Shown here one piece after another: positions 1 through 64,000 of a DNA stretch of 64,000 nucleotides; within the stretch, counting starts at the first letter, position 1; each line of letters opens with the position of its first letter. The notes under the pieces are model-generated. The model was not told where the DNA came from. It saw only the letters and a program-made list of their open reading frames with translations, and did no database searches. The position numbers and the translations under genes were made by a program. The DNA is taken from positions 310,001-374,000 of the forward strand of contig NZ_VFPL01000002.1 of NCBI RefSeq assembly GCF_006716645.1, given 5' to 3'. The DNA comes from Arcticibacter tournemirensis. GTDB lineage: Bacteria; Bacteroidota; Bacteroidia; Sphingobacteriales; Sphingobacteriaceae.

Positions 1-1008
1 CAATTGCTGGCTAGTAAAATTACCTATGAAAACGCCGTCAATAGTAAGAGTATATTTCCCCTCAGCAAGAGCATTTACTTTCAGTAACTGTACATTGAGC
101 TCTTCAGCAAATGGGACAAGTGATAAGGCCTGTTCAGCCTCTGCCGGCACCGGAAAAGGCAGACTTTGCTCTTTTAGCTTGAATCCAATGTTATCCTTGC
201 TTACATTGAGGTCGCTGAGAGCGCAATTTTCAAAATGCTTCAAGGCGCCGTTTTCTATCTCTACCAAAGAAACGTATTTTGGTGCATTTGTGGATTTCAG
301 AAATTGATAGGCCATGATCATATTTCCAACAGGCCCCGGATGTACCCGATCATTACCAATAATGGTTGCTTTTGGATCTTTGATCTGAAGTCTGGTATTC
401 AGATCATTCATGATCGTATAATAATCAATAACCTGAAGCTTATACTTTTTCGCTAAACCATCTATTATCTGTGTGCATTTTTTCAGGGCGTCATTAACGC
501 CTACCAGATTAGGAGCCGGCAAATCACCCGTCTGGTCATAGATACTTGGTTTTTGGAGAATAATTTTCGTTTTAGATTTCTGCAGTCGTTGGATTACAGA
601 TTCTAAATATCCCTCATAATCACTTAATGCCCTTCGTTTTCTTTCCTCTGTTTCGGGCTGAGATTGCAAAGCTGGTGCATATAAACTCCTGTTCACGTCA
701 TTCATTCCTGCCATAACAACAGACCAGTTTGCCTTGCGGGGCAAGATATCTGCGTCCATCCGGCGAAGGAAGCTGTTGGCGTTATCGCCTTTAATACCGC
801 AATTATAAAACGCTACCTTCTGGTTCGGAAAACGGGTGGCGTAATACATCAGAATGTAATGATGGAAGTCACCGCTATGTGTGATACTATTCCCTATAAA
901 ATTAACCTTGTCGCCATTCTTAAAAAACGAATCTTCTCTGTTCTGCCCAAAACAGTAGCTTATAACACCTGTTAATAAAAACAGAACTATTATTGACTTT
1001 CCTCTCAT
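1..1008 (-). CDS. SGNH/GDSL hydrolase, secreted, C-terminus beyond window
   Basis: The frame is open from an ATG at 1008 down to base 1 (336 codons, no stop), so the 3' end of the gene lies outside the window. The N-terminus is a signal peptide ending near SYCFGQ. SGNH-family blocks are visible: GNSITHSG (nucleophile serine, about residue 40), AGMNDVN (block III Asn), and GNDRVHPG (DxxH catalytic pair). This family usually removes acetyl or other acyl groups from glycans. It is the last visible gene of the minus-strand PUL run, 39 bp after the preceding SGNH gene, so a role as a periplasmic carbohydrate esterase is inferred. The acyl group and sugar cannot be read from the sequence. Confidence 0.85.
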   Translation of the reverse strand, partial: MRGKSIIVLFLLTGVISYCFGQNREDSFFKNGDKVNFIGNSITHSGDFHHYILMYYATRFPNQKVAFYNCGIKGDNANSFLRRMDADILPRKANWSVVMAGMNDVNRSLYAPALQSQPETEERKRRALSDYEGYLESVIQRLQKSKTKIILQKPSIYDQTGDLPAPNLVGVNDALKKCTQIIDGLAKKYKLQVIDYYTIMNDLNTRLQIKDPKATIIGNDRVHPGPVGNMIMAYQFLKSTNAPKYVSLVEIENGALKHFENCALSDLNVSKDNIGFKLKEQSLPFPVPAEAEQALSLVPFAEELNVQLLKVNALAEGKYTLTIDGVFIGNFTSQQL

Positions 1009-1047
1009 TTTTGCTTTTTGCTGTTTATAATTTTTAATCTGTGACTA

Positions 1048-1761
1048 CTAACGAAACCAACGAAATATTTCTTCAGCGATCACATTGTGTCCCTTCTGGT
1101 TGGGGTGGTTGACATGCGACATTAGCTCCTTGACTGAGCCCTTATTAACTGCTATTTTTTTAAATTCAGCGAAGGGATCCGCCAGTCCCACCTTATACTT
1201 TGCAGCTAAGTCTCTTATCTGTGCAGCATGTAATGCCAGCTCGCTTTTGGGATCAGTTATATCCTGTCGCTGGTCGGGTGAGGGAGTGACCAAAACCACT
1301 TTGATATTTCTGGATAACGCTTCCTCTATCATCTTGCTCCATGCTACTTTTGCTCTTTCCAGTCCGATGCCCATATCATTTAACGCATAATCAATAAATA
1401 ACACATCGGGCTTATGAGGAAGAACATCAGTGGTAAATCGCGTTTGTCCTTTTTCACTCCACTCTCCCCCGATAGATGTTAATATGATGTTAATTACAGC
1501 ATACGGATAAATCCCCTTCAGCTTCCCCAACAATAAGTTGGGATATGAATCTAAGGTGTGTACTTTAGATTCTGCCCAGTATCCCGACGGCACAGAATGT
1601 CCATGGAAGACAAGATTAATCGTACGATTTTTAGGAAAAACTGTCTTAAGTTCTTTCTTAACCCCCGATAAGTATTCTGAGGTTGAAGGAATCTGCCGGT
1701 CTTGAGCTGCTATCGCCAAAGACAGTAAAATCCCAAATGTTAAAAATGCTATTTGTTTCAT
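1048..1761 (-). CDS. Small SGNH hydrolase, secreted (putative carbohydrate esterase)
   Basis: This 237-residue protein has a signal peptide (MKQIAFLTFGILLSLAIAAQ). The SGNH layout is recognisable: FHGHSVPSG with the nucleophile Ser near residue 56, a Gly block SIGGEWS, Asn in YALNDMG, and the His in NHPNQKGH near the C-terminus. The Asp that normally sits three residues before the catalytic His is replaced by His (HVNH), so the enzyme would use a Ser-His dyad, another acid, or be weakened. It lies 15 bp after the 847-residue lipoprotein gene and 39 bp before another SGNH gene, so it is probably co-transcribed with the PUL. Deacylation of a polysaccharide is inferred from family and context. 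Confidence 0.8.
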   Translation of the reverse strand: MKQIAFLTFGILLSLAIAAQDRQIPSTSEYLSGVKKELKTVFPKNRTINLVFHGHSVPSGYWAESKVHTLDSYPNLLLGKLKGIYPYAVINIILTSIGGEWSEKGQTRFTTDVLPHKPDVLFIDYALNDMGIGLERAKVAWSKMIEEALSRNIKVVLVTPSPDQRQDITDPKSELALHAAQIRDLAAKYKVGLADPFAEFKKIAVNKGSVKELMSHVNHPNQKGHNVIAEEIFRWFR

Positions 1762-1776
1762 CTCCTTAATGTCGGT

Positions 1777-4320
1777 TTACCACGATACCACTAATTCGCC
1801 TGTCACATCTTTCACCATATAGTTATTCCCAAACTGCTCCTCCCCTTTTGAAAACGGCAGCTTTCCATCCTTCCATGGATAGGTAGTATTCAGATAAAAA
1901 TGTATGGAACTTTCTGTCGTGTTATCGTTAGGAAACACCCGTACAGTGGCATTCTTTAGACCAGAAATTTGCAGGCGTCTCGAAATGCCAAGTTCTCCGG
2001 AGTGCATCTCTTTGCACGATACAATTCCGTCAGCCTGTTCTACAAACACCCGCCCCTCCCTGTGCCATGCTGTTGGAAAAGAATATGTTGCTTTTCCCTT
2101 ATTCAGCTTCGTATCGTATCCAATTAAGACTGGCGCCCCTTGGGGAAATTTAAAGTTGTGCTTAACCGAAGTGTTAGGCACATATCCTGAAAAGAAATAT
2201 CCGTTATTACTTCTTGCGATTCCTAATACCGGGTTTTTGATGTCAGGACTTTGCTTTCCTATCGTATATTCTATGCCGAACTCTTTAAGAACATATCTTA
2301 GGTAAAGGGGACCCGTAAAGTATTTATCCGGATCGTCGGGCTGTAGTAAACGGCCACCTTCAAAATGACTCGAATTTGTTCCTCTCACGTAAACGACCTT
2401 CCCCCCCTGCCACTCTGGTAGTGACCTAACCCATACTGCATCACGGGTATTTTCAGATTGAACCATTCTCATCAGAACCTTTGTGTTTGCATCTTTAGGA
2501 TCCTTAACTTTGGTGCTAAGTCCTCCGCCAGAGAACAGCGCCTTGTGTCGTATTTTATCAGGATATTTTCGCTCCAGTTCATCAGGAATATAGTTCCCGG
2601 AAATTTGAAAGTCACCTTCCAGCGCTTCTGCATTTTGAAGATTGAGGAACTCCAGAAATTCTTTACTAGCATTATCTGCAGGCCCGTAAATTATGAATTG
2701 TCCGCCTGCTTTTACAAATCTCATCAGAGCCGACTCGTATTCTGACCCGGCATCAGGAACTATTCCTATAAGTACAGACTGGCTAAACAGCTTAGGATTG
2801 TTCTGCAAGGCAGACTGAAGTGACGTTGTAGAAACAACGGTATTTAAAGGTAATCCGTTATTGATCGCCTGACGAATAAACCAGTCACCATAGTAAACTT
2901 CGTTCAACCGGCCTTGCTGACCGGATGCCCAGTTGTGATATTCGTCAAAGGGATAAACCCAAACCAGGGGACCAGGAGCCGTGGGACTGTTGTATCGGGC
3001 TTTAAGGATATGCGGAATCACCTCGTCAGGAACCTGTGTCGGCATATTCCCAAAAGAATCGTCGATTGTTAAAAAATTCAGATGCGTTGGCAATGCCACT
3101 TTCCCTTTCGAATTAATCCGGGCAACCGACATGGGAAGATAAATATCGTGGGGCTCACTGCCATAACGGTCTAGCCAGGGACTGTTTAGCCACCAGGGAT
3201 CATGGGTATAGTACCTGAAGATATACCGGTCGTCTGGCAATTCCGCCATACGCGACATATAACCTATCATTTCTAACCCAAAATCGCCATCCAAAGCAGC
3301 CCAGGGCGAATTCGGTGGAGGCAGAATGTTAAAGCCTCCCTTATAAATTGCCCTTAAATCAACCCCGTCTTTTGCAAGGTCAATCCCGGTAGACAAATTA
3401 GTACCGCGGGTCTCGATTCTAAAATCCGGGCACTCTTTCCTGAATAAGCTCCAAAATTTGATAATTTTCTCCTTTGTTTCACCCAGGCGGTCTTTATTAA
3501 AGCCGGTACCGGTAAAAATCACGCCCGTCGAGGCCCAGGGCTCCATGCCGAAGCCAAATCCATTACTGAACCAGATATAGTCATATCCCAGGTCTTTAAG
3601 GAAATGCTGACTTTGACGTCCAAAGAAAGTACCAAACGAGGTGTTTGCTGGAATCCCTTTTGGAAAACCTGCATATTTGTCCTTGCCGGCGTTCAACGTC
3701 GCATAACTAAACACGAAGCTCTTATGCCCCATTGCACTGCCTTCCAGTATTTCAGGATGCTTCTTGTACTTAAAATCTGATTTCGCAAACTCAGGTCCCG
3801 GATCAAAAGTAGCGCCTACCTTTACTGGTTTGCCTGTTAGTGCTGTGCCGGCTTCTTTCAACGCCTGTATAATAAACTTAAGATCACCATATGTATAATC
3901 AGGTGGATTATCCATATATAAATAGGCACGTTCATGGAGCGACAAGGATTTGGGACCTGAACCTACCTCATGTTCGGTATTAGGATTTCCTATATACTTT
4001 GCCCACTCCAGGCGTTGATTAAGGTCGCCGGTGTAATCCAGAATCTCAGATCCGTCAGAAGTCCAAAGCATAATAGAAATAGTATCGGCATGCCGGAGCA
4101 GTGAACTCCACTGCATAAACATTTCGGCAGCAACCTTTCTTATATCTTCCTTATCATTCTTTTTGAAAGGTTTTAAAGATGCCTCCAATGTAATATTCTG
4201 AAAAGGAACGCCCCTTATATTTCTGCTATCAGGCGGCACAACGACCATCTGTTTAACGCTATTACAGCTGTAAACCACGACACTTAACAGAAACAAATAT
4301 TTTAAGTATTTTGACTTCAT
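1777..4320 (-). CDS. Large lipoprotein of unknown family, possible glycoside hydrolase
   Basis: The 847-residue product begins with a lipoprotein signal (hydrophobic stretch, then VVYSC near residue 19). I do not recognise a named family. Residues about 40-450 are rich in Trp, Asp and Glu with phrases typical of sugar-binding barrels (IMLWTSDGSE, ATFDPGPEF, YYTHDPWWLNSPW, VWVYPFDEYHNW). About residues 510-590 read like a class-I glutamine-amidotransferase-like Rossmann domain (SVLIGIVPDAGSEYESALM, then GGQFIIYGP), as found in the trimerisation region of GH42-type enzymes. The C-terminal 200 residues look like beta-sandwich. Its place between the isomerase-like gene and two esterases, with all signals for export, supports a glycan-degrading role, but this is inference. 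Confidence 0.6.
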   Translation of the reverse strand: MKSKYLKYLFLLSVVVYSCNSVKQMVVVPPDSRNIRGVPFQNITLEASLKPFKKNDKEDIRKVAAEMFMQWSSLLRHADTISIMLWTSDGSEILDYTGDLNQRLEWAKYIGNPNTEHEVGSGPKSLSLHERAYLYMDNPPDYTYGDLKFIIQALKEAGTALTGKPVKVGATFDPGPEFAKSDFKYKKHPEILEGSAMGHKSFVFSYATLNAGKDKYAGFPKGIPANTSFGTFFGRQSQHFLKDLGYDYIWFSNGFGFGMEPWASTGVIFTGTGFNKDRLGETKEKIIKFWSLFRKECPDFRIETRGTNLSTGIDLAKDGVDLRAIYKGGFNILPPPNSPWAALDGDFGLEMIGYMSRMAELPDDRYIFRYYTHDPWWLNSPWLDRYGSEPHDIYLPMSVARINSKGKVALPTHLNFLTIDDSFGNMPTQVPDEVIPHILKARYNSPTAPGPLVWVYPFDEYHNWASGQQGRLNEVYYGDWFIRQAINNGLPLNTVVSTTSLQSALQNNPKLFSQSVLIGIVPDAGSEYESALMRFVKAGGQFIIYGPADNASKEFLEFLNLQNAEALEGDFQISGNYIPDELERKYPDKIRHKALFSGGGLSTKVKDPKDANTKVLMRMVQSENTRDAVWVRSLPEWQGGKVVYVRGTNSSHFEGGRLLQPDDPDKYFTGPLYLRYVLKEFGIEYTIGKQSPDIKNPVLGIARSNNGYFFSGYVPNTSVKHNFKFPQGAPVLIGYDTKLNKGKATYSFPTAWHREGRVFVEQADGIVSCKEMHSGELGISRRLQISGLKNATVRVFPNDNTTESSIHFYLNTTYPWKDGKLPFSKGEEQFGNNYMVKDVTGELVVSW

Positions 4321-4395
4321 TTCATTATTTTATTAAAGGTACTGCTCCATAAAAGAGACATACCTTTTTGTAATTGCAACAACTGCAATAAACTT

Positions 4396-5904
4396 CTATT
4401 CGACTATAACTGCTTCAATATTAAGATAATCGCCAATTTTCTTTATGATAGCAGCATGATGCCCAACTCCCAATGCAAAATGATGCGTTGGACCTTCTTT
4501 TACCCATTTCTTCAGGAACGTTCTGACATCAGGCTTGAAATACCCGCGGGTGTTTGTATTACCAGTAGGCGGAATCGGACCCTCAACTGAAGTACCCTCA
4601 GCAATAACAAATTTAAATTTGCCATCATAGGTCGAGGTGATGCTCAGCATAGTGATCGGTCCTTCTTTAATTTTGAATTCCACACCAGCACCCGATCCCG
4701 GCTTACCATGGTATTTTTTTAAACTTCTCAAAACAGGCTTCCCTTGAGCAATAGTAATGTTATGTGGACCATCATGGCCTACGAGAATAAAATTCTCATC
4801 AAAATCTATTGGATGGAACTCAGCAAAACTACCTCCGATGCCGAGGCGTTCCATGATCAGCATAGCGATACAGCATTTAAGGTCAGATTCACCGCACATC
4901 GGGAATCCCGCTCCTGTTAACATTGAATTTCCAACAATAAGATTAGTCATTACCCGACGGGTGATACTTTCTTCCGCTCCCTCATAGTAGTATGCTAAAC
5001 CTGTTAAATCCTTCTCCTTCACGAACGCTTCAAGCGCAACTGAAACACGTGCCGCCACTTCCAGATCTTCTGGTTTTAATTTTTCAGAAATTGGATCCGA
5101 CACGGGGTCGGGAGTATCAAAGAAATCCAGTATGCGTTTCTTCTCCGCTTCTATATCTGCCGAATTGGCCTTCTCATATTTACTTACAATTTCGTTTTCT
5201 TCACATTGAACGATATGTAAACCAAAATGCGCAGTCAGCATGGTCGCGTCCGAATGCATGTCAAGCATCGCCTCTATAGGATGCCCTATATGTCCTATTC
5301 TGGCATTTTTTAAATCATGAAGAACCCTTGCAATATTGCAATACTCTGCAATCTCGTCCTCCGAATCACGGTCATCATGAAGCGTACCTACAATCACATC
5401 CGGAGCCTTCCTGCCCATCCTAACCGCAACTCCTGTAAACTCAGGTAGAGAGCAAATATCATCATTGTATAGTTGCTTATAGGTTGAAGCCTGTTCATAA
5501 TTCAAAGCCTTATCAGGTTGCAGGGCGACTAACACAATAGGCACATCCATGCTTTTAATTATAATGCCGAAAGTACTGGATGTAGCATAGGTTAGCATGT
5601 CGCAAAAAATCAGGTCCAGATTGGCGGCCTTCAATTTCGGCAGTACATCATAAGCACTCTTCACATCGTCTACCATTCCAAAATCAAATACCTCTACCTC
5701 ATTCTTTTTAACCTTGTTAACAAACACTTCCTGCTTATCCAACATCTGTTGATAAAGCCCCTCAAACTGAGGCCAGTATTTCGAATATCCAACACCAAAC
5801 ACGCCAATGCGCGGAACCGTGTTGCTGCGTTTTTTAATTCGCGAATCCGTTTCAAACCCACTTGTCGGCCTATTCATAATTGGTTCTATTATTTGATTCG
5901 TCAT
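4396..5904 (-). CDS. L-fucose/L-arabinose isomerase family protein (AraA-like)
   Basis: The 502-residue protein resembles L-arabinose isomerase across its length. It has an N-terminal Rossmann-like part (RIGVFGVGYSKYWPQF, then DMLTYATSSTFG) and a C-terminal metal site. Residues matching the isomerase catalytic set are Glu339 (CGESDLK), Glu362 (FAEFHP), His377 or His381 (GHDGPH) and His474/475 (THHFALG); the spacing is close to E306, E333, H350 and H450 of E. coli AraA. There is no signal peptide, so it acts in the cytoplasm. The family interconverts aldoses and ketoses with Mn2+. No kinase or epimerase of an arabinose pathway is nearby, so the true substrate may be another sugar released by the PUL. 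An AGGAAA stretch precedes the ATG. Confidence 0.75.
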   Translation of the reverse strand: MTNQIIEPIMNRPTSGFETDSRIKKRSNTVPRIGVFGVGYSKYWPQFEGLYQQMLDKQEVFVNKVKKNEVEVFDFGMVDDVKSAYDVLPKLKAANLDLIFCDMLTYATSSTFGIIIKSMDVPIVLVALQPDKALNYEQASTYKQLYNDDICSLPEFTGVAVRMGRKAPDVIVGTLHDDRDSEDEIAEYCNIARVLHDLKNARIGHIGHPIEAMLDMHSDATMLTAHFGLHIVQCEENEIVSKYEKANSADIEAEKKRILDFFDTPDPVSDPISEKLKPEDLEVAARVSVALEAFVKEKDLTGLAYYYEGAEESITRRVMTNLIVGNSMLTGAGFPMCGESDLKCCIAMLIMERLGIGGSFAEFHPIDFDENFILVGHDGPHNITIAQGKPVLRSLKKYHGKPGSGAGVEFKIKEGPITMLSITSTYDGKFKFVIAEGTSVEGPIPPTGNTNTRGYFKPDVRTFLKKWVKEGPTHHFALGVGHHAAIIKKIGDYLNIEAVIVE

Positions 5905-5989
5905 TTTCCTGTTATTATGATTTATTTAAAACGAATTAACTCAACTAAACAAGTACAACAGTAACCCCAACCAGGGCTCATCTAACTTT

Positions 5990-7222
5990 TTAAAACTCTC
6001 CTTCTTTCTGAAACAATGGCTTGATTTGAGGGATAAAAACTACCAGAATAATAAATGCAAGCGGATACATTAACCCACAAAGAATCCAAAGTGGATCGTA
6101 AGAGAAGTTCTGAACAACAAGCCCGATCAAGGGATTTACAATAATACCGGCTATAGCTCCGGCAGTTCCCGTTAGTCCAACAACTGTAGATGTCGCGTTA
6201 TTTCCGAAAACATCTGAAATGGCCGTGATATAATTAGTGATCCAAAAGCCATGAGCGAACATCAATAACGACATTAATGCAATTGCCCAGGCCACAGAAC
6301 TTACCCCCTGAATAAACATCGCACCTAAAGTGAGGAATGCTGCAACGCCCATCACAGTTTTCCTTGCTGTGTTCACCGTAAAATTCCTTTTTATCAGCTT
6401 ATCTGAAAAATAACCTCCCAGCATATTTGATAAACCTAAAGCAAGGAAGGGAATCCACAACAAGCGTCCAACCTCATCAAACGACACATTTCTTTGCTCG
6501 TTAAGATATTTCGGGATCCAGAACATTATGAAATAAAATACCGGGTCAAGCAAAAAACGAAGAATTAAAAAAACGATTGCATTTCTGTTCCCAAGGATCT
6601 TTAAGAACGGCACTGTCTTCCCTTTCATTTCTGCCGCCACAATTTCTGTATTTGCAACCTTTTTCTTCCAGGGAATTAACACCCACACAACGAACCATAC
6701 TATCCCGATTACACCTGGAATAATAAAGCTCCATCGCCATCCCATATCATTAGAAATCCAGATAACAAGGGGAGGGGCAAGTACCGCACCCATCGCCGAA
6801 CCGCCTATTGCAATTCCATTTGCCAGTCCTCGTTCCTTCCTTTCAAATAATTCGTTCACGGTCTTGGCAGCGGCGGGGAAGCATCCTCCTTCCCCGACCC
6901 CTAATAAGAATCTGAACAGTATCAGTTGAAAAAAATTATTCATAAAACCATGTAAGCCGCTGGCAATCGACCACAAACCAACTGAGAATGCCAGTCCAAG
7001 TTTCGCGCCGAACCGGTCTGTCAAACGGCCTCCGATAGTAAACATCAAAGCATAACTAACAAGAAAGCTGGTGTTTATCATTCCATACTGAACATCCGAA
7101 AGCTTAAACTCTTTCTGAATCTTGATGATAGTTATTGACAGTATCTGACGGTCTAAAAAATTCAGGCCTGTCGCTATGAATACTAATCCCAGAATAATCC
7201 AACGAACTGCACTTGGTTTCAT
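5990..7222 (-). CDS. MFS transporter, anion:cation symporter (ExuT-like) type
   Basis: The 410-residue integral membrane protein has about 12 hydrophobic segments. The N-terminal segment LDRQILSI and the motif GRLTDRFGAKLG (MFS motif A, between TM2 and TM3) are clear, as is GVGEGGCFPAAAKTV, typical of the ACS family that carries hexuronates, hexonates and related organic anions. It lies 45 bp downstream of the DUF5017 lipoprotein gene and 85 bp upstream of the isomerase-like gene, inside the PUL run. It most likely moves the mono- or disaccharide product across the inner membrane. The substrate is not readable; ACS homology favours a sugar acid but Bacteroidota PULs also use relatives for neutral sugars. 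Confidence 0.8.
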   Translation of the reverse strand: MKPSAVRWIILGLVFIATGLNFLDRQILSITIIKIQKEFKLSDVQYGMINTSFLVSYALMFTIGGRLTDRFGAKLGLAFSVGLWSIASGLHGFMNNFFQLILFRFLLGVGEGGCFPAAAKTVNELFERKERGLANGIAIGGSAMGAVLAPPLVIWISNDMGWRWSFIIPGVIGIVWFVVWVLIPWKKKVANTEIVAAEMKGKTVPFLKILGNRNAIVFLILRFLLDPVFYFIMFWIPKYLNEQRNVSFDEVGRLLWIPFLALGLSNMLGGYFSDKLIKRNFTVNTARKTVMGVAAFLTLGAMFIQGVSSVAWAIALMSLLMFAHGFWITNYITAISDVFGNNATSTVVGLTGTAGAIAGIIVNPLIGLVVQNFSYDPLWILCGLMYPLAFIILVVFIPQIKPLFQKEGEF

Positions 7223-7267
7223 ATTATCGATCTTCTCATGACGGGCTTCTCTCTAATCTTCAGTCCT

Positions 7268-8176
7268 TTAAGGCGTTATCGTTATTTCCAATTGCCTTAC
7301 AACAGACTTTTGAGCGTCGACATTAACATTTGTCCCAACAAAAGTCACCTTATATGTACCTGGCCGCGTATAGCCAGCAAAATCATAACGGCTTAAAGAG
7401 TTACCTGCAATATATTGTATGGGTAGTCCCACATCGGGAGAAACTTTGGTAAAATTGAGAGGACGAGTGACATACCAGTCTTCACTCACTGGTGCATTCT
7501 TGCCTCCACCGATTATAACCAAGTCAAGAATGGGAGTCCCCCGTGAATACCATGTATTCGCTGAATTTATAACATCAAAAGGCTGCCATCCCGCATTTTG
7601 CAGGTTAGCAATCGGCAGAGGAGTCCCATCGGCTAATATATACTTTGCGTTAAATCCCGGAATAATCCAGTTTCCGCCAGCATTGTTGGGATCCTGGGCT
7701 CCCACAAACTTAAGCGCAAAAAATAATGACTTACCTGGTTGTAAAATGTCTGAAACATCAATCGGCCCCGACTGAGTAACAGTGGCATTTTTTGCAATGA
7801 CTGCCCTGCTTGTTATATCTGTCCAGTTCGCTGCCAGAACCGCCTCTTTGGTTAACTGATCTAACTCCGTTGTTACCATCAGTCTAAGCGAATTTATCTG
7901 CGTCCCTCCGCCGCCATACTGCGTAACAACTTCTATTTGAGGAACTCCACCTTCAACCTGTGTTCTGTCTCTATATTCATAGTCAGCCCCGGGCATCCCG
8001 GAGTAAAACGTTATATTCTCCGCCTTTCCTGAAAAATTGAATCGGACTGTATCGCCGACCTTGTAGGTCAATTTTTCCAACTGAACGTCAAAATCAGGCG
8101 CTTTAACATCCATCTCTTTACTGCAAGACACTATGGTAAATGCCAGTAATACGATATATATGTATTTCATAATCAT
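7268..8176 (-). CDS. DUF5017-type surface lipoprotein of the PUL
   Basis: The product has a lipoprotein signal MKYIYIVLLAFTIVSC followed by an Ig-like domain (about residues 20-110) and a beta-rich domain ending PGTYKVTFVGTNVNVDAQ, matching DUF5017 proteins coded after SusD genes. Such proteins are usually anchored on the outer membrane next to SusCD and bind glycan. The frame also opens at 8206, but that start would overlap the SusD gene. The ATG at 8176, 7 bp after the SusD stop, or the next ATG at 8170 both fit the signal peptide better. The product is about 300 residues. The binding role is inferred from position. Confidence 0.75.
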   Translation of the reverse strand: MIMKYIYIVLLAFTIVSCSKEMDVKAPDFDVQLEKLTYKVGDTVRFNFSGKAENITFYSGMPGADYEYRDRTQVEGGVPQIEVVTQYGGGGTQINSLRLMVTTELDQLTKEAVLAANWTDITSRAVIAKNATVTQSGPIDVSDILQPGKSLFFALKFVGAQDPNNAGGNWIIPGFNAKYILADGTPLPIANLQNAGWQPFDVINSANTWYSRGTPILDLVIIGGGKNAPVSEDWYVTRPLNFTKVSPDVGLPIQYIAGNSLSRYDFAGYTRPGTYKVTFVGTNVNVDAQKSVVRQLEITITP

Positions 8177-8183
8177 CTTTTTT

Positions 8184-9998
8184 TTAATAACCTGGATTTT
8201 GAACAAGCGCTTTATTCAAGGTCATATCATAAATTGGAATAGGCAGAAGTTCAGTACGGAAACTAACATTATTTGTCCATGCTACCATAGGGTCTGTCAT
8301 TCCCATTGCTTTTCCTTCTACTGCGTACTGCTTAATTACAGCCTCAAAGTTGCCCCAGCGAATAAGGTCGGGCCGACGTGAGGTTTCGAAACATAACTCC
8401 CTGGCCCTCTCATCTTTTATGGCCTGGAACAACGCCTCTTTCGAAGAGGTTTGATCCGCTGTAAGATCAGCACCGTCTGCTGATGTTATTGCAGCCACGG
8501 CAGTAGCGCCGCTTCCCCCTCCGCCACTAATGGTAACCGTAGGCGACACAGTGTAATAAGGGCCTGTTTTCGTCAATTTCGCCGGTTCATCAAGGGTTAT
8601 TGCCACCACCTTACCGCCATTTATCATTGCTGTTGCAGTAGCTCCGCCACTGATCGTAACTGTCGGCACAGATGTATAATTACTTCCTTGATTCGTAACA
8701 ACAATCGCCCTTAAACGATTACCATATAGAATCCCATGTCCCCTTCTTCTTACCTGGTTAACATACTCATATGCTCCGCCAGGTCCCCTTAGCTCATTTT
8801 CAGCTTCGGCGATCATCAGTAATACATCTGAATACCGCAGCACGGGGAAGTTTTGTCCCGATATATTATTACCTTTTGGTGTAAGTGTCTCGTATTCCCG
8901 CCTCCACTTACCGGCATATCTCCGGAATAGATCTGTTACAGGCGTATAAACCGCCTTTGGTTGATTTCCCCAACTATATGTAGCGATATTCCAGTCGCGG
9001 CGTATATCCTGTGACGCCTTTGGAGAAGTTGAGCTTAGTGCCTCCTCTCCATACAAATTATACAGTTTTTTCGATGCCATCAGTAATCCGCCACTCTTTC
9101 CCTTCTCAAGATCAACACATAAAATACCGCACCTCGCACCTATATAGTAGGTATATTCCTGATTGTTTCCTGTGCCATTTCCATTATATTCAACCTCCCA
9201 GATACTCTCATTCAAATCGTATTCGTCGCGGGCGTATCTTTTAAAGATCTCCCTGTAATCAGGTTCCAATGAGTGTTTGCCCGAATCCTTCACTTTAAGC
9301 GCCCATTTTAATGATTCTTCATACTTCGACTTATCATTCAGGGGATGTCCTGCCATTTTTAAATAAACCCGTGCAAGGATCCCTCTAACGGCCGACTTTG
9401 ACACCCTGCCTCCAAACGTTGCACCTCCTTCTCCGGCCTCATCAACTAAGCCTTCGGCCTCGATCATGTCGGTTACAATTTTATCGTACACTTCCTTCAT
9501 TGGAGTCCGCGGTACATTTAAATTAGTGATCGACGGATTAGCGTCAAGCATCAGCGGAACATCGCCGAAATTGCTCACAAGCAGGAAATAGAAGTATGCC
9601 CTCAGGAACAAAGCCTGACCTTTGATCCTGTCCCTCGGCGTTTCATCGAGTCCCGGATTATCTGTTCCAGCAAGCACACTATTTGCCCGGTAAATCCCCT
9701 GGTATAAGAATTTCCAAAAATTGGTTATGTACACATCGGCGGGGCTATATACGTATATGGTAGAGTTAGACGACCCTGTTCTGTCATACTCTACATCGGT
9801 GGTGGCATTGATCCAATAGGGCCACACATCCTGGTATACCATTCCAAGGTCATCATAAACTCCAGCCAGGCCTGTTTCAAGCTGGGCTATAGTTTTATAG
9901 TCCGGGGAAATAAAATTCGTCGGCTCTGTGTCGAGAAACTTATTACACGAAGTACTGCCTAACAGTACCACTATTATTATCATCAAATATTTTTTCAT
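8184..9998 (-). CDS. SusD/RagB-family nutrient-binding outer membrane lipoprotein
   Basis: The 604-residue product starts with a lipoprotein signal ending STSC, followed by NKFLDTEPTNF, the classic SusD N-terminus. The TPR-like helices (GQALFLRAYFYFLLVSNFGDVPL, then YDKIVTDMIEAE) and the late block VLRYSDVLLMIAEAENEL are typical, as is the tail LPIPIYDMTLN. It caps the SusC barrel and binds the oligosaccharide at the cell surface. It lies 11 bp after susC. An unusual insertion at about residues 430-509 carries two copies of a Gly/Thr-rich beta repeat (YTSVPTVTISGG and YTVSPTVTISGGGG) between the VNQVRRRG helix and the conserved KDERARELCFE helix, which makes the protein longer than most SusD proteins (about 500-550). 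Confidence 0.95.
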   Translation of the reverse strand: MKKYLMIIIVVLLGSTSCNKFLDTEPTNFISPDYKTIAQLETGLAGVYDDLGMVYQDVWPYWINATTDVEYDRTGSSNSTIYVYSPADVYITNFWKFLYQGIYRANSVLAGTDNPGLDETPRDRIKGQALFLRAYFYFLLVSNFGDVPLMLDANPSITNLNVPRTPMKEVYDKIVTDMIEAEGLVDEAGEGGATFGGRVSKSAVRGILARVYLKMAGHPLNDKSKYEESLKWALKVKDSGKHSLEPDYREIFKRYARDEYDLNESIWEVEYNGNGTGNNQEYTYYIGARCGILCVDLEKGKSGGLLMASKKLYNLYGEEALSSTSPKASQDIRRDWNIATYSWGNQPKAVYTPVTDLFRRYAGKWRREYETLTPKGNNISGQNFPVLRYSDVLLMIAEAENELRGPGGAYEYVNQVRRRGHGILYGNRLRAIVVTNQGSNYTSVPTVTISGGATATAMINGGKVVAITLDEPAKLTKTGPYYTVSPTVTISGGGGSGATAVAAITSADGADLTADQTSSKEALFQAIKDERARELCFETSRRPDLIRWGNFEAVIKQYAVEGKAMGMTDPMVAWTNNVSFRTELLPIPIYDMTLNKALVQNPGY

Positions 9999-10009
9999 GT
10001 CTTCAGGAT

Positions 10010-13000
10010 TTATAATGATGTACTAACTCCAAAAACTATTGTCCGCGCTAAAGGATAGGACGCAAAGTCGAATCCAGGGGTCAGAACAGAATGCCGCGTA
10101 GAAACATCCGGATTTGAGCCTGAATACTTTGTCCATGTGTGCAGATTTTGCGCCGATACATACGCCCGAAGCGTCTTAAGCTTCATGCTTCTCAGTAACG
10201 ACGCGTCAAAATTGTAACCAAGAGAAACGGTTTTCAGTCGCAGGAATGAACCATCTTCTACAACGCGACTAGAAAAGTAAGCATCTCTCTGACCACCTGT
10301 GCGGAACATTGTATTACTCGGATTATCTGGCTGCCAGCGGTTTGTATAGCTCGCATACTGGTTTAAAGCTCTTGTGCGCTTGGCGTTACCTTCAAATATT
10401 AGCTTGTTGGCATTAACAATATCGTTGCCATATGACCATTGAAAGAAGACGTTCAAATCAAAGCCCTTATAATTAAAATTGTTGTTAAAGCCTCCTGTAT
10501 GTATAGGGGTACCGCGCCCGATCACAGTAAAATCGTTTAAATCTACTTTAAGATCCCCGTTAATATCCCTATATTTAATATCACCAGGTTGTATAGTTGC
10601 CCTTGCCTGCCCATTTGATGGAATATTATCTTTAAGGATATACTGTTGCTGCAAATTAAGATCGAAATCTTCATACTGATACACCCCATCCCAGATCAAA
10701 CCATGCATTTGGCCGGCCGACTGCCCCACTGGTGAGATATACGATGGCACACTCGAGAAATCGCTATCAAAGGCAACCTGGCTTGAAATAGATGAGATAT
10801 CCTCATACAGTTCAAGAATCTTATTCTTATTAAAGCTAATATTAAAGTTGGTGTTCCACTTAAAGTTCGGCTTGTCGACATTGACGGTATTAAGGGTAAG
10901 CTCAAGTCCCTGGTTCTGCAGCTTACCAACATTCTTATAAGCCACGGCACGGTTATAAAGATTCAGGAGCCCTGTAGAATAAGGCAGGTTGGCTTCGATA
11001 AGAAGGTCCTTAGTAGTTTTTCTGTATACATCCGCTGTAAGTTGTACACGATTTTTCAGCAGAGCCAGATCATATCCTATATTAGCCTGTACGGTCGTCT
11101 CCCATTTTAAATCCGGATTACCATAACTTGCTAAAACGGAACCCCGGCTTGGACTGGCACTGTTATTAAAGGAATACCCACCAAATAAAGGTATCTGAAG
11201 CTGCGTTACATACGGAAAGTCAGAAACCCTGTTGTTACCGGTTGAACCATAACTAACACGCAGTTTAGCATCCGTAACAACATCTGCATCCTTCAGGAAT
11301 GCTTCTTCTTTCATCCTCCAGGAGAGCGCTGCTGAGGGAAAGAAAGCCCAGCGACTGCCTGGCGCGAACTTAGAAGAACCATCATAACGAAGGGATGAGG
11401 TCAGGTAATATTTAGACTTGTAATTATAATTAACCCGGCCGAGGAACGATGCCATTGTCCAGCGCGACCTTGAAGAATAGTTAATATTTGTCAGAGCCTC
11501 GTCCAGACCGTCTATACCTAAGGATTCGTTTAATACCTGCTGGGCTTCAAGACCATAGTTTTCATTCGTTTGTTTTTGGATAATAAACCCGCCTACCACG
11601 TTTAAATTATGAAGTTTGTTGAACGTTTTTTGATAGGTAAGAATGTTCTCGTTTAACCAGGTATTAATCGGATTGTGGGTAACCGAACCATTCACGCCCT
11701 CCACTCGCCGGTAATTCCCATTGGCAGTTAATGAATTATTGAAGATATTCCTTTGCACCTCCATACTGTTTATACCTCCCGAAGAACGGAAAGTCAGACC
11801 AGGCATCAGGTTAATGGAGACCCATGCGTTAGCACTTAAATTATTTACATAAGTTTCCCGGATCTCATTTTTGGCTGAAATGATAGGATTAACACGAAAG
11901 TCTCCCGCAACTGCCTCAGGATCAAAAAACTCCTCTATTAACGATTCTCCGCTTGCAGCGACCGGCCTGAAGCCCCAAACATTATACATAAGCGCAAGAC
12001 TACTGTAAGTATATTTATAGGCGGTCTCTGATGCTATTGATCCATACGTTTCGGTTGCACTATAGTTGGCGTTGGCCCCTATCTTAACCGCCTTACTAAG
12101 TGTTTGATCAAGGCTAAACCTACCCTGGTATCTCCGGAATCCTGAGTTAAGGATAAGCCCGGTTTGATCCAATACGTTTCCGGATATAGAATAAATAGTG
12201 TTATTGGCACCTCCCCTAATGGATATTTCATGGTTATGGGAAGGAGAACTTTGATAGATCTCATCCTGGACGTTAATGGTTTCTACATTCCGGTAATCTT
12301 CCAAAGGCATTTTATTTAAATATGCATTCTGTGCATAAACCGGCTCAAGCTCAGCCTGATACTTCACAAATTCATAGGCGTTCATCATATCGATCTGCTT
12401 CGGATTCTTAGAAAACCCGTAATAACCGTTATAATTTATAACAGGCGCACCGATCTTACCCTTCTTAGTGGTAATGATAATTACGCCGTTAGCACCACGA
12501 GCACCATAAATTGCCGTGGCTGAAGCATCTTTAAGGACTTCCATTGATTCGATATCCGAAGAATTAATGGAATTGCTGTTCGCGTCTTCGGAAGGAAAGC
12601 CATCGATAACATATAATGGAGATGCATTCTGAGTAAGTGTACCCGCACCGCGGATAACAATATTGTTGTTCGAACCAGGCTGACCATCGTTAGCAGCTAC
12701 AGAAACCCCGGCAACTCTACCAGCTAACGCTTCGTCAAATGACTTAACAGGGGCCTGAACCAGCTCCTTCATTTTAACCTGCTCAACCGATCCTGTAAGA
12801 TCCTTCCGTTTAGATGTTCCATATCCTATCTGAACTACCACCTCATCCAACTGGCTGTTCGACTCCTTCAACACTACGTTAATTATTCTGTTATTGCCCA
12901 CCAGAACTTCTTTGGTCTCAAACCCTATGTAGTGAAATACAAGAACATTCTGACTGCCATTCACTCGTAGGCTGTAGGCGCCTTTAACATCCGTTACAAC

Positions 13001-13231
13001 CGCGGCCTTCGTGTTTTTGACCCTGACCGTCACGCCCGGAAGCGACTCTCCCTTGCCGTCTCTGACAACACCATTAACTGTAAATGATGAGGCAGAAGTC
13101 GCCGGCACCTGTCCATGAACAGTATCAGTAAAGAACGATACTATTAAAACAAGGGCGGCCACTTTTAACCTCTTTTGATGCTCCATTTGAATCAAATGAA
13201 AACATCTGAATAATTTGGTAAAAACTCTCAT
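10010..13231 (-). CDS. SusC/RagA-family TonB-dependent outer membrane transporter
   Basis: The 1073-residue product has a signal peptide (about residues 16-41, ending VHGQ), a carboxypeptidase-D-like regulatory domain (VNGVVRDGKGESLPGVTVRVKN, about 52-130), a plug domain starting near VVVQIGYGTSKRKDLTGSV with ESMEVLKDASATAIYGARGANGVI, and a long C-terminal beta barrel. It imports glycan oligomers through the outer membrane with energy from TonB-ExbBD. The first ATG (13231) precedes a second, at codon 16 (MEHQKRLK), which gives a cleaner signal peptide, so the true start may be 13186. No FecR/sigma box or N-terminal extension is present, so control is likely by the AraC regulator rather than an ECF sigma factor. 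Confidence 0.95.
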   Translation of the reverse strand: MRVFTKLFRCFHLIQMEHQKRLKVAALVLIVSFFTDTVHGQVPATSASSFTVNGVVRDGKGESLPGVTVRVKNTKAAVVTDVKGAYSLRVNGSQNVLVFHYIGFETKEVLVGNNRIINVVLKESNSQLDEVVVQIGYGTSKRKDLTGSVEQVKMKELVQAPVKSFDEALAGRVAGVSVAANDGQPGSNNNIVIRGAGTLTQNASPLYVIDGFPSEDANSNSINSSDIESMEVLKDASATAIYGARGANGVIIITTKKGKIGAPVINYNGYYGFSKNPKQIDMMNAYEFVKYQAELEPVYAQNAYLNKMPLEDYRNVETINVQDEIYQSSPSHNHEISIRGGANNTIYSISGNVLDQTGLILNSGFRRYQGRFSLDQTLSKAVKIGANANYSATETYGSIASETAYKYTYSSLALMYNVWGFRPVAASGESLIEEFFDPEAVAGDFRVNPIISAKNEIRETYVNNLSANAWVSINLMPGLTFRSSGGINSMEVQRNIFNNSLTANGNYRRVEGVNGSVTHNPINTWLNENILTYQKTFNKLHNLNVVGGFIIQKQTNENYGLEAQQVLNESLGIDGLDEALTNINYSSRSRWTMASFLGRVNYNYKSKYYLTSSLRYDGSSKFAPGSRWAFFPSAALSWRMKEEAFLKDADVVTDAKLRVSYGSTGNNRVSDFPYVTQLQIPLFGGYSFNNSASPSRGSVLASYGNPDLKWETTVQANIGYDLALLKNRVQLTADVYRKTTKDLLIEANLPYSTGLLNLYNRAVAYKNVGKLQNQGLELTLNTVNVDKPNFKWNTNFNISFNKNKILELYEDISSISSQVAFDSDFSSVPSYISPVGQSAGQMHGLIWDGVYQYEDFDLNLQQQYILKDNIPSNGQARATIQPGDIKYRDINGDLKVDLNDFTVIGRGTPIHTGGFNNNFNYKGFDLNVFFQWSYGNDIVNANKLIFEGNAKRTRALNQYASYTNRWQPDNPSNTMFRTGGQRDAYFSSRVVEDGSFLRLKTVSLGYNFDASLLRSMKLKTLRAYVSAQNLHTWTKYSGSNPDVSTRHSVLTPGFDFASYPLARTIVFGVSTSL

Positions 13232-13269
13232 CTTTTAATTGATTAGTAAATCTTAAATCCCTTTTGATA

Positions 13270-13300
13270 GCCGGTTATTGGTTTATACTGAGTAACCGGC
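13270..13300 (-). promoter_or_regulatory. Hairpin in the susC leader
   Basis: A perfect 8-bp inverted repeat (GCCGGTTA at 13270-13277, TAACCGGC at 13293-13300) with a 15-base loop lies in the 153-bp space between the GH130 gene and susC. On the minus-strand transcript it falls about 40 bases before the susC ATG. It has no T-run, so it is not a clear terminator. It could stabilise the susC part of a GH130-susC transcript, attenuate it, or be a target for a small RNA. Confidence 0.45.
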
Positions 13301-13384
13301 AAATAACCTTTCCGCAATAACTTAGTGGTAATCCATTGTAAAAATTAATATAATTGGTTTAAAATAGTCACGTATACGTATTCT

Positions 13385-14575
13385 TCAAAAGGCACTCATT
13401 ACGACGCCCTTATTACTATCAATAATGTTACATACCATTTCAGCTGATTTCGCTGAGCGGTACTGATCTTCGGGCGTATTTATTACATAGTCTACCAGCC
13501 GATCTATACTGGATGTTGCTACGTGCTGACGGGTATCTGACGATGCATAATAGATATATACTGCTCCGTCTTCATCAGCAATCCACCCGTTACTAAATAA
13601 AACATTTGACACATCGCCCACTCTTTCATCGCCTTCCGGGGCCATAAAGTAACCTGCTGGTTTGTGAATAACCGCTGTCAGGTCGTTTAGACTCGTCATA
13701 AACATATAAAGCACATACCGCAGGCCCGCAGCAGTATTGCGCACGCCATGAGCTAGATGCAACCATCCATGCGGTGTCTTAATCGGAGCTGGGCCCAGCC
13801 CATTCTTTGCCTCGTAAACGGTATGATACATTTTCCTGTCGATCACCGTTTCCTCTTCGATGAAGGCATTCTCAATACTATCGCATAAGCCGAAACCAAT
13901 TCCTCCCCCTTTACCCGCGTCAATAAAACTATCCTGCGGACGGGTATAAAAGGCGTATTTCCCATCTACAAATTCAGGATGTAACACGACGTTCCTTTGC
14001 TGCGGTGAAGGGGTTTTAAGATCCGGCAGTCTCTCCCATTTTACTAGATCTGTTGTCCGGGCAATCCCACATTGTGCCACTGCTGCTGACTGATCTCCTT
14101 CAGGGGCGAATAGATCACGGCGTTCGGTACAGAACAAGCCATATATCCATCCGTCTTCGTGTTTTACCAGGCGCATATCGTACACGTTGGTATCCGGGGT
14201 ATCGGTTTGAGGCATAACGATAGGATATTCCCAAAACCTGAAATTATCGATGCCATTATCACTTTCAGCCACTGCAAAAAATGACTTCCTGTCGAGACCT
14301 TCCACTCTGGCTACGATCACATACTTTCCTCTGAACTTTATAGCTCCCGAATTGAAAGTGGCATTTATACCAAAACGCTCCAGTAAAAAAGGATTCTTTT
14401 CATAATTCAGGTCATACCGCCATTCCAAAGGCACGTGTGCCGCTGTGAGGACCGGATATTGATATCGCTCATAAATCCCGTTACCAAGGTTGTCTTGAAC
14501 ATTTTCTCTTCTTGTTAACTCCTTATAGGCCCGCTGTAATTCATATAATCGCTTTTCAAAGCTGACATTCTCCAT
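13385..14575 (-). CDS. GH130 glycoside phosphorylase, mannosylglucose phosphorylase-like
   Basis: The 396-residue cytoplasmic protein matches the GH130_1 group: [38 protein letters not shown] with the proton-donor Asp at residue 133, [17 protein letters not shown], and [19 protein letters not shown]. Family enzymes cleave Man-beta-1,4-Glc with phosphate to give mannose 1-phosphate and glucose. The length equals that of characterised members. It is the first gene of the minus-strand PUL run and lies opposite the AraC regulator across a 466-bp intergenic region. Mannobiose 2-epimerase, which usually partners it in mannan catabolism, is not in the window, so the disaccharide may come directly from a glucomannan-like or other Man-Glc polymer. 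Confidence 0.85.
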
Positions 14576-14706
14576 TCCTTTTCTCTATTACTGGTTAAAA
14601 TCTACTTGCCAAAATATACCTCTCGTACTATCGGAAAATCGTCAGATTCATATAGTAGTGGAGGCGGTTTATTTAATTGTAAATCTCCACATCGTTCCGG
14701 TAAAGC

Positions 14707-14723
14707 ACTAATACTTTTTTAGC
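14707..14723 (+). promoter_or_regulatory. Putative PUL operator, copy 1
   Basis: The 17-bp sequence ACTAATACTTTTTTAGC has a dyad-like outline (CTAA, seven bases, TTAG). An exact copy lies 200 bp downstream at 14907, and a 14-of-17 match lies at 20261 before the GH140-like gene. The placement in both divergent control regions of the locus suggests binding by the local AraC-type regulator. Confidence 0.5.
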
Positions 14724-14906
14724 TAAACCTTATATAATACTGTGACGTTCTACTTTCAGCCGACTCTCTGGTATTGGACAACGGGCATTATTTCGATAGA
14801 TACCCAAACAAGGAATGCGCTATACGCACTTAAAAGGCAGGTAAATGTTCGAATGGATTCAAATTCAAATCGCAAATAGAATGCATTTCTAAATACACTA
14901 AAAGAT

Positions 14907-14923
14907 ACTAATACTTTTTTAGC
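14907..14923 (+). promoter_or_regulatory. Putative PUL operator, copy 2
   Basis: This is an exact repeat of the 17-bp motif at 14707-14723, located 119 bp before the AraC start codon. The identical 200-bp spacing from copy 1, about 19 helical turns, would allow DNA looping between two bound dimers. That is an inference from spacing only. Confidence 0.5.
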
Positions 14924-15041
14924 ACTTTGACTACTTCTTTTTTTTAATCAACTATAAGCTTATCTTTAGCTGTGATGTTTTTGTCGGCAACTTATAGATG
15001 ACAAAGCATCTCTTGTCTATACTAATAACCATTGTAAGGCC

Positions 15042-15917
15042 ATGAACAAATTAATGAAAGAAATTACTCCTTTAACGCCGAATGACTGTTTCACCATCTT
15101 CTCCCGTGTTAAAAAAGAATTCAATTTCCCGCTTCATTTTCACGAAGAATATGAGTTAAACTTAATTATGAATGCGAGTGGCGCAAAGCGGATTGTAGGA
15201 GACCATATTTCTGTGATAGACGACCTTGAACTGGTATTGGTCGGGCCCAATTTACCACACGCCTGGTTCACCCATAAATGCACAAGCGAGGCTATAACAG
15301 AGCTGACAATACAATGGCACAAGGATTTATTTGACGAAAAACTCCTTAAAAGAAATCAACTCTCCTTTATCAGGAAAATGTTCGAACAAAGCGTAAGAGG
15401 CATCTCATTTACTAAAGAAACAATTCAATCAGTGTTACCAAGAATTCTTTCGTTAAGTCAGCGAAATGGCTTTGATTCTGTGATGGATCTGATCAACTTA
15501 CTACATGACCTGTCGACATCAAGAAATATGTTAACCCTTTCTGATTCTACATTTGTTAACAATCAAAACTTCAATTACAACAGCCGGCGATTAGAGAAGG
15601 TATTTGAGTTTATGAATAACAATTACCACAAGGAAATATCTCTTAAAGACATAGCAAACTTAATAGGAATGACGGAAGAGTCCTTCAGCAGGTTCATTAA
15701 AAAGCGAACCGGCAACACATTCATTAACACATTAAACGAAATAAGATTAGGACACGCTTCCCGGATGCTTATTGATACAACCCACTCTATTACTGAAATA
15801 TCATATCACTGTGGCTTTAACAATATTTCGAACTTCAACAGGCTGTTTAAGAAGAAAAAAAGCTGTACACCAAAAGAATTCAGAGAGAACTATTCGGGGA
15901 ACAGGGTTTTCATATAG
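15042..15917 (+). CDS. AraC-family transcriptional regulator with cupin sensor domain
   Basis: The 291-residue protein has an N-terminal cupin-like sensor (FPLHFHEEYELNLIMNASG, then LVLVGPNLPHAWF, about residues 20-90) and a C-terminal double helix-turn-helix (about 190-288: ISLKDIANLIGMTEESFSRFIKKRTG, then SITEISYHCGFNNISNFNRLFKKKKSCTPKEFR). AraC proteins of this type bind a sugar in the cupin and activate nearby catabolic genes. It sits between the two minus-strand PUL operons and is transcribed towards the GH5 operon. Together with the repeated 17-bp motifs, this makes it the likely local regulator of the PUL. No hybrid two-component sensor or ECF sigma/anti-sigma pair is present here. Confidence 0.9.
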   Translation: MNKLMKEITPLTPNDCFTIFSRVKKEFNFPLHFHEEYELNLIMNASGAKRIVGDHISVIDDLELVLVGPNLPHAWFTHKCTSEAITELTIQWHKDLFDEKLLKRNQLSFIRKMFEQSVRGISFTKETIQSVLPRILSLSQRNGFDSVMDLINLLHDLSTSRNMLTLSDSTFVNNQNFNYNSRRLEKVFEFMNNNYHKEISLKDIANLIGMTEESFSRFIKKRTGNTFINTLNEIRLGHASRMLIDTTHSITEISYHCGFNNISNFNRLFKKKKSCTPKEFRENYSGNRVFI

Positions 15918-15951
15918 CAACCTTAATAAAGGATGTGACTGTAGTGACTCG

Positions 15952-15987
15952 TCAGCACCCTGTCTAACCCAGACACCCGACTGCTGA
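15952..15987. terminator. Possible bidirectional hairpin between araC-type gene and GH5 gene
   Basis: Nested inverted repeats lie in the 74-bp space between two convergent genes: TCAGCA at 15952 pairs with TGCTGA at 15982, and an inner TGTCT at 15961 pairs with AGACA at 15971. There is no T-run, so termination by this hairpin is uncertain. Confidence 0.35.
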
Positions 15988-15991
15988 TGGT

Positions 15992-17071
15992 TTACCTGCA
16001 GCTTTGTGGATCTGTCGATATATAGTTTTTAAGCACCTGCATTTGCGGTCTGTCAACTCCGCCTCGTGGTTGAATAGCCAGTCTGTAGCTTCCCCATCTC
16101 GGCCCTGCCGACCAGTAGGTTCCGTTTATACAATTGGCTTTCATATATTTTAACATATTATCCAATACCGGGAGCCATCGGGAATCATCATCAGGAATAC
16201 CATACTCGCCAATAAAGCCTCTCTTCTTATTGGCCGTTAGCCAATCAACAAAGGGTTTTATTCGATTTACGCCAGTTTGAGCATTTGCCTTCTCCTCGTC
16301 ATAACTACCATCATAAGTTCCTGCAGAAGTGTCATCAAAATAAATGTGAGCTTCATAGATCAACTTCTGCGAAGGGTCAGTTAGGTTCTTTAGATTATCG
16401 CTGACACGAGGCCAACGCTCTGCCGAACTATAACTATCGCCAGCAACGAGGATAGGTGTTTCCGTATCTATAGTTCTTATTTTTTCTATAACAGGCTGGA
16501 TAATATTGAACCACGATGTCGGCGATGGCATATTAAAAGGCTCATTCATTACACCATAAGCCCAAATGTTTTCCCTATCTTTAAATACCCCGGCAAGTTT
16601 TCCCCAAAAATCGACGAAGGCAGCAGTTGGTAACGTCGGGCTCCCTATTATTTCTTTATTCCCATTTACCATCCTCCTCGCAAAATTGTGGACATCAGGG
16701 ATAATCAAAATATCCCGTGCCGCAGCTGCATCTATAAAATCAGTAAGCCTTTTCAGTTCTACGGGATCCAAAGGACCATTTAAGGCTGGTTGCAACCGTT
16801 CCCATAAAAACGGCAACCTGACAAGGCGCATATTCTTTGATTTGAAATAATCAAGGTCGGTAACAAGGGGATAACTGTAATCCTGTCGATATTGTCCGGG
16901 AACATTAGAACCAAACTCTGCGCCAGACAAATTCGTGCCGAAGGGCTGGGGCTCTATACTAACAATCTCGCCTTCCTCTACCGGCTTTACGGCAGTATTC
17001 ACCTTATCTTTACGGCAAGATAGAATCCCGATCATCGCGGCTATTAACAAAACCGATATCACTTTATTCAT
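15992..17071 (-). CDS. GH5-family endo-glycanase lipoprotein
   Basis: The 359-residue product has a lipoprotein signal (ending GILSC at residue 19), then a GH5 barrel: FGTNLSGAEFG, MRLVRLPFLWERLQP, IIPDVHNFARR, the acid/base Glu177 in VMNEPF, AGDSYSSAERWP, YEAHIYFDD, and the nucleophile Glu289 in FIGEYGIPDDD. GH5 covers cellulases, mannanases and related endo-enzymes; this sequence resembles the endoglucanase-like branch, but specificity is not readable. It is the last gene of the operon GH5, acetylesterase, GH5, and is a close paralogue of the gene at 19164. As a lipoprotein it may work on the cell surface, cutting the polymer before SusCD uptake. Confidence 0.9.
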   Translation of the reverse strand: MNKVISVLLIAAMIGILSCRKDKVNTAVKPVEEGEIVSIEPQPFGTNLSGAEFGSNVPGQYRQDYSYPLVTDLDYFKSKNMRLVRLPFLWERLQPALNGPLDPVELKRLTDFIDAAAARDILIIPDVHNFARRMVNGNKEIIGSPTLPTAAFVDFWGKLAGVFKDRENIWAYGVMNEPFNMPSPTSWFNIIQPVIEKIRTIDTETPILVAGDSYSSAERWPRVSDNLKNLTDPSQKLIYEAHIYFDDTSAGTYDGSYDEEKANAQTGVNRIKPFVDWLTANKKRGFIGEYGIPDDDSRWLPVLDNMLKYMKANCINGTYWSAGPRWGSYRLAIQPRGGVDRPQMQVLKNYISTDPQSCR

Positions 17072-17127
17072 AATTACTATTGATTTATAGCTATTCAGAT
17101 ACAGCCTCCCGACTCAGCAGCTTACCC

Positions 17128-19107
17128 CTATCGAATAGAATATTTCACCCGATCTGTGATTCCATTCCAGTGGTCGGTGCGGAAAGGAGCAGCAGGCAAT
17201 CCCGCTTCATTATAAAGATTTCCATCACTGGCGTCGTCGGCCCATCCATACCTTACGGCTACAGGATTCGGAACCTTACTATGAGCGACAACTACTTTAT
17301 CACCATCTATTGTAACTTTTGCATAATAGAATTTTTGGTCAGAGCCGGCAATTTCAAACCCTTTTACATATCCGTATTTATCTTTCGCCCACAAACCGCC
17401 TTCCGCGTACTTAAAGCTCAGAATCGCCTGGTTATCCCTAATTTGTATGGATTTAAAAACTGGACCTGAAAAAGCAACTGGTTTTTTATAAGTTTTATTT
17501 AAAGCAACAGCAGCGAGGCGCTTCCCAACATCCTGTTTGTTTCTGGGATGAATATCATTGACATCGCCTATATCAATGGTTACTGCCATGCCGGTATTTG
17601 GCAGCGCCAACGCAGCGGACTGGGCTTCACGCAGTTCAGCCCAGGAACTTCCGTTGTTGCTATTCCCGTTTGCACCCTTCCAGCTCGAAAGCTGAACAAA
17701 GTAGAAAGGAAAGTCGCCCTGATGCCAATGATGCCGCCAATCGTTAATCAGCAACGGAAAAGTGGTCCTGTATTGGAAAGCGCGATTGGCATTGTTCTCA
17801 CCCTGATACCAGATCACTCCTTTTATGGCGAAATCAGTTAATGGGTTTATCATTGCGTTGAATAACAGAGTGGGGAAATCGTTAGGATTGCCAACAGTTC
17901 CCGTATTCGTGCCCGAGTTCTCATATACCTCCTCAACTTGATATTTCCATTCTCCCGATAAAGGATACATCTTGTCTGAAATTGTAATTTTCAATTCATC
18001 ACTTGTTCCGTAAACACCACCTCCTCCTCCGTTATCCTCTATGCGGACAGCTATCACGTTTTTCCCTTCTTTCAACACTACGGCTGAAATGGGATAGACA
18101 CGTCTTTCGTTATATTTGTCATGCATCTGTCCCACCTCTATTCCGTTTACGTAGGTAACATCAGAATCATCGATACGTGCAAGTTCAAGAATCGCCGGTT
18201 TCCCTGCATCATCTGCAGAAAGCACTATCGTTTTCCGAAACCACACTACGCCATCGAAATTCTCTATGGATTGCTCCCACAAACCGGGAAGCTTCGCTTG
18301 ATGCCATTCTCCATCATTGAATGATAACTCCTTCCATGTTGTGGTACTTCCTATGCCGGGAAAGCCACCCTGAAGTTCTTTGATTCGTTTAATCACCTGC
18401 TCTTTCCGCTGTTTTATCAGCAATTGAAGATCAGCGTCTTTCTTTGTTGCGACAGTTCCATCTTTAAACAAATCACTTTTCTCTAATGACGTCTGACTAA
18501 TCCAGGTTTCTATATCAGTCCCGCCCCATGAGGAATGAACTAAGCCAATAGGAACATGAAGCTCTTTATATAGCTCCCTGGCGTAAAAATATCCTACGGC
18601 AGAAAACCTTGCTACGTCCTCCCCGTCTGCTATTTTCCATGAAACAGACCTGTCTAAATCGCTTTTTGGATGATAAGCCATTGCTTTAGGCACTTCCAAA
18701 TGGCGTATCTCATTATACTTAGCATCTCTAATTTCAGAAGTTGCATTTTGGCTGCTGCTTACGGCAAACTCCATATTTGATTGACCAGAACACACCCACA
18801 CATCGCCCATCAATATATCTGAAAGAGTAATCATGTTCTTACCTTTAACAGTAAGAGAATAGGGGCCTCCGGCCTTTTCAGCATCTAGCTCAAGCCTCCA
18901 TTTCCCGTCTTTACCAGTCGTTGTAGTCTTCAGTTGATTGCGAAACTTGACTGTAATCTTTTCACCTTTATCAGCCCAGCCCCAAACAGGTATGGGCTGG
19001 TCACGCTGTAAAACCATATTGTTACCAAACAATACAGGCAGACGAATATCTGCAAACGTCGCCGAAGCAAAAAAAACAGTAGCGAATGAGAGGATACAGA
19101 CTTTCAT
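17128..19107 (-). CDS. Sialate O-acetylesterase-like carbohydrate esterase
   Basis: The product (about 659 residues from the ATG at 19107) has a signal peptide (MKVCILSFATVFFASATFA). The family signature is complete: LFGNNMVLQRDQPIPVWGWA, VWVCSGQSNMEF with the nucleophile Ser, GLVHSSWGGTDIETWIS, GVIWYQGENNANRA, and DVNDIHPRNKQDVGKRL with the catalytic His. A jelly-roll-like segment (about 260-390) is inserted between the halves, as is usual in this family. Many bacterial members remove O-acetyl groups from plant or microbial glycans rather than sialic acid. The frame extends to 19140, but the codon-12 ATG starts the signal peptide. It lies 56 bp from each of two GH5 genes, so deacetylation and backbone cutting are probably coupled. 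Confidence 0.88.
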   Translation of the reverse strand: MKVCILSFATVFFASATFADIRLPVLFGNNMVLQRDQPIPVWGWADKGEKITVKFRNQLKTTTTGKDGKWRLELDAEKAGGPYSLTVKGKNMITLSDILMGDVWVCSGQSNMEFAVSSSQNATSEIRDAKYNEIRHLEVPKAMAYHPKSDLDRSVSWKIADGEDVARFSAVGYFYARELYKELHVPIGLVHSSWGGTDIETWISQTSLEKSDLFKDGTVATKKDADLQLLIKQRKEQVIKRIKELQGGFPGIGSTTTWKELSFNDGEWHQAKLPGLWEQSIENFDGVVWFRKTIVLSADDAGKPAILELARIDDSDVTYVNGIEVGQMHDKYNERRVYPISAVVLKEGKNVIAVRIEDNGGGGGVYGTSDELKITISDKMYPLSGEWKYQVEEVYENSGTNTGTVGNPNDFPTLLFNAMINPLTDFAIKGVIWYQGENNANRAFQYRTTFPLLINDWRHHWHQGDFPFYFVQLSSWKGANGNSNNGSSWAELREAQSAALALPNTGMAVTIDIGDVNDIHPRNKQDVGKRLAAVALNKTYKKPVAFSGPVFKSIQIRDNQAILSFKYAEGGLWAKDKYGYVKGFEIAGSDQKFYYAKVTIDGDKVVVAHSKVPNPVAVRYGWADDASDGNLYNEAGLPAAPFRTDHWNGITDRVKYSIR

Positions 19108-19163
19108 GTAATAGAAATTAAACGGTCCAGTGTTTACCAAAACCCATCAAGTTTCAGAGACAT

Positions 19164-20189
19164 TTATTTCTTGTCTGCTGTCTTGTATTTTTCCAGAACT
19201 TTCATTTGAGGCCTGTCCTGTCCGTTCACCGGTTCCACGGCCAATTTATACTTTCCCCACATTGGTCCGGCAGCCCAGTAAGTACCATTTATGTCATTCT
19301 TTTTTAAATAGGCAAGGAAGTTATCAAGAGTAACCAGCCACCTTGGATCATTGTCGGGCACGCCATATTCACCAATAAATCCTCTCAAATTGTTTTTTTT
19401 CAGCCAATTGACAAACGGCACAGCTCGTACAATACCAGTACTTGGAGTCGCCATCTCCTTTTCATAGGTATTTCTGTATGAGCCGGAGGCGTCTTCATCA
19501 AAATAAATATGTCCTTCATATATCAGATTCCTTGAAGGATCTTTTAAATTCTTCAGATTTCCGCTCATCACTGGCCATCGTTCCGCAGAGCTCCAGCTAT
19601 CGCCGGCAACAATAATAGGAGTTCTGGTGTCAACGCTTCTTATCTGAGTAATAATCCCCTGGGCAATATTAAACCAAGGTGTGTTTTCTAAAAGATCGTG
19701 AGGCTCATTCATTATACCATAACCCCAAATGTTCGAATACGACCTGAACTCCCCCGCCAGCTTAGCCCAGGCATCTGCCACATGGGCGATACTGACTTCG
19801 GGCGAACCAATTATGTGTCTGGTTCCGTTTTCGTACCTGCGACAATAATTATGCATGTCGAGAATAACCCAAAGTCCTCTCTCTTTAGCATTATCAACAA
19901 AAGTCTTCATTCGTTTCAACTCCTCCACATCCAGGCTGCCGTTCAACTGAGGCTGAATCCGCTCCCATAAAAATGGCAACCTAAAAAGAGTAAGGCCTTT
20001 CGATTTAAAATAATCCAATTCCGCCGTAGTTGGATAGATATAGTTTTTATTATAAATCCCAGGTATTTTATCGTGGGCAAATTCTGCTCCTGCGAGGTTT
20101 ATACCGAAAGGCAAGTCAGACTGCTGCGCCATGCTGCCCTGAAATAACCCACTTATCAACAGTGCTGTTAATATAAATCGAAACATCAT
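19164..20189 (-). CDS. GH5-family endo-glycanase, secreted
   Basis: The 341-residue product has a cleavable signal peptide (ending GSMAQ) rather than a lipobox, so it is probably periplasmic or secreted. GH5 landmarks are FGINLAGAEFA, LFRLPFLWERIQP, LDMHNYCRRYENG, acid/base Glu162 in IMNEPHD, AGDSWSSAERWP, YEGHIYFDE, and nucleophile Glu274 in FIGEYGVPDND. It shares these blocks and the 112-residue spacing between catalytic glutamates with the GH5 lipoprotein at 15992, so the two arose by duplication. It is the first gene of its operon and lies opposite the GH140-like gene. Two ATG codons are adjacent at the start (20189 or 20186). Confidence 0.9.
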   Translation of the reverse strand: MMFRFILTALLISGLFQGSMAQQSDLPFGINLAGAEFAHDKIPGIYNKNYIYPTTAELDYFKSKGLTLFRLPFLWERIQPQLNGSLDVEELKRMKTFVDNAKERGLWVILDMHNYCRRYENGTRHIIGSPEVSIAHVADAWAKLAGEFRSYSNIWGYGIMNEPHDLLENTPWFNIAQGIITQIRSVDTRTPIIVAGDSWSSAERWPVMSGNLKNLKDPSRNLIYEGHIYFDEDASGSYRNTYEKEMATPSTGIVRAVPFVNWLKKNNLRGFIGEYGVPDNDPRWLVTLDNFLAYLKKNDINGTYWAAGPMWGKYKLAVEPVNGQDRPQMKVLEKYKTADKK

Positions 20190-20260
20190 ACTCTTAATTT
20201 TAATAGTTTTGAAGGCTTTGTATTGATATGGTCAAAGATAGGGCTGCAGCCATGTGTACC

Positions 20261-20277
20261 TATAATACTTTTATAGC
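20261..20277 (+). promoter_or_regulatory. Putative PUL operator, copy 3
   Basis: TATAATACTTTTATAGC matches 14 of 17 positions of the motif repeated before the AraC gene, and here the dyad is clearer (CTATAA, five bases, TTATAG). It lies in the 298-bp divergent region between the GH5 gene (start 20189) and the GH140-like gene (start 20488), where it could serve both promoters. I see no gene in the rest of this region. Confidence 0.5.
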
Positions 20278-20487
20278 TTATGATATGAATAAATTATCTT
20301 CTGATAAGAGCTACACAACCGAATCGCCGCGTACAAAACGCTCCTCCCCGAGATCTATACTTGAAATAATAAGCCGTCTCTGGTACTTTTTAATCATTTT
20401 GCTATCCTATCTTATCCCACTTTGATCATCCTCATCTGCAATATTTACTTTTGATTATCCTCTAAACATTTTTCAAGGACAGATCAA

Positions 20488-21906
20488 ATGATTAAGAAAA
20501 GTATACTGACGTCTACCTTCCTGTTACTCCTTCTAAACGGATATGCTCAGCATCTTAAAATCAGCGCGAGCAAGCGCTATATAGAAACACAGAATAAAAA
20601 GCCCTTTTTATGGATAGGCGACACGGCCTGGGAGTTATTTCATAAACTAACCCGGGAAGAAGCAGACATTTATTTAAGCAAAAGAGCACAGCAGGGCTTC
20701 ACTGTCGTACAAGCAGTTATATTGGCTGAAAACGATGGCTTGAGGACTCCAAATGCTTACGGCGATCTTCCATTGAATAATCTGTCTCCGGAATATCCAA
20801 ACGAAAAATATTTCGAACATGTTGACTATATCATAAACAAAGCGGAAGAACTGGGTTTATTCATCGCAATGCTACCCACCTGGGGAGATAAAGTATTCTC
20901 CAACCGCCCAGGGCCGGGCCCTGTGGTATTTAACGAGTTAAATTCCGGTATCTTCGGGGAATTCCTCGGAAGGCGGTACAGAGAGAAACCTGTAATTTGG
21001 GTATTAGGAGGTGACAGAAACATAGAAAACGACGAAGTTATGAACATTTGGCGCTCCATGGCAAGAGGCTTAAGTAAAGGGGACAACGGCAATCACCTTA
21101 TCACATATCATCCGGCCGGAGAAGCTTCTTCGTCTCAATGGTTTCAGAACGAGGAGTGGCTGGATTTTAACATGTATCAGAGCGGCCATGCCAGCCGTTT
21201 TATGAAAGTATACAAGTTTGCCGGGGACGATTATTCCAAGTTGCCGGTAAAACCGTTTCTTGAAGCCGAACCGGCCTATGAAGATATACCCGTTCAGTTC
21301 TGGAATTTCATAGACTGGAAAAACGTCAAAAAAGTACCGGATAGCATCTTAAACGCCGATAGCCTGCTAATTGATAGAAGCCATTTTAAAAAGGGCTTCT
21401 TTACAGATTATGATGTAAGGGTACACGCCTATTGGAACTTTCTTGCCGGAGCATGCGGTTACACCTATGGAAATAATGCAGTGTGGCAGATGTTTAAAAA
21501 AGGAGCTCCTTATACCATCCCATGTTTAACAGATTGGGAAGAAGCACTTGGCAGTCCCGGAGCCTATGACATGCAGCATGTTAAGAAACTATTTACATTA
21601 AGACCTTTTTCTCAAATAGTACCGTTTCAGGAGTTTATAAGAGGAGAGAACCCGGAAGATAGTACTCATATCAGAGCTGCCAGAGCTCAGGATAACTCCT
21701 TTGCCCTTGTTTATCTTTCAACGGGACAAACTGCCGACCTTAACATAAATCTTCTCAAAAGCAAAAAACTCCTCTTTTGGTGGTACGATCCCAGAAATGG
21801 GAGCCGATCGAAAACAAAAAAAGTGAGACCAGAGGTCCATCGGCAATTCTCCCCCCCGAGTTCAGAGTTCGGCAACGACTGGATTTTAGTATTTGATAGA
21901 AAATAA
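20488..21906 (+). CDS. GH140-like (DUF4038) glycoside hydrolase, secreted
   Basis: The 472-residue product has a signal peptide ending GYAQ. The DUF4038 barrel is clear: PFLWIGDTAWELFHKLTREEADIYLSKRAQQGFTVVQ, LFIAMLPTWGDKVF, FGEFLGRRYREKPVIWVLGGDR, and LEAEPAYEDIP. The C-terminal 70 residues (LLFWWYDPRNGS, then NDWILVFD) match the collagen-binding-like beta domain usual at the end of these proteins. The founding GH140 enzyme is an endo-apiosidase acting on rhamnogalacturonan II, but DUF4038 proteins are diverse and many PULs use them for other linkages. It is the only plus-strand enzyme of the locus. Sequence position and operator copy 3 tie it to the PUL. Confidence 0.82.
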   Translation: MIKKSILTSTFLLLLLNGYAQHLKISASKRYIETQNKKPFLWIGDTAWELFHKLTREEADIYLSKRAQQGFTVVQAVILAENDGLRTPNAYGDLPLNNLSPEYPNEKYFEHVDYIINKAEELGLFIAMLPTWGDKVFSNRPGPGPVVFNELNSGIFGEFLGRRYREKPVIWVLGGDRNIENDEVMNIWRSMARGLSKGDNGNHLITYHPAGEASSSQWFQNEEWLDFNMYQSGHASRFMKVYKFAGDDYSKLPVKPFLEAEPAYEDIPVQFWNFIDWKNVKKVPDSILNADSLLIDRSHFKKGFFTDYDVRVHAYWNFLAGACGYTYGNNAVWQMFKKGAPYTIPCLTDWEEALGSPGAYDMQHVKKLFTLRPFSQIVPFQEFIRGENPEDSTHIRAARAQDNSFALVYLSTGQTADLNINLLKSKKLLFWWYDPRNGSRSKTKKVRPEVHRQFSPPSSEFGNDWILVFDRK

Positions 21907-21947
21907 CCCGTCTTAAGCTCCATTTTATTTATCTTGCAATCAAATCC

Positions 21948-22400
21948 ATGAGAGCAGTTATACAACGAGTGACCGAAGCATCCTGTAAGGTTGATGGAAA
22001 AATAACCGGACAAATCCGGACCGGCTTGCTTGTTCTTCTTGGAATTGAGGACAGCGACGGCCATGAGGACATTAAATGGCTTGCACAAAAGATGGTGAAC
22101 ATGAGAATCTTCAGCGACGATAATGGACTAATGAACAAGTCGCTCATGGACGTGGATGGAGGCATCCTCCTCATTTCGCAATTTACCCTGTTCGCCCAAA
22201 CGAAAAAGGGCAACCGGCCCGGGTTTACACGCGCGGCGAAACCAGAACAAGCAATCCCGCTTTATGAACAGATGCTTGCAGAACTCAATCTGCTGACCGG
22301 TAAAAAAACTGCTGCAGGCATTTTTGGAGCCGACATGAAAATCGAGCTGCTTAACGACGGTCCTGTAACAATCCTCGTAGATACAAAGAATAAGGAATAA
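21948..22400 (+). CDS. dtd: D-aminoacyl-tRNA deacylase
   Basis: The 150-residue protein is a full-length Dtd. It begins MRAVIQRVTEASCKVDG and carries the two active-site signatures LISQFTLFA (SQFTL, about residue 76) and LLNDGPVTILVD (NxGPVT, about residue 136). It hydrolyses D-aminoacyl-tRNA (and glycine mischarged on tRNA-Ala), protecting translation. It follows the PUL 41 bp downstream of the GH140-like gene on the same strand, but belongs to housekeeping and probably marks the right boundary of the PUL. Confidence 0.96.
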   Translation: MRAVIQRVTEASCKVDGKITGQIRTGLLVLLGIEDSDGHEDIKWLAQKMVNMRIFSDDNGLMNKSLMDVDGGILLISQFTLFAQTKKGNRPGFTRAAKPEQAIPLYEQMLAELNLLTGKKTAAGIFGADMKIELLNDGPVTILVDTKNKE

Positions 22401-22697
22401 GAAACCTATAGCGAGCGCCAGTCGTTTACTCTCTGCATCCCCTCTAACCTCACCCCTCGCCCCTTCAAGGAAGAAATATCATTGATGGTTGCCTTTTTTC
22501 GTTGTCGGGGATCATGCCTCTTTGGGAACTTTCTTCCCTTTAGGCTACATTGCTTCCCGCAACACATCGTTGCCGAAGTACTCCAGCATGTAAAATACCT
22601 GCTGAGACCGCCCTGTAGATTTCCTCTCCCTGTGTTATCCGCATAGGAAATAAGGGATATAATCGGCAACTTTACGACAACAAAGCAAAGAGCTATT

Positions 22698-23024
22698 ATG
22701 ACTATTGATGAAGCACAAACGCTGGTTGACAACTGGATTAAGACCACAGGCATAAGGTATTTCAACGAACTCACCAATACCGCTATTTTAATGGAGGAAG
22801 TGGGCGAAGTCGCGCGCATTATGTCACGCAGGTACGGCGAACAGTCATTCAAAGAATCGGATAAAAAAGTTGATCTGGGAGATGAGATGGCCGATGTGCT
22901 TTTTGTACTGATCTGTCTGGCAAATCAAACAGGAATAAACCTGACTGAAGCGCTGGAAAAGAACCTGAAAAAAAAGAGCATCCGTGATGCTGACCGTCAT
23001 AAAAACAACGAAAAGCTAATGTAA
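22698..23024 (+). CDS. MazG-like nucleotide pyrophosphohydrolase
   Basis: The 108-residue protein is a single-domain all-alpha NTP pyrophosphohydrolase. It shows the metal-binding pattern EEVGEVAR (EExxE, about residue 35) and DLGDEMADVLF (ExxD, about residue 63). Such proteins hydrolyse non-canonical or surplus nucleoside triphosphates to monophosphates. It lies on the same strand as dtd, after a 297-bp space that holds no supported gene, and is convergent with comB. The C-terminus KKKSIRDADRHKNN is basic and probably flexible. Confidence 0.9.
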   Translation: MTIDEAQTLVDNWIKTTGIRYFNELTNTAILMEEVGEVARIMSRRYGEQSFKESDKKVDLGDEMADVLFVLICLANQTGINLTEALEKNLKKKSIRDADRHKNNEKLM

Positions 23025-23061
23025 AATCAGGAGCCGGCAGATCTCTATCCGAACTCCCGTG

Positions 23062-23796
23062 TTATAACTTCACCAGCTTATCCCCTTCGAGCACCGGTAT
23101 AGCCCGGGTGATATCCACATTCAGACAAAAGGCGATATCTGCTTCTATGCCTAACTTTTTCAACCGCTCGCTATGCGAAGTTTTCTTAAGGTAAGCCCGC
23201 AGGTCGTCTTTCGCGAGGTCGTATAAATCGAGGGCTGCGATTGAAGAGTCATCTGGCTTATAGCCTGAGGACTGTAACTGGCTTACAACGGCGCCTGCAA
23301 ATATGGTATCTTCAAGATTAAACTTATTCTTCCATCCCGCACAGACTAAAAGAACATTTTCCTGCTGACTGATGAGCCATTCGGACAAAGAAGTAAGGTT
23401 AAAGAACGATCCTATTGCAATCTTCTTTGCCTGCCGTGAGAGGTGGATGGCGTGCGTACCGTTAGTAGTGGTAAGTACCACCGTCTTCCCGGCCACTTTT
23501 TCGGCGGTATAAGCAAAGGGAGAGTTACCGAAGTCAAAGCCTTCCACTACTTCGCCGTCGCGCTCCGCCGCAAGCAAACATTCGGTACCGTGATAAGCCG
23601 CGCACTCTTCTACTTTTGATACCGGGATAATTGCTGCTGCTCCGTTTTCTATGCCATAACAGATAGAAGAAGTAGCTCGGAAAATGTCGATTACAACAAC
23701 GATGCTATTCTCTATATCATACAAAGGCAACAAGGCCGGTGTAAGACAAACTTCGATCTTTAATTGTTCCGGGGATGTTAATTGTACTACTTTCAA
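23062..23796 (-). CDS. comB: 2-phosphosulfolactate phosphatase family protein
   Basis: The 244-residue protein matches the ComB family: VVVIDIFRATSSICYGIENGA near the N-terminus, LLAAERDGEVVEGFDFGNSP, and TTNGTHAI, which form the Mg2+-dependent phosphatase site. ComB dephosphorylates 2-phosphosulfolactate to sulfolactate in coenzyme M synthesis of archaea; in bacteria it is widespread with a less certain role. It starts 3 bp after the gcvT stop, so the two genes almost certainly share a transcript. No comA-like synthase is in the window. A role in sulfolactate or sulfonate chemistry here is possible but not shown. Confidence 0.88.
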   Translation of the reverse strand: MKVVQLTSPEQLKIEVCLTPALLPLYDIENSIVVVIDIFRATSSICYGIENGAAAIIPVSKVEECAAYHGTECLLAAERDGEVVEGFDFGNSPFAYTAEKVAGKTVVLTTTNGTHAIHLSRQAKKIAIGSFFNLTSLSEWLISQQENVLLVCAGWKNKFNLEDTIFAGAVVSQLQSSGYKPDDSSIAALDLYDLAKDDLRAYLKKTSHSERLKKLGIEADIAFCLNVDITRAIPVLEGDKLVKL

Positions 23797-23799
23797 CTC

Positions 23800-24882
23800 T
23801 TATGCTTTATAGAAAGGTAGTTTCACAACGCATGCCTTTACAGAGGCATTCCGGATCTTAATAAATACTTCGGTTCCGGGAGTGGAGAAAGCTGTTTTGA
23901 CATATCCCATTCCAACGGCTTTCTGAAGCGATGGCGACTGGGTTCCGGAAGTAACCTTTCCTATGGTATTTCCTTCTGCATCAACTATTTCATAATCGTG
24001 CCTCGGAATGCCTCTTTCAATCATTTCAAAACCCACAAGCTTACGTTCCACTCCATTCTTCTTTTGTTCTGCAAGCTTGTCTGAATTCACAAAGTCTTTT
24101 GTAAACTTCGTTATCCAACCCAGTCCGGCCTCAAGTGGCGACGTGGTATCATCAATGTCATTTCCGTAGAGACAGAAGCCCATTTCCAGACGAAGCGTGT
24201 CGCGGGCCCCCAACCCTATTGGCTTAATTCCTGCATCTGTCCCCGCGATAAAAATCGCATCCCAGATATGCTGAGCATGAGCGTTATCTACATAGATTTC
24301 AAAGCCGCCAGCACCTGTATACCCCGTTGCTGATATTAGCACATTCTCTATACCTGCGAAAGTCCCTTTTTTAAAGGAATAGTATTCCATGGAGGAAAGA
24401 TCCGTTTCGGTCAGCTTTTGCAGAACTTCTGTCGCTTTAGGACCTTGCACTGCAAGTAAAGAAGTACGGTCAGAAATATCTTTCATCTCCACGCCGTAGT
24501 TGTTATATTTTGAAATCCAGTTCCAGTCTTTTTCAGTGTTTGAGGCATTAACAACCAGCATATAGGTTTTCTCATCAATACGGTAAACTAAAAGATCATC
24601 GACGATGCCTCCGGTTTCATTTGGAAGACAGGAATATTGCACTTTACCATCTACCAGCTTTGATGCGTCATTAGAAGTAACCTTTTGAATCAGATCGAGC
24701 GCTTTTTCTCCTTTAAGAATAAACTCTCCCATATGGCTGACGTCGAAAACTCCCACTCCGGTTCTTACCGTAAGATGTTCGGCGTTGATTCCTTCATATT
24801 GCACGGGCATATTGTATCCTGCAAAAGGAACCATTTTAGCACCGAGAGAAATATGTATGTCGGTTAATGCTGTATTTTTCAT
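23800..24882 (-). CDS. gcvT: Aminomethyltransferase, glycine cleavage T protein
   Basis: The 360-residue protein is a full-length GcvT. Landmarks are [50 protein letters not shown], and [21 protein letters not shown], the folate-binding region. It takes the aminomethyl group from lipoyl-GcvH, releasing ammonia and making methylene-tetrahydrofolate. The matching gcvH is at 57540 and glyA at 36628, so the glycine-serine one-carbon genes are dispersed. It is followed by comB with only 3 bp between. A TATTTTTG promoter-like element lies 22 bp before the start codon. Confidence 0.97.
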
Positions 24883-24904
24883 TGTTTGTATTGAGGATTA
24901 CTGC

Positions 24905-24912
24905 CAAAAATA
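24905..24912 (-). promoter_or_regulatory. Possible -7 promoter element for gcvT-comB
   Basis: On the minus strand this reads TATTTTTG, matching the Bacteroidota -7 consensus TAnnTTTG, 22 bp before the gcvT start. I see no good TTTG at the -33 position, so support is partial. Confidence 0.35.
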
Positions 24913-25031
24913 CGTTTTATTTGAGAATGATGTGGACCGGTAAGTCTATTTCCTGAAAATATCCTCTAGCGGCACGGTTCACCAGAAAAACTTTCTGATT
25001 ACGACAGGTTTCAGGGCTTTGAGGAGAAAAA

Positions 25032-25634
25032 TCAAATCAGCTCTAACGCCAGCTGTGGATCAGTAACCCTGAACGTTCGGCGGTGGTAAGGTGAAAATCC
25101 ATATCGCAGCACAGCATTACGGTGTTTTATGGTGGGATATCCTTTATTACTGCACCAGTCGTACTCGGGATGGAGGATGGCCAGTTCTTTCATAAAGTCG
25201 TCGCGGTATGTTTTAGCAAGGATTGAGGCCGCTGCGATAGAAAAATACTTCCCATCACCCTTGACAATACAGGCATGGGGAACTTCCTGATACTTTTTAA
25301 ACCGGTTGCCGTCAATCAGCACAAAGCCAGGGCGGATGTGGAGCATATCCAGCGCTTTATGCATGGCAAGAAATGAAGCATTTAGGATATTTATCCGGTC
25401 TATCTCATCATGATCAACCTGTGCAACGGCGTAAGCGATTGCTTTATTCTCAATGATCTTGCGAAGCTCATAACGATCCTCTTCACAGAGCTGCTTGGAA
25501 TCAGTAAGCTGCTCATGCGTGAAATCGCGCGGCAATATCACTGCAGCAGCAAACACCGGCCCGGCGAGACATCCTCTTCCCGCTTCGTCGCAGCCCGCTT
25601 CAATAAATTCTTCCTGATAATACGAGAAAAGCAT
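25032..25634 (-). CDS. rnhB: Ribonuclease HII
   Basis: The 200-residue protein is a full-length RNase HII. The catalytic motif EAGCDEAGRGCLAGPV (DExGRG with Asp and Glu, about residues 15-20) is followed by FAAAVILP, DSKQL, LIDGNRF and SIAAASILAKTYRD, all family-typical. It cleaves RNA in RNA-DNA hybrids, including single ribonucleotides misplaced in DNA. It lies between gcvT and the inverted-repeat element at 25661 and is transcribed on its own or from a nearby minus-strand promoter. Confidence 0.96.
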   Translation of the reverse strand: MLFSYYQEEFIEAGCDEAGRGCLAGPVFAAAVILPRDFTHEQLTDSKQLCEEDRYELRKIIENKAIAYAVAQVDHDEIDRINILNASFLAMHKALDMLHIRPGFVLIDGNRFKKYQEVPHACIVKGDGKYFSIAAASILAKTYRDDFMKELAILHPEYDWCSNKGYPTIKHRNAVLRYGFSPYHRRTFRVTDPQLALELI

Positions 25635-25660
25635 CTTTCAAAAATAACAATTAGTAAATA

Positions 25661-25839
25661 AGTATCAAGTAACTAGTATCAAGTATCAAGACATAATGCA
25701 TATTAGCGTGCTTCTACACCATTTACATAAAACACTTCTCCTAAAGTCAATCCTACATCGCATAACCTTACGTTCAATAAAGGCAGGCCCTAAACATCAG
25801 AAACTTTATCTTGATACTTGATACTAGCTACTTGATACT
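25661..25839. repeat. Element with 31-bp inverted-repeat ends built from TTGATACTTG words
   Basis: The left arm (25661-25691) and right arm (25809-25839) are reverse complements of each other over 31 bp with one mismatch, separated by 117 bp. Each arm is made of repeats of the word AAGTATCAAG or its complement CTTGATACTT. More copies of this word follow to 25880. The element fills the gap between rnhB and the PP2C gene, has no coding capacity, and could form a large hairpin or cruciform. Confidence 0.8.
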
Positions 25840-25884
25840 GAGATATACTTGATACTATCATCTTGCTACTTGCTACTGAACATG

Positions 25885-27132
25885 CTAGTAGATCTTCAGG
25901 GTGAGCAGCGTGATGTCATCGGAATGCATCTGTGCATTTTTCGCTGTTTGAATTTCGGAGAGGATTCCTTTATTAATCTGATTTGAGTGCAAGTCGCAGT
26001 GATCTGTCAGGTATTTCACCAGTTCATCTTCGGTTACGAACACATCCTCATCGGCGCTTTCTATCAGGCCATCGGTGTAATTAAAGATAAGGGCATTTTC
26101 GGGGACAGAAAGCCGCCCGGTACGAACAAAGGGAAGATCGTCAAACACGCCTAACATAGTTGATCCATCCTTTAGAAAGGTCGGTTTACAATTTGCGATA
26201 AGGATTGGGGCGTTATGACCAGCGTTCACGTATTCTACTTCGCGCGTTACCTCATTATATCGGCCCAGAAACAGCGTGATAAAGCGCTCTCCCTTCGTAT
26301 TTTTTGTAACCACGTCATTCAGCTTCCGGATAAGATGATCGAGGTTGCTCTCTACCGACGCCCAGGCCCTCAGGCTTGCCTGGAGATTAGCCATCAGAAG
26401 AGCAGCGGAAATGCCTTTTCCGGAAACATCACCAATACACCATAAAAACTCATGCTCATTCAGACGAATAAAATCGAAGTAGTCGCCTCCTATATTTTGA
26501 TGGGGAAGATACGTGGCCGCTATTTCAAACTTTTCGCTCTTTGGCAGGCGCAGAGGCACAAGCATATTCTGAACTTCTCCGGCGAGCTCAATGTCGCGTT
26601 GGAAACGTTCGCGCTGCACTCGTTCGTGAAAGAGCTTTTTATTTTCGAGTGCCACCACTATTATATTGATCAGCGTTTGGATGTAGTTAAGCTCGTGACT
26701 CAACAGTTCGGGAACCGTGTTGAAATCTCCTATCAGAACAAACGCAAGGGTATTATTTTTATGCCTGACAGGGACAAAAAAATCGTAGCCGCCGAGAAGA
26801 TTGTCGGAGTAACCACTTAAAGAAGATATCGTCTTGAGTGGTCCGAGAAGACTACATATCTTTTGATAATCTTCCGGCTTTTCTGTATAGCTTCCAAAAC
26901 CTGTAACACAGCCAAACTGCCCTCCCTCTTTTACAAGAAGTCTCATCCTTCCCACTTTCAAATTTACCCGAAGGATAACTTCGAGCATTTCAAAAAGTAC
27001 AGAGGCAGCACTGTTTTTGTTGATTGCCAAGGTTACTTCCAGCAAAGCATTCAACTCGGCCTGCCGCTTGAGCAGGAGCTGAACCAGGTCACTTTCCGAA
27101 GGCTGTTTATTTATATCTCTATCTAATCTCAA
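25885..27132 (-). CDS. PP2C/SpoIIE-type serine phosphatase with GAF-like sensor domain
   Basis: The 415-residue protein has an N-terminal GAF-like domain (about residues 20-170) and a C-terminal RsbU/SpoIIE phosphatase domain (about 190-415). The metal-binding blocks are IGGDYFDFIRL, WCIGDVSGKGISAALLMANLQ, EYVNAGHNAPIL and LIFNYTDGLIES. Family members dephosphorylate anti-sigma-factor antagonists in partner-switching systems, but no such partner genes are close by. The start codon is TTG: no in-frame ATG lies nearby and the protein aligns with the family from that point. A promoter-like pair (ATTG and TAATTTTG) lies just upstream. Confidence 0.88.
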   Translation of the reverse strand: MRLDRDINKQPSESDLVQLLLKRQAELNALLEVTLAINKNSAASVLFEMLEVILRVNLKVGRMRLLVKEGGQFGCVTGFGSYTEKPEDYQKICSLLGPLKTISSLSGYSDNLLGGYDFFVPVRHKNNTLAFVLIGDFNTVPELLSHELNYIQTLINIIVVALENKKLFHERVQRERFQRDIELAGEVQNMLVPLRLPKSEKFEIAATYLPHQNIGGDYFDFIRLNEHEFLWCIGDVSGKGISAALLMANLQASLRAWASVESNLDHLIRKLNDVVTKNTKGERFITLFLGRYNEVTREVEYVNAGHNAPILIANCKPTFLKDGSTMLGVFDDLPFVRTGRLSVPENALIFNYTDGLIESADEDVFVTEDELVKYLTDHCDLHSNQINKGILSEIQTAKNAQMHSDDITLLTLKIY

Positions 27133-27148
27133 AATGATACTTCCCGGG

Positions 27149-27181
27149 CAAAATTAAACTAAATATTCGCTTAAACCCAAT
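27149..27181 (-). promoter_or_regulatory. Candidate promoter of the PP2C gene
   Basis: On the minus strand, TAATTTTG (27149-27156) matches the Bacteroidota -7 element TAnnTTTG, and ATTG ends 21 bp before it (27178-27181). The start codon follows about 17 bp after the -7 element, giving a short leader. Confidence 0.45.
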
Positions 27182-27213
27182 TTACAGGTAGCCAATCCCT
27201 TCAATTCCAACGT

Positions 27214-28395
27214 TTATCTTACCAATCGTCCTTTCCATACATATTTACCCGAATTGCCGGCAATGCCAATATATATAATATAAACAATATGAATAACAGT
27301 AAGTAGCGGAAGATACCATAATAATTCTCTTCTTTTTGCAAATGCTGTCACCGGTGATAAAAACATCCATTCTGCAATCAGCTTTAATAACAAGGAGAGG
27401 AGCGCAGAGAGTAAGTAAAGGGAATTATAAATACCTAAAAGTAAGTTTACTAAGATTATAAGGTTGAAAGCCCAGATGGATATGCCCAACAGAACAATAT
27501 TTTTATTTTTATAGCGGGTGCTTTTAGAAGCCCAGCGTTTTCGCTGGCGGATAAATTCTTTCAGATTAGCTTTTGCGTCGGTATATACCACCGCTTCAGC
27601 GGACTTACAAAAACCTATACCATCAGGGTAGCGCGAAGCCACTTTATGCAAAAAAAGCTCGTCGTCGCCCGAGGCCAGATCATCTATTCCCCTGAAGCCA
27701 CCTAACTCGTTAAAGACGTCCTTTCTATAAGCAAGATTGGCACCGTTACAAGTGGATGGAATGCGGTTACCGATGGAGGAAGCGCCCAGGCCGATCAGGT
27801 ATAAGAACTCAAGCGTCTGAAGCCGCTCAAAAAAGCTTTTCTCTTCATTGTATATTACAGGTGATGAGACCAATTTCAAGTTATTTTCGTTGTAATAACT
27901 TACAATGGTTGTGAGCCAATCTTTATTCATCCGACAGTCGGCATCCGTTGTAACAATCAGCTCTCCTTCCGCCATCTGAATAGCCTCGGAAATGGCTTTC
28001 TTCTTGTACGAATTAAGCTTCTCCTTTTCATTGAGCTTTAAAAGCTTCACGCCCCTGTCGGCAAAAGATTGTACAATATCAGGAGTCTTATCTGTAGAAT
28101 GGTCATCGACAACAATCAACTCCCACAATTCAGAAGGATATGTTTGCTCCAGAATATCCTGAATAGTATGAGCAATTTTCGATTCTTCATTCCTTGCGGC
28201 AATCAGAATGCTCACTTTAGTAACAGGCTTGGAGTCGCCATTTTTAAAATGCAGGATCCGGAGCCATCCTCTTCTGAAGAACAAAACAACTGTTACATAT
28301 ATTAATGTAAGCAGAGCTGATAAAACATTAACTACGATTAGTACCAAAGAAATTAAGCTTAAAAACAAACGGAATACCGATAATAGCAGGAACAA
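27214..28395 (-). CDS. Family 2 glycosyltransferase, membrane-bound
   Basis: The 393-residue protein has an N-terminal membrane segment, a cytoplasmic GT2 domain (about 60-280) and about three C-terminal membrane segments. GT2 motifs are VSILIAARNEESKI, IVVDDHSTDKT, TTDADCRM (DxD), GANLAYRKDVF and IRQRKRWASKS (QxxRW), as in processive or lipid-linked synthases. The frame opens at a TTG at 28395, 68 bp inside the upstream flippase-like gene; a later in-frame TTG at 28347 would leave a 20-bp overlap, and there is no ATG nearby. The overlap implies a shared transcript and perhaps coupled translation. The sugar and acceptor are unknown; a glycolipid is the simplest guess. Confidence 0.85.
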   Translation of the reverse strand: MFLLLSVFRLFLSLISLVLIVVNVLSALLTLIYVTVVLFFRRGWLRILHFKNGDSKPVTKVSILIAARNEESKIAHTIQDILEQTYPSELWELIVVDDHSTDKTPDIVQSFADRGVKLLKLNEKEKLNSYKKKAISEAIQMAEGELIVTTDADCRMNKDWLTTIVSYYNENNLKLVSSPVIYNEEKSFFERLQTLEFLYLIGLGASSIGNRIPSTCNGANLAYRKDVFNELGGFRGIDDLASGDDELFLHKVASRYPDGIGFCKSAEAVVYTDAKANLKEFIRQRKRWASKSTRYKNKNIVLLGISIWAFNLIILVNLLLGIYNSLYLLSALLSLLLKLIAEWMFLSPVTAFAKRRELLWYLPLLTVIHIVYIIYIGIAGNSGKYVWKGRLVR

Positions 28396-29302
28396 TGAGG
28401 TTAATTAACCAAATGCAAGCGGTTGATGCCATAATTGCGACTTCCTGCTGGGTGATGAAACTGAAAAAATAAGTTGCAGTCATAGTTCTTACTCCAACAT
28501 CGAGAAGATCAAGCGAGGGTAAAGCCGACTGTATAAAAAACAAAATAAATATCATCATGATCATGGAGAATACCGGAAGCTCCGGCAACAGCATATTAAT
28601 TATTAAATAGTATTGCGAAGTAAAAACAATAAAACGTGCAATACAAAAATTAAAAACCACTAAAAGGTTGCCTCTCCGATAGCTGGCAAGTATCATGAAA
28701 AATTTCCGGAATCTTTTCAAGAAAGCAATTTTATTAAGAACCCTGTTGAGCCACCTTATATTGAAATAGAACAGCAAGAAGAACAGGCAAAAGATCAGGG
28801 TTGCGACAAAAAGGATATAATAAAGCTCCGTACTTATAACGAGAAAAGTCCTTATAAACCATAGCACAGCGATTGCTCCCAAAACATTGGTAATAACCAT
28901 TTGCCCTATAGCCCCTATACCCATTGCTATGGCGCCGAATACACGTCTCCGCGGAGAAAGGAAAAATACGCGCCCCCCGTATTCGCCGATGCGGTTAGGA
29001 GTAAAAATAGCCCAGGTCAGTCCACAAAACACCGATTCTACTGCTTTCGCCACACTGATCTTTTCTATCTGCCGCACAAGGTACTTCCACTTTAACGCTT
29101 CAAGGAACCAGTTGAGCAGCATCAAAAGAAAGATCCCAACCAAAGTAAAATACACCTTCTCTGCTGTCAAATTGCCGATCAGCATATTGAAATTATGGAG
29201 GTTAGTATTATTATTTAACTTATAAACAATAAATACAGTGGCCAGAACCAATACCGCCACCTTAACCAGAATACTGACAACTTTTTTACTTTTTTGATTC
29301 AA
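28328..29302 (-). CDS. Flippase-like UPF0104/LPG-synthase-TM family membrane protein
   Basis: The 324-residue protein has about eight hydrophobic segments and the family blocks NWFLEALKWKYLV and GLTWAIFTPNRIGEYGGRVFFLSPRR, then LPSLDLLDVGVRTMT. The family includes the membrane part of lysylphosphatidylglycerol synthase and AglD-like proteins, which may flip or modify lipid-linked groups. Its gene overlaps the GT2 gene by at least 20 bp. The pair probably makes and moves one glycolipid. The exact substrate is not visible. Confidence 0.82.
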   Translation of the reverse strand: MNQKSKKVVSILVKVAVLVLATVFIVYKLNNNTNLHNFNMLIGNLTAEKVYFTLVGIFLLMLLNWFLEALKWKYLVRQIEKISVAKAVESVFCGLTWAIFTPNRIGEYGGRVFFLSPRRRVFGAIAMGIGAIGQMVITNVLGAIAVLWFIRTFLVISTELYYILFVATLIFCLFFLLFYFNIRWLNRVLNKIAFLKRFRKFFMILASYRRGNLLVVFNFCIARFIVFTSQYYLIINMLLPELPVFSMIMMIFILFFIQSALPSLDLLDVGVRTMTATYFFSFITQQEVAIMASTACIWLINLIVPAIIGIPFVFKLNFFGTNRS

Positions 29303-29804
29303 GCTGTTCTAAGTTTGGTGCAATGTTACGCAAAAGCGGTGAAGTTGTTCAATTAATACCAGGGGCGCTTTAAGCGCCTCCATAATTCCATCTTCATTCT
29401 GCAAATTTTCCATAGGGCATTTATTAGTAGAATCAGGGGAAATTCCCGATTAAAGTATAAGTAAACCACGATCAGGCCCGATGTGTTTTATCATTTATTA
29501 AAGTGACGTTTGTCATTTTGCAGTCCGTTTTCATTTCTAAGATTTACAGCAGGAAAGCGGCAGAAAGGTGGATTCAGATTACATCAGACAATTCCTCTTG
29601 CGCATTTTCGATGAAAATATGACAAATATCATGTCAGCTCCTGCAGAATTAACTAATTAAAAGACAAATTAACAATTTAACCAATGTTTCATTTTTTTTC
29701 ATTAATCAATAAAAGCAAAATAACATAAAGATTTAGCAGCAGTTGGCGCTTAGATCAAATTAACTATTTAATTATATAACATTTTTATACAGAATAAAGC
29801 GAAC
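29303..29804. promoter_or_regulatory. 502-bp intergenic region with small dyads
   Basis: No gene is supported here. It holds a GC-rich hairpin (GGCGC at 29364, GCGCC at 29374), and two short dyads of similar shape: TGACGTTTGTCA at 29504-29515 and TGACA, seven bases, TGTCA at 29620-29636. The last 170 bp before the transporter gene are very AT-rich. The two TGAC/GTCA dyads could be regulator sites for the divergent genes, for example for a Crp/Fnr-family protein, but no match to a defined site can be proven. Confidence 0.4.
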
Positions 29805-31472
29805 ATGAATTGGCTTTTAGAATTATTTACAAAAGACTCGGTTGCACATGCTGTTCTTATCTATGGACTAGTAATTGCCATAGGAGTGACACTTGGGAAG
29901 GTTAAAATCTTCAACATTTCGTTAGGAATTACATGGGTACTGTTTGTCGGAATTATCGCATCACACTTTCATCTTTTAATCAATAAGGAAGTAGAACACT
30001 TCGCGAGAGAATTTGGCTTGATATTGTTTGTATATAGTATCGGCTTGCAGGTGGGACCCGGATTTGTCTCTTCGCTAAAAAAGCAGGGACTTTCTTTGAA
30101 TATCCTCGCAGCAGGCGTAGTACTAACGGGCGTTCTGGTAACTGTAACCATTCATTACATTACCAATACACCTATCGCAGTAATGGCGGGTATTATGTCG
30201 GGTGCGGTGACCAATACTCCTGGCTTAGGTGCTGCGCAACAGGCTTTAGCAGATATGAAAGCTTCAGGGCTGAATGTAGAGACCCCAAATCTGGGTTTAG
30301 GCTACGCTGTAGCTTACCCTTTTGGTGTTATCGGGATCATTCTGGTACTGATCTTTCTGCGATATATTTTTAAAGTTGACCTTTCAAAGGAAAAGGCCGC
30401 TCATAAGGAGCGCCTGCTTCAGGGCATGCCGGCTCCTTCAACAATTAATCTTGAGATTGACAACCCACAATTGTTCAATCAACCGTTGAAGGTTATCAAA
30501 TCGATCATCAATACCAAGATTGTCATTTCACGTATTTACCATGATGGTGAGATCAGCACACCTGATTCCGAAACTATACTTCACGAGGGTGATATTATTC
30601 TGGCGGTAGCTCCTAAAGAAGATTTTGGTAAGTTAAAGATACTGGTGGGTAAGGAAAGTGAAGTTGACCTGATCAAAATGAAGAGTAACATTATTTCAAG
30701 GCGGATTGTGGTTACAAAGGAAGAGGTGACCTACAAGACGATCGGAAGTCAGCGTTTCATTAACAATCAGGACTTCACCATCACAAGAATTAGCCGCGCC
30801 GGTATTGAGTTCGTCGCTACGACGGATACTATCTTCCAGATAGGTGATATTGTTACCGCGGTTGGCCGTGAAGAGGCTGTAACTTTATTCGCTAAAGTGC
30901 TTGGAAACTCACTAAAACGACTGGATCACCCTAATCTCGCACCTATCTTCTTCGGAATTGTAATCGGTGTGTTATTTGGCAGCATCCCATTTGCTGTACC
31001 GGGCATTCCTGCTCCTGTAAAAATCGGTCTCGCCGGCGGACCTCTGATTGTTGCTATTCTTATGAGCCGCTTCGGCCCTAAATTATATTTGACCCCATAC
31101 GTTACACAAGGAGCTAACTTAATGCTTCGTGAGATCGGGATCGTGCTGTTCTTAGCTAGTGTTGGGTTATCAAGCGGCGAGCACTTTGTCGAAATACTTG
31201 TGAATGGTGACGGGCTTTATTGGATGTCTTACGGAGTAATGATCACGCTTATTCCCTTACTTATTATGGGTTTTGTGGCAAAACTGGTATTTAAATGCAG
31301 TTATTTTGAGATCTGTGGGTTACTGTCGGGCGCTTCCACTGATCCTCCTGCGCTCGCCTTTGCAACCTACTCTGCAGGCTCTGATGCTCCTGCTATAACA
31401 TACGCCACAGTGTATCCTTTAACGATGATATTAAGGATACTTATGGCCCAGATGATGATATTGGTGTTTTGA
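29805..31472 (+). CDS. AspT/YidE-type transporter with two TrkA-C domains
   Basis: The 555-residue membrane protein has the AAE-exchanger layout: five to six N-terminal membrane helices (about 1-190), two TrkA-C/RCK-C regulatory domains (about 205-290 and 295-375), and about five C-terminal helices. The duplicated transport motif is visible as GLILFVYSIGLQVGPGF with SGAVTNTPGLGAAQQAL in the first half, and IGIVLFLASVGLSSGEHF with GLLSGASTDPPALAFA in the second. Relatives exchange aspartate and alanine or move other dicarboxylates. The substrate is not readable. The gene stands alone, after a long AT-rich leader region, and is followed directly by the TTGTGGG tandem repeat. Confidence 0.88.
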   Translation: MNWLLELFTKDSVAHAVLIYGLVIAIGVTLGKVKIFNISLGITWVLFVGIIASHFHLLINKEVEHFAREFGLILFVYSIGLQVGPGFVSSLKKQGLSLNILAAGVVLTGVLVTVTIHYITNTPIAVMAGIMSGAVTNTPGLGAAQQALADMKASGLNVETPNLGLGYAVAYPFGVIGIILVLIFLRYIFKVDLSKEKAAHKERLLQGMPAPSTINLEIDNPQLFNQPLKVIKSIINTKIVISRIYHDGEISTPDSETILHEGDIILAVAPKEDFGKLKILVGKESEVDLIKMKSNIISRRIVVTKEEVTYKTIGSQRFINNQDFTITRISRAGIEFVATTDTIFQIGDIVTAVGREEAVTLFAKVLGNSLKRLDHPNLAPIFFGIVIGVLFGSIPFAVPGIPAPVKIGLAGGPLIVAILMSRFGPKLYLTPYVTQGANLMLREIGIVLFLASVGLSSGEHFVEILVNGDGLYWMSYGVMITLIPLLIMGFVAKLVFKCSYFEICGLLSGASTDPPALAFATYSAGSDAPAITYATVYPLTMILRILMAQMMILVF

Positions 31473-31473
31473 A

Positions 31474-31505
31474 TTGTGGGTTGTGGGTTGTGGGTTGTGG
31501 GTTGT
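31474..31505 (+). repeat. Tandem heptamer (TTGTGGG) x4 plus partial unit
   Basis: Four perfect copies of TTGTGGG and a TTGT remnant begin 2 bp after the transporter stop codon. Complementary words (CCCACAA) occur on the far side of the MITE-like element at 31790, so the two tracts could pair. Confidence 0.85.
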
Positions 31506-31546
31506 AAGGCTACACACTCAAACATAAAGATTTAAGTTTATTAAAG

Positions 31547-31693
31547 ACGAGGCTGTCTCAAAAGTGAGTTCAGCCTCTTTTTATTGTTAAAATTTCAATG
31601 AAAATCTCTAATGAAAAATTACACCTGTAACCTTCTTTTCATTGAACAGATTTCATCATTTTGCTGGTTAAAAATACTTTGAGGCAGCCTCGT
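31547..31693. mobile_element. MITE-like remnant with GAGGCTGTCTCAAA ends
   Basis: The ends are inverted repeats of 16 bp with one mismatch: ACGAGGCTGTCTCAAA at 31547 and the complement of ACGAGGCTGCCTCAAA ending at 31693. The interior has a second perfect 11-bp inverted repeat (TTCAATGAAAA at 31594, TTTTCATTGAA at 31636). It carries no open reading frame, so it would need a transposase in trans. End sequences of the type GAGGCTGTCTCAAAA are, from memory, like those of IS elements common in Bacteroidota. No clear target-site duplication is visible. The left end plus GTTCAGCCTC and a T-run also forms a terminator-like hairpin (31549-31583), which may serve the transporter gene. Confidence 0.6.
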
Positions 31694-31751
31694 TCTTTTT
31701 AGCGTCTGCAGGCATACCATCCGCAACCTTCAACTCACATCTAACAGTCCG

Positions 31752-31839
31752 AAACCCGCATCTCGCGACACACAACCTGCATCTCGCAGCCCACAACCTG
31801 CAACACACAACTTACAACCTGCAACCTGCAACACACAAC
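31752..31839. repeat. CAACCTGCAACACACAAC-type word repeats before ruvC
   Basis: This 90-bp stretch repeats the words CACAACCTGCA, CCTGCAACACACAAC and GCATCTCGC several times with small changes. A 17-bp piece, CCTGCAACACACAACTT at 31797-31813, recurs exactly at 58060 and 58191 in the repeat field before sprA. It has no coding capacity. Confidence 0.75.
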
Positions 31840-31880
31840 ATATCACCCTTCCGACGGAAAAAGCGTAATATTGTCATTGG

Positions 31881-32456
31881 ATGCAAAGTGAAAAGTCGAA
31901 CGAACGAATCATTCTCGGGATAGACCCGGGAACAGCAGTAATGGGATACGGCCTTGTGAAGGAGATAAAAACCAGGACGGAGATGATCAGCCTTGGGGTG
32001 GTTAAAATGGACCATCTTGCCGATCATTCTCTCAAGCTCAAGCGCATTTTTGAAAAAACGATTGCTCTTATTGACGAATACCACCCTGACTGCCTGGCTA
32101 TTGAAGCTCCGTTTTACGGGAAAAACATCCAGGTAATGCTTAAGCTTGGCCGGGCACAAGGCATAGCTATTGCAGCAGCCCTCTCACGCGACATTCCCAT
32201 TTTCGAGTATTCTCCCCGTAAAATCAAGCAGTCTATTACGGGAAACGGGAACGCATCAAAGGAACAGGTTGCTGCCATGCTGCAGACACTCCTCAAGTTT
32301 AAGGAAACTCCCGAGTTTTTGGATGCTACCGACGGCCTCGCTGTGGCGGTGTGTCATTCTTTTCAGAAAATAACGGGCACCAGCGATCAAAAGACTTATT
32401 CGGGATGGGAAACATACGTTAAGGACAATCCTAAAAAAATAAAAGGAAAGATCTGA
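31881..32456 (+). CDS. ruvC: Crossover junction endodeoxyribonuclease RuvC
   Basis: The 191-residue protein is a full-length RuvC resolvase. The RNase-H-like fold is marked by ILGIDPGTAVMGYGLV (first catalytic Asp), CLAIEAPFYGKNIQVMLKLGRAQG (catalytic Glu) and FLDATDGLAVAVCH (last two Asp). It cuts Holliday junctions symmetrically with RuvAB. The last 30 residues past the domain are basic and rich in Lys. It is convergent with the HIT gene and the two are separated by a strong bidirectional hairpin. Confidence 0.96.
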   Translation: MQSEKSNERIILGIDPGTAVMGYGLVKEIKTRTEMISLGVVKMDHLADHSLKLKRIFEKTIALIDEYHPDCLAIEAPFYGKNIQVMLKLGRAQGIAIAAALSRDIPIFEYSPRKIKQSITGNGNASKEQVAAMLQTLLKFKETPEFLDATDGLAVAVCHSFQKITGTSDQKTYSGWETYVKDNPKKIKGKI

Positions 32457-32550
32457 AAGTAGAGGCAAATCGTCGCTTCTCAAAATTACATTCCGGAAAT
32501 CAAGTGCTTACCTGCAAGCATAAATACGAGGCTACCTCAGGGTAACAACA

Positions 32551-32603
32551 AAAAGCAGAGGGAATGCCGACGCAAACTTTGCACCTGCATTCCTTCTGCT
32601 TTT
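32551..32603. terminator. Bidirectional terminator between ruvC and the HIT gene
   Basis: AAAAGCAGAGGGAATGC (32551-32567) and GCATTCCTTCTGCTTTT (32587-32603) form a 17-bp stem with one G-T pair and a 19-base loop. The A-run and T-run at the outer ends give a U-tract in either direction, fitting two convergent genes. Confidence 0.9.
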
Positions 32604-32626
32604 CGGATTATTATGTGTTTGTGTGT

Positions 32627-33019
32627 TTAAAAGGCTGCCCGGATCTTTTCGGCAGTTTCCCTTAGTTCTTCCCCTGAAGGATGAAGCTTGGGTCTGGAGA
32701 AATTTATATCGTCCATCTGATTCATCGGAACAAGATGAATATGGGCATGAGGTATTTCCAGGCCAATAACTGCTACGCCTACCCTTTTGCAGGGGATTGC
32801 TTTACGTATTGCAACTGCTACTCTCTTGGCGAAAGCATGCAGGCCGAGGTATGTATCATCGTCGAGATCGAAGATATAATCTTCCTCCTTCTTGGGAATA
32901 ACGAGTACATGGCCCTCAACGAGAGGATTAATATCGAGAAAAGCCAGGAAGCTTTCATCTTCGGCCACCTTATGTGCGGGAATCTCTCCTGCTACGATCT
33001 TTGAAAAAAGTGAAGCCAT
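32627..33019 (-). CDS. HIT-family nucleotide-binding hydrolase
   Basis: The 130-residue protein is a single HIT domain. It shows FSKIVAGEIPAHKVAEDE at the N-terminus and the active-site triad PHAHIHLVP (HxHxHxx, about residues 96-104), whose middle His forms the nucleotidyl intermediate. HIT proteins hydrolyse nucleoside phosphoramidates or dinucleoside polyphosphates. It lies 10 bp after greA on the same strand, so the two are probably co-transcribed. The physiological substrate is not known. Confidence 0.93.
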   Translation of the reverse strand: MASLFSKIVAGEIPAHKVAEDESFLAFLDINPLVEGHVLVIPKKEEDYIFDLDDDTYLGLHAFAKRVAVAIRKAIPCKRVGVAVIGLEIPHAHIHLVPMNQMDDINFSRPKLHPSGEELRETAEKIRAAF

Positions 33020-33029
33020 TTCCTTTAAA

Positions 33030-33503
33030 TTATCGTGATATTTCTAAAACTTCAAATTCCATCTTACCTGCCGGTACTGCAATTTCCGCTTTATCACCAA
33101 CAGACTTTCCAAGCAGGCCCTGCGCAATCGGCGACTTTACAGAGATTTTACCCGACTTTAGATCTGCTTCCGTTTCAGATACGAGCTGATAAGTCATCGT
33201 TGCTCCGTTCCTGGTATTTTTGATCTTTACAATGGAAAGGGCAAGTACCTTTGACGTGTCGAGTTTCGATTCGTCAATTAATCTTGCATTAGCCAGCGTA
33301 TTCTCAAGTTTAGCTATTTTTGATTCATGGTGACCCTGTGCTTCCTTGGCTGCATCGTACTCGGCATTTTCGGAAAGATCGCCTTTATCACGCGCCTCAG
33401 CTATGGCTTTTGCAATCTGAGCACGCCCCTGTGTCTTTAAAAAATGTAGTTCCTCTTTTAATTTTTCTAATCCTTCTTTACTATAATAAGTTATCTCTGC
33501 CAT
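33030..33503 (-). CDS. greA: Transcription elongation factor GreA
   Basis: The 157-residue protein is a full-length GreA. It has an N-terminal coiled coil (YYSKEGLEKLKEELHFLKTQ) with the conserved acidic tip GDLSENAEYDAAKEAQ, and a C-terminal FKBP-like domain with SPIAQGLLGKSVGDKAEI. GreA enters the RNA polymerase secondary channel and stimulates cleavage of backtracked RNA. It is followed after 10 bp by the HIT gene. The dxs terminator lies just upstream. Confidence 0.96.
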   Translation of the reverse strand: MAEITYYSKEGLEKLKEELHFLKTQGRAQIAKAIAEARDKGDLSENAEYDAAKEAQGHHESKIAKLENTLANARLIDESKLDTSKVLALSIVKIKNTRNGATMTYQLVSETEADLKSGKISVKSPIAQGLLGKSVGDKAEIAVPAGKMEFEVLEISR

Positions 33504-33528
33504 ATCTCAATTAATTTAATAGAAGTGT

Positions 33529-33573
33529 ATAAAAAACAAACAAGACTACACCTGCATATGCGGAATAGTCTTG
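33529..33573 (-). terminator. Rho-independent terminator of dxs
   Basis: Read on the minus strand, CAAGACTA and TAGTCTTG (33573-33566 and 33548-33541) form an 8-bp stem, with a GCATATGC palindrome in the loop, followed by TTTGTTTTTT. This lies between the dxs stop and the greA start. Confidence 0.75.
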
Positions 33574-33669
33574 CCGTAATGGTACGAAGATATATCTACA
33601 ATCTTAAAAAAGCAAATTTTTCAAATCATTAATTGGATCCGAATATCACTTATTCAAGTAAAAATAAAC

Positions 33670-35598
33670 TTAGGATGCCATGGTTCTCGTGGTCACACCG
33701 ACAACTATTTTTTTAACTGCATTTACAATAGAAAATGAATCGTATCCGCATTCTGCCCACAACTCAGGTTGCTCACCGTGTTCTATTATTTTATCAGGGA
33801 TTCCTAACCTTATCACCCTGGCTGTATAATCATTATCCGCCATAAACTCCAGCACTGCGCTTCCCATTCCTCCCTGGATACATCCATCTTCAACCGTGAT
33901 AACCTTTTTAAAGTTAGCGAACACCTCATGCAAGAGTTCTTCGTCAAGTGGCTTTAAGTAACGCAGATCATAATGTGCCGGATGAATGCCCTCTGCGTTT
34001 AATTCATGGCAGGCCTTTACTGCTTCATTCCCAATATGCCCTATCGTAAGGATGGCTAGCTCTTCGCCATCACACACCTTCCTGCCTTTTCCTACAGGAA
34101 CCACTTTCATCGGCCTTCTCCAGTCAGGCATAACACCTGTCCCTCTTGGATAGCGGATAGAAAAAGGCCCCATATTGTCCTGCTGAGCTGTAAACATCAG
34201 GTTCCGCAGTTCTTCTTCATTCATTGGAGCCGAAACGATCATATTGGGAATGCATCGCATGTAGGCGAGGTCGTAAGCACCATGGTGGGTTGCGCCGTCG
34301 GCCCCGGCCATTCCGGCCCTGTCCAGGCAAAAGACGACATTCAGGTTTTGTATCGCCACATCATGTATCACCTGATCATAGGCTCTTTGCATGAAGCTGG
34401 AATAGATATTGCAAAAGGGCAGCTTCCCTCTGGTAGCTAAACCAGCCGAAAATGTAACGGCATGCTGTTCGGCAATGCCGACATCAAAGGCGCGATCGGG
34501 CATGGCCTTCATCATAATGTTTAGAGAACTTCCACTCGGCATTGCGGGCGTTACACCCATTATTGCAGGATTCTTCTCGGCAAGTTCCACTAGCGTGTGG
34601 CCAAAAACGTCCTGGTACTTAGGAGGCTGAGGCTTTTCAGCTTTAACCTTCTTAATTTCACCAGTGATCTTGTCGAAAAGTCCCGGTGCGTGCCATTTGG
34701 TCTGATCCTTTTCCGCAAGAGCAAAACCTTTACCTTTAACGGTTACGCAGTGTAGCAGCTTGGGTCCCGGAATGTTGCGAAGGTCTTTTAAGACTTTGAC
34801 CAATTGCTTTACATCATGTCCGTCTATTGGGCCGAAATAACGGAAATTAAGAGCTTCGAAAAGATTGCTCTCCTTCAGTAAAGTTCCCTTGATGCTTTTT
34901 TCTATTTTCTTGACTACCTGAAGGGCATTCGGGCCTAGTTCGGAAAGCTTTGCAAGCACATGCCCGATATCATCACGGAACCGGTTATACTGCCTGGAAG
35001 TTGTGATAGCAGTAAGGTACTCTTTCAAGGCACCTACGTTTGGATCTATAGACATACAGTTATCATTGAGTATCACCAAAAGATTGGAGTTCTCGATGCC
35101 TGCATGATTAAGCGCTTCAAATGCCAGCCCTGCCGTCATTGCGCCGTCGCCAATCACTGCAACATGCTGCCTGTCTTTTTCGCCGTTATGATTCGAAGCT
35201 ACGGCCATCCCTAATGCAGCCGATATCGAAGTAGAAGAATGCCCTACACCAAACGTGTCATATTCGCTTTCACCGCGCTTAGGAAAGCCGCTGATTCCTT
35301 TATATACTCTATTAGTATGAAAAACAGAACGCCGCCCCGTCAGAATTTTATGACCGTAAGCCTGATGGCCTACATCCCAAACGAGCTGGTCGTATGGAGT
35401 ATTGAGAACGTAGTGCAAGGCCACCGACAGCTCTACAACGCCAAGGCTGGCACCAAAGTGACCTCCATTTACAGAAACCACGTCAATAATATACTGACGC
35501 AATTCTTTGCAAAGTCGTTCCAGATCGGCCTCACTAAGTTTCTTTAAATCAGATGGGTAGTTAATGTTTTCTAACAGTTCGCCCGCCTTTACTTCCAT
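33670..35598 (-). CDS. dxs: 1-deoxy-D-xylulose-5-phosphate synthase
   Basis: The 642-residue protein is a full-length DXS. The N-terminal thiamine-diphosphate domain has [36 protein letters not shown], and [20 protein letters not shown] (GDG motif to Asn). The second domain has [23 protein letters not shown] with the catalytic Glu, and the third has [11 protein letters not shown]. It condenses pyruvate and glyceraldehyde 3-phosphate, the first step of the MEP isoprenoid pathway. It stands alone, with a terminator downstream and a 248-bp divergent space to scpA. Confidence 0.97.
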
Positions 35599-35846
35599 AC
35601 TGTAGCAGCGTAAAATTTAAAACCACAAAGTAACTCAATAATATTTAGAAAATATTGTTTGCTACTCTTTTATTTAATATTCCTGTTACAAAATCAATAT
35701 ACGAATAATTTCCGTGCTTGAGAAGCAGCTTTTCTACCATTCAAACTATCTGAACCGGTAATAATCACAGTAAAATGTCAGCTTATCTCAATGCCTTCGA
35801 AGAACAGTTTTATAGATGAAATTAAATCTTTATTTTTGAGCCACTT

Positions 35847-36608
35847 GTGATACAGAATGATACTTTCGACATCAGACTACCCCAGTTTGAAGGCCCATTT
35901 GACCTCCTTCTGTTCTTTATTGAGCGGGATGAGCTTGATATTCATTCTATTCCGATAGCAAAGATCACCGACGATTTCCTCGCTTATATCCAACAAATGA
36001 ACGCATTAAATATTGAACTCGCCAGTGAGTTCATTTTTGTTGCTGCTACTTTAATGCGTATCAAGGCAAGGATGCTACTTCCCAGACCAGATATGGATGA
36101 AAACGGGAACGAGATGGACCTGAAACGCGACCTTGTTCAAAAACTGTTAGAATATAAAAAGTTTAAAGCAGTTTCGGAAGAGTTTCGAATACTTGAGGAC
36201 ATGCGGTTTAAACAAGAAAAACGGGGAAATATAGCATCGGATCTTGAACTTATTGCTGAAACCTCCGAGCCGGGTGAAGAACTCTCAACTATAGGGTTAT
36301 ACCGCCTGATGCTCATCTATGATAAAGCAATATCCCGATATAAACAGCGTAGTACCGATGCTACGCATACCGTAGTACAGTATCCATATACTATCGAACA
36401 GCAGAAACGAATCATTTCTGAAATGCTCAGGCTTAATAAAAAAATGGATTTTTCAGAGATCGTAAAAAATTCGGAGAATAGAGTACATTTTATATACAAC
36501 TTCCTTGCAGTTCTGGAAATGCTGCAGCAACAGCTGATATCCATACAGACAGGTCTTGGATTTAATAACTTTTGGGTAACAGAAAAACCGGAACCGGCAT
36601 TTGAATAA
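35847..36608 (+). CDS. scpA: Segregation and condensation protein A
   Basis: The 253-residue protein is a kleisin ScpA. It begins [40 protein letters not shown], the SMC-binding N-terminal motif, and continues [25 protein letters not shown]; the C-terminal winged-helix region includes [28 protein letters not shown]. With SMC and ScpB it forms condensin. The start codon is GTG, as no in-frame ATG lies nearby and the family begins at this point. The stop lies 19 bp before the glyA ATG, suggesting co-transcription. Confidence 0.95.
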
Positions 36609-36627
36609 TTTTAACAATCAAATACTA

Positions 36628-37899
36628 ATGAACAAAGACAACGTTGTTTTTAAACTCATCGAACAAGAGCAGGAACGCCAGGAAAGCGGCATTGAATTAA
36701 TTGCATCAGAGAATTTTGTAAGCAAACAAGTAATGGAAGCCGCCGGATCGGTGCTTACAAACAAGTATGCAGAGGGTTTGCCCGGCAAACGTTATTATGG
36801 AGGTTGTGAAATAGTTGATGAGGTTGAAACTATAGCTATAGAACGTGCGAAAAAATTATTTGGCGCTGAGTGGGCAAACGTGCAGCCACATGCCGGCGCA
36901 CAGGCAAACTCCGCAGTTTTTCTTGCACTCCTGAAGCCGGGCGATAAAATCCTCGGATTTGACCTTTCGCATGGAGGTCACCTAACGCATGGCTCTGCAG
37001 TAAATTCATCAGGCAAACTTTACTCTCCTCACTTTTATGGCGTAAGTAAAGAAACGGGCTTGATTGATTATAAGAAACTCGAAGAAGTTGCTTTAACTGA
37101 AAAGCCTAAACTGATTATATGCGGTGCATCGGCATACTCAAGAGAATGGGATTATAAATTCATTAGGGAAGTGGCTGATAAGGTAGGCGCGCTTGTACTT
37201 GCCGATATTTCTCATCCCGCAGGATTGATTGCGAAGGGACTTTTGGACAATCCTCTTCCGCATTGCCACGTAGTTACCACCACTACTCACAAGACACTCA
37301 GGGGGCCGCGGGGAGGTATGATCATGCTGGGCAAAGATTTCGAAAATCCTTTCGGGCTCAAAACTCCCAAGGGAGAGACCCGTATGATGTCATCGCTGCT
37401 TGATATGGCGGTATTTCCTGGTACGCAGGGCGGGCCGCTCGAGCACATCATTGCAGCAAAGGCTGTAGCTTTCGGCGAAGCACTGAGTGATGAATACGGA
37501 GAATACGCGCTTCAGGTGAAAAAGAATGCTGCAGCAATGGCAAAAGCGCTTACCGAAAGAGACTATCAAATTATTTCGGGCGGCACAGATAATCATCTGA
37601 TGCTGATAGATCTGAGAAATAAAAATATAACTGGGAAAGTGGCCGAAGCTGCCCTTCAGCAGGCGCATATTACCGTGAACAAAAACATGGTTCCATTTGA
37701 TGATAAGTCACCTTTCATTACCTCAGGGATACGTGTTGGTACTGCGGCAATAACTACCAGGGGTCTTAAGGAAGAGCATATGGTAAAAATCGTTGAATTT
37801 ATCGACTCGGTTATCACCGACGCCAATAATAGCAGCAAGCTTGAAAGCATCAGAAACGAAGTAAAGTCAATGATGTCCGACTTCCCTTTATATAAATAA
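36628..37899 (+). CDS. glyA: Serine hydroxymethyltransferase
   Basis: The 423-residue protein is a full-length GlyA. Signatures are [54 protein letters not shown] and [17 protein letters not shown] with the PLP-binding Lys. It converts serine and tetrahydrofolate to glycine and methylene-tetrahydrofolate. The frame also opens with a TTG at 36601 that would overlap scpA; the ATG at 36628 gives the usual length and is preferred. A strong terminator follows 13 bp after the stop. Confidence 0.97.
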
Positions 37900-37912
37900 A
37901 CTTTTACCATAC

Positions 37913-37957
37913 AGTTCCGGATTTGGAGGCTCTGAATCCGGAACTAATACCTCTTTT
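37913..37957 (+). terminator. Rho-independent terminator after glyA
   Basis: AGTTCCGGATT (37913-37923) and AATCCGGAACT (37935-37945) make a perfect 11-bp stem with an 11-base loop, followed by a pyrimidine-rich tract with TCTTTTCTT. It overlaps a possible N-terminal extension of the receiver gene, which argues for that gene starting later. Confidence 0.8.
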
Positions 37958-37982
37958 CTTAATACTAACCACTTTTAAAAGG

Positions 37983-38393
37983 ATGCCCTTACAAACTGAC
38001 CCCGACAAACAACTTTCCGGAAATGTACTTATTGCTGAAGACAATGAGATAAACCGGTTTGTGATGAAAAAACTTTTAAACAAGTGGGGAATCACAAGCG
38101 ACTTTGCTGAAAATGGTGAAATTGCGATTGAAAAAATAAAAAATGCGCGGTACGACGTCGTATTTATGGATATTCAAATGCCAATTCTGGACGGCATCAA
38201 GGCTACCCGAATCATCCGGGGAATGAACAATGGCGAGTTTAAAGATCTTCCAATTATCGCTTTAACCGCTACTGTAGCAAACCAGCAAATCGAGGAAATT
38301 ATTGATTCGGGGATGAATGATTATATATCAAAGCCGTTTGCCCCCGCCGAACTCTTCGCTAAGCTGGGATCTATACTTTACAAGGAACTTTGA
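37983..38393 (+). CDS. Stand-alone response-regulator receiver protein
   Basis: The 136-residue product is a CheY-like receiver domain with no output domain. It has VLIAEDNEINRFVMKKLL (acidic pair), VVFMDIQMPILDGIKATR with the phospho-acceptor Asp about residue 65, ALTAT (Thr) and YISKPF (Lys). The wording resembles receiver domains at the C-terminus of hybrid histidine kinases, so it may be a detached phospho-relay module. The ATG at 37983, after an AAAAGG stretch, is preferred over one at 37923, which lies inside the glyA terminator. No kinase gene is adjacent. Confidence 0.85.
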   Translation: MPLQTDPDKQLSGNVLIAEDNEINRFVMKKLLNKWGITSDFAENGEIAIEKIKNARYDVVFMDIQMPILDGIKATRIIRGMNNGEFKDLPIIALTATVANQQIEEIIDSGMNDYISKPFAPAELFAKLGSILYKEL

Positions 38394-38431
38394 AAATACA
38401 GGAATATCGTGATGATGCTTAGAAAAGAAAA

Positions 38432-38464
38432 AGCCGGTTACCGTGGGGGTATGCCGGCTCTTTC
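38432..38464. terminator. Hairpin terminator after the receiver gene
   Basis: AGCCGG (38432) pairs with CCGGCT (38454-38459), and the inner TACC/GGTA extend the stem. It has an A-rich tract before and TCTTT after, so it can act on both the receiver gene and the convergent comF gene. Confidence 0.65.
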
Positions 38465-38576
38465 TATCTAAATTAACGCTCTCAATTACTTATACTGTTA
38501 AACTCAAAAAAAGTTACTTTATTTTAATAAAAAGTTTAAAAATTTCACAATACACTGATATACAACCAAATACTTT

Positions 38577-39275
38577 TTACATAGTAAAGGCTATTGCGGC
38601 AATACTGATCCTCACTCCCGGAACAGACAGTAAGGTAAGTGCACAAGCTTCAACCGTTGCTCCCGTTGTTATTACGTCATCTACGATCAGTAAGTGCTTC
38701 CCTTGTAAGTTCTCCGGCCTTACGATATTAAAGGCACTCGTCATATTCTCCGATCTGAAAAATCTTGATTTTTTGGTTTGAGTACTGGTTGCAAGATTTC
38801 GCAATAGCGATTCAGAATCGACAGGAATACCTAATACTGTCGACAAACCGCTTGCAATACGTTCACTTTGATTGTACCCTCTCTTTCTCTCCCTGCTCTT
38901 ATGTAAGGGGACAGGCACTATAATATCCGGAGGATCGATACTGATAAAGTCTCTGATCTGGTTCCCATAAGTCTGCCCCAGCCAATGTCCAACCTCCGGC
39001 TTATGATTGTATTTTAGCTGATGAATCAATTTCTGAACTTTAGAGTTCTGATAAAAGTACAGGCACGCCATTGCATATTCGAACGGAAATCTTCCCCAGA
39101 ATTGTCGTGCTATTGAATTATCAGGCTGTAAATGGGAATTGGTGTAGGGTAAATGGAAACGGCATTCTGTACATACGACCGATTCATTTTTAACTAGCCC
39201 CCGACCACAGGCCGGGCATAATTCAGGAAAGAACAGCGAGACGAAGTCGCCCGCGTAATTCAATACTACATTCAT
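38577..39275 (-). CDS. comF: ComF-family phosphoribosyltransferase-like protein
   Basis: The 232-residue protein has an N-terminal zinc-ribbon (ELCPACGRGLV, then VVCTECRFHLPYT) and a C-terminal phosphoribosyltransferase-like domain with VPVPLHKSRERKRGYNQSERIA and LLIVDDVITTGATVEAC (PRPP loop). ComF proteins take part in DNA uptake in naturally competent bacteria, but the family is widespread in non-competent species. It is followed on the same strand by no close gene and lies 10 bp downstream of rlmN, so it is probably co-transcribed with it. Confidence 0.92.
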   Translation of the reverse strand: MNVVLNYAGDFVSLFFPELCPACGRGLVKNESVVCTECRFHLPYTNSHLQPDNSIARQFWGRFPFEYAMACLYFYQNSKVQKLIHQLKYNHKPEVGHWLGQTYGNQIRDFISIDPPDIIVPVPLHKSRERKRGYNQSERIASGLSTVLGIPVDSESLLRNLATSTQTKKSRFFRSENMTSAFNIVRPENLQGKHLLIVDDVITTGATVEACALTLLSVPGVRISIAAIAFTM

Positions 39276-39285
39276 TAATTACATG

Positions 39286-40338
39286 TCATGCTTTCTCTTT
39301 AATGGCCAGCTGACCACATGCGGCATCAATATCTTTTCCCCTGCTTCGCCTCACGTTGGTAATAATCCCCTGCTTCCTTAAATATACTGCAAAAGCTTCT
39401 GTCTTATCTTCTCCGGCATTTTGGAAAGAAGCAAACGAAATAGGATTATATTCAATGATATTTACTTTACAGGGCAGGTGCTTACAAAACTTAGCCAGTT
39501 CTGCTGCGTCCTGTAATCCATCGTTAAAACCATCGAAAATAATATATTCATATGTAACCGGGTTTTTCGTTTTTATGAAATAGTACTTAAGGGCCTCGGC
39601 AAGAGATTTCAATGTATTTTGTTCATTGATAGGCATTATTTCATTACGTTTTGTATCATTTGCAGCATGCAATGAAAGAGCGAGATTGAATTTTACCTGA
39701 TCGTCGCCAAGCTTTTTGATCATCTTAGCGATGCCGGCGGTCGACACGGTAATCCGTTTTGCCGACATGTTCAGGCCATCTTCTGAAGTAATACGATCAA
39801 CGGACTTCAGTACGTTAGCATAATTGAGCAACGGTTCGCCCATGCCCATATATACTATATTCGATAGCGGAATGCCGTAATTTTCGCGTGCCTGCTTGTC
39901 AATAAGCACTACCTGATCGTAAATTTCGCCCGGGTCGAGATTACGTTTCCGTTCCATATATCCGGTAGCACAAAATTTGCAGGTTAAGCTGCACCCTACC
40001 TGGGAACTCACACAGGCGGTCATTCGATCGGGTGCTGGTATCAAAACGCCCTCAATGATATTTCCATCTGAAAGCTTAAATGTATTTTTTATCGTTTTAT
40101 CGGAACTATATTGGGACTGGTGCACAGTCGCTGCATTAACCGTAAACTGCTCTTTCAGCTTCTCCCGCAAGGCTTTAGGTAAATTGCTCATTTCGTCGAA
40201 GTCTCTCGCCGATTTCATCCACAACCAGTCGGATACCTGCTTTGCCCTGAAGCCAGGTTCGCCTGCAGCAATTAAAAACTTCTTTAGCTCTTCAACTGAA
40301 AGGTTTCGTATATTCTTTTTTTCAACAACCTCATTCAC
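39286..40338 (-). CDS. rlmN: Dual-specificity 23S rRNA/tRNA adenine-C2 methyltransferase
   Basis: The 350-residue protein is a radical-SAM RlmN. The cluster motif GCSLTCKFCATGYMERKRNL (CxxxCxxC, about residues 115-125) and the methyl-carrying Cys near the C-terminus (GKDIDAACGQLA) are both present, with NIVYMGMGEPLLNY in between. It methylates A2503 of 23S rRNA and A37 of some tRNAs. Downstream comF is separated by only 10 bp. Confidence 0.97.
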   Translation of the reverse strand: MNEVVEKKNIRNLSVEELKKFLIAAGEPGFRAKQVSDWLWMKSARDFDEMSNLPKALREKLKEQFTVNAATVHQSQYSSDKTIKNTFKLSDGNIIEGVLIPAPDRMTACVSSQVGCSLTCKFCATGYMERKRNLDPGEIYDQVVLIDKQARENYGIPLSNIVYMGMGEPLLNYANVLKSVDRITSEDGLNMSAKRITVSTAGIAKMIKKLGDDQVKFNLALSLHAANDTKRNEIMPINEQNTLKSLAEALKYYFIKTKNPVTYEYIIFDGFNDGLQDAAELAKFCKHLPCKVNIIEYNPISFASFQNAGEDKTEAFAVYLRKQGIITNVRRSRGKDIDAACGQLAIKEKA

Positions 40339-40597
40339 AGCTCAAAGGTAATTATTATTATTCTGAAAGACGCAGAAGTCGCCCTCTTTTACAATATACA
40401 GATATTAAAAAGTCGTTGGGAGGATGTGATGTATGTCTTATATTATTTTGCTTACCCGTCTGACTGAGGGAGATAGTGTCACATACACGACCAAACAAAA
40501 AAGGGTAAACAAAACAGCGTAAAATATTGTTTCGGTAAAAACTAAATTTTTTTTAGGTTTGACTAACAGGGGATGATGGGTTTTGGAAATTTCAATT

Positions 40598-41773
40598 ATG
40601 GTAAACTATTATTCCGCAGATTACATTCTGCCAGTTACGGGGTCACCAGTCAAGAACGGAACGATTGCAGTTAAGAAAGGTTCTATACTTGAAATATATG
40701 AAGAAAACAGTCCTGCTCTGGCTGATAAACAAGTGCAGCGATTACAGGGAGTTATTGTTCCTGGCTTTGTTAACTGCCATTGTCATCTCGAATTATCGTG
40801 GCTCCATAACAAGACCCCTAAAGGTTCGGGACTAATCCCCTTCATAAAAGAGGTGGTAAAGACCAGAAGAAAACCGCCTGAGGAGGATCCCGCTGAGGCA
40901 ATGGAAAGAGCCGACAGGATGATGTATAAAAACGGAATAGTTGCTGTAGGCGATATTTCAAATGTGATTGACTCAAAGGCGGTAAAGCAAAAAAGCCCTA
41001 TATACTATCATACATTTGTTGAGCTGATAGGATTTGAGCCCGACCGGGCCAAAGACATATTTAGAGCCGGAGCTGACCTTTTTGAAGAGTTTAAGCCATT
41101 AAAAGCTTCTGTTGTGCCGCATGCTCCATATTCTGTTTCGCGAAGACTATTCAGATTTATGAGTAAGTTCTGTTGGGAAACAGGAAGTCTTTTGTCTATA
41201 CACAATCAGGAGAGCGAAGAAGAGAACAAGCTTTTCAGGTATAAAAGCGGAGATTTCCTGGATTTTTACAGGGATTTGAATATTGATATTAGTTTTTTCA
41301 AAGCTCAGGCCAGGAACTCTGTACAAAGCTTTATTCCGCTGCTTCCTGAAAAGCAGAAGCTGTTGCTTGTACACAACACCTATACCAGCCTCAAAGATAT
41401 TTACTTTATTAAGCGATCGGAGCGGGAGGTTACTTTTTGTTTTTGCCCAAATGCCAATCTTCATATTGAAAAGCGATTGCCTAAAATAGAAATGTTTCTT
41501 CACAACGATTTCAACCTCACTCTAGGCACAGACAGCCTTGCTTCGAATGATAATTTATGCATCCTTTCGGAACTAAAGACCCTTCATGCGGCTTTTCCAT
41601 CTCTCGAACTTACAGAAACTATCAAGTGGGCCACAATAAACGGTGCAAGATTCCTTGAGGTTGACGAAAACTTAGGGAGCCTGGAAAAAGGGAAAAAACC
41701 CGGACTAAACCTGATAACTAAAATGAATGGGTTGTCGCTGACTCCGGAATCAGAAGTAACGAAATTGGTTTAG
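40598..41773 (+). CDS. Amidohydrolase-superfamily deaminase-like enzyme
   Basis: The product (about 391 residues) belongs to the TrzN/ATZ/MTA-SAH deaminase branch. It has GFVNCHCHLELSWL (HxH metal ligands), PHAPYSVSRRLF, LSIHNQESEEEN, LLVHNTYTS and LTLGTDSLASND (final metal Asp). Such enzymes deaminate or dechlorinate N-heterocycles; relatives include aminofutalosine deaminase of menaquinone synthesis, but no other such gene is visible here. The frame begins with TTG at 40583; the ATG at 40598 is the likelier start. The 259-bp space before it holds no supported gene. Confidence 0.85.
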   Translation: MVNYYSADYILPVTGSPVKNGTIAVKKGSILEIYEENSPALADKQVQRLQGVIVPGFVNCHCHLELSWLHNKTPKGSGLIPFIKEVVKTRRKPPEEDPAEAMERADRMMYKNGIVAVGDISNVIDSKAVKQKSPIYYHTFVELIGFEPDRAKDIFRAGADLFEEFKPLKASVVPHAPYSVSRRLFRFMSKFCWETGSLLSIHNQESEEENKLFRYKSGDFLDFYRDLNIDISFFKAQARNSVQSFIPLLPEKQKLLLVHNTYTSLKDIYFIKRSEREVTFCFCPNANLHIEKRLPKIEMFLHNDFNLTLGTDSLASNDNLCILSELKTLHAAFPSLELTETIKWATINGARFLEVDENLGSLEKGKKPGLNLITKMNGLSLTPESEVTKLV

Positions 41774-42014
41774 GGAACTAGAGTTAAAAGTGAAGAGTGG
41801 AGAGTTGAAAGTTATATATGTGTACGTTAAGCTGGGGGTTGTTATATAAAGCTAATTACTGAAGTGTAATTGCCAAAAGCCAACTGCTCAACTGCCAAAC
41901 CCAAAGCCAACAGCTGAGATATCACTATTTTAGTTAATTTTGCAATTATATTACCTGCAAGGTCTGCGGTCAATTCTTATAGTTTTACAACCATTAAAGA
42001 AGAAGTGTAGTAAA

Positions 42015-42296
42015 GTGAAGCATTTGAATATTACTATAAGCGGGAAAGTGCAAGGCGTTTCGTTCAGGGCTGCAACAAAAGCTATTGCGGATCAGCTTTC
42101 GATAAAAGGATTGATTATCAATCAACCGGACGGCACAGTTTATATAGAAGCTGAAGGTGATTCCTTTTCATTAAATTACATGATCGAATGGTGTAACGAA
42201 GGTCCCGATAAAGCGGTGATCGAAAAAGTCGAGGTGGTAGAGGGTGAGCTAAAAAACTATCGTAATTTTGAAGTGGTAAAGAGGATAGCAGGCTAA
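42015..42296 (+). CDS. Acylphosphatase
   Basis: The 93-residue product matches acylphosphatase: ITISGKVQGVSFRAATKAIADQL carries the catalytic Arg (normally GVGFR, here GVSFR), and IKGLIINQPDGTVYIEAEG carries the catalytic Asn. It hydrolyses the carboxyl-phosphate bond of acylphosphates. The frame opens at 41940, but the family starts at the GTG at 42015, which is preceded by AAAGAAGAAG and gives the usual length, so the GTG is chosen. It lies 33 bp before the flippase gene. Confidence 0.9.
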   Translation: MKHLNITISGKVQGVSFRAATKAIADQLSIKGLIINQPDGTVYIEAEGDSFSLNYMIEWCNEGPDKAVIEKVEVVEGELKNYRNFEVVKRIAG

Positions 42297-42329
42297 ACAG
42301 CTGCATGCGAATAAATAACAATCGTTAAA

Positions 42330-43844
42330 TTGTCAACTTTAAAGAAATTTGCCGGACAAACGGCGATCTACGGAATCAGTACCGTTATATCCAGATTTTT
42401 AAACTTTATTCTTACCCCTATATATGTCGGTCTATATCCGGCAAAGGTGTATGGGATACTCACAACTTTATTTAGCTGGGCTTCCATTCTTAACGCTATC
42501 CTATCCTTTGGCATGGAAACCACGTTTTTTAGATTTTTAAACAAACATGGCAATAAGCGAAAGGTATACAGCAACACTTTTTTTACTGTAGCCGTTGTGG
42601 CAGTGGCCTTTACAATAATAGCTCTCTTTGCATCACAGGGTATTGCGCGGTGGATGTACCGTGAAAATGTAGCCAGCCTGGAAGATTACAAGATATTTAT
42701 AAAGCTTTTCATCTGGATACTTTGTATTGACGCGCTGTCTGTTATTCCTTTTGCGAAATTAAGGGCCGACGGTAGGCCAATAAAATATGCCACCATAAAG
42801 CTTATTAATATTTCGTGCTTTGTAGGGATAAACCTGTTCTTCCTTTTTATAGTACCGCTGGCCATTAAGAACGGATGGCCTCTCTCATCCTTCTTTGAGC
42901 AATGGTTCAGGCATGCATGGGTCGGGTATGTGTTTATTGCTAACCTGGTAGCAAGTATTGTCACACTGCTGCTGTTGTTGCCGGAACTGCTTCAGCTGAC
43001 TTTTGACATCGACACCAGGCTTATCAGTGAAATGTTCCTATACAGCTTTCCGGTACTTATTGCTAATCTGTCATTCATAATTAATGAGAATTCTGACAAG
43101 CTTTTTCTGGAAAAATTACTACCCGGCGATGTCGCCAGTACGCAGGTGGGTATATACGGCGCCTGCAGCAAAATCGCCATCTTCCTCAGTATTTTTATAC
43201 AGGCATTCAGACTTGGAGCCGAACCCTTTTTCTTCAGCTACGCTAAAAACCGCAATGCTGGTGAAACGTATGCCAAAATAATGCATTACTTTATAATAGC
43301 CATCTCACTGATCTTTGTTGCCCTTGTAGCCAATATAGACCTGTTAAAATATTTCATTCGTTCGCATGATCCTGATCAGCGCATTTTATATTGGTCGGGA
43401 TTACAGGTAGTACCGGTATTGCTGTTTGGCTATGTAAGCCTGGGCATTTACATGAACTTATCTATCTGGTACAAGCTTTCTGATCAAACGAGATACGGTT
43501 TATATATTTCGGGTATCGGAGCGATACTGACCATTGTTCTCAACGTTATTTTCATTCCGAAGTACAGCTATATTGCTTCGGCATGGATTTCGCTTTTCAC
43601 CTACTTCACCATGATGGTACTGTCGTACATCCTGGGACAAAAGAATTATCCTATACCATATAATTTAAAAAAAGCGTTGCTATATCTTATATTAGCCATA
43701 CTGACGGTAGTGTTATCCTTCAACGTATTTCAGAGGAACATCATCGCAGGAAACGTTCTTCTGGTGATTTTTGCTGCAATAGCATTTTTTAAAGAGCGAA
43801 AGGAACTTTTGCAAATTATGGGGAAAGGCAATGAACGTAGTTAA
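42330..43844 (+). CDS. Wzx-type polysaccharide/lipid-linked oligosaccharide flippase
   Basis: The 504-residue membrane protein has about 14 hydrophobic segments and belongs to the MATE/MOP polysaccharide-transport group (FAGQTAIYGISTVISRFLNFILTPIYVGLYPAKVYGILT at the N-terminus; conserved ENSDKLFLEKLLP in the middle). It would flip lipid-linked glycans across the inner membrane. The start is a TTG at 42330: an in-frame stop precedes it and no ATG lies nearby. It is followed after 28 bp by dut. In many Bacteroidota this flippase sits next to dut and a TPR gene, as here (from general knowledge). Confidence 0.85.
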   Translation: MSTLKKFAGQTAIYGISTVISRFLNFILTPIYVGLYPAKVYGILTTLFSWASILNAILSFGMETTFFRFLNKHGNKRKVYSNTFFTVAVVAVAFTIIALFASQGIARWMYRENVASLEDYKIFIKLFIWILCIDALSVIPFAKLRADGRPIKYATIKLINISCFVGINLFFLFIVPLAIKNGWPLSSFFEQWFRHAWVGYVFIANLVASIVTLLLLLPELLQLTFDIDTRLISEMFLYSFPVLIANLSFIINENSDKLFLEKLLPGDVASTQVGIYGACSKIAIFLSIFIQAFRLGAEPFFFSYAKNRNAGETYAKIMHYFIIAISLIFVALVANIDLLKYFIRSHDPDQRILYWSGLQVVPVLLFGYVSLGIYMNLSIWYKLSDQTRYGLYISGIGAILTIVLNVIFIPKYSYIASAWISLFTYFTMMVLSYILGQKNYPIPYNLKKALLYLILAILTVVLSFNVFQRNIIAGNVLLVIFAAIAFFKERKELLQIMGKGNERS

Positions 43845-43872
43845 CACAACGCACACCCATCTAAAATAACAC

Positions 43873-44304
43873 ATGAATATTAAAGTAATTAATCGTTCGG
43901 ACAACCCAATGCCTGCATACGAAACGATACATGCAGCAGGAATGGATATCAGGGCTTCTGTAAATGAGGAAGTTTGTATTAAGCCATTTCAACGGGTGCT
44001 CATTCCCACTGGTTTATACATCGAATTGCCCGAGGGTTACGAAGCACAGATACGACCACGCAGTGGTTTAGCGTTAAAAAATGGAATCACTGTACTCAAC
44101 TCGCCGGGAACTATCGACGCAGATTATAGGGGTGAGGTAAAAATCCTCCTGATAAATTTGTCAGATACGGATTTCATGGTACAGAACGGCGACCGGATTG
44201 CGCAGATGATCATAGCCAAACATGAACAGGCAGAATGGGTACAGGCTGAAATTTTAAATGAAACAACCAGAGGTACTGGCGGTTATGGACATACAGGAGT
44301 TTAA
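43873..44304 (+). CDS. dut: Deoxyuridine 5'-triphosphate nucleotidohydrolase
   Basis: The 143-residue protein is a trimeric dUTPase with all five motifs: [45 protein letters not shown] and the C-terminal [11 protein letters not shown] arm. It hydrolyses dUTP to dUMP, keeping uracil out of DNA and feeding thymidylate synthesis. It lies 2 bp before the TPR gene, which suggests a shared transcript with the envelope genes downstream. Confidence 0.97.
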
Positions 44305-44306
44305 AA

Positions 44307-46025
44307 ATGTTTAAAAGAATTCTTATTTTATTATTGCTGCCAATTTCTGTCACCGTTATGGGGCAGGAGAATAAGGTCGTTACTGTAACCGGAGGTGCAT
44401 TAACCCAGGTTGACAGCAGCAATGTTAAAAAGAATTTTTATTCAGCACTTCAGAAAAAAACAACCGGAAACATCGAGCAGGCGGCTGATTTATTTCTGAA
44501 TGTTATAGAAACGGAGCCTCACAATGATGCCGCTCTTTATGAGCTCGGGGCTTTATATCATGCTCAAAATAAAGAAACCGAAGCTGAAGACTTTGCCCTT
44601 AGGGCTGTTACTGTAAATTCCGAAAACAAATGGTACTGGCTTCTTCTTTCGGACATTTATAAGAAAAACTCGGACGTAAAAAAACTGGTACCCGTGTTTG
44701 ACGAACTTATAAGACTCGAACCCGAAAAGGAAAACTACTATTTCGATAAAGCCAACGCTTTATCCTTGCTTAATAAAAGTACCGAAGCCGAAGCCGTTTA
44801 TCAGGAAATAGAAACCCGGTTTGGACCGTCGGCTGTATTGGATGAGGAACGTAAAAGGTTATCGCTTAAAAAAGAGGACCCTTCAACTGCTATCACGAGA
44901 CTGGAAAAATCGATAAAGAAAGAGCCAAAAGATATAAATAACTATCTCACTCTCGCTGAACTTTATATTAAAACGGGGAAGCCCGGAAAAGCCCATGATT
45001 TGTTAAAGAAGGCGCAGAAGGAAGATCCGGACAACTCTTTCGTTCATCTTCTGCTTTCGGATGTTTACCAGTCTGAGGGAAAAACAGCGGAAGCATTCTC
45101 AGAAATAAAGAGAGCTTTTGCAGACAATCATTTACCGATAGACATAAAAGTACAAATAATCCTTTCCTATTTTAATCGCATTAAGGACCCTGCAGTACTT
45201 TCGGGCGTTACAGAGCTTGCATTAATTACCACTGAGGCTCATCCCGACGATGCAAAAGCACATGCCCTTTATGGAGATGTGTTATTTCAGGGACAAAAAC
45301 TTGAGGAAGCCAAACAATCTTATAAGAAAGCGCTGACACTCAACAGGAACGTTTATCTCATATGGGCCCAGTTGCTACAGCTTGAGACTGCGCAGAACAA
45401 ATTTAAAGAAGTGATTGATGATGGAGAGAGTGCAATAGCTTTGTTCCCTAATGAGCCTGACCTCTATTTCTTTTCGGCCACAGCCTATGCACAGAGTAAT
45501 AATCACGAAAAGGCAGTTGCTTATTTAAAGAACGCCTTAAACCTGAACCCCAAAAAATGGATACAAGAATCGGATATTTATTCAAGCCTTGGAAATTCCT
45601 TACACAGCTTAAAGAAATATAAAGAATCGGACGAAGCCTTTGAAAAGTCACTACAGCTAAATCCCGACAATGTCTACACTTTAAACAATTATGCCTATTA
45701 TTTATCGTTAAGAGGAGAAGGGCTCGATAAGGCTGCAGAAATGTCGCTCCGGTCAAATGAGCTCAAGCCTGATAACGCATCCTTTGAAGACACTTATGCC
45801 TGGGTATTATTTATGCAAAAGAAATATGCCGAAGCGCGGATATGGATAGAAAAAGCTATAAAGAACAATAGTAGTAGCGGTATTCAATACGAACATTATG
45901 GGGATATTTTGTTCCACCTGGGAGAAAAGGATTTCGCCGTAGAGCAATGGGAAAAGGCAAAAGGTAAAGGCATCAAATCAGTAACCCTTGAAAAAAAGAT
46001 CAATGAGAAAAAGTTTTTTGAATAA
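44307..46025 (+). CDS. Secreted tetratricopeptide-repeat protein
   Basis: The 572-residue product has a signal peptide (MFKRILILLLLPISVTVMGQ) and then about ten TPR units, for example ALYELGALYHAQNKETEAE, DNSFVHLLLSDVYQSEGKTAEA and DNVYTLNNYAYYLSLRGEG. The periplasmic scaffold is predicted to bind partner proteins. It overlaps the next gene, a DUF4292 lipoprotein, by 23 bp, and with dut and the EnvC-like gene forms a set that I recall as conserved in Bacteroidota. Its partner is unknown; a role in outer-membrane or envelope assembly is a guess. Confidence 0.85.
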   Translation: MFKRILILLLLPISVTVMGQENKVVTVTGGALTQVDSSNVKKNFYSALQKKTTGNIEQAADLFLNVIETEPHNDAALYELGALYHAQNKETEAEDFALRAVTVNSENKWYWLLLSDIYKKNSDVKKLVPVFDELIRLEPEKENYYFDKANALSLLNKSTEAEAVYQEIETRFGPSAVLDEERKRLSLKKEDPSTAITRLEKSIKKEPKDINNYLTLAELYIKTGKPGKAHDLLKKAQKEDPDNSFVHLLLSDVYQSEGKTAEAFSEIKRAFADNHLPIDIKVQIILSYFNRIKDPAVLSGVTELALITTEAHPDDAKAHALYGDVLFQGQKLEEAKQSYKKALTLNRNVYLIWAQLLQLETAQNKFKEVIDDGESAIALFPNEPDLYFFSATAYAQSNNHEKAVAYLKNALNLNPKKWIQESDIYSSLGNSLHSLKKYKESDEAFEKSLQLNPDNVYTLNNYAYYLSLRGEGLDKAAEMSLRSNELKPDNASFEDTYAWVLFMQKKYAEARIWIEKAIKNNSSSGIQYEHYGDILFHLGEKDFAVEQWEKAKGKGIKSVTLEKKINEKKFFE

Positions 46026-46797
46026 AATAATCATCATCGCAGGAATTGTTGTGGTATTCGGCTGTAAGGCCAGAAAGGAAGCAGCCCCTATCCCTTCGCC
46101 AAAGGAGACTGTAAGCTCAGCTAAACCAGTGTCGGCAACCGAAACAGTATTGAAGAATATTTCAACGGGTCAGTTCGACTTTAAAACTCTTTCTTTAAAA
46201 GCCAGGGCTGAATTGAGTATCGGAAACAATAACAACGATGTCGGCATGAATATCCGGATCCGAAAAGATGAAACAATCTGGGTGTCGATAACAGCTATTG
46301 CCGGACTGGAAGTCGCACGGGCGCTTATTACTCCCGACAGCATTAAGGTAATGAATCGTCTCGAGGGAATTTATACGGCAAAACCGTTTAGCTATATTTA
46401 TCAATATGCAAACAGGCAAATTGACTTCAAGGCATTACAGGCCCTGCTCGTTGGGAATGCCATTCCAGGGACAGTGTCGGATCGCTCAGACGCCGAGATC
46501 CTGGGAAACCAGGTACGGCTAAGCGGCAACCTGTCGGGCATACTTTATAAGCTTACCTTCAATCCCGACAACAAACTTGTTGAGAACAACCTGAAAGATT
46601 CGGCCACTGGCAAGGAACTCTTAGCCGGGTACAGCAATTTTCAGGTTATTGCAGGAATGAAGGTCCCTTCCAGTGTCAGACTTAGCTCTGCGGCACAGAA
46701 TAAGAGCGTTCTTATAGAGCTTAAATACAATTCTGTATCAATGAACGAGACTATTGAATTCCCTTTCAGTGTTCCCAAAAGATTTCAAGTAAACTAA
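46003..46797 (+). CDS. DUF4292 outer-membrane lipoprotein
   Basis: The product (264 residues from the ATG at 46003) has a lipoprotein signal ending VVFGC. The following domain contains SLKARAELSIGNNNNDVGMNIRIRKDETIWVSITAIAGLEVARALITPDSIKVMNRLEG, which matches DUF4292 proteins and looks like the LolA/LolB beta fold. A role in lipoprotein handling is therefore possible but not shown. The start is the ATG at 46003, which overlaps the TPR gene by 23 bp; a TTG at 45988 is also in frame. The spacing favours co-translation with the TPR protein. Confidence 0.82.
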   Translation: MRKSFLNKIIIIAGIVVVFGCKARKEAAPIPSPKETVSSAKPVSATETVLKNISTGQFDFKTLSLKARAELSIGNNNNDVGMNIRIRKDETIWVSITAIAGLEVARALITPDSIKVMNRLEGIYTAKPFSYIYQYANRQIDFKALQALLVGNAIPGTVSDRSDAEILGNQVRLSGNLSGILYKLTFNPDNKLVENNLKDSATGKELLAGYSNFQVIAGMKVPSSVRLSSAAQNKSVLIELKYNSVSMNETIEFPFSVPKRFQVN

Positions 46798-46864
46798 CCG
46801 GCGCGCCGGGCTGAATTGAGAATTCGGAAATCAGTTTTCGGTATTTTTATCTAAGTTTGTCTCC

Positions 46865-48112
46865 ATGAGTTTGATTAGGCTATTTCTTTGTTTTGCATTC
46901 CTGATTATTGGCGGAAGCGTTTTTGCACAAAGCAGTTCGGAGCTTAAACGGCGCAAGGAGGCATTGACCAGAGAGATTGAGATGCTGAGGCGATCGCAGA
47001 GTAAGGTTGCCAGCAGCAAGCGTCTGTCGCTAAAACAAATTAATGCGCTCAATGCACAGATCAGATTAAGAGAAGAAAAGATCCGAACCATTAATTCAGA
47101 AATAAGGTTGCTCGACAATCAGATTTCAGAGAACACGAATACGGTTAGATCACTTCAGAGCCAGTTAAAAAAACTAAAGAAGGAATACGCTGCGATGGTG
47201 CTTTTCGCTTTTAGAAACCAGAGCGCCTACAGCAAACTGATGTTTATTTTTGCTTCAAAGGATTTCAACCAGGCTTATAAGCGGCTAAAATATCTTCAGC
47301 AATTCGGGGATTACAGGCAGAAACAGGCTCAGTATATTGAACAAACACAAAAATCACTTGGAGCCAAAATTGTAGAACTTGATCATAACAAACGGGAAAA
47401 AAGCACCTTGCTTAGCGATCAGCAAAATGAAAAGTCAACGCTGGGTAAAGAAAAGAACAATCAGTCGGTTCAGTTAAGCCGGTTAAGCAAACAGGAAAAG
47501 CAACTGAGACAGGAACTACTGCAAAAGCAAAAAGAAGTGGCGCGCCTAAACCGGGCTATCCAAAACGCCATCAATAAAGAAATTGAAGAAGAACGGCGAA
47601 GAGCTGAGGCTGCGGCCAAAGAAGCTGCAGAAAGAAGCGGAACAACGGCTAAACCTGTTGCGAGCGGATCGGGTGTTCTTGCAGCTACGCCTGAAGCAGC
47701 TCGTCTCTCCTCTGATTTCCTTAGTAACCGTGGACGACTGCCATGGCCTGTAAGTGTCGGGACTATTGTTGAACGCTTTGGAAATCACGGATATGGCGTA
47801 AACGTTACGGTTGAAAATAACGGCGTGGATATTAAAACCAGCGAAGGAGCTACCGTAAGGGCAGTATTTTCAGGGGAGGTTCGGTCTGTTTATAACATTG
47901 GAGGCCAATATGCAGTGCTTATCCGTCATGGTGAGTATTTTACAGTATACTCTAACTTACGGACAGTGAGCGTATCGAAAGGCCAGAAAGTAGCCGTGAA
48001 GCAATCCATAGGCACAGTAATTACCGACCCGGTAGATGGCACAACTCAGCTGCATTTTGAAGTGCGGAAGGGCGCGTTGCCGATGAATCCCGAAGGCTGG
48101 CTGGCGAATTGA
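46865..48112 (+). CDS. EnvC-like murein hydrolase activator (degenerate M23 domain)
   Basis: The 415-residue product has a signal peptide, a long coiled coil (about residues 25-250) and a C-terminal LytM/M23 domain (about 295-410). The zinc ligands of active M23 peptidases are missing: the usual HxGxD is NNGVDI and the HxH is QLHFEV. This matches EnvC-type proteins, which do not cut peptidoglycan but activate amidases during cell division. It follows the DUF4292 gene after 67 bp. A region rich in Ala and Glu (AEAAAKEAAERSGTT) links the coil and domain. Confidence 0.88.
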   Translation: MSLIRLFLCFAFLIIGGSVFAQSSSELKRRKEALTREIEMLRRSQSKVASSKRLSLKQINALNAQIRLREEKIRTINSEIRLLDNQISENTNTVRSLQSQLKKLKKEYAAMVLFAFRNQSAYSKLMFIFASKDFNQAYKRLKYLQQFGDYRQKQAQYIEQTQKSLGAKIVELDHNKREKSTLLSDQQNEKSTLGKEKNNQSVQLSRLSKQEKQLRQELLQKQKEVARLNRAIQNAINKEIEEERRRAEAAAKEAAERSGTTAKPVASGSGVLAATPEAARLSSDFLSNRGRLPWPVSVGTIVERFGNHGYGVNVTVENNGVDIKTSEGATVRAVFSGEVRSVYNIGGQYAVLIRHGEYFTVYSNLRTVSVSKGQKVAVKQSIGTVITDPVDGTTQLHFEVRKGALPMNPEGWLAN

Positions 48113-48163
48113 GTTTATGGATATCCGATAAAATAATATTCAACCATTAGCGTTTTAAATACT

Positions 48164-48171
48164 TATATTTG
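48164..48171 (+). promoter_or_regulatory. Possible -7 promoter element for the tatA pair
   Basis: TATATTTG matches the Bacteroidota -7 consensus TAnnTTTG, 25 bp before the first tatA start. The -33 element is not clear. Confidence 0.4.
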
Positions 48172-48196
48172 TATTGATTAACTTAATAGCAAGTCG

Positions 48197-48472
48197 ATGT
48201 TGGATTCAATATTGTTATTTCTGAATATGGGTGGACCGGAAATGATGGTGGTATTATTTGCCATCCTGTTGTTGTTCGGCGGCAAAAAGTTACCGGAGTT
48301 GGCCAGAGGTCTTGGAAAGGGTATGCGCGAATTCAAAGACGCATCAGAAGGTGTGAAACGTGAAATAAATCGCAATATCAACGCAGTAAATGACGATCTC
48401 AGTGTTGATCTTGATAGTAAGCCTTCAGAGGCCCAGAAAAACGAAACTGAACAATCACATATAAATTCATAA
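48197..48472 (+). CDS. tatA: Sec-independent protein translocase TatA/E-type subunit, first copy
   Basis: The 91-residue product has one short N-terminal membrane helix ([14 protein letters not shown]) followed by the hinge and amphipathic helix [23 protein letters not shown], the TatA hallmark, and a polar tail. TatA oligomers form the pore of the twin-arginine export system. A second, shorter homologue starts 2 bp after this gene. No tatC is in the window. Confidence 0.92.
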
Positions 48473-48474
48473 AT

Positions 48475-48663
48475 ATGTTAAATAGCATTTTACTTATAGC
48501 AGGGTTAGGAGCTCCTGAAATCATTATTATTCTCGTTGTTATCCTGCTATTATTTGGGGGACGTAAGATTCCGGAACTGATGCGCGGACTAGGACGCGGC
48601 GTGAAGGAATTTAAGGATGCCAAAGACGGTGATTCTTATAAAGAAGGCGATCGACGCGAGTAG
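48475..48663 (+). CDS. tatA: Sec-independent protein translocase TatA/E-type subunit, second copy
   Basis: The 62-residue product has the same layout as the gene just before it ([41 protein letters not shown]), with almost no C-terminal tail. The two are clearly paralogues and share a transcript. It could act as a TatE-like spare or take the TatB role, since Bacteroidota commonly lack a classical TatB. A strong terminator follows. Confidence 0.92.
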
Positions 48664-48701
48664 TACTCTTCTGAAAACTAGTTTTTAAATAATCTATTAA
48701 G

Positions 48702-48738
48702 CCCCATACATTGCGATTTTGCACTGTATGGGGTTTTT
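48702..48738 (+). terminator. Rho-independent terminator after the tatA pair
   Basis: CCCCATACA (48702-48710) and TGTATGGGG (48725-48733) form a 9-bp stem with a 14-base loop, followed by TTTTT. It separates the tatA pair from gatA. Confidence 0.9.
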
Positions 48739-48753
48739 CCATTTCACAGAAAT

Positions 48754-50202
48754 ATGTACCTTCACGGCATGGAACATCATTCGTCCCTAAGCGTTGTACA
48801 GGCAGGAATCAGAGAGGGTAAACTTAACTTAAGAAACCTTGCGGAAGAATACCTGCAAAGGATTGAGGAGCTAAAGCATTTAAATGCGTTTATTGAAGTA
48901 TTTAATGATGAGGTACTGCAAAAAGCTTCTGAAATACAGGAAAAGATCCTTGCTGGTAAAGGTGGAAAGCTGGCTGGCTTAATTATAGGAATAAAGGATT
49001 TGATCTGCTATCGTCAGCATGGTGTTTCTGCCGGATCCCGAATACTTAAAGATTATGTTTCGGTATTTTCATCCACTGTCGTTGAACGCCTGTTAAAAGA
49101 AGATGCCATTATTATAGGAAGACTGAACTGCGACGAATTTGCCATGGGAGGATCGAACGAAAACTCCTGGTTCGGGCCAGTAAAAAACCATGCCGACAAT
49201 ACCAAGGTTTCTGGTGGTTCGTCGGGCGGCTCTGCAGTTGCTGTTCAGGCCGGTCTTTGCATGGCCGCATTAGGCACTGATACCGGCGGATCGGTACGTC
49301 AGCCAGCCTCTTTTTGTGGTGTTGTAGGCTTAAAACCTACCTATGGCCGCGTATCACGACATGGTATTGTGGCCTATGCGTCATCGTTCGACCAGGTGGG
49401 CCCACTGACCCACTCTGTTGAGGATGCGGCACTTATTCTGGAAGTTATCGCGGGGCACGACGACTACGACAGTACTTCTTCTACTTTACCGGTACCCGCC
49501 TATTCAAAGAATCTCAACTTTACTGGCAAAAAGCGAATTGCCTACCTTCCGGAGACCCTGCAAAGTGAGGGCCTGGATCCGGAGGTAAGGGCGCTGACTG
49601 AAGCGACTATACAGAAACTAAAAGACGAAGGACATATCGTTGAACCTGTTTCATTTCCGTATCTGGATTATGTAGTGCCCACGTATTACATTATTACCAT
49701 GGCAGAAGCTTCTTCAAACCTCGCACGGTACGACGGGGTACATTATGGCTATAGAAGTCCGAACGCCGTCGACCTTGAATCAACCTACAAAAAGTCGAGA
49801 TCGGAGGGCTTTGGAGCAGAAGTTAAACGCCGCGTTATGCTGGGCGCTTTTGTTTTAAGCGCCGGCCATTACGATGCCTTTTACGGCAAAGCTCAGCGCG
49901 TGAGGCGACTTATACGTGAGAAGACAGAAGAAATTCTGAATGATTACGATTTTATCATATTACCTACCTCTCCCGGGCCAGCTTTTGGATTAGGTGAAAA
50001 AACAGATGATCCTGTAGTTATGTATCTGGCAGATATCTTCACGGTACAGGCGTCGCTTGCCGGAATTCCTGCGATCTCACTTCCATTAGGCAATAATACC
50101 CAGGATCTGCCGTTAGGAATACAACTGATTGGAAAACGATTTGGCGAGCCGGAATTGCTGGCTTTTTCAAATTACCTTATAGATGTAACTAAAAATCAGT
50201 AA
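48754..50202 (+). CDS. gatA: Asp-tRNA(Asn)/Glu-tRNA(Gln) amidotransferase subunit A
   Basis: The 482-residue protein is an amidase-signature GatA. The Ser-cisSer-Lys triad is visible: Lys in IIGIKDLICYRQHG, cis-Ser in VSGGSSGGSAVAV and the nucleophile Ser in GTDTGGSVRQPASFCG. It releases ammonia from glutamine for transamidation of mischarged Glu-tRNA(Gln) or Asp-tRNA(Asn). gatB and gatC are not in the window. ATG codons at 48754 and 48769 are both possible starts; the later one fits the family length slightly better. Confidence 0.93.
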   Translation: MYLHGMEHHSSLSVVQAGIREGKLNLRNLAEEYLQRIEELKHLNAFIEVFNDEVLQKASEIQEKILAGKGGKLAGLIIGIKDLICYRQHGVSAGSRILKDYVSVFSSTVVERLLKEDAIIIGRLNCDEFAMGGSNENSWFGPVKNHADNTKVSGGSSGGSAVAVQAGLCMAALGTDTGGSVRQPASFCGVVGLKPTYGRVSRHGIVAYASSFDQVGPLTHSVEDAALILEVIAGHDDYDSTSSTLPVPAYSKNLNFTGKKRIAYLPETLQSEGLDPEVRALTEATIQKLKDEGHIVEPVSFPYLDYVVPTYYIITMAEASSNLARYDGVHYGYRSPNAVDLESTYKKSRSEGFGAEVKRRVMLGAFVLSAGHYDAFYGKAQRVRRLIREKTEEILNDYDFIILPTSPGPAFGLGEKTDDPVVMYLADIFTVQASLAGIPAISLPLGNNTQDLPLGIQLIGKRFGEPELLAFSNYLIDVTKNQ

Positions 50203-50255
50203 TTTAGTATAAAAGGGGAAATCATTTTAACCTGCCTTCGGGCAAAAGAATTAGT

Positions 50256-51605
50256 ATGATGAGAAAAACTACGGCCTCGGCCCTGTTTTTGCTCGCTGGG
50301 ATGATCACAATATCGTTCTCATCGACAAGCATGGCAGCTACCGGCAGCAAACAGCTATCACAAACAACGGGAAACAATACTGACTCACTAAATTATAAAC
50401 AATCCCTCCAAATTATTCAGAATAAAATTCCGCTTACGTATAATGAGTACGTTCAAAGGTTCATAGACAGCTATACCACTTCGCAAAAGGCGCGGTTTTC
50501 AAAAATGCTGGGACTTTCTAAATATTACTTCCCCATTTATGAAAAAGTATTCAAGGAACGGAATGTTCCTGAGGAATTAAAATATATTTCGGTAATTGAA
50601 TCATCGCTTAATCCCGATGCCGTCTCGAGAGTGGGAGCAACCGGCCCATGGCAATTTATGTACGGGACTGGAAAAATCTACGGCCTGACAATAGATGATT
50701 GGGTAGATGAGCGTAAAGATCCTGTAAAGGCATGTAATGCCGCTGCCAGCTACTTCCTCGACTCTTACTTCTTGTATGACGACTGGCTTCTCGCTATTGC
50801 ATCCTACAACTGCGGTCGAAATAATATAAAATGGGCGATAGCAAAGGCAGGCGGTAAAAAAGACTTTTGGGCCATACGGGAGTATCTTCCGGTAGAAACG
50901 CGCAATTATGTACCGGCGTTTATTGCTACGGCTTATGTAATGACTAATTACTGGAAGCACAATATTAATCCGTCGGAGCCTGATTTTAACATTAACACCG
51001 ACGTTATTACAGTGAACGCCGCCGTTTCGCTAAAAGATATAGCCAGGGCTGCTAATATTAGTGAGGAAGAGCTAAGTATTCTGAATCCCTCTTTAAAAAA
51101 ACCGATCATCAACGGCAGCGTAAAAGATCCCAAAAACCTCATTATCCCCGTTACGAAGCAACTTTCGTATAACACTTTATATGAAGTACTGAACGGTGCC
51201 TGGGATGGCAAAGCAAGCGTTATGAACGCTTCATATAGTGCTGAGGGGAGCCGTGGCGGACAAATAAGTCATAAAGTAAAACCCGGTGAAACAATTCTGG
51301 ATGTCGCCAATCAATACGGCACAGAAGTCCAGGACATAAAAGTTTGGAACAATCTAAAGACATCTGCAGTTGTACCCGGACAGGTTATAAAAATATTATC
51401 CCCTAAGATCACTCCCTCTGTTGTGAAGAAAGAGAGCACTACCGGCAATGGTTACATTACTTATGAAGTAAAGCAGGGCGACACACTTTCCTCAATAGCG
51501 CAAAAGTTTGACGGAGCCACTGAAGAAGAGATCAGGGTGATCAATCAGCTCAAACATGCCTCAGCTGTTAAGCCGGGGATGATCCTCAAAATAATGGGAG
51601 GCTAA
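50256..51605 (+). CDS. Lytic transglycosylase with LysM repeats, MltD-like
   Basis: The 449-residue product has a signal peptide, a GH23 lytic transglycosylase domain (about 70-240) with the catalytic Glu in ISVIESSLNPDAVSRVGATGPWQFM, and two clear C-terminal LysM repeats (about 345-390 and 403-447). A third, divergent LysM-like stretch lies about 250-300. The enzyme cuts the glycan strand of peptidoglycan, making 1,6-anhydro ends. Two ATGs are adjacent at the start. A 12-base UUCG hairpin (TGCCTTCGGGCA, 50233-50244) lies just before the start codon. Confidence 0.92.
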   Translation: MMRKTTASALFLLAGMITISFSSTSMAATGSKQLSQTTGNNTDSLNYKQSLQIIQNKIPLTYNEYVQRFIDSYTTSQKARFSKMLGLSKYYFPIYEKVFKERNVPEELKYISVIESSLNPDAVSRVGATGPWQFMYGTGKIYGLTIDDWVDERKDPVKACNAAASYFLDSYFLYDDWLLAIASYNCGRNNIKWAIAKAGGKKDFWAIREYLPVETRNYVPAFIATAYVMTNYWKHNINPSEPDFNINTDVITVNAAVSLKDIARAANISEEELSILNPSLKKPIINGSVKDPKNLIIPVTKQLSYNTLYEVLNGAWDGKASVMNASYSAEGSRGGQISHKVKPGETILDVANQYGTEVQDIKVWNNLKTSAVVPGQVIKILSPKITPSVVKKESTTGNGYITYEVKQGDTLSSIAQKFDGATEEEIRVINQLKHASAVKPGMILKIMGG

Positions 51606-51607
51606 TT

Positions 51608-52129
51608 TTACTGTACAGGCGTAATAGTAAGTTCTACCCTTCTGTTTTTTGCACGGCCTTCAGGAGTACGATTGTCGGCAATAGGCTTTGTATCGCCGTA
51701 TCCGGTTGTACTTATACTGCTTTCCGTAAGACCATGGCTTACTAATGTTGCTTTTACAGATACGGCTCTTTTTTCGGAAAGCCATTTATTATACTCCGGG
51801 GTTCCAGTTTTATCAGAATGTCCTTCTATCACTATTTTAACGTCTCCCTGCTGCTTGATCACCTCAGCCAACTTCTTAATATCTGCCTTCGCCTTCTCTG
51901 TAAGATAGGATGAATTAGTCGGAAAAAGAATCTCTGAATCAAAAGTGACTTTTATACTCTGTTCAGATCTTACAACCTGGGTATTGGGAAGTTTATTACG
52001 ATAGGCATCATACTGAACATCACTTGCAGGCTGCGAAGCAACTGAACTATCAGCGATATTTTTTTTGCTTTTGCATGAAAGCAGCACCGTACAAGTAACA
52101 AGCACTGCATAAAAGAAGGGTCTTATCAT
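51608..52129 (-). CDS. OmpA-family peptidoglycan-binding lipoprotein
   Basis: The 173-residue product has a lipoprotein signal (ending VLLSC) and a C-terminal OmpA-like domain with ILFPTNSSYLTEKAKADIKKLAEVI, IVIEGHSDKTGTPEYNKWLSEKRAVSV and GYGDTKPIADNRTPEGRAKNRRVEL, which includes the Asp and Arg that hold diaminopimelate. It would tether the outer membrane to the cell wall. It is convergent with the transglycosylase, whose stop lies 2 bp away. Confidence 0.92.
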   Translation of the reverse strand: MIRPFFYAVLVTCTVLLSCKSKKNIADSSVASQPASDVQYDAYRNKLPNTQVVRSEQSIKVTFDSEILFPTNSSYLTEKAKADIKKLAEVIKQQGDVKIVIEGHSDKTGTPEYNKWLSEKRAVSVKATLVSHGLTESSISTTGYGDTKPIADNRTPEGRAKNRRVELTITPVQ

Positions 52130-52183
52130 GAGTAAATTGTGTGTTAAAGATGACAGATACGGGTAAAGATATAAATTTTCGCG

Positions 52184-52969
52184 TTATTCGCTTCTGAAAC
52201 CAAAGGTGTACGTAGAGCACCAGCGATTGTAATCTGCCTTTTCCGCCGGCGCTATGTTAATAACCTTTATCATCCAGTCGCCAGAGCGGTTAAGCTTAAT
52301 ATAAATCTTGCCGTCTTCGTCGCTGATGCTTTCAGACGGAAAAACAGTACCATTAAGTGTCTTGGTGTATACTTCGGCCCTGATCTTAGCTAAAGGTTTC
52401 CCTTTAAACAATATCTGCGCAGTCAAATCCTCTCCATATTTCAATTTATACGGGTTCTGAAGCAGCACAAGTTCCAGATCGTGTCCCGTTTTTTCACTAT
52501 ATTCATTACCCGAAGGCTTTGCTGCCATCAATAAGGTCTTCAAAGCGAATATGTTGTTTATACTCATCTCCTCTTTATCACTCACTTTTCCAGACAGCTC
52601 TGGAAACCCTTCATCTGATAGTTGCCTGATAACATCTTCTCTATCTATTTCAGATTCGGATAATTCCTTTTTTGCGGTCACCATACATAATCCAGAGTTG
52701 TTCAGCTGAACCGATAAATGGCTCTCGGCGTCCTTATTCGCAGAAAGAAGGTTTATGGGTTTTCCACCGGCATATAAAGATGCGTCAGCAAGCTGTGAGA
52801 CAGGTAATTTCTTCGCTTTAACGGTGTCGAACCCTTTCCCGTAAAAAACTCCAACATCTGTCATCTGCCCCTTTTCAGGAAAAAATCCGCCAGGCATGAG
52901 GTAATAGCTTTGCGCATTAAGCAGATTAAACGAACATGTCAGTAACAACGAGCAGATCAGGTATTTCAT
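52184..52969 (-). CDS. DUF4198 periplasmic protein
   Basis: The 261-residue product has a signal peptide ending LLNAQ and matches DUF4198 (SYYLMPGGFFPEKGQ at the start; PYKLKYGEDLTAQILFKGKPLAKIRAEVYTKT and SDEDGKIYIKLNRSGDWMIKVI at the end). DUF4198 proteins are beta-rich, periplasmic and often near metal-uptake genes; their function is not settled. Here feoAB lies 1.6 kb further on the same strand, which is suggestive but weak. A TAAGTTTG promoter-like element lies at 52987-52994. Confidence 0.8.
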   Translation of the reverse strand: MKYLICSLLLTCSFNLLNAQSYYLMPGGFFPEKGQMTDVGVFYGKGFDTVKAKKLPVSQLADASLYAGGKPINLLSANKDAESHLSVQLNNSGLCMVTAKKELSESEIDREDVIRQLSDEGFPELSGKVSDKEEMSINNIFALKTLLMAAKPSGNEYSEKTGHDLELVLLQNPYKLKYGEDLTAQILFKGKPLAKIRAEVYTKTLNGTVFPSESISDEDGKIYIKLNRSGDWMIKVINIAPAEKADYNRWCSTYTFGFRSE

Positions 52970-52986
52970 ATTATATTTTCTATCCT

Positions 52987-52994
52987 CAAACTTA
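52987..52994 (-). promoter_or_regulatory. Possible -7 promoter element for the DUF4198 gene
   Basis: On the minus strand this reads TAAGTTTG (TAnnTTTG), 18 bp before the start codon. The -33 position is only T-rich, so support is partial. Confidence 0.35.
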
Positions 52995-53205
52995 CAAAGT
53001 TTATCAGGCGCATAAAACTCAATCTAATATTATTTTAGTTAAAAAGCGTTAATATTTACACTAGAGTTATACTAAATTGAGCCAGAACGCACAGTATGAA
53101 CTTTTTACTATACAGCGGTGTCCTGTTTTACAGGTAAAACCCGTCAGTCCGCCCCGCGCTTATTCGTGGCACGGAATTTATTTATCTAAGTAGATATTCT
53201 ACGAT

Positions 53206-53997
53206 ATGAAAAAGACAGGAATAGTGCTGGGAGCCATTATAGCAATTATTCTCTTTATAATTTCATGTGATAAGCTCAAGTCGGACCACCCGCAGGCAAG
53301 TATCGAGATGCCTGGGGAGAAGACATTAAGTGCAACTGACATTCAGGCGTATGCCGATTCTGTGAATCTTCTTCTTCCGCAACTTGAAAAGCAGGAAAGC
53401 CTGGTCTATTCATTACGGGATTATTCATTTCAGGTAGCTAAATATACGGAGAACGGAAAACCACTTTTATTCGTCGAAAAGGGGAGAAATGGAGAGTCGG
53501 GAATTATTGAAAAGATGTTCTATATTAAGGACGGCAAGCTCCTCCTTTATTCTGAGATGAATAAAACAACACATTCAAATTCGGAGCCCATCACTCTCAC
53601 TAATATTTATTTCAGGAATAATATTGCTTTTTATGCGGAACAAAAAAAGGCAAGTTCGGAAGCCACACTAAAAACTGCCGCCTTCAAAAAGGCTGAACCC
53701 CAACACAAAGAGTTGTACAGCGATCTCAAACACATGGAAGATGCGTTAAAGCAAAAAGGTAAATTCGATCTGGTATTTGATGGTATCACAGAATACCCCA
53801 AAGCACGGTATTTAATAATGAGCAAAAATGAGTATAACGCATATCGTGCAGTTATTCGTGTGATAAAAACTGACGACTTCATCCGCGAGCTATCAAGCAA
53901 TCCTTCAAGATATACCGGCTCTAAGCTTGATATCGACTGGACGACGAATAACGATGATGAAATGGTTTACGTAAACGGCCGTATAAAACGGGATTAA
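53206..53997 (+). CDS. Lipoprotein of unknown function
   Basis: The 263-residue product has a lipoprotein signal (IAIILFIISC, then DKLKS). I do not recognise a domain. After the signal comes a segment rich in charged residues, with an alternating beta-strand pattern (SFQVAKYTENGKPLLFVEKG, then MFYIKDGKLLLYSEMN), and a C-terminal part with KAEPQHKELYSDLKHMEDALKQKGKFDLVFDG. It lies alone between the divergent DUF4198 gene and the convergent SprT-like gene, and its stop overlaps the latter by 4 bp. Confidence 0.75.
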   Translation: MKKTGIVLGAIIAIILFIISCDKLKSDHPQASIEMPGEKTLSATDIQAYADSVNLLLPQLEKQESLVYSLRDYSFQVAKYTENGKPLLFVEKGRNGESGIIEKMFYIKDGKLLLYSEMNKTTHSNSEPITLTNIYFRNNIAFYAEQKKASSEATLKTAAFKKAEPQHKELYSDLKHMEDALKQKGKFDLVFDGITEYPKARYLIMSKNEYNAYRAVIRVIKTDDFIRELSSNPSRYTGSKLDIDWTTNNDDEMVYVNGRIKRD

Positions 53998-54602
53998 GCC
54001 TGCAAAGGGTAAACTTCGGCCATTGGATTAAAAAGGTATAGTCTTCCGGTATGTATCTCGAGGCAACGGTAACGTTTCCTCAGAAGCGTTTCCTTCTGGA
54101 ACGTTCTGCCGTCCTTTAACCTGAATACCGTCTTAAAGGGAAGGCTCTCTACAGTGCTCGAGGCACTTTCTTTGTCGTATTTTTTCAATGCTCTCAAAAG
54201 AGTAATATTACTACAGCTGGACGCGGAAGGATTTTCAAGATAGGATACGATAGCGAACCTGAGATCTTCAGGAAAAATGTGACTATCGAAGAACGGCTGC
54301 ATCATCCTTTTAAAGTTCTTCTTCCATTCAGTACCATGCGGCTTCACCCGCCCCTGATGTTCCTTCCACGTTAAAAGATGAGCAAATTCATGCACTGTAG
54401 TGACAAGGAATGCATAGGGATTAAGATCATAATTAACTGATATGCGATGCCCCTCTCCCTTTTGCGGTGGCCTGTAATCACCAAATCTTGTATTTCTCGC
54501 CTTCGATATCTTAAAATCACATTTAAAATAGTCTATCCAACGCGAAATTAAGGGCGCCGCACCGTCCGGAAGATATTTTGAAAGAATCTTCACTTTATCC
54601 AT
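53994..54602 (-). CDS. SprT-like zinc metalloprotease domain protein
   Basis: The 202-residue protein has the HExxH motif in TTVHEFAHLLTWKEHQGRVKPHGTEWKKNFKRM, with a third zinc ligand His in PHGTEW; this arrangement is shared with SprT and the Spartan family. Its C-terminal third is basic. The bacterial role is not settled; a peptidase activity is predicted from the metal site. It is 11 bp downstream of feoB and probably co-transcribed. Confidence 0.88.
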   Translation of the reverse strand: MDKVKILSKYLPDGAAPLISRWIDYFKCDFKISKARNTRFGDYRPPQKGEGHRISVNYDLNPYAFLVTTVHEFAHLLTWKEHQGRVKPHGTEWKKNFKRMMQPFFDSHIFPEDLRFAIVSYLENPSASSCSNITLLRALKKYDKESASSTVESLPFKTVFRLKDGRTFQKETLLRKRYRCLEIHTGRLYLFNPMAEVYPLQA

Positions 54603-54613
54603 AAAAAGCAGAA

Positions 54614-56728
54614 TTACTTTAGAAGGTTAAAGACTATAAAGCTTGCAATATAAGCGAGGGCGGTCATATAAGCAAACTGAATAAGAGGCCATTTCCAGCT
54701 TTTTGTTTCCCGGTAAACCACAGCCAGAGTACTCATGCATTGCATGGCAAATGCATAAAAAATCATTAACGAAAAGGAGGAAGCAAGGGTAAATACGGGC
54801 AACCCTGTTTCAGGGTTTCTGGCCTGCCTCATCTTATCTGTCACCGACGAAATATGCGAATCATCATTATTTACACTATAAATTGTTGCCATGGTACCTA
54901 CAAATACTTCGCGTGCAGCAAAAGAGGTTATAAGGGCGATGCCGATCTTCCAGTCATAACCAAGCGGCACTATGGCAGGTTCAATAGCTTTCCCTATTAC
55001 ACCGGCGAATGACGTCTCGAGCAGTTCTGAAGAACGATGCAGCTCGAGTTCATCCGGACTATACTTATTAATGTATTCAGCAGAACTATATTTCTTTTCG
55101 ATGGCAGCATGTTTTCCCGGCGGACCATATGTTGCCAGTACCCACAGAACAATTGAGATGGCGATAATCACCTTTCCTGCCTCGACAACAAAGGTTTTAA
55201 CCTTTTCATACATGGTAAGTAATACGTTATCCCAGCGCGGCAACCGATACACAGGGAGCTCCATAATAAAATAACCCTTCTCGCGCGCCCGCAACAGATA
55301 TTTCATCACCCAGGCTACAAAAATGGCCGTTATTATACTGATAACATACATTGCCATTAAGGCAACACCTTGCAGATTGATTAGTCCGGCCACCTTCTTA
55401 TCCGGTACTACAAGAGAGATTAGTACGGTATAGATTGGAAGCCTTGCCGAACAACTTACCAGGGGAGTAACCATGATCGTTATCATCCTGTCTTTCCAGT
55501 TCTCAATATTCCGCGTACTCATAATCGAAGGCACAGCACATGCCAGCCCCCCAATCATAGGAACAACAGACTTTCCGCTCAGGCCAACCTTACGCATGAC
55601 CTTATCGAGCATAAAGGTTACTCTCGACATATACCCCGTATCCTCCAAAACAGATATAAAGGCAAAAAGGATAGCTATCTGCGGAATAAAAACAAGCACA
55701 CCACTCAGACCCGCAATAACTCCATCGGTAAGCAGGTCGGTAAGTACGCCAGGAGGCAGAACATTATGAGCTGATTCGGTAAGCCAAACGAAAAGAGATT
55801 CAATTAACGACATTGGATATTCCGACCACGCAAAGATCGATTGAAATATCACAAACAATAAAACGAAGAATATAAGGAACCCCCATACTTTATGCGTAAG
55901 AACTTTATCTATTTTGTTACTTACTGTTTCGCTTACAGCATTCGTCTCCTGCCTAACCGTCTCCTTAAGTACGCTGTTAATAAAATTATACCTTTCTATT
56001 GTTTCAGAAGCCTGCGCTTTCTGAGAATGAAAAGAAAACTCCTGTTCTATCTCTTCAATCCGGTCACTTTCCTGACTGGATAAGAACCGAAGGTTTTCAT
56101 GCTGATGAGCAAGCTGAAGCGCGGCATAGGGATGGTCAATCAGCAGCTCCTCCTGTATTTTACTAATCAGGCCAGGAGCTATCGACTCCACTTTTATCGT
56201 TTCATTCTGAAGCGGGATTGCGGAAGAAAACTGGATTGCTTCTTTCAACTTTTCAATATTCTCACCCTGACGTGCCGATATCGGAACTACCTGTACTCCC
56301 AGGCGTGTCGAGAGCGCATCTATATCGATATGAGTGCCTGATTTCCTTGCCAGATCCATCATATTCAGCGCAATGACCACCGGAATCTTCATATCCGCAA
56401 CCTGTGTGTAAAGCAACAGGTTTCGTTTAAGATTAGAAGCGTCGGATACAATTATGACAAGATCAGGATGAACGTCGTTGTTTTTGTCGGCGAGAACCTC
56501 GAATACAATAGTCTCGTCTTTACTTTTAGGATATAAGCTATAAGTTCCGGGCAGGTCGATGATCACGGCATTCCGTCCATCGGAAAGCCGGCAGTTTCCG
56601 GTTTTTTTATCAACAGTGATACCGGGAAAATTCCCGATCTTCTGATTCAAACCGGTCAGAATATTGAATAAAGTAGATTTCCCTGTATTTGGATTTCCGA
56701 CTAAAGCAACTTTCAGATCACCGTTCAC
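54614..56728 (-). CDS. feoB: Ferrous iron transport protein B
   Basis: The 704-residue protein has an N-terminal GTPase (G1 loop GNPNTGKST at residues 11-19, DLPGTYS, NMMD as G4), a helical spacer and two Gate domains with about eight membrane helices (GVLVFIPQIAILFAFISVLEDTGYMSR, then IGGLACAVPSIMSTRNIENWKDR). It takes up Fe2+ at the inner membrane. The start codon is GTG, 6 bp after the feoA stop. The feoAB promoter described below probably drives the genes together with the SprT-like gene. Confidence 0.96.
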   Translation of the reverse strand: MNGDLKVALVGNPNTGKSTLFNILTGLNQKIGNFPGITVDKKTGNCRLSDGRNAVIIDLPGTYSLYPKSKDETIVFEVLADKNNDVHPDLVIIVSDASNLKRNLLLYTQVADMKIPVVIALNMMDLARKSGTHIDIDALSTRLGVQVVPISARQGENIEKLKEAIQFSSAIPLQNETIKVESIAPGLISKIQEELLIDHPYAALQLAHQHENLRFLSSQESDRIEEIEQEFSFHSQKAQASETIERYNFINSVLKETVRQETNAVSETVSNKIDKVLTHKVWGFLIFFVLLFVIFQSIFAWSEYPMSLIESLFVWLTESAHNVLPPGVLTDLLTDGVIAGLSGVLVFIPQIAILFAFISVLEDTGYMSRVTFMLDKVMRKVGLSGKSVVPMIGGLACAVPSIMSTRNIENWKDRMITIMVTPLVSCSARLPIYTVLISLVVPDKKVAGLINLQGVALMAMYVISIITAIFVAWVMKYLLRAREKGYFIMELPVYRLPRWDNVLLTMYEKVKTFVVEAGKVIIAISIVLWVLATYGPPGKHAAIEKKYSSAEYINKYSPDELELHRSSELLETSFAGVIGKAIEPAIVPLGYDWKIGIALITSFAAREVFVGTMATIYSVNNDDSHISSVTDKMRQARNPETGLPVFTLASSFSLMIFYAFAMQCMSTLAVVYRETKSWKWPLIQFAYMTALAYIASFIVFNLLK

Positions 56729-56734
56729 CTATCA

Positions 56735-56959
56735 CTAATGTAATATAATTGTCGAAGCTTCCAGCTTGCGGAGGCTCAACTGATAACCGGAAACAGTAAT
56801 GGCCATTGGATCGCCCAGAGGAGCAAAGCGCTCAACTACAATAGACTCTCCAGGGAGACAACCCATTTCCATTAATTTGATTGACATTTCAAGATCAGTA
56901 AATTCCTTAATAATCCCAGTTTGTCCTGGCCTCAGTTGTGATAGCTTCATAATTTTCAA
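56735..56959 (-). CDS. feoA: Ferrous iron transport protein A
   Basis: The 74-residue protein is an SH3-like FeoA: LSQLRPGQTGIIKEF, LMEMGCLPGESIVVERFAPLGDPMAITVSGYQLSLRKLEA. FeoA helps FeoB transport Fe2+. It is the first gene of the feoAB run. The start is the ATG at 56959, or the one at 56950 (codon 4); the predicted transcription start lies so close that the leader would be almost absent. Confidence 0.95.
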   Translation of the reverse strand: MKIMKLSQLRPGQTGIIKEFTDLEMSIKLMEMGCLPGESIVVERFAPLGDPMAITVSGYQLSLRKLEASTIILH

Positions 56960-56965
56960 ACTTCA

Positions 56966-57001
56966 CAAAGATAACCCTTATTTGTAATAAATCCAAATAA
57001 G
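56966..57001 (-). promoter_or_regulatory. feoAB promoter with overlapping operator dyad
   Basis: On the minus strand a -33 TTTG (56997-56994), a 20-bp spacer and a -7 TATCTTTG (56973-56966) form a consensus Bacteroidota promoter. An 8-bp perfect inverted repeat (CTTATTTG and CAAATAAG, 56977-57001) covers the -33 element and most of the spacer. This is where a metal-responsive repressor (Fur or DtxR/MntR type) would block polymerase. The identity of the repressor is inferred, not shown. Confidence 0.7.
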
Positions 57002-57020
57002 AGCAGTGAAGAAAAAGGAT

Positions 57021-57164
57021 TTATAAATACACTTTCTCCTGAGGTGTCTGCAGACCTTCAAACTTATAAAAATGAGGACAATTGCATTTTTTACGAAATA
57101 TTCCGCATGAACCCAGGCCCAGCAGCATTATCGCGATCGTTAAAAGTTTAAACAGATTTCGCAT
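57021..57164 (-). CDS. Tiny lipoprotein
   Basis: The 47-residue product starts at the ATG at 57164 (the frame also opens at 57224, but then it would lack a signal peptide). It has a lipoprotein signal (LLTIAIMLLGLGSC) and a short mature tail (GIFRKKCNCPHFYKFEGLQ) with two more cysteines close together (CNCPHF). It overlaps the VanZ gene by 17 bp. No function is recognised. The CNC motif could bind metal or form a disulfide, but this is a guess. Confidence 0.55.
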   Translation of the reverse strand: MRNLFKLLTIAIMLLGLGSCGIFRKKCNCPHFYKFEGLQTPQEKVYL

Positions 57165-57540
57165 TTTGTGTTCTATGTAGAAAAATATAACTGAAGATTC
57201 CCATGCCAACTCCCGTGACATCACAAAAGAAATCCCACCAATCAGCAGATCTATAGGTAAATACTTTCAATTGCAACAATTCAATCAACGCCCCGAAAGC
57301 CGTTGCAATCAGGAAAATTTTCAAAACACTTAGTATACGAAACGAATAGCTGTTTTGTTGCCTGATTTTGCCATAGAACATGAAAACCGTCAACACAAAA
57401 AAGAAGCCAGTATGAACCAGCTTATCGAAACCTTCAAACACCGGTACCCCACCAGTGCTATCCATAGGTATATCGCATAGGATGAGCACCAGAACAGCCC
57501 AAATAATGGTCAGGTACTGGTGCTTTAAGGTATTAGTCAT
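57148..57540 (-). CDS. VanZ-like membrane protein
   Basis: The 130-residue protein has about four membrane segments and the VanZ-like features FDKLVHTGFFFVLTVFMF and EWWDFFCDV-type text (SADWWDFFCDVTGVGMGIFSY). The family includes VanZ, which gives low-level teicoplanin resistance, but most members are of unknown role. Its start overlaps the gcvH stop by one base (TAATG), so translation may be coupled. Confidence 0.85.
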   Translation of the reverse strand: MTNTLKHQYLTIIWAVLVLILCDIPMDSTGGVPVFEGFDKLVHTGFFFVLTVFMFYGKIRQQNSYSFRILSVLKIFLIATAFGALIELLQLKVFTYRSADWWDFFCDVTGVGMGIFSYIFLHRTQNAKSV

Positions 57541-57920
57541 TAGAATCCTACCTGTGCTTTATATTCTTCTGCAGACAGCAATGTTTCAATATCAGATACC
57601 GAGCTTACCGATACTTTTACCATCCATCCATCTCCATAGGGGTCCTGATTTACCAGCTCCGGAGCAGAATCAAGAAGACTATTGATTTCAAGTATGGTTC
57701 CTGTTACCGGCATAAACAGGTCAGACACTGTCTTCACGGCCTCAACGGTTCCAAAAACCTCATTGTGGGGCACTTCCTGACCCACTGTATTGATATCTAT
57801 ATAAACAATATCGCCTAATTCGCGCTGGGCAAACTCTGTAATTCCAACATAAGCTTCGCTGCCTTCTAAACGGATCCATTCGTGATCCTTGGTATACTTT
57901 AAGTCAGGGGGAAAATTCAT
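57540..57920 (-). CDS. gcvH: Glycine cleavage system H protein
   Basis: The 126-residue protein is a full-length GcvH. It begins [20 protein letters not shown] and carries the lipoyl-Lys in [16 protein letters not shown] (about residue 64). It shuttles the aminomethyl group from GcvP to GcvT. The frame opens at 57965, but the family starts at the ATG at 57920. gcvT is 34 kb away at 23800. It overlaps the VanZ-like gene by one base. Confidence 0.96.
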
Positions 57921-57989
57921 GATACTTTTTGCTTCAAAAATACTGTTATCAAAGGATTTGAGCAAGGAAAATCCGGCACTTGCCGTAAT

Positions 57990-58388
57990 AAGCTTTCAGC
58001 AGTCAGCAATCAGCAGTCAGCTTTTGGAAATCAACAATTCGCAGACTACTCATAGTACACCTGCAACACACAACTTGTCTTAATACCTGATACTCGCCCG
58101 CAACACACCTCCGGCCACATTCAACCACTTTGTGTCTTGATAACTGTGTCTTGTATCTTGCTACCTCATACTTGCCCTCACAACTCACATCCTGCAACAC
58201 ACAACTTGTCTTGATACCTGATACTTGTATCTTGATACTTGCCCAACTCACCTCCTGTCACATGCGATCACTTTGTGTCTTGTGTCTTGATACTTGTGTC
58301 TTGATACTTGATACTTGTATCTTGATACCCGATACTTTCCCGCAACACACCTCCTGCAACCCGCAACTCACTTCCCACAACACACCTC
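57990..58388. repeat. Low-complexity repeat field between gcvH and sprA
   Basis: This 400-bp stretch is made of short repeated words: CAGCAGTCAGC, CCTGCAACACACAACTTG, CTTGATACTTG, CACTTTGTGTCTTG and CACACCTCCTGC. A 34-bp unit at 58060-58093 recurs at 58191-58224 with one mismatch. The words also occur before ruvC and near 25.7 kb. It holds no supported gene; reading frames across it translate to repetitive peptides without homology. Confidence 0.85.
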
Positions 58389-61300
58389 CTACTGAATCAT
58401 AAACCTCAGGTTAATACCAAAGTTACTATAAGAAGTGTTAAACGTTTGAGAGGTATAAGGCTTCGTGATATTGCCGTCATAGAAAAGGCGGAGGTTCAAG
58501 CGCTGGTTTAAAATATAATCTACTGAAGGACGAAGCGTTATGTTTTTAGCTCCCGATGATACCTCTGCGTCGTCAACATCAGCCCTGTAGATCACCGTCT
58601 TGCGATCGTCGACGGCAACATCGACCTTAAAATTAACGTCGTTCTTAAGCTTCCGTCCGTTGAACAATCCGAATGGAAAGCGGAACTGATTCGTGCGGTA
58701 TCCAAGCCCGAATACAAGTCCGTTTTCGCTTTGCTGGGCAAGCTGACTATTTGCCAGACTCAAGCTCAGAGCTCTCGTTTTACGGTATTCAAAATTTGCA
58801 GTAACATTGTTCTTCATCCTGAAATCTACACCAAATAGCGGAACAAACTGTTCAAATAACGTCACCTGCGAGAATTGATAATACGGAAGAAAGTTCCCCT
58901 TGGCGTCTTTTACGCTTACAAAGCCATTGGTTTCTCTGAACCGCGTCAATGAATTAAATCCGTTTACATTATATGTAGATCGATAAGTATGCGTGATATC
59001 AAAAGAGGCGAACAAGTCGCTGAAGAGATCATACTTCGTAAGTCCGTTATACGAAATCCTCCAGTTAGGCACCGGAATCTTCGGAAAACGTTTCAGACTT
59101 ATGGTATGAGGATCGCGACCTGAATAAGCGGCTATAAACGACGCAACCACGACATCCTGAGAGTTCTTCCCGTAGCCATCGGCATAGCCATCCTGCTCTC
59201 CGTTCGAGTTGGGATTAATAGCCCCAAGCCTTTCCGATATGATCTGCCGGTTCCGTTCAAAGGTTCTGAAAAGGTTCGATTTGCCATCCCCCGAATCCTT
59301 AAATGCTGTGCGTAACGAAAAATATGAAATGCTAAAGTCGCCTGTAGTAACCGGGCTCTGGTTTTCAAATTCACTACTTTCACCGTTAAACCTGAAATTG
59401 GTCGAATAGTTAAAACTCTGGCTTTTCATAGCAGTCAGCTCGATCGTTAAATCACGTATCGGCTCAATTCTGCCGCGGAGGTTAATATCTTCTTTTCTGG
59501 TAGTAATATATAACTGGTTCAGCAGGCTGTCGCGGCTGATCCAGCCCCTTTCAATAGCCTTCCATCGAATATCTTTCTGGCTTCCGAACACAAATCCCCA
59601 GCCTGGAGCATCAGCATCGAAATCATATCCAAACAAATTCGTCTTCGGAAGATACCCGGGCAAAAAGGTCCCCTCCGTGCGGGTATAAGCTCCTGTAATG
59701 CTTTTTATACTGGTTAAGGCATTTACCAGAAACGAACTGCCGTCAGCACCTGCGCGTCTTACAAATCCGAATTTATTATAAAGGCTTGTAAAATTCAGCG
59801 TAGGATTCAGCTGAATGGTGCGCGTATTCTGAATAGTGTTGCCCAGATCAATAGTTGGATCATTAAGCGTTGCCAGCGGTTCCGTTCGCCAGTTAAAGGT
59901 AGTACCATATCTCGCAATTACATTTGTCCAGCTTAGCCCGGGGATCTTATTGATCGGAAGTGTATAGTTTATATTAAGATTGTGGCTGTAATCTGTCGTA
60001 CGGCCCAGTTTCTTCAGATTCTCCCATACAGTATCGCGTGCAAGTCTATCCATCTTTCCCTGCGGCTCGTCTATCACAGAGTAATTGGTAGCATTAAAAT
60101 CAATTTGCATAGAACGTGTGAGATTCCAGCTGATGCCATAAAGACGACTCATCTGGAAGTTTTTATTATAGGTCGTTCTTATAAAGTTGTCAGGACTGTT
60201 ATCACGAAGTGTATTTTCAGAATACAACCTGTCGACATCAATCCTGAAATTGATCACCGAAGGCATTAAGTTAAAATTAAAGTCACGCAACAATGCTAAA
60301 ACATTCGACTTGATAATCTTTGCAAAAGGTGCATAGTTCTTAGGCTTTCCATTATAATTGTAAGCGAGCCCGGCCCTGTAAGTTTTCTGCAATGACAGTT
60401 CATTGATAAAGTCACGGTGATCATACTCTGTGAAAGCGTAACTCGCACTGAAATTCTCTATATCCCACAGATGACTCTTTTCTTCTGGATCCGTTCTAAT
60501 CTTTCTCACGTTGGTAAAATTGATACTTCTCCGCTGTGTATAATCATCGACTATATGATGTATCGAATCCCGTTTAGCTTTTGAAAGATTTGCCAGGCTG
60601 TATTCCAGCTCAATATCCTGCGAGCGGGGATCAAACTGTGGGATACTCCTCTGCGAAGAGAAGTTAAAAAACATCGGAATCTTTATCCCCGACCGTTCAG
60701 GAAAGAACTTACCCAGTTCCACATTAGTCGACAGATCAAAGAAGCGGTCATCCGAACGGTTTCGTTCGCTCACCCGTTTGTCAATAGAACCAAATCCCAC
60801 AGTACTTTTGCTACCCGAAACAGTGACATCGGCAAAATCAGCAAGCTTAGCATTCATCCGGGCTGTTGCCGCCCATCCCCCGCGTTCATCGAACTCGGTA
60901 AGCCGAAGCTCGTTAAACCACACCTGCGCACTTTTATCAAGTCCGTCGTCTCCGGCTGGTGTTGCGTCATTACGCAAAGGATTGCGAACACCAAGCATGT
61001 ACACGCGCACTTTGCTCAGATCGGGTTGTCCCATTACATAAATAGTATTATCACCATCCTTGTATGCAAAGGGCTTGTTCTCCGGCCACATCGCCTCATT
61101 TCTTGCAGCCTTGGCCATCTGCAATTTTTTAAGTTCAAGGTCAAGCTTATTTTTATCCGGCCATATTGAATAGGGATCCGCCGTACCGGGACTGGTAACT
61201 TTCAATGGAATTTCGTACTCATAATAATTATCCCTTGAATCGGCACCAAGCCGGATGATTGCATGAACATCATTGTCTCTTATTTGTTCCCCTTCAGCAT

Positions 61301-64000
61301 GGATAAACATTTCGAGCTTTTTATACGACCTGAAGTCGTTATAGCTATTCTTAAACGCCGCACGGGAATAACCGTCGCGAAGATTTGAAACAGCCACAGC
61401 GAGTGATTGCTCGTTTTGCTGCGTTTCGCCCCTGTAATTACTCAGATCTCGCTCCCTTTCAATACCGGGGGGAACAACATATGGAATGGGAGATCTTTTT
61501 CCATTCTCTTCAATATTGATAGCGCTAACATCCAGTGTAGAATTATCCGGCGTGCGGGATCCTAAAGCCGGATCAACGATCACATCCTGCGACTGGTTAG
61601 AAGCGTTATACCTCCGCCACTCACCTCTAACCAACTGAAGCCGGCCCATGCGAAGCACTGCGGTATCAGCGAAATTGGTCATAAACATCCTGATAAACCG
61701 GATGGATTTAAAGTCTTCAATGTTGCCTATTTTTCCCTGGAACTGCGATATAGGAATCCTTAACTGATACCATGAAACCTGCTGGGTGCTGCCATTCGCC
61801 AGCTTCACGCTGGAGGTAACTTTATCGGTGATAAAATTCTGACCGACAACCATATCACGTGGACGAATAGAGACTTTATATTCGTAAAACTCGTCGGTAA
61901 GCGACATATTATTATCACGGTTCACGTCCTCCCCATCAGGAAGAGGAGTCGCTGCTGAATTTTCTACGCCGGTTTCGGCAAGCGACTGAGCTGAAGTTTT
62001 AGAGTTAGATTCCGTGCCGTTATATCTTTCATAGCGCTTCAGTATTCCCGCATTACTATTTTCGATATCACCTCCCCTGAAATAGCGATAGTTATCAGAC
62101 GACGGGTCATTGTTTATTTCTTCAGCAGCCTGCGAACTAAGCTGTCCCCGTACCTGGTTAAGGAAACCCGAAAAGTGCTGGCGCTCGTCGGCGTCGGTCA
62201 AACCCTCAAGTCCGGCATCCTGAAATTGTCTGGACTGCGGATTATTATCAAAAGCCTGAATTACCGGCTGAAGCTTAGGCACTCTGCCCCATACGGTCTC
62301 GTCGGTGCGCGAAGGGTCGCCATCCGGAGCAAGTCCGTTCTCCAGCGATTTCCTGCCATCTTTTAAGATATCTTCCGAGATATTTCCAAGGTTAAAATAC
62401 AGATCACCTCCCGGTGAGTCAGGCTTATATATAAACGGATCGAGTACCCAAAACTCTATAAATTCAATATTGAGCGCTTCAAAATCGGTCGTCTCTAACT
62501 TTCGAAATATTCCACCCCAGCGATTCTTAGGATTAGAGAGTGTTCCATCGGGATTCACTCCTGATGTCGTATAATTATAAGGCCCCCTTACATTCGGATA
62601 ATAAGTAAGATCCAAAGTAGGCAGTGTTAATGGCTGGCCGGTAACCGATTGTTTCAACGGAAACACCTCCTGCTCAAGCACTTCACGTACATAGTGGTTC
62701 GACTGCTCATTGCGATTGTTGCGAATGTTGGCTGGAGCAAGCGAGTTATTCCTGTTAAAAAATATCGGATCTATATTATAGAATGCAAGCCGGGCACGAT
62801 TATACCCGTATGCAAGATCATTGCTTAATGCCGCCTCTGGAAAGAGATTGTTCGACGTAACGGGAGTACCCGAGATTTGCCAGGCGACAGCACTTTTTAG
62901 ATCAATAACCGACCTGCTGCCCTCGAAATCATCCAGATAACTCACCCCATTCTTGCTGCCCGCGAAGTTCAGCGAGCGGGGATGTCCGGGAATAAGATTT
63001 GCAAACTCACCCGAAAACGTCAAAGAAGAGGGTTCCTTCGTTTCGATAAAAGGGATCTTATCTACCAGTCGTGTCAACAGTCGCGAGTCGGAACTGTAAT
63101 TGGCATCCAGCCCCCACATGGTATTCGAGATCGGCTCTTCTCCAATGTTCACCTTGGCTGTCAGTGGCTTCTCCGTGAGGTTCATGATTGTACCTCCCAG
63201 GTTTAGCTTATTGTTCACCCTGTAATCCAGGTGAGTTCCAAAAAGCGACCGCTGCTGAAGGCCAAAAAGTTCACTATTTTCCAGCTTAATCCGAATAGGC
63301 TGACCTGAATTGAGCAGAGCCTGATTGAGTATCCGCACACGGCCAATATTGTAATCCACCGTAAAGTCTGTACCTTCCACCAAAGGCAGGGTTCCCGCTG
63401 TTACCTGCACGGATCCCGCCGGAATATTAATCGCGTTTAACTGAAACTCCGATCCTACTTCCGATTGATAAGTGCCGCGGATAATATAACGGTTGAGACC
63501 AGGATATAACTGCTGGGCGTCAGCCCTTGTAAGGTCGTACAGCTGCTGGAAAACATATTTATCTCTTAAGTTCGTTTCAGATGGATTGAATTTCGCCGCC
63601 AGATCAGAGCCGAAGGGCTCCAGCAGCGGAAATGTGATCCTCCCGTTCAGGGGATCTATTGTGATGCCTTCTATAAAATCAAAATAACCATCAGGGGCTT
63701 TATCCCCGTTCTGGGTCAGGTTGTCCAGATTAGTTAACTGGAGCCATCGTTTCCCATTGGTATTTACGCCCTCTGTCACCGATGGAGTTTCTACACCGCT
63801 CTTTTCATCAAGTCTGTAGATATTAAGATTAAAATCATTTCTGCTGATCTGGTAAGCACCCAACGAGTAAATATTCTTCATCATCAGGTCCCAGGTAGGC
63901 AGGTTGGTTTTAAGCATTTCGTTTTTCAGAAGCTTTACGAACAGCATACTTGGATTAGCCGGATCGACCGGAACATCGGAAGAAAACTCTCCAACCTGGT
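58389..64000 (-). CDS. sprA: Cell surface protein SprA (T9SS translocon), N-terminus beyond window
   Basis: The frame stays open from the stop at 58389 to the window edge, giving the C-terminal 1869 residues or so; the reading continues past the internal ATG at 63947, so the 5' end lies outside. SprA proteins of Flavobacterium are about 2400 residues. The blocks SYLDDFEGSRSVIDLKSAVAWQISGTP, KNRWGGIFRKLETTDFEALNIEFIEFWVLDPF, VWFNELRLTEFDERGGWAATARMNAKLADFADVTVSGS and the closing FRFPFGLFNGRKLKNDVNFKVDVAVDD are typical of this very large outer-membrane barrel, the export channel of the type IX secretion system. The beta-barrel C-terminus is intact. Confidence 0.92.
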   Translation of the reverse strand, partial: QVGEFSSDVPVDPANPSMLFVKLLKNEMLKTNLPTWDLMMKNIYSLGAYQISRNDFNLNIYRLDEKSGVETPSVTEGVNTNGKRWLQLTNLDNLTQNGDKAPDGYFDFIEGITIDPLNGRITFPLLEPFGSDLAAKFNPSETNLRDKYVFQQLYDLTRADAQQLYPGLNRYIIRGTYQSEVGSEFQLNAINIPAGSVQVTAGTLPLVEGTDFTVDYNIGRVRILNQALLNSGQPIRIKLENSELFGLQQRSLFGTHLDYRVNNKLNLGGTIMNLTEKPLTAKVNIGEEPISNTMWGLDANYSSDSRLLTRLVDKIPFIETKEPSSLTFSGEFANLIPGHPRSLNFAGSKNGVSYLDDFEGSRSVIDLKSAVAWQISGTPVTSNNLFPEAALSNDLAYGYNRARLAFYNIDPIFFNRNNSLAPANIRNNRNEQSNHYVREVLEQEVFPLKQSVTGQPLTLPTLDLTYYPNVRGPYNYTTSGVNPDGTLSNPKNRWGGIFRKLETTDFEALNIEFIEFWVLDPFIYKPDSPGGDLYFNLGNISEDILKDGRKSLENGLAPDGDPSRTDETVWGRVPKLQPVIQAFDNNPQSRQFQDAGLEGLTDADERQHFSGFLNQVRGQLSSQAAEEINNDPSSDNYRYFRGGDIENSNAGILKRYERYNGTESNSKTSAQSLAETGVENSAATPLPDGEDVNRDNNMSLTDEFYEYKVSIRPRDMVVGQNFITDKVTSSVKLANGSTQQVSWYQLRIPISQFQGKIGNIEDFKSIRFIRMFMTNFADTAVLRMGRLQLVRGEWRRYNASNQSQDVIVDPALGSRTPDNSTLDVSAINIEENGKRSPIPYVVPPGIERERDLSNYRGETQQNEQSLAVAVSNLRDGYSRAAFKNSYNDFRSYKKLEMFIHAEGEQIRDNDVHAIIRLGADSRDNYYEYEIPLKVTSPGTADPYSIWPDKNKLDLELKKLQMAKAARNEAMWPENKPFAYKDGDNTIYVMGQPDLSKVRVYMLGVRNPLRNDATPAGDDGLDKSAQVWFNELRLTEFDERGGWAATARMNAKLADFADVTVSGSKSTVGFGSIDKRVSERNRSDDRFFDLSTNVELGKFFPERSGIKIPMFFNFSSQRSIPQFDPRSQDIELEYSLANLSKAKRDSIHHIVDDYTQRRSINFTNVRKIRTDPEEKSHLWDIENFSASYAFTEYDHRDFINELSLQKTYRAGLAYNYNGKPKNYAPFAKIIKSNVLALLRDFNFNLMPSVINFRIDVDRLYSENTLRDNSPDNFIRTTYNKNFQMSRLYGISWNLTRSMQIDFNATNYSVIDEPQGKMDRLARDTVWENLKKLGRTTDYSHNLNINYTLPINKIPGLSWTNVIARYGTTFNWRTEPLATLNDPTIDLGNTIQNTRTIQLNPTLNFTSLYNKFGFVRRAGADGSSFLVNALTSIKSITGAYTRTEGTFLPGYLPKTNLFGYDFDADAPGWGFVFGSQKDIRWKAIERGWISRDSLLNQLYITTRKEDINLRGRIEPIRDLTIELTAMKSQSFNYSTNFRFNGESSEFENQSPVTTGDFSISYFSLRTAFKDSGDGKSNLFRTFERNRQIISERLGAINPNSNGEQDGYADGYGKNSQDVVVASFIAAYSGRDPHTISLKRFPKIPVPNWRISYNGLTKYDLFSDLFASFDITHTYRSTYNVNGFNSLTRFRETNGFVSVKDAKGNFLPYYQFSQVTLFEQFVPLFGVDFRMKNNVTANFEYRKTRALSLSLANSQLAQQSENGLVFGLGYRTNQFRFPFGLFNGRKLKNDVNFKVDVAVDDRKTVIYRADVDDAEVSSGAKNITLRPSVDYILNQRLNLRLFYDGNITKPYTSQTFNTSYSNFGINLRFMIQ

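Follow-up and report, generated by a model that had tools for sequence, protein, structure and literature searches.

In E. coli, AraC occupies two asymmetric 17-bp half-sites beside the promoter, araI1 and araI2, which form a tandem with 21-bp spacing, and a remote half-site about 210 bp away, araO2, is used to form a loop. Among Bacteroidota, the AraC-family protein RhaR of Bacteroides is reported to have an operator with 21-bp periodicity (PMC3870299), and the tandem sites of HTCS regulators in Bacteroides thetaiotaomicron are 21 bp apart on average (PMC3878776). A beta-mannan PUL of Muricauda sp. MAR_2010_75 is induced by mannan and its AraC-type factor FG28_RS02325 is expressed; the accessible sections of that report describe neither an operator nor any test of what the AraC protein does, and our comparison with this PUL is by gene content alone (PMC9860051).

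We analyzed a window of 64,000 nucleotides from Arcticibacter tournemirensis (C2:310001-374000), together with the whole genome of two contigs and 5.66 Mb. The gene at 15042..15917 (+) encodes an AraC-family one-component regulator of 291 aa (Pfam HTH_18, 4.1e-22) with a predicted cupin-like N-terminal domain and a double helix-turn-helix (HTH). Its AlphaFold2 model (mean pLDDT 86.8) shows a beta-domain at the N terminus followed by two HTHs at the C terminus, and Foldseek matched the model to AraC-family structures, including the RhaR and AraC regulatory domains, so that profile, model and structural matches agree on the C-terminal double HTH of the family. The 291 residues comprise an N-terminal sensor domain of the one-component type, with no histidine kinase or receiver, and as modelled the regulator is a one-component, non-membrane sensor. 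HTCS proteins are similar in their AraC-type DNA-binding domain, their tandem sites and their control of SusCD loci, alpha-mannan ones included, but they are membrane two-component hybrids with a periplasmic sensor and their mannan motifs concern alpha-mannan (PMC3878776).

To the left of the regulator gene lie a DUF5017 protein gene and, on the minus strand, genes for a GH130 4-O-beta-D-mannosyl-D-glucose phosphorylase (13385..14575; 3was, E = 1.5e-179), a SusC-like TonB-dependent transporter downstream of it after a 153 bp gap (10010..13231) and a SusD-like protein (8184..9998). On the other side is a minus-strand operon of GH5 (19164..20189; Pfam Cellulase, 8.9e-44), SASA-type carbohydrate esterase (17128..19140) and a further GH5 (15992..17071), followed by a GH140-type, apiosidase-like gene on the plus strand (20488..21906; Pfam Apiosidase, 4.3e-112). 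The combination that marks a beta-mannan PUL, a mannosylglucose phosphorylase GH130 with SusCD and GH5/GH26, was found here, and a GH130 homologue is present in 45 of 75 orthologous loci. Beta-mannan is the most likely substrate of the locus, given that the nearest solved structures to the GH130 protein are 4-O-beta-D-mannosyl-D-glucose phosphorylases. The Muricauda PUL resembles it with its GH130 mannosylglucose phosphorylase, GH26, GH5, SusCD and AraC-type factor (PMC9860051).

The 17-mer ACTAATACTTTTTTAGC (plus-strand letters) occurs exactly at 14707-14723 and 14907-14923, 200 bp apart, and a 14/17 copy with three mismatches, TATAATACTTTTATAGC, lies at 20261-20277. A sequence-only reading had reported these three copies, and our window scan confirmed them and found no other at up to three mismatches. 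Local duplication as the source of the two exact copies was rejected, their common stretch being only 17 nt with unrelated flanks; no tandem array and no match to a known RNA family were found. Dinucleotide shuffles of the window gave a mean of 0.46 matches and reached three in 1 of 100, a count that leaves some room for chance recurrence of an AT-rich word, and the window-only evidence for the motif is only moderate. Throughout the 5.66 Mb genome, perfect matches to the degenerate form WMTAATACTTTTWTAGC are exactly these three sites, in keeping with the expectation of few unrelated copies. Outside the window, a GPH-family symporter gene (-) and a GH5 gene (+) flank a fourth copy, ACTAATACTTTTTTAAC, which has one mismatch and lies 2.7 kb to the left (C2:307302, L031:12302); all four copies fall within 23 kb.

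For comparison we used 80 loci with relatives of the regulator from named genomes and 15 from relatives of this genome. At up to three mismatches, 21 copies of the unmodified 17-mer lie in the 350-bp regions before 59 AraC orthologues, spread over 17 loci and with 20 of them facing the same way, as against an expectation of 0.18 from dinucleotide shuffles and 0.15 predicted from the rest of the loci; at the same threshold the 17-mer was absent upstream of 10 paralogous AraC genes. A weight matrix located 122 sites in 62 upstream regions and 6.7 in shuffled ones. In 13 relatives with the regulator, 21 of the 43 genome-wide matches to TAATACTWTTTTDNC lie within 35 kb of it, where 0.66 would be expected. 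The motif is kept upstream of orthologous AraC and beta-mannan genes in several Bacteroidota families, and at the level of sequence comparative genomics shows both the motif and its link to the regulator. The proposed conservation in orthologous loci was thereby borne out (21 copies against about 0.2 expected), and the idea of a shared operator linked to the AraC regulator gained support from this conservation and from the near-absence of the motif elsewhere in the genome, which make it far stronger than the window by itself would allow. Chance recurrence was refuted by the orthologue and whole-genome tests; in view of the cross-family conservation and of the fixed placement and orientation described below, we give it a negligible probability.

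The same reading had noted a clearer dyad at 20261. The letters are there (CTATAA-N5-TTATAG, 20260-20276), but a dyad is not a property of the motif across conserved copies, whose correlation with the motif's own reverse complement is no better than that of permuted columns (p = 0.14), and the next motif upstream of promoter-type sites has the same orientation in 40 cases and the opposite one in 0. The palindrome model was rejected on these two results. A second, weaker half-site lies exactly 21 bp farther from the target gene (z = 5.5 at +21 in the 58 distal/promoter-type sites), and judged from the aligned sites the motif is an asymmetric AraC-type half-site in tandem, with the direct repeats about 21 bp apart that are seen in AraC-family operators. 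Tandem asymmetric 17-bp half-sites 21 bp apart by the promoter, plus a remote half-site, also make up the E. coli AraC system, which differs in sequence and sigma factor. RhaR is likewise a one-component activator of a sugar regulon in Bacteroidota with a direct-repeat operator, but it serves rhamnose and another sequence motif, each AraC group having its own, and the accessible part of its operator description does not mention an auxiliary upstream site (PMC3870299).

When sites were aligned on the motif, 53 of the 58 promoter-type sites had a TAnnTTTG box (at least 5/6) within a few bases of a fixed place, at offset -27 in 30 sites, at -28 in 23 and at any other offset in no more than 2, counts that are not independent since the loci share ancestry and that stand for a lower effective number of observations. 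In Bacteroidota, the housekeeping sigma factor has TAnnTTTG as its -7 box (PMC9723704). Because the -7 box is at a fixed distance and the second half-site lies 21 bp beyond, the motif is placed where a -33 element would be. Neither result is circular, because neither feature was used in training the weight matrix. In the direction of the target gene, a weak half-site comes first, followed after 21 bp by the strong half-site GnTAAAAWAGTATTA, after a further 19-20 bp by TAnnTTTG, and then by the start codon; orientation, -7 distance and tandem all emerge from the comparison of genomes. By sequence, the strong half-site sits over the -33 region, which is class II activator geometry: the proximal half-site keeps a fixed distance to the -7/-10 box and overlaps -33/-35, with boxes of 6/6 at 20261 and 4/6 at 14707 in the window. 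The motif contains TACTTTTT on the plus strand, and its use as the -7 box of the AraC gene itself was rejected, there being no fixed geometry toward AraC beyond the self-similarity of the motif.

A protein bound over the -33 region could also block polymerase, and a repression loop like that of araBAD could arise between paired sites that face the same way. However, no good -33 TTTG stands at the usual distance in the target promoters (GH5: 2/4), as expected if these depend on an activator, and the two characterized AraC-family sugar-use regulators named for E. coli and Bacteroides in the RhaR report are activators (PMC3870299). It is improbable, in our judgment, that the AraC-type protein binds but mainly represses, with mannan products relieving the repression, and we infer activation.

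In the window, the strong half-site of the predicted GH130 promoter (14707..14723, -; GCTAAAAAAGTATTAGT toward GH130) occupies a place equivalent to the 58 conserved promoter-type sites. A candidate weak second half-site lies 21 bp farther out (14728..14744, -; CCTTATATAATACTGTG on the plus strand), +21 being the best-scoring offset among 15-29 and weak as a single instance, and the candidate -7 box GAGATTTA (14680..14687, -) matches TAnnTTTG at 4/6 with an offset of -27. The strong half-site before the GH5-esterase-GH5 operon (20261..20277, -) is paired with a candidate weak one (20282..20298, -; GATATGAATAAATTATC on the plus strand), again at a best offset of +21, and with the 6/6 -7 box TATCTTTG at -28 (20233..20240, -); in two relatives the stretch separating the GH5 and GH140 orthologues carries the same site with a 6/6 box (L184:8473, L186:2438). 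The copy at C2:307302 faces the symporter with a poor -7 box, GAAATTTA (4/6). Relatives G035 and G011 show GAnnTTT-like -7 forms similar to the degenerate ones here. Ahead of a DUF4198 gene (52184-52969), the weak motif TCTAATATTATTTTAGT at 53023-53039 has a 5/6 -7 box at offset -28; hits of this kind are expected by chance.

The earlier proposal of one regulon holds in part: GH130 and the GH5 operon are tied by the shared operator, but on sequence grounds site 20261 probably does not act on GH140, since the conserved -7 box points to GH5 and GH140 has a separate complete Bacteroidota promoter (TTTG-N21-TACTTTTG, 20421..20453, +). That the motif mainly serves autoregulation of AraC is disfavored as well, in that it follows target promoters and the AraC-side copies mostly serve the divergent gene. 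At locus L147 the motif is 3' of AraC, before a symporter, and at L145 a SusC gene that is not next to AraC has paired sites before it.

Composite sites of motif plus -7 box with at most one mismatch occur in this genome only at the three promoters 14707, 20261 and C2:307302; composite matches with three mismatches are no commoner here than with a reversed-pattern control, and we claim no further regulon member. The site at C2:307302 is independently supported because three Elizabethkingia loci (L084, L085, L090) carry a homologous symporter gene directly beside AraC with the same operator. Targets of composite sites over all loci (n=73) were mainly SusC (31), GH26 (11), SSS (sodium:solute) symporter (10), GH5 (6) and GPH symporter (5) genes, along with one gene each for a GH130, an epimerase and a GDSL-like protein. 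Among the relatives, several strong copies of the motif show neither a -7 box nor an obvious mannan target. In one relative, G035, at least 5 operator copies extend over about 30 kb (C23:467872-498538; L140, L184, L185), some of them before a PQQ/cytochrome c dehydrogenase-like gene and a TIM-barrel sugar isomerase-like gene; on this sequence evidence its regulon is an enlarged one.

The 13 relative genomes with the regulator contain 35 composite sites (control 5). The 13 genomes without a full-length regulator in the first search contain 5 (control 3), and 3 of these 5 share a contig with a partial orthologue (G002:C165, G031:C165). The fixed distance between motif and promoter box is also what an extended promoter element would show, and binding of the AraC protein to the motif is a prediction from sequence; another factor, whether an alternative sigma factor or a further regulator at the locus, might read the motif with the AraC gene a mere neighbor. 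We regard this as still less probable than repression, because the motif occurs with this regulator and not ahead of its paralogues, composite sites are at background in genomes without the regulator apart from the exceptions just given, and a 21-bp tandem is typical of AraC-family sites. Binding by the regulator at 15042-15917 is what we infer.

Several loci deserve separate mention. The motif is absent from the paralogous AraC clade L097-L103, L106 (about 54-57% identity), most loci of which have a SASA-type esterase gene about 5 kb downstream; its aligned members (L099, L103) have GFTN instead of GFNN in the second HTH, and the clade probably has an operator of its own. L096 (Sphingobacterium, 57% identity, GFNN), counted among the ten paralogues, has no motif upstream of AraC; it belongs with the orthologues because the motif with a 6/6 -7 box precedes its neighboring SusC gene. 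The orthologue at G031:C165:18945-19511 (L268) looks broken, with one TGA and one TAA inside and only residues 102-291 aligning, and the operator upstream of it is retained (C165:18460). In two Bacteroidales/Prevotellaceae relatives, motif copies lie just 3' of AraC (L112:10880, L113:10882), in an orientation against the target-gene rule.

The site at 14907..14923 (-), 200 bp from 14707, has no -7 box at the conserved offset and is best read, from its sequence context, as an auxiliary copy. Auxiliary spacings in relatives are mostly 64-133 bp, with clusters at 76-77, 97-98, 108-111, 117-122 and 129-133 bp. With regulators collapsed at 80% identity, the best period was 10.95 bp (R = 0.64, p = 0.0005 versus jittered spacings); a collapse at 75% identity leaves only 7 groups and the phase is not significant. 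The 200 bp spacing in the window is longer than in relatives and out of phase. By analogy with araBAD a phased loop is plausible, suggested here only by the phased spacing, unlike in E. coli. We put forward tentatively, as a possibility rather short of even, that one-component AraC regulators of Bacteroidota mannan loci control the promoters of SusC, GH26 and symporter genes by an AraC-type DNA loop, formed between paired operators that face the same way, are helically phased and have a spacing of about 70-130 bp. The auxiliary site would then be part of the target promoter and not serve autoregulation, as the L145 SusC promoter with no AraC gene beside it indicates.

Taken together, the motif is very probably a half-site of the 15042-15917 regulator, which would bind in tandem and probably activate beta-mannan genes with a mannan-derived ligand. 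Each target promoter would offer the regulator 17-bp half-sites in tandem at 21-bp spacing, the strong one 19-20 bp upstream of TAnnTTTG and over the -33 region, and with the ligand present the regulator would probably recruit RNA polymerase with the housekeeping sigma factor. Genes for beta-mannan uptake and degradation would thus be switched on together, here from the promoters of GH130 (14707), the GH5-esterase-GH5 operon (20261) and, outside the window, the GPH-family symporter (C2:307302), and auxiliary copies such as 14907 would probably tune a promoter through regulator-regulator contact or DNA looping.

This kind of system is well known; a search of the open literature returned no earlier description of this operator, and operator and regulon appear to be undescribed there. 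The series GnTAAAAWAGTATTA, 19-20 bp, TAnnTTTG can be read as a code of operator plus promoter for a one-component regulator of beta-mannan use that is widespread among environmental Bacteroidota. The code predicts targets far from the regulator, such as the symporter promoter at a distance of 17 kb, and shows which promoter each divergent gene belongs to. It may be of use for annotating mannan regulons and for building mannan-inducible promoters in Bacteroidota.
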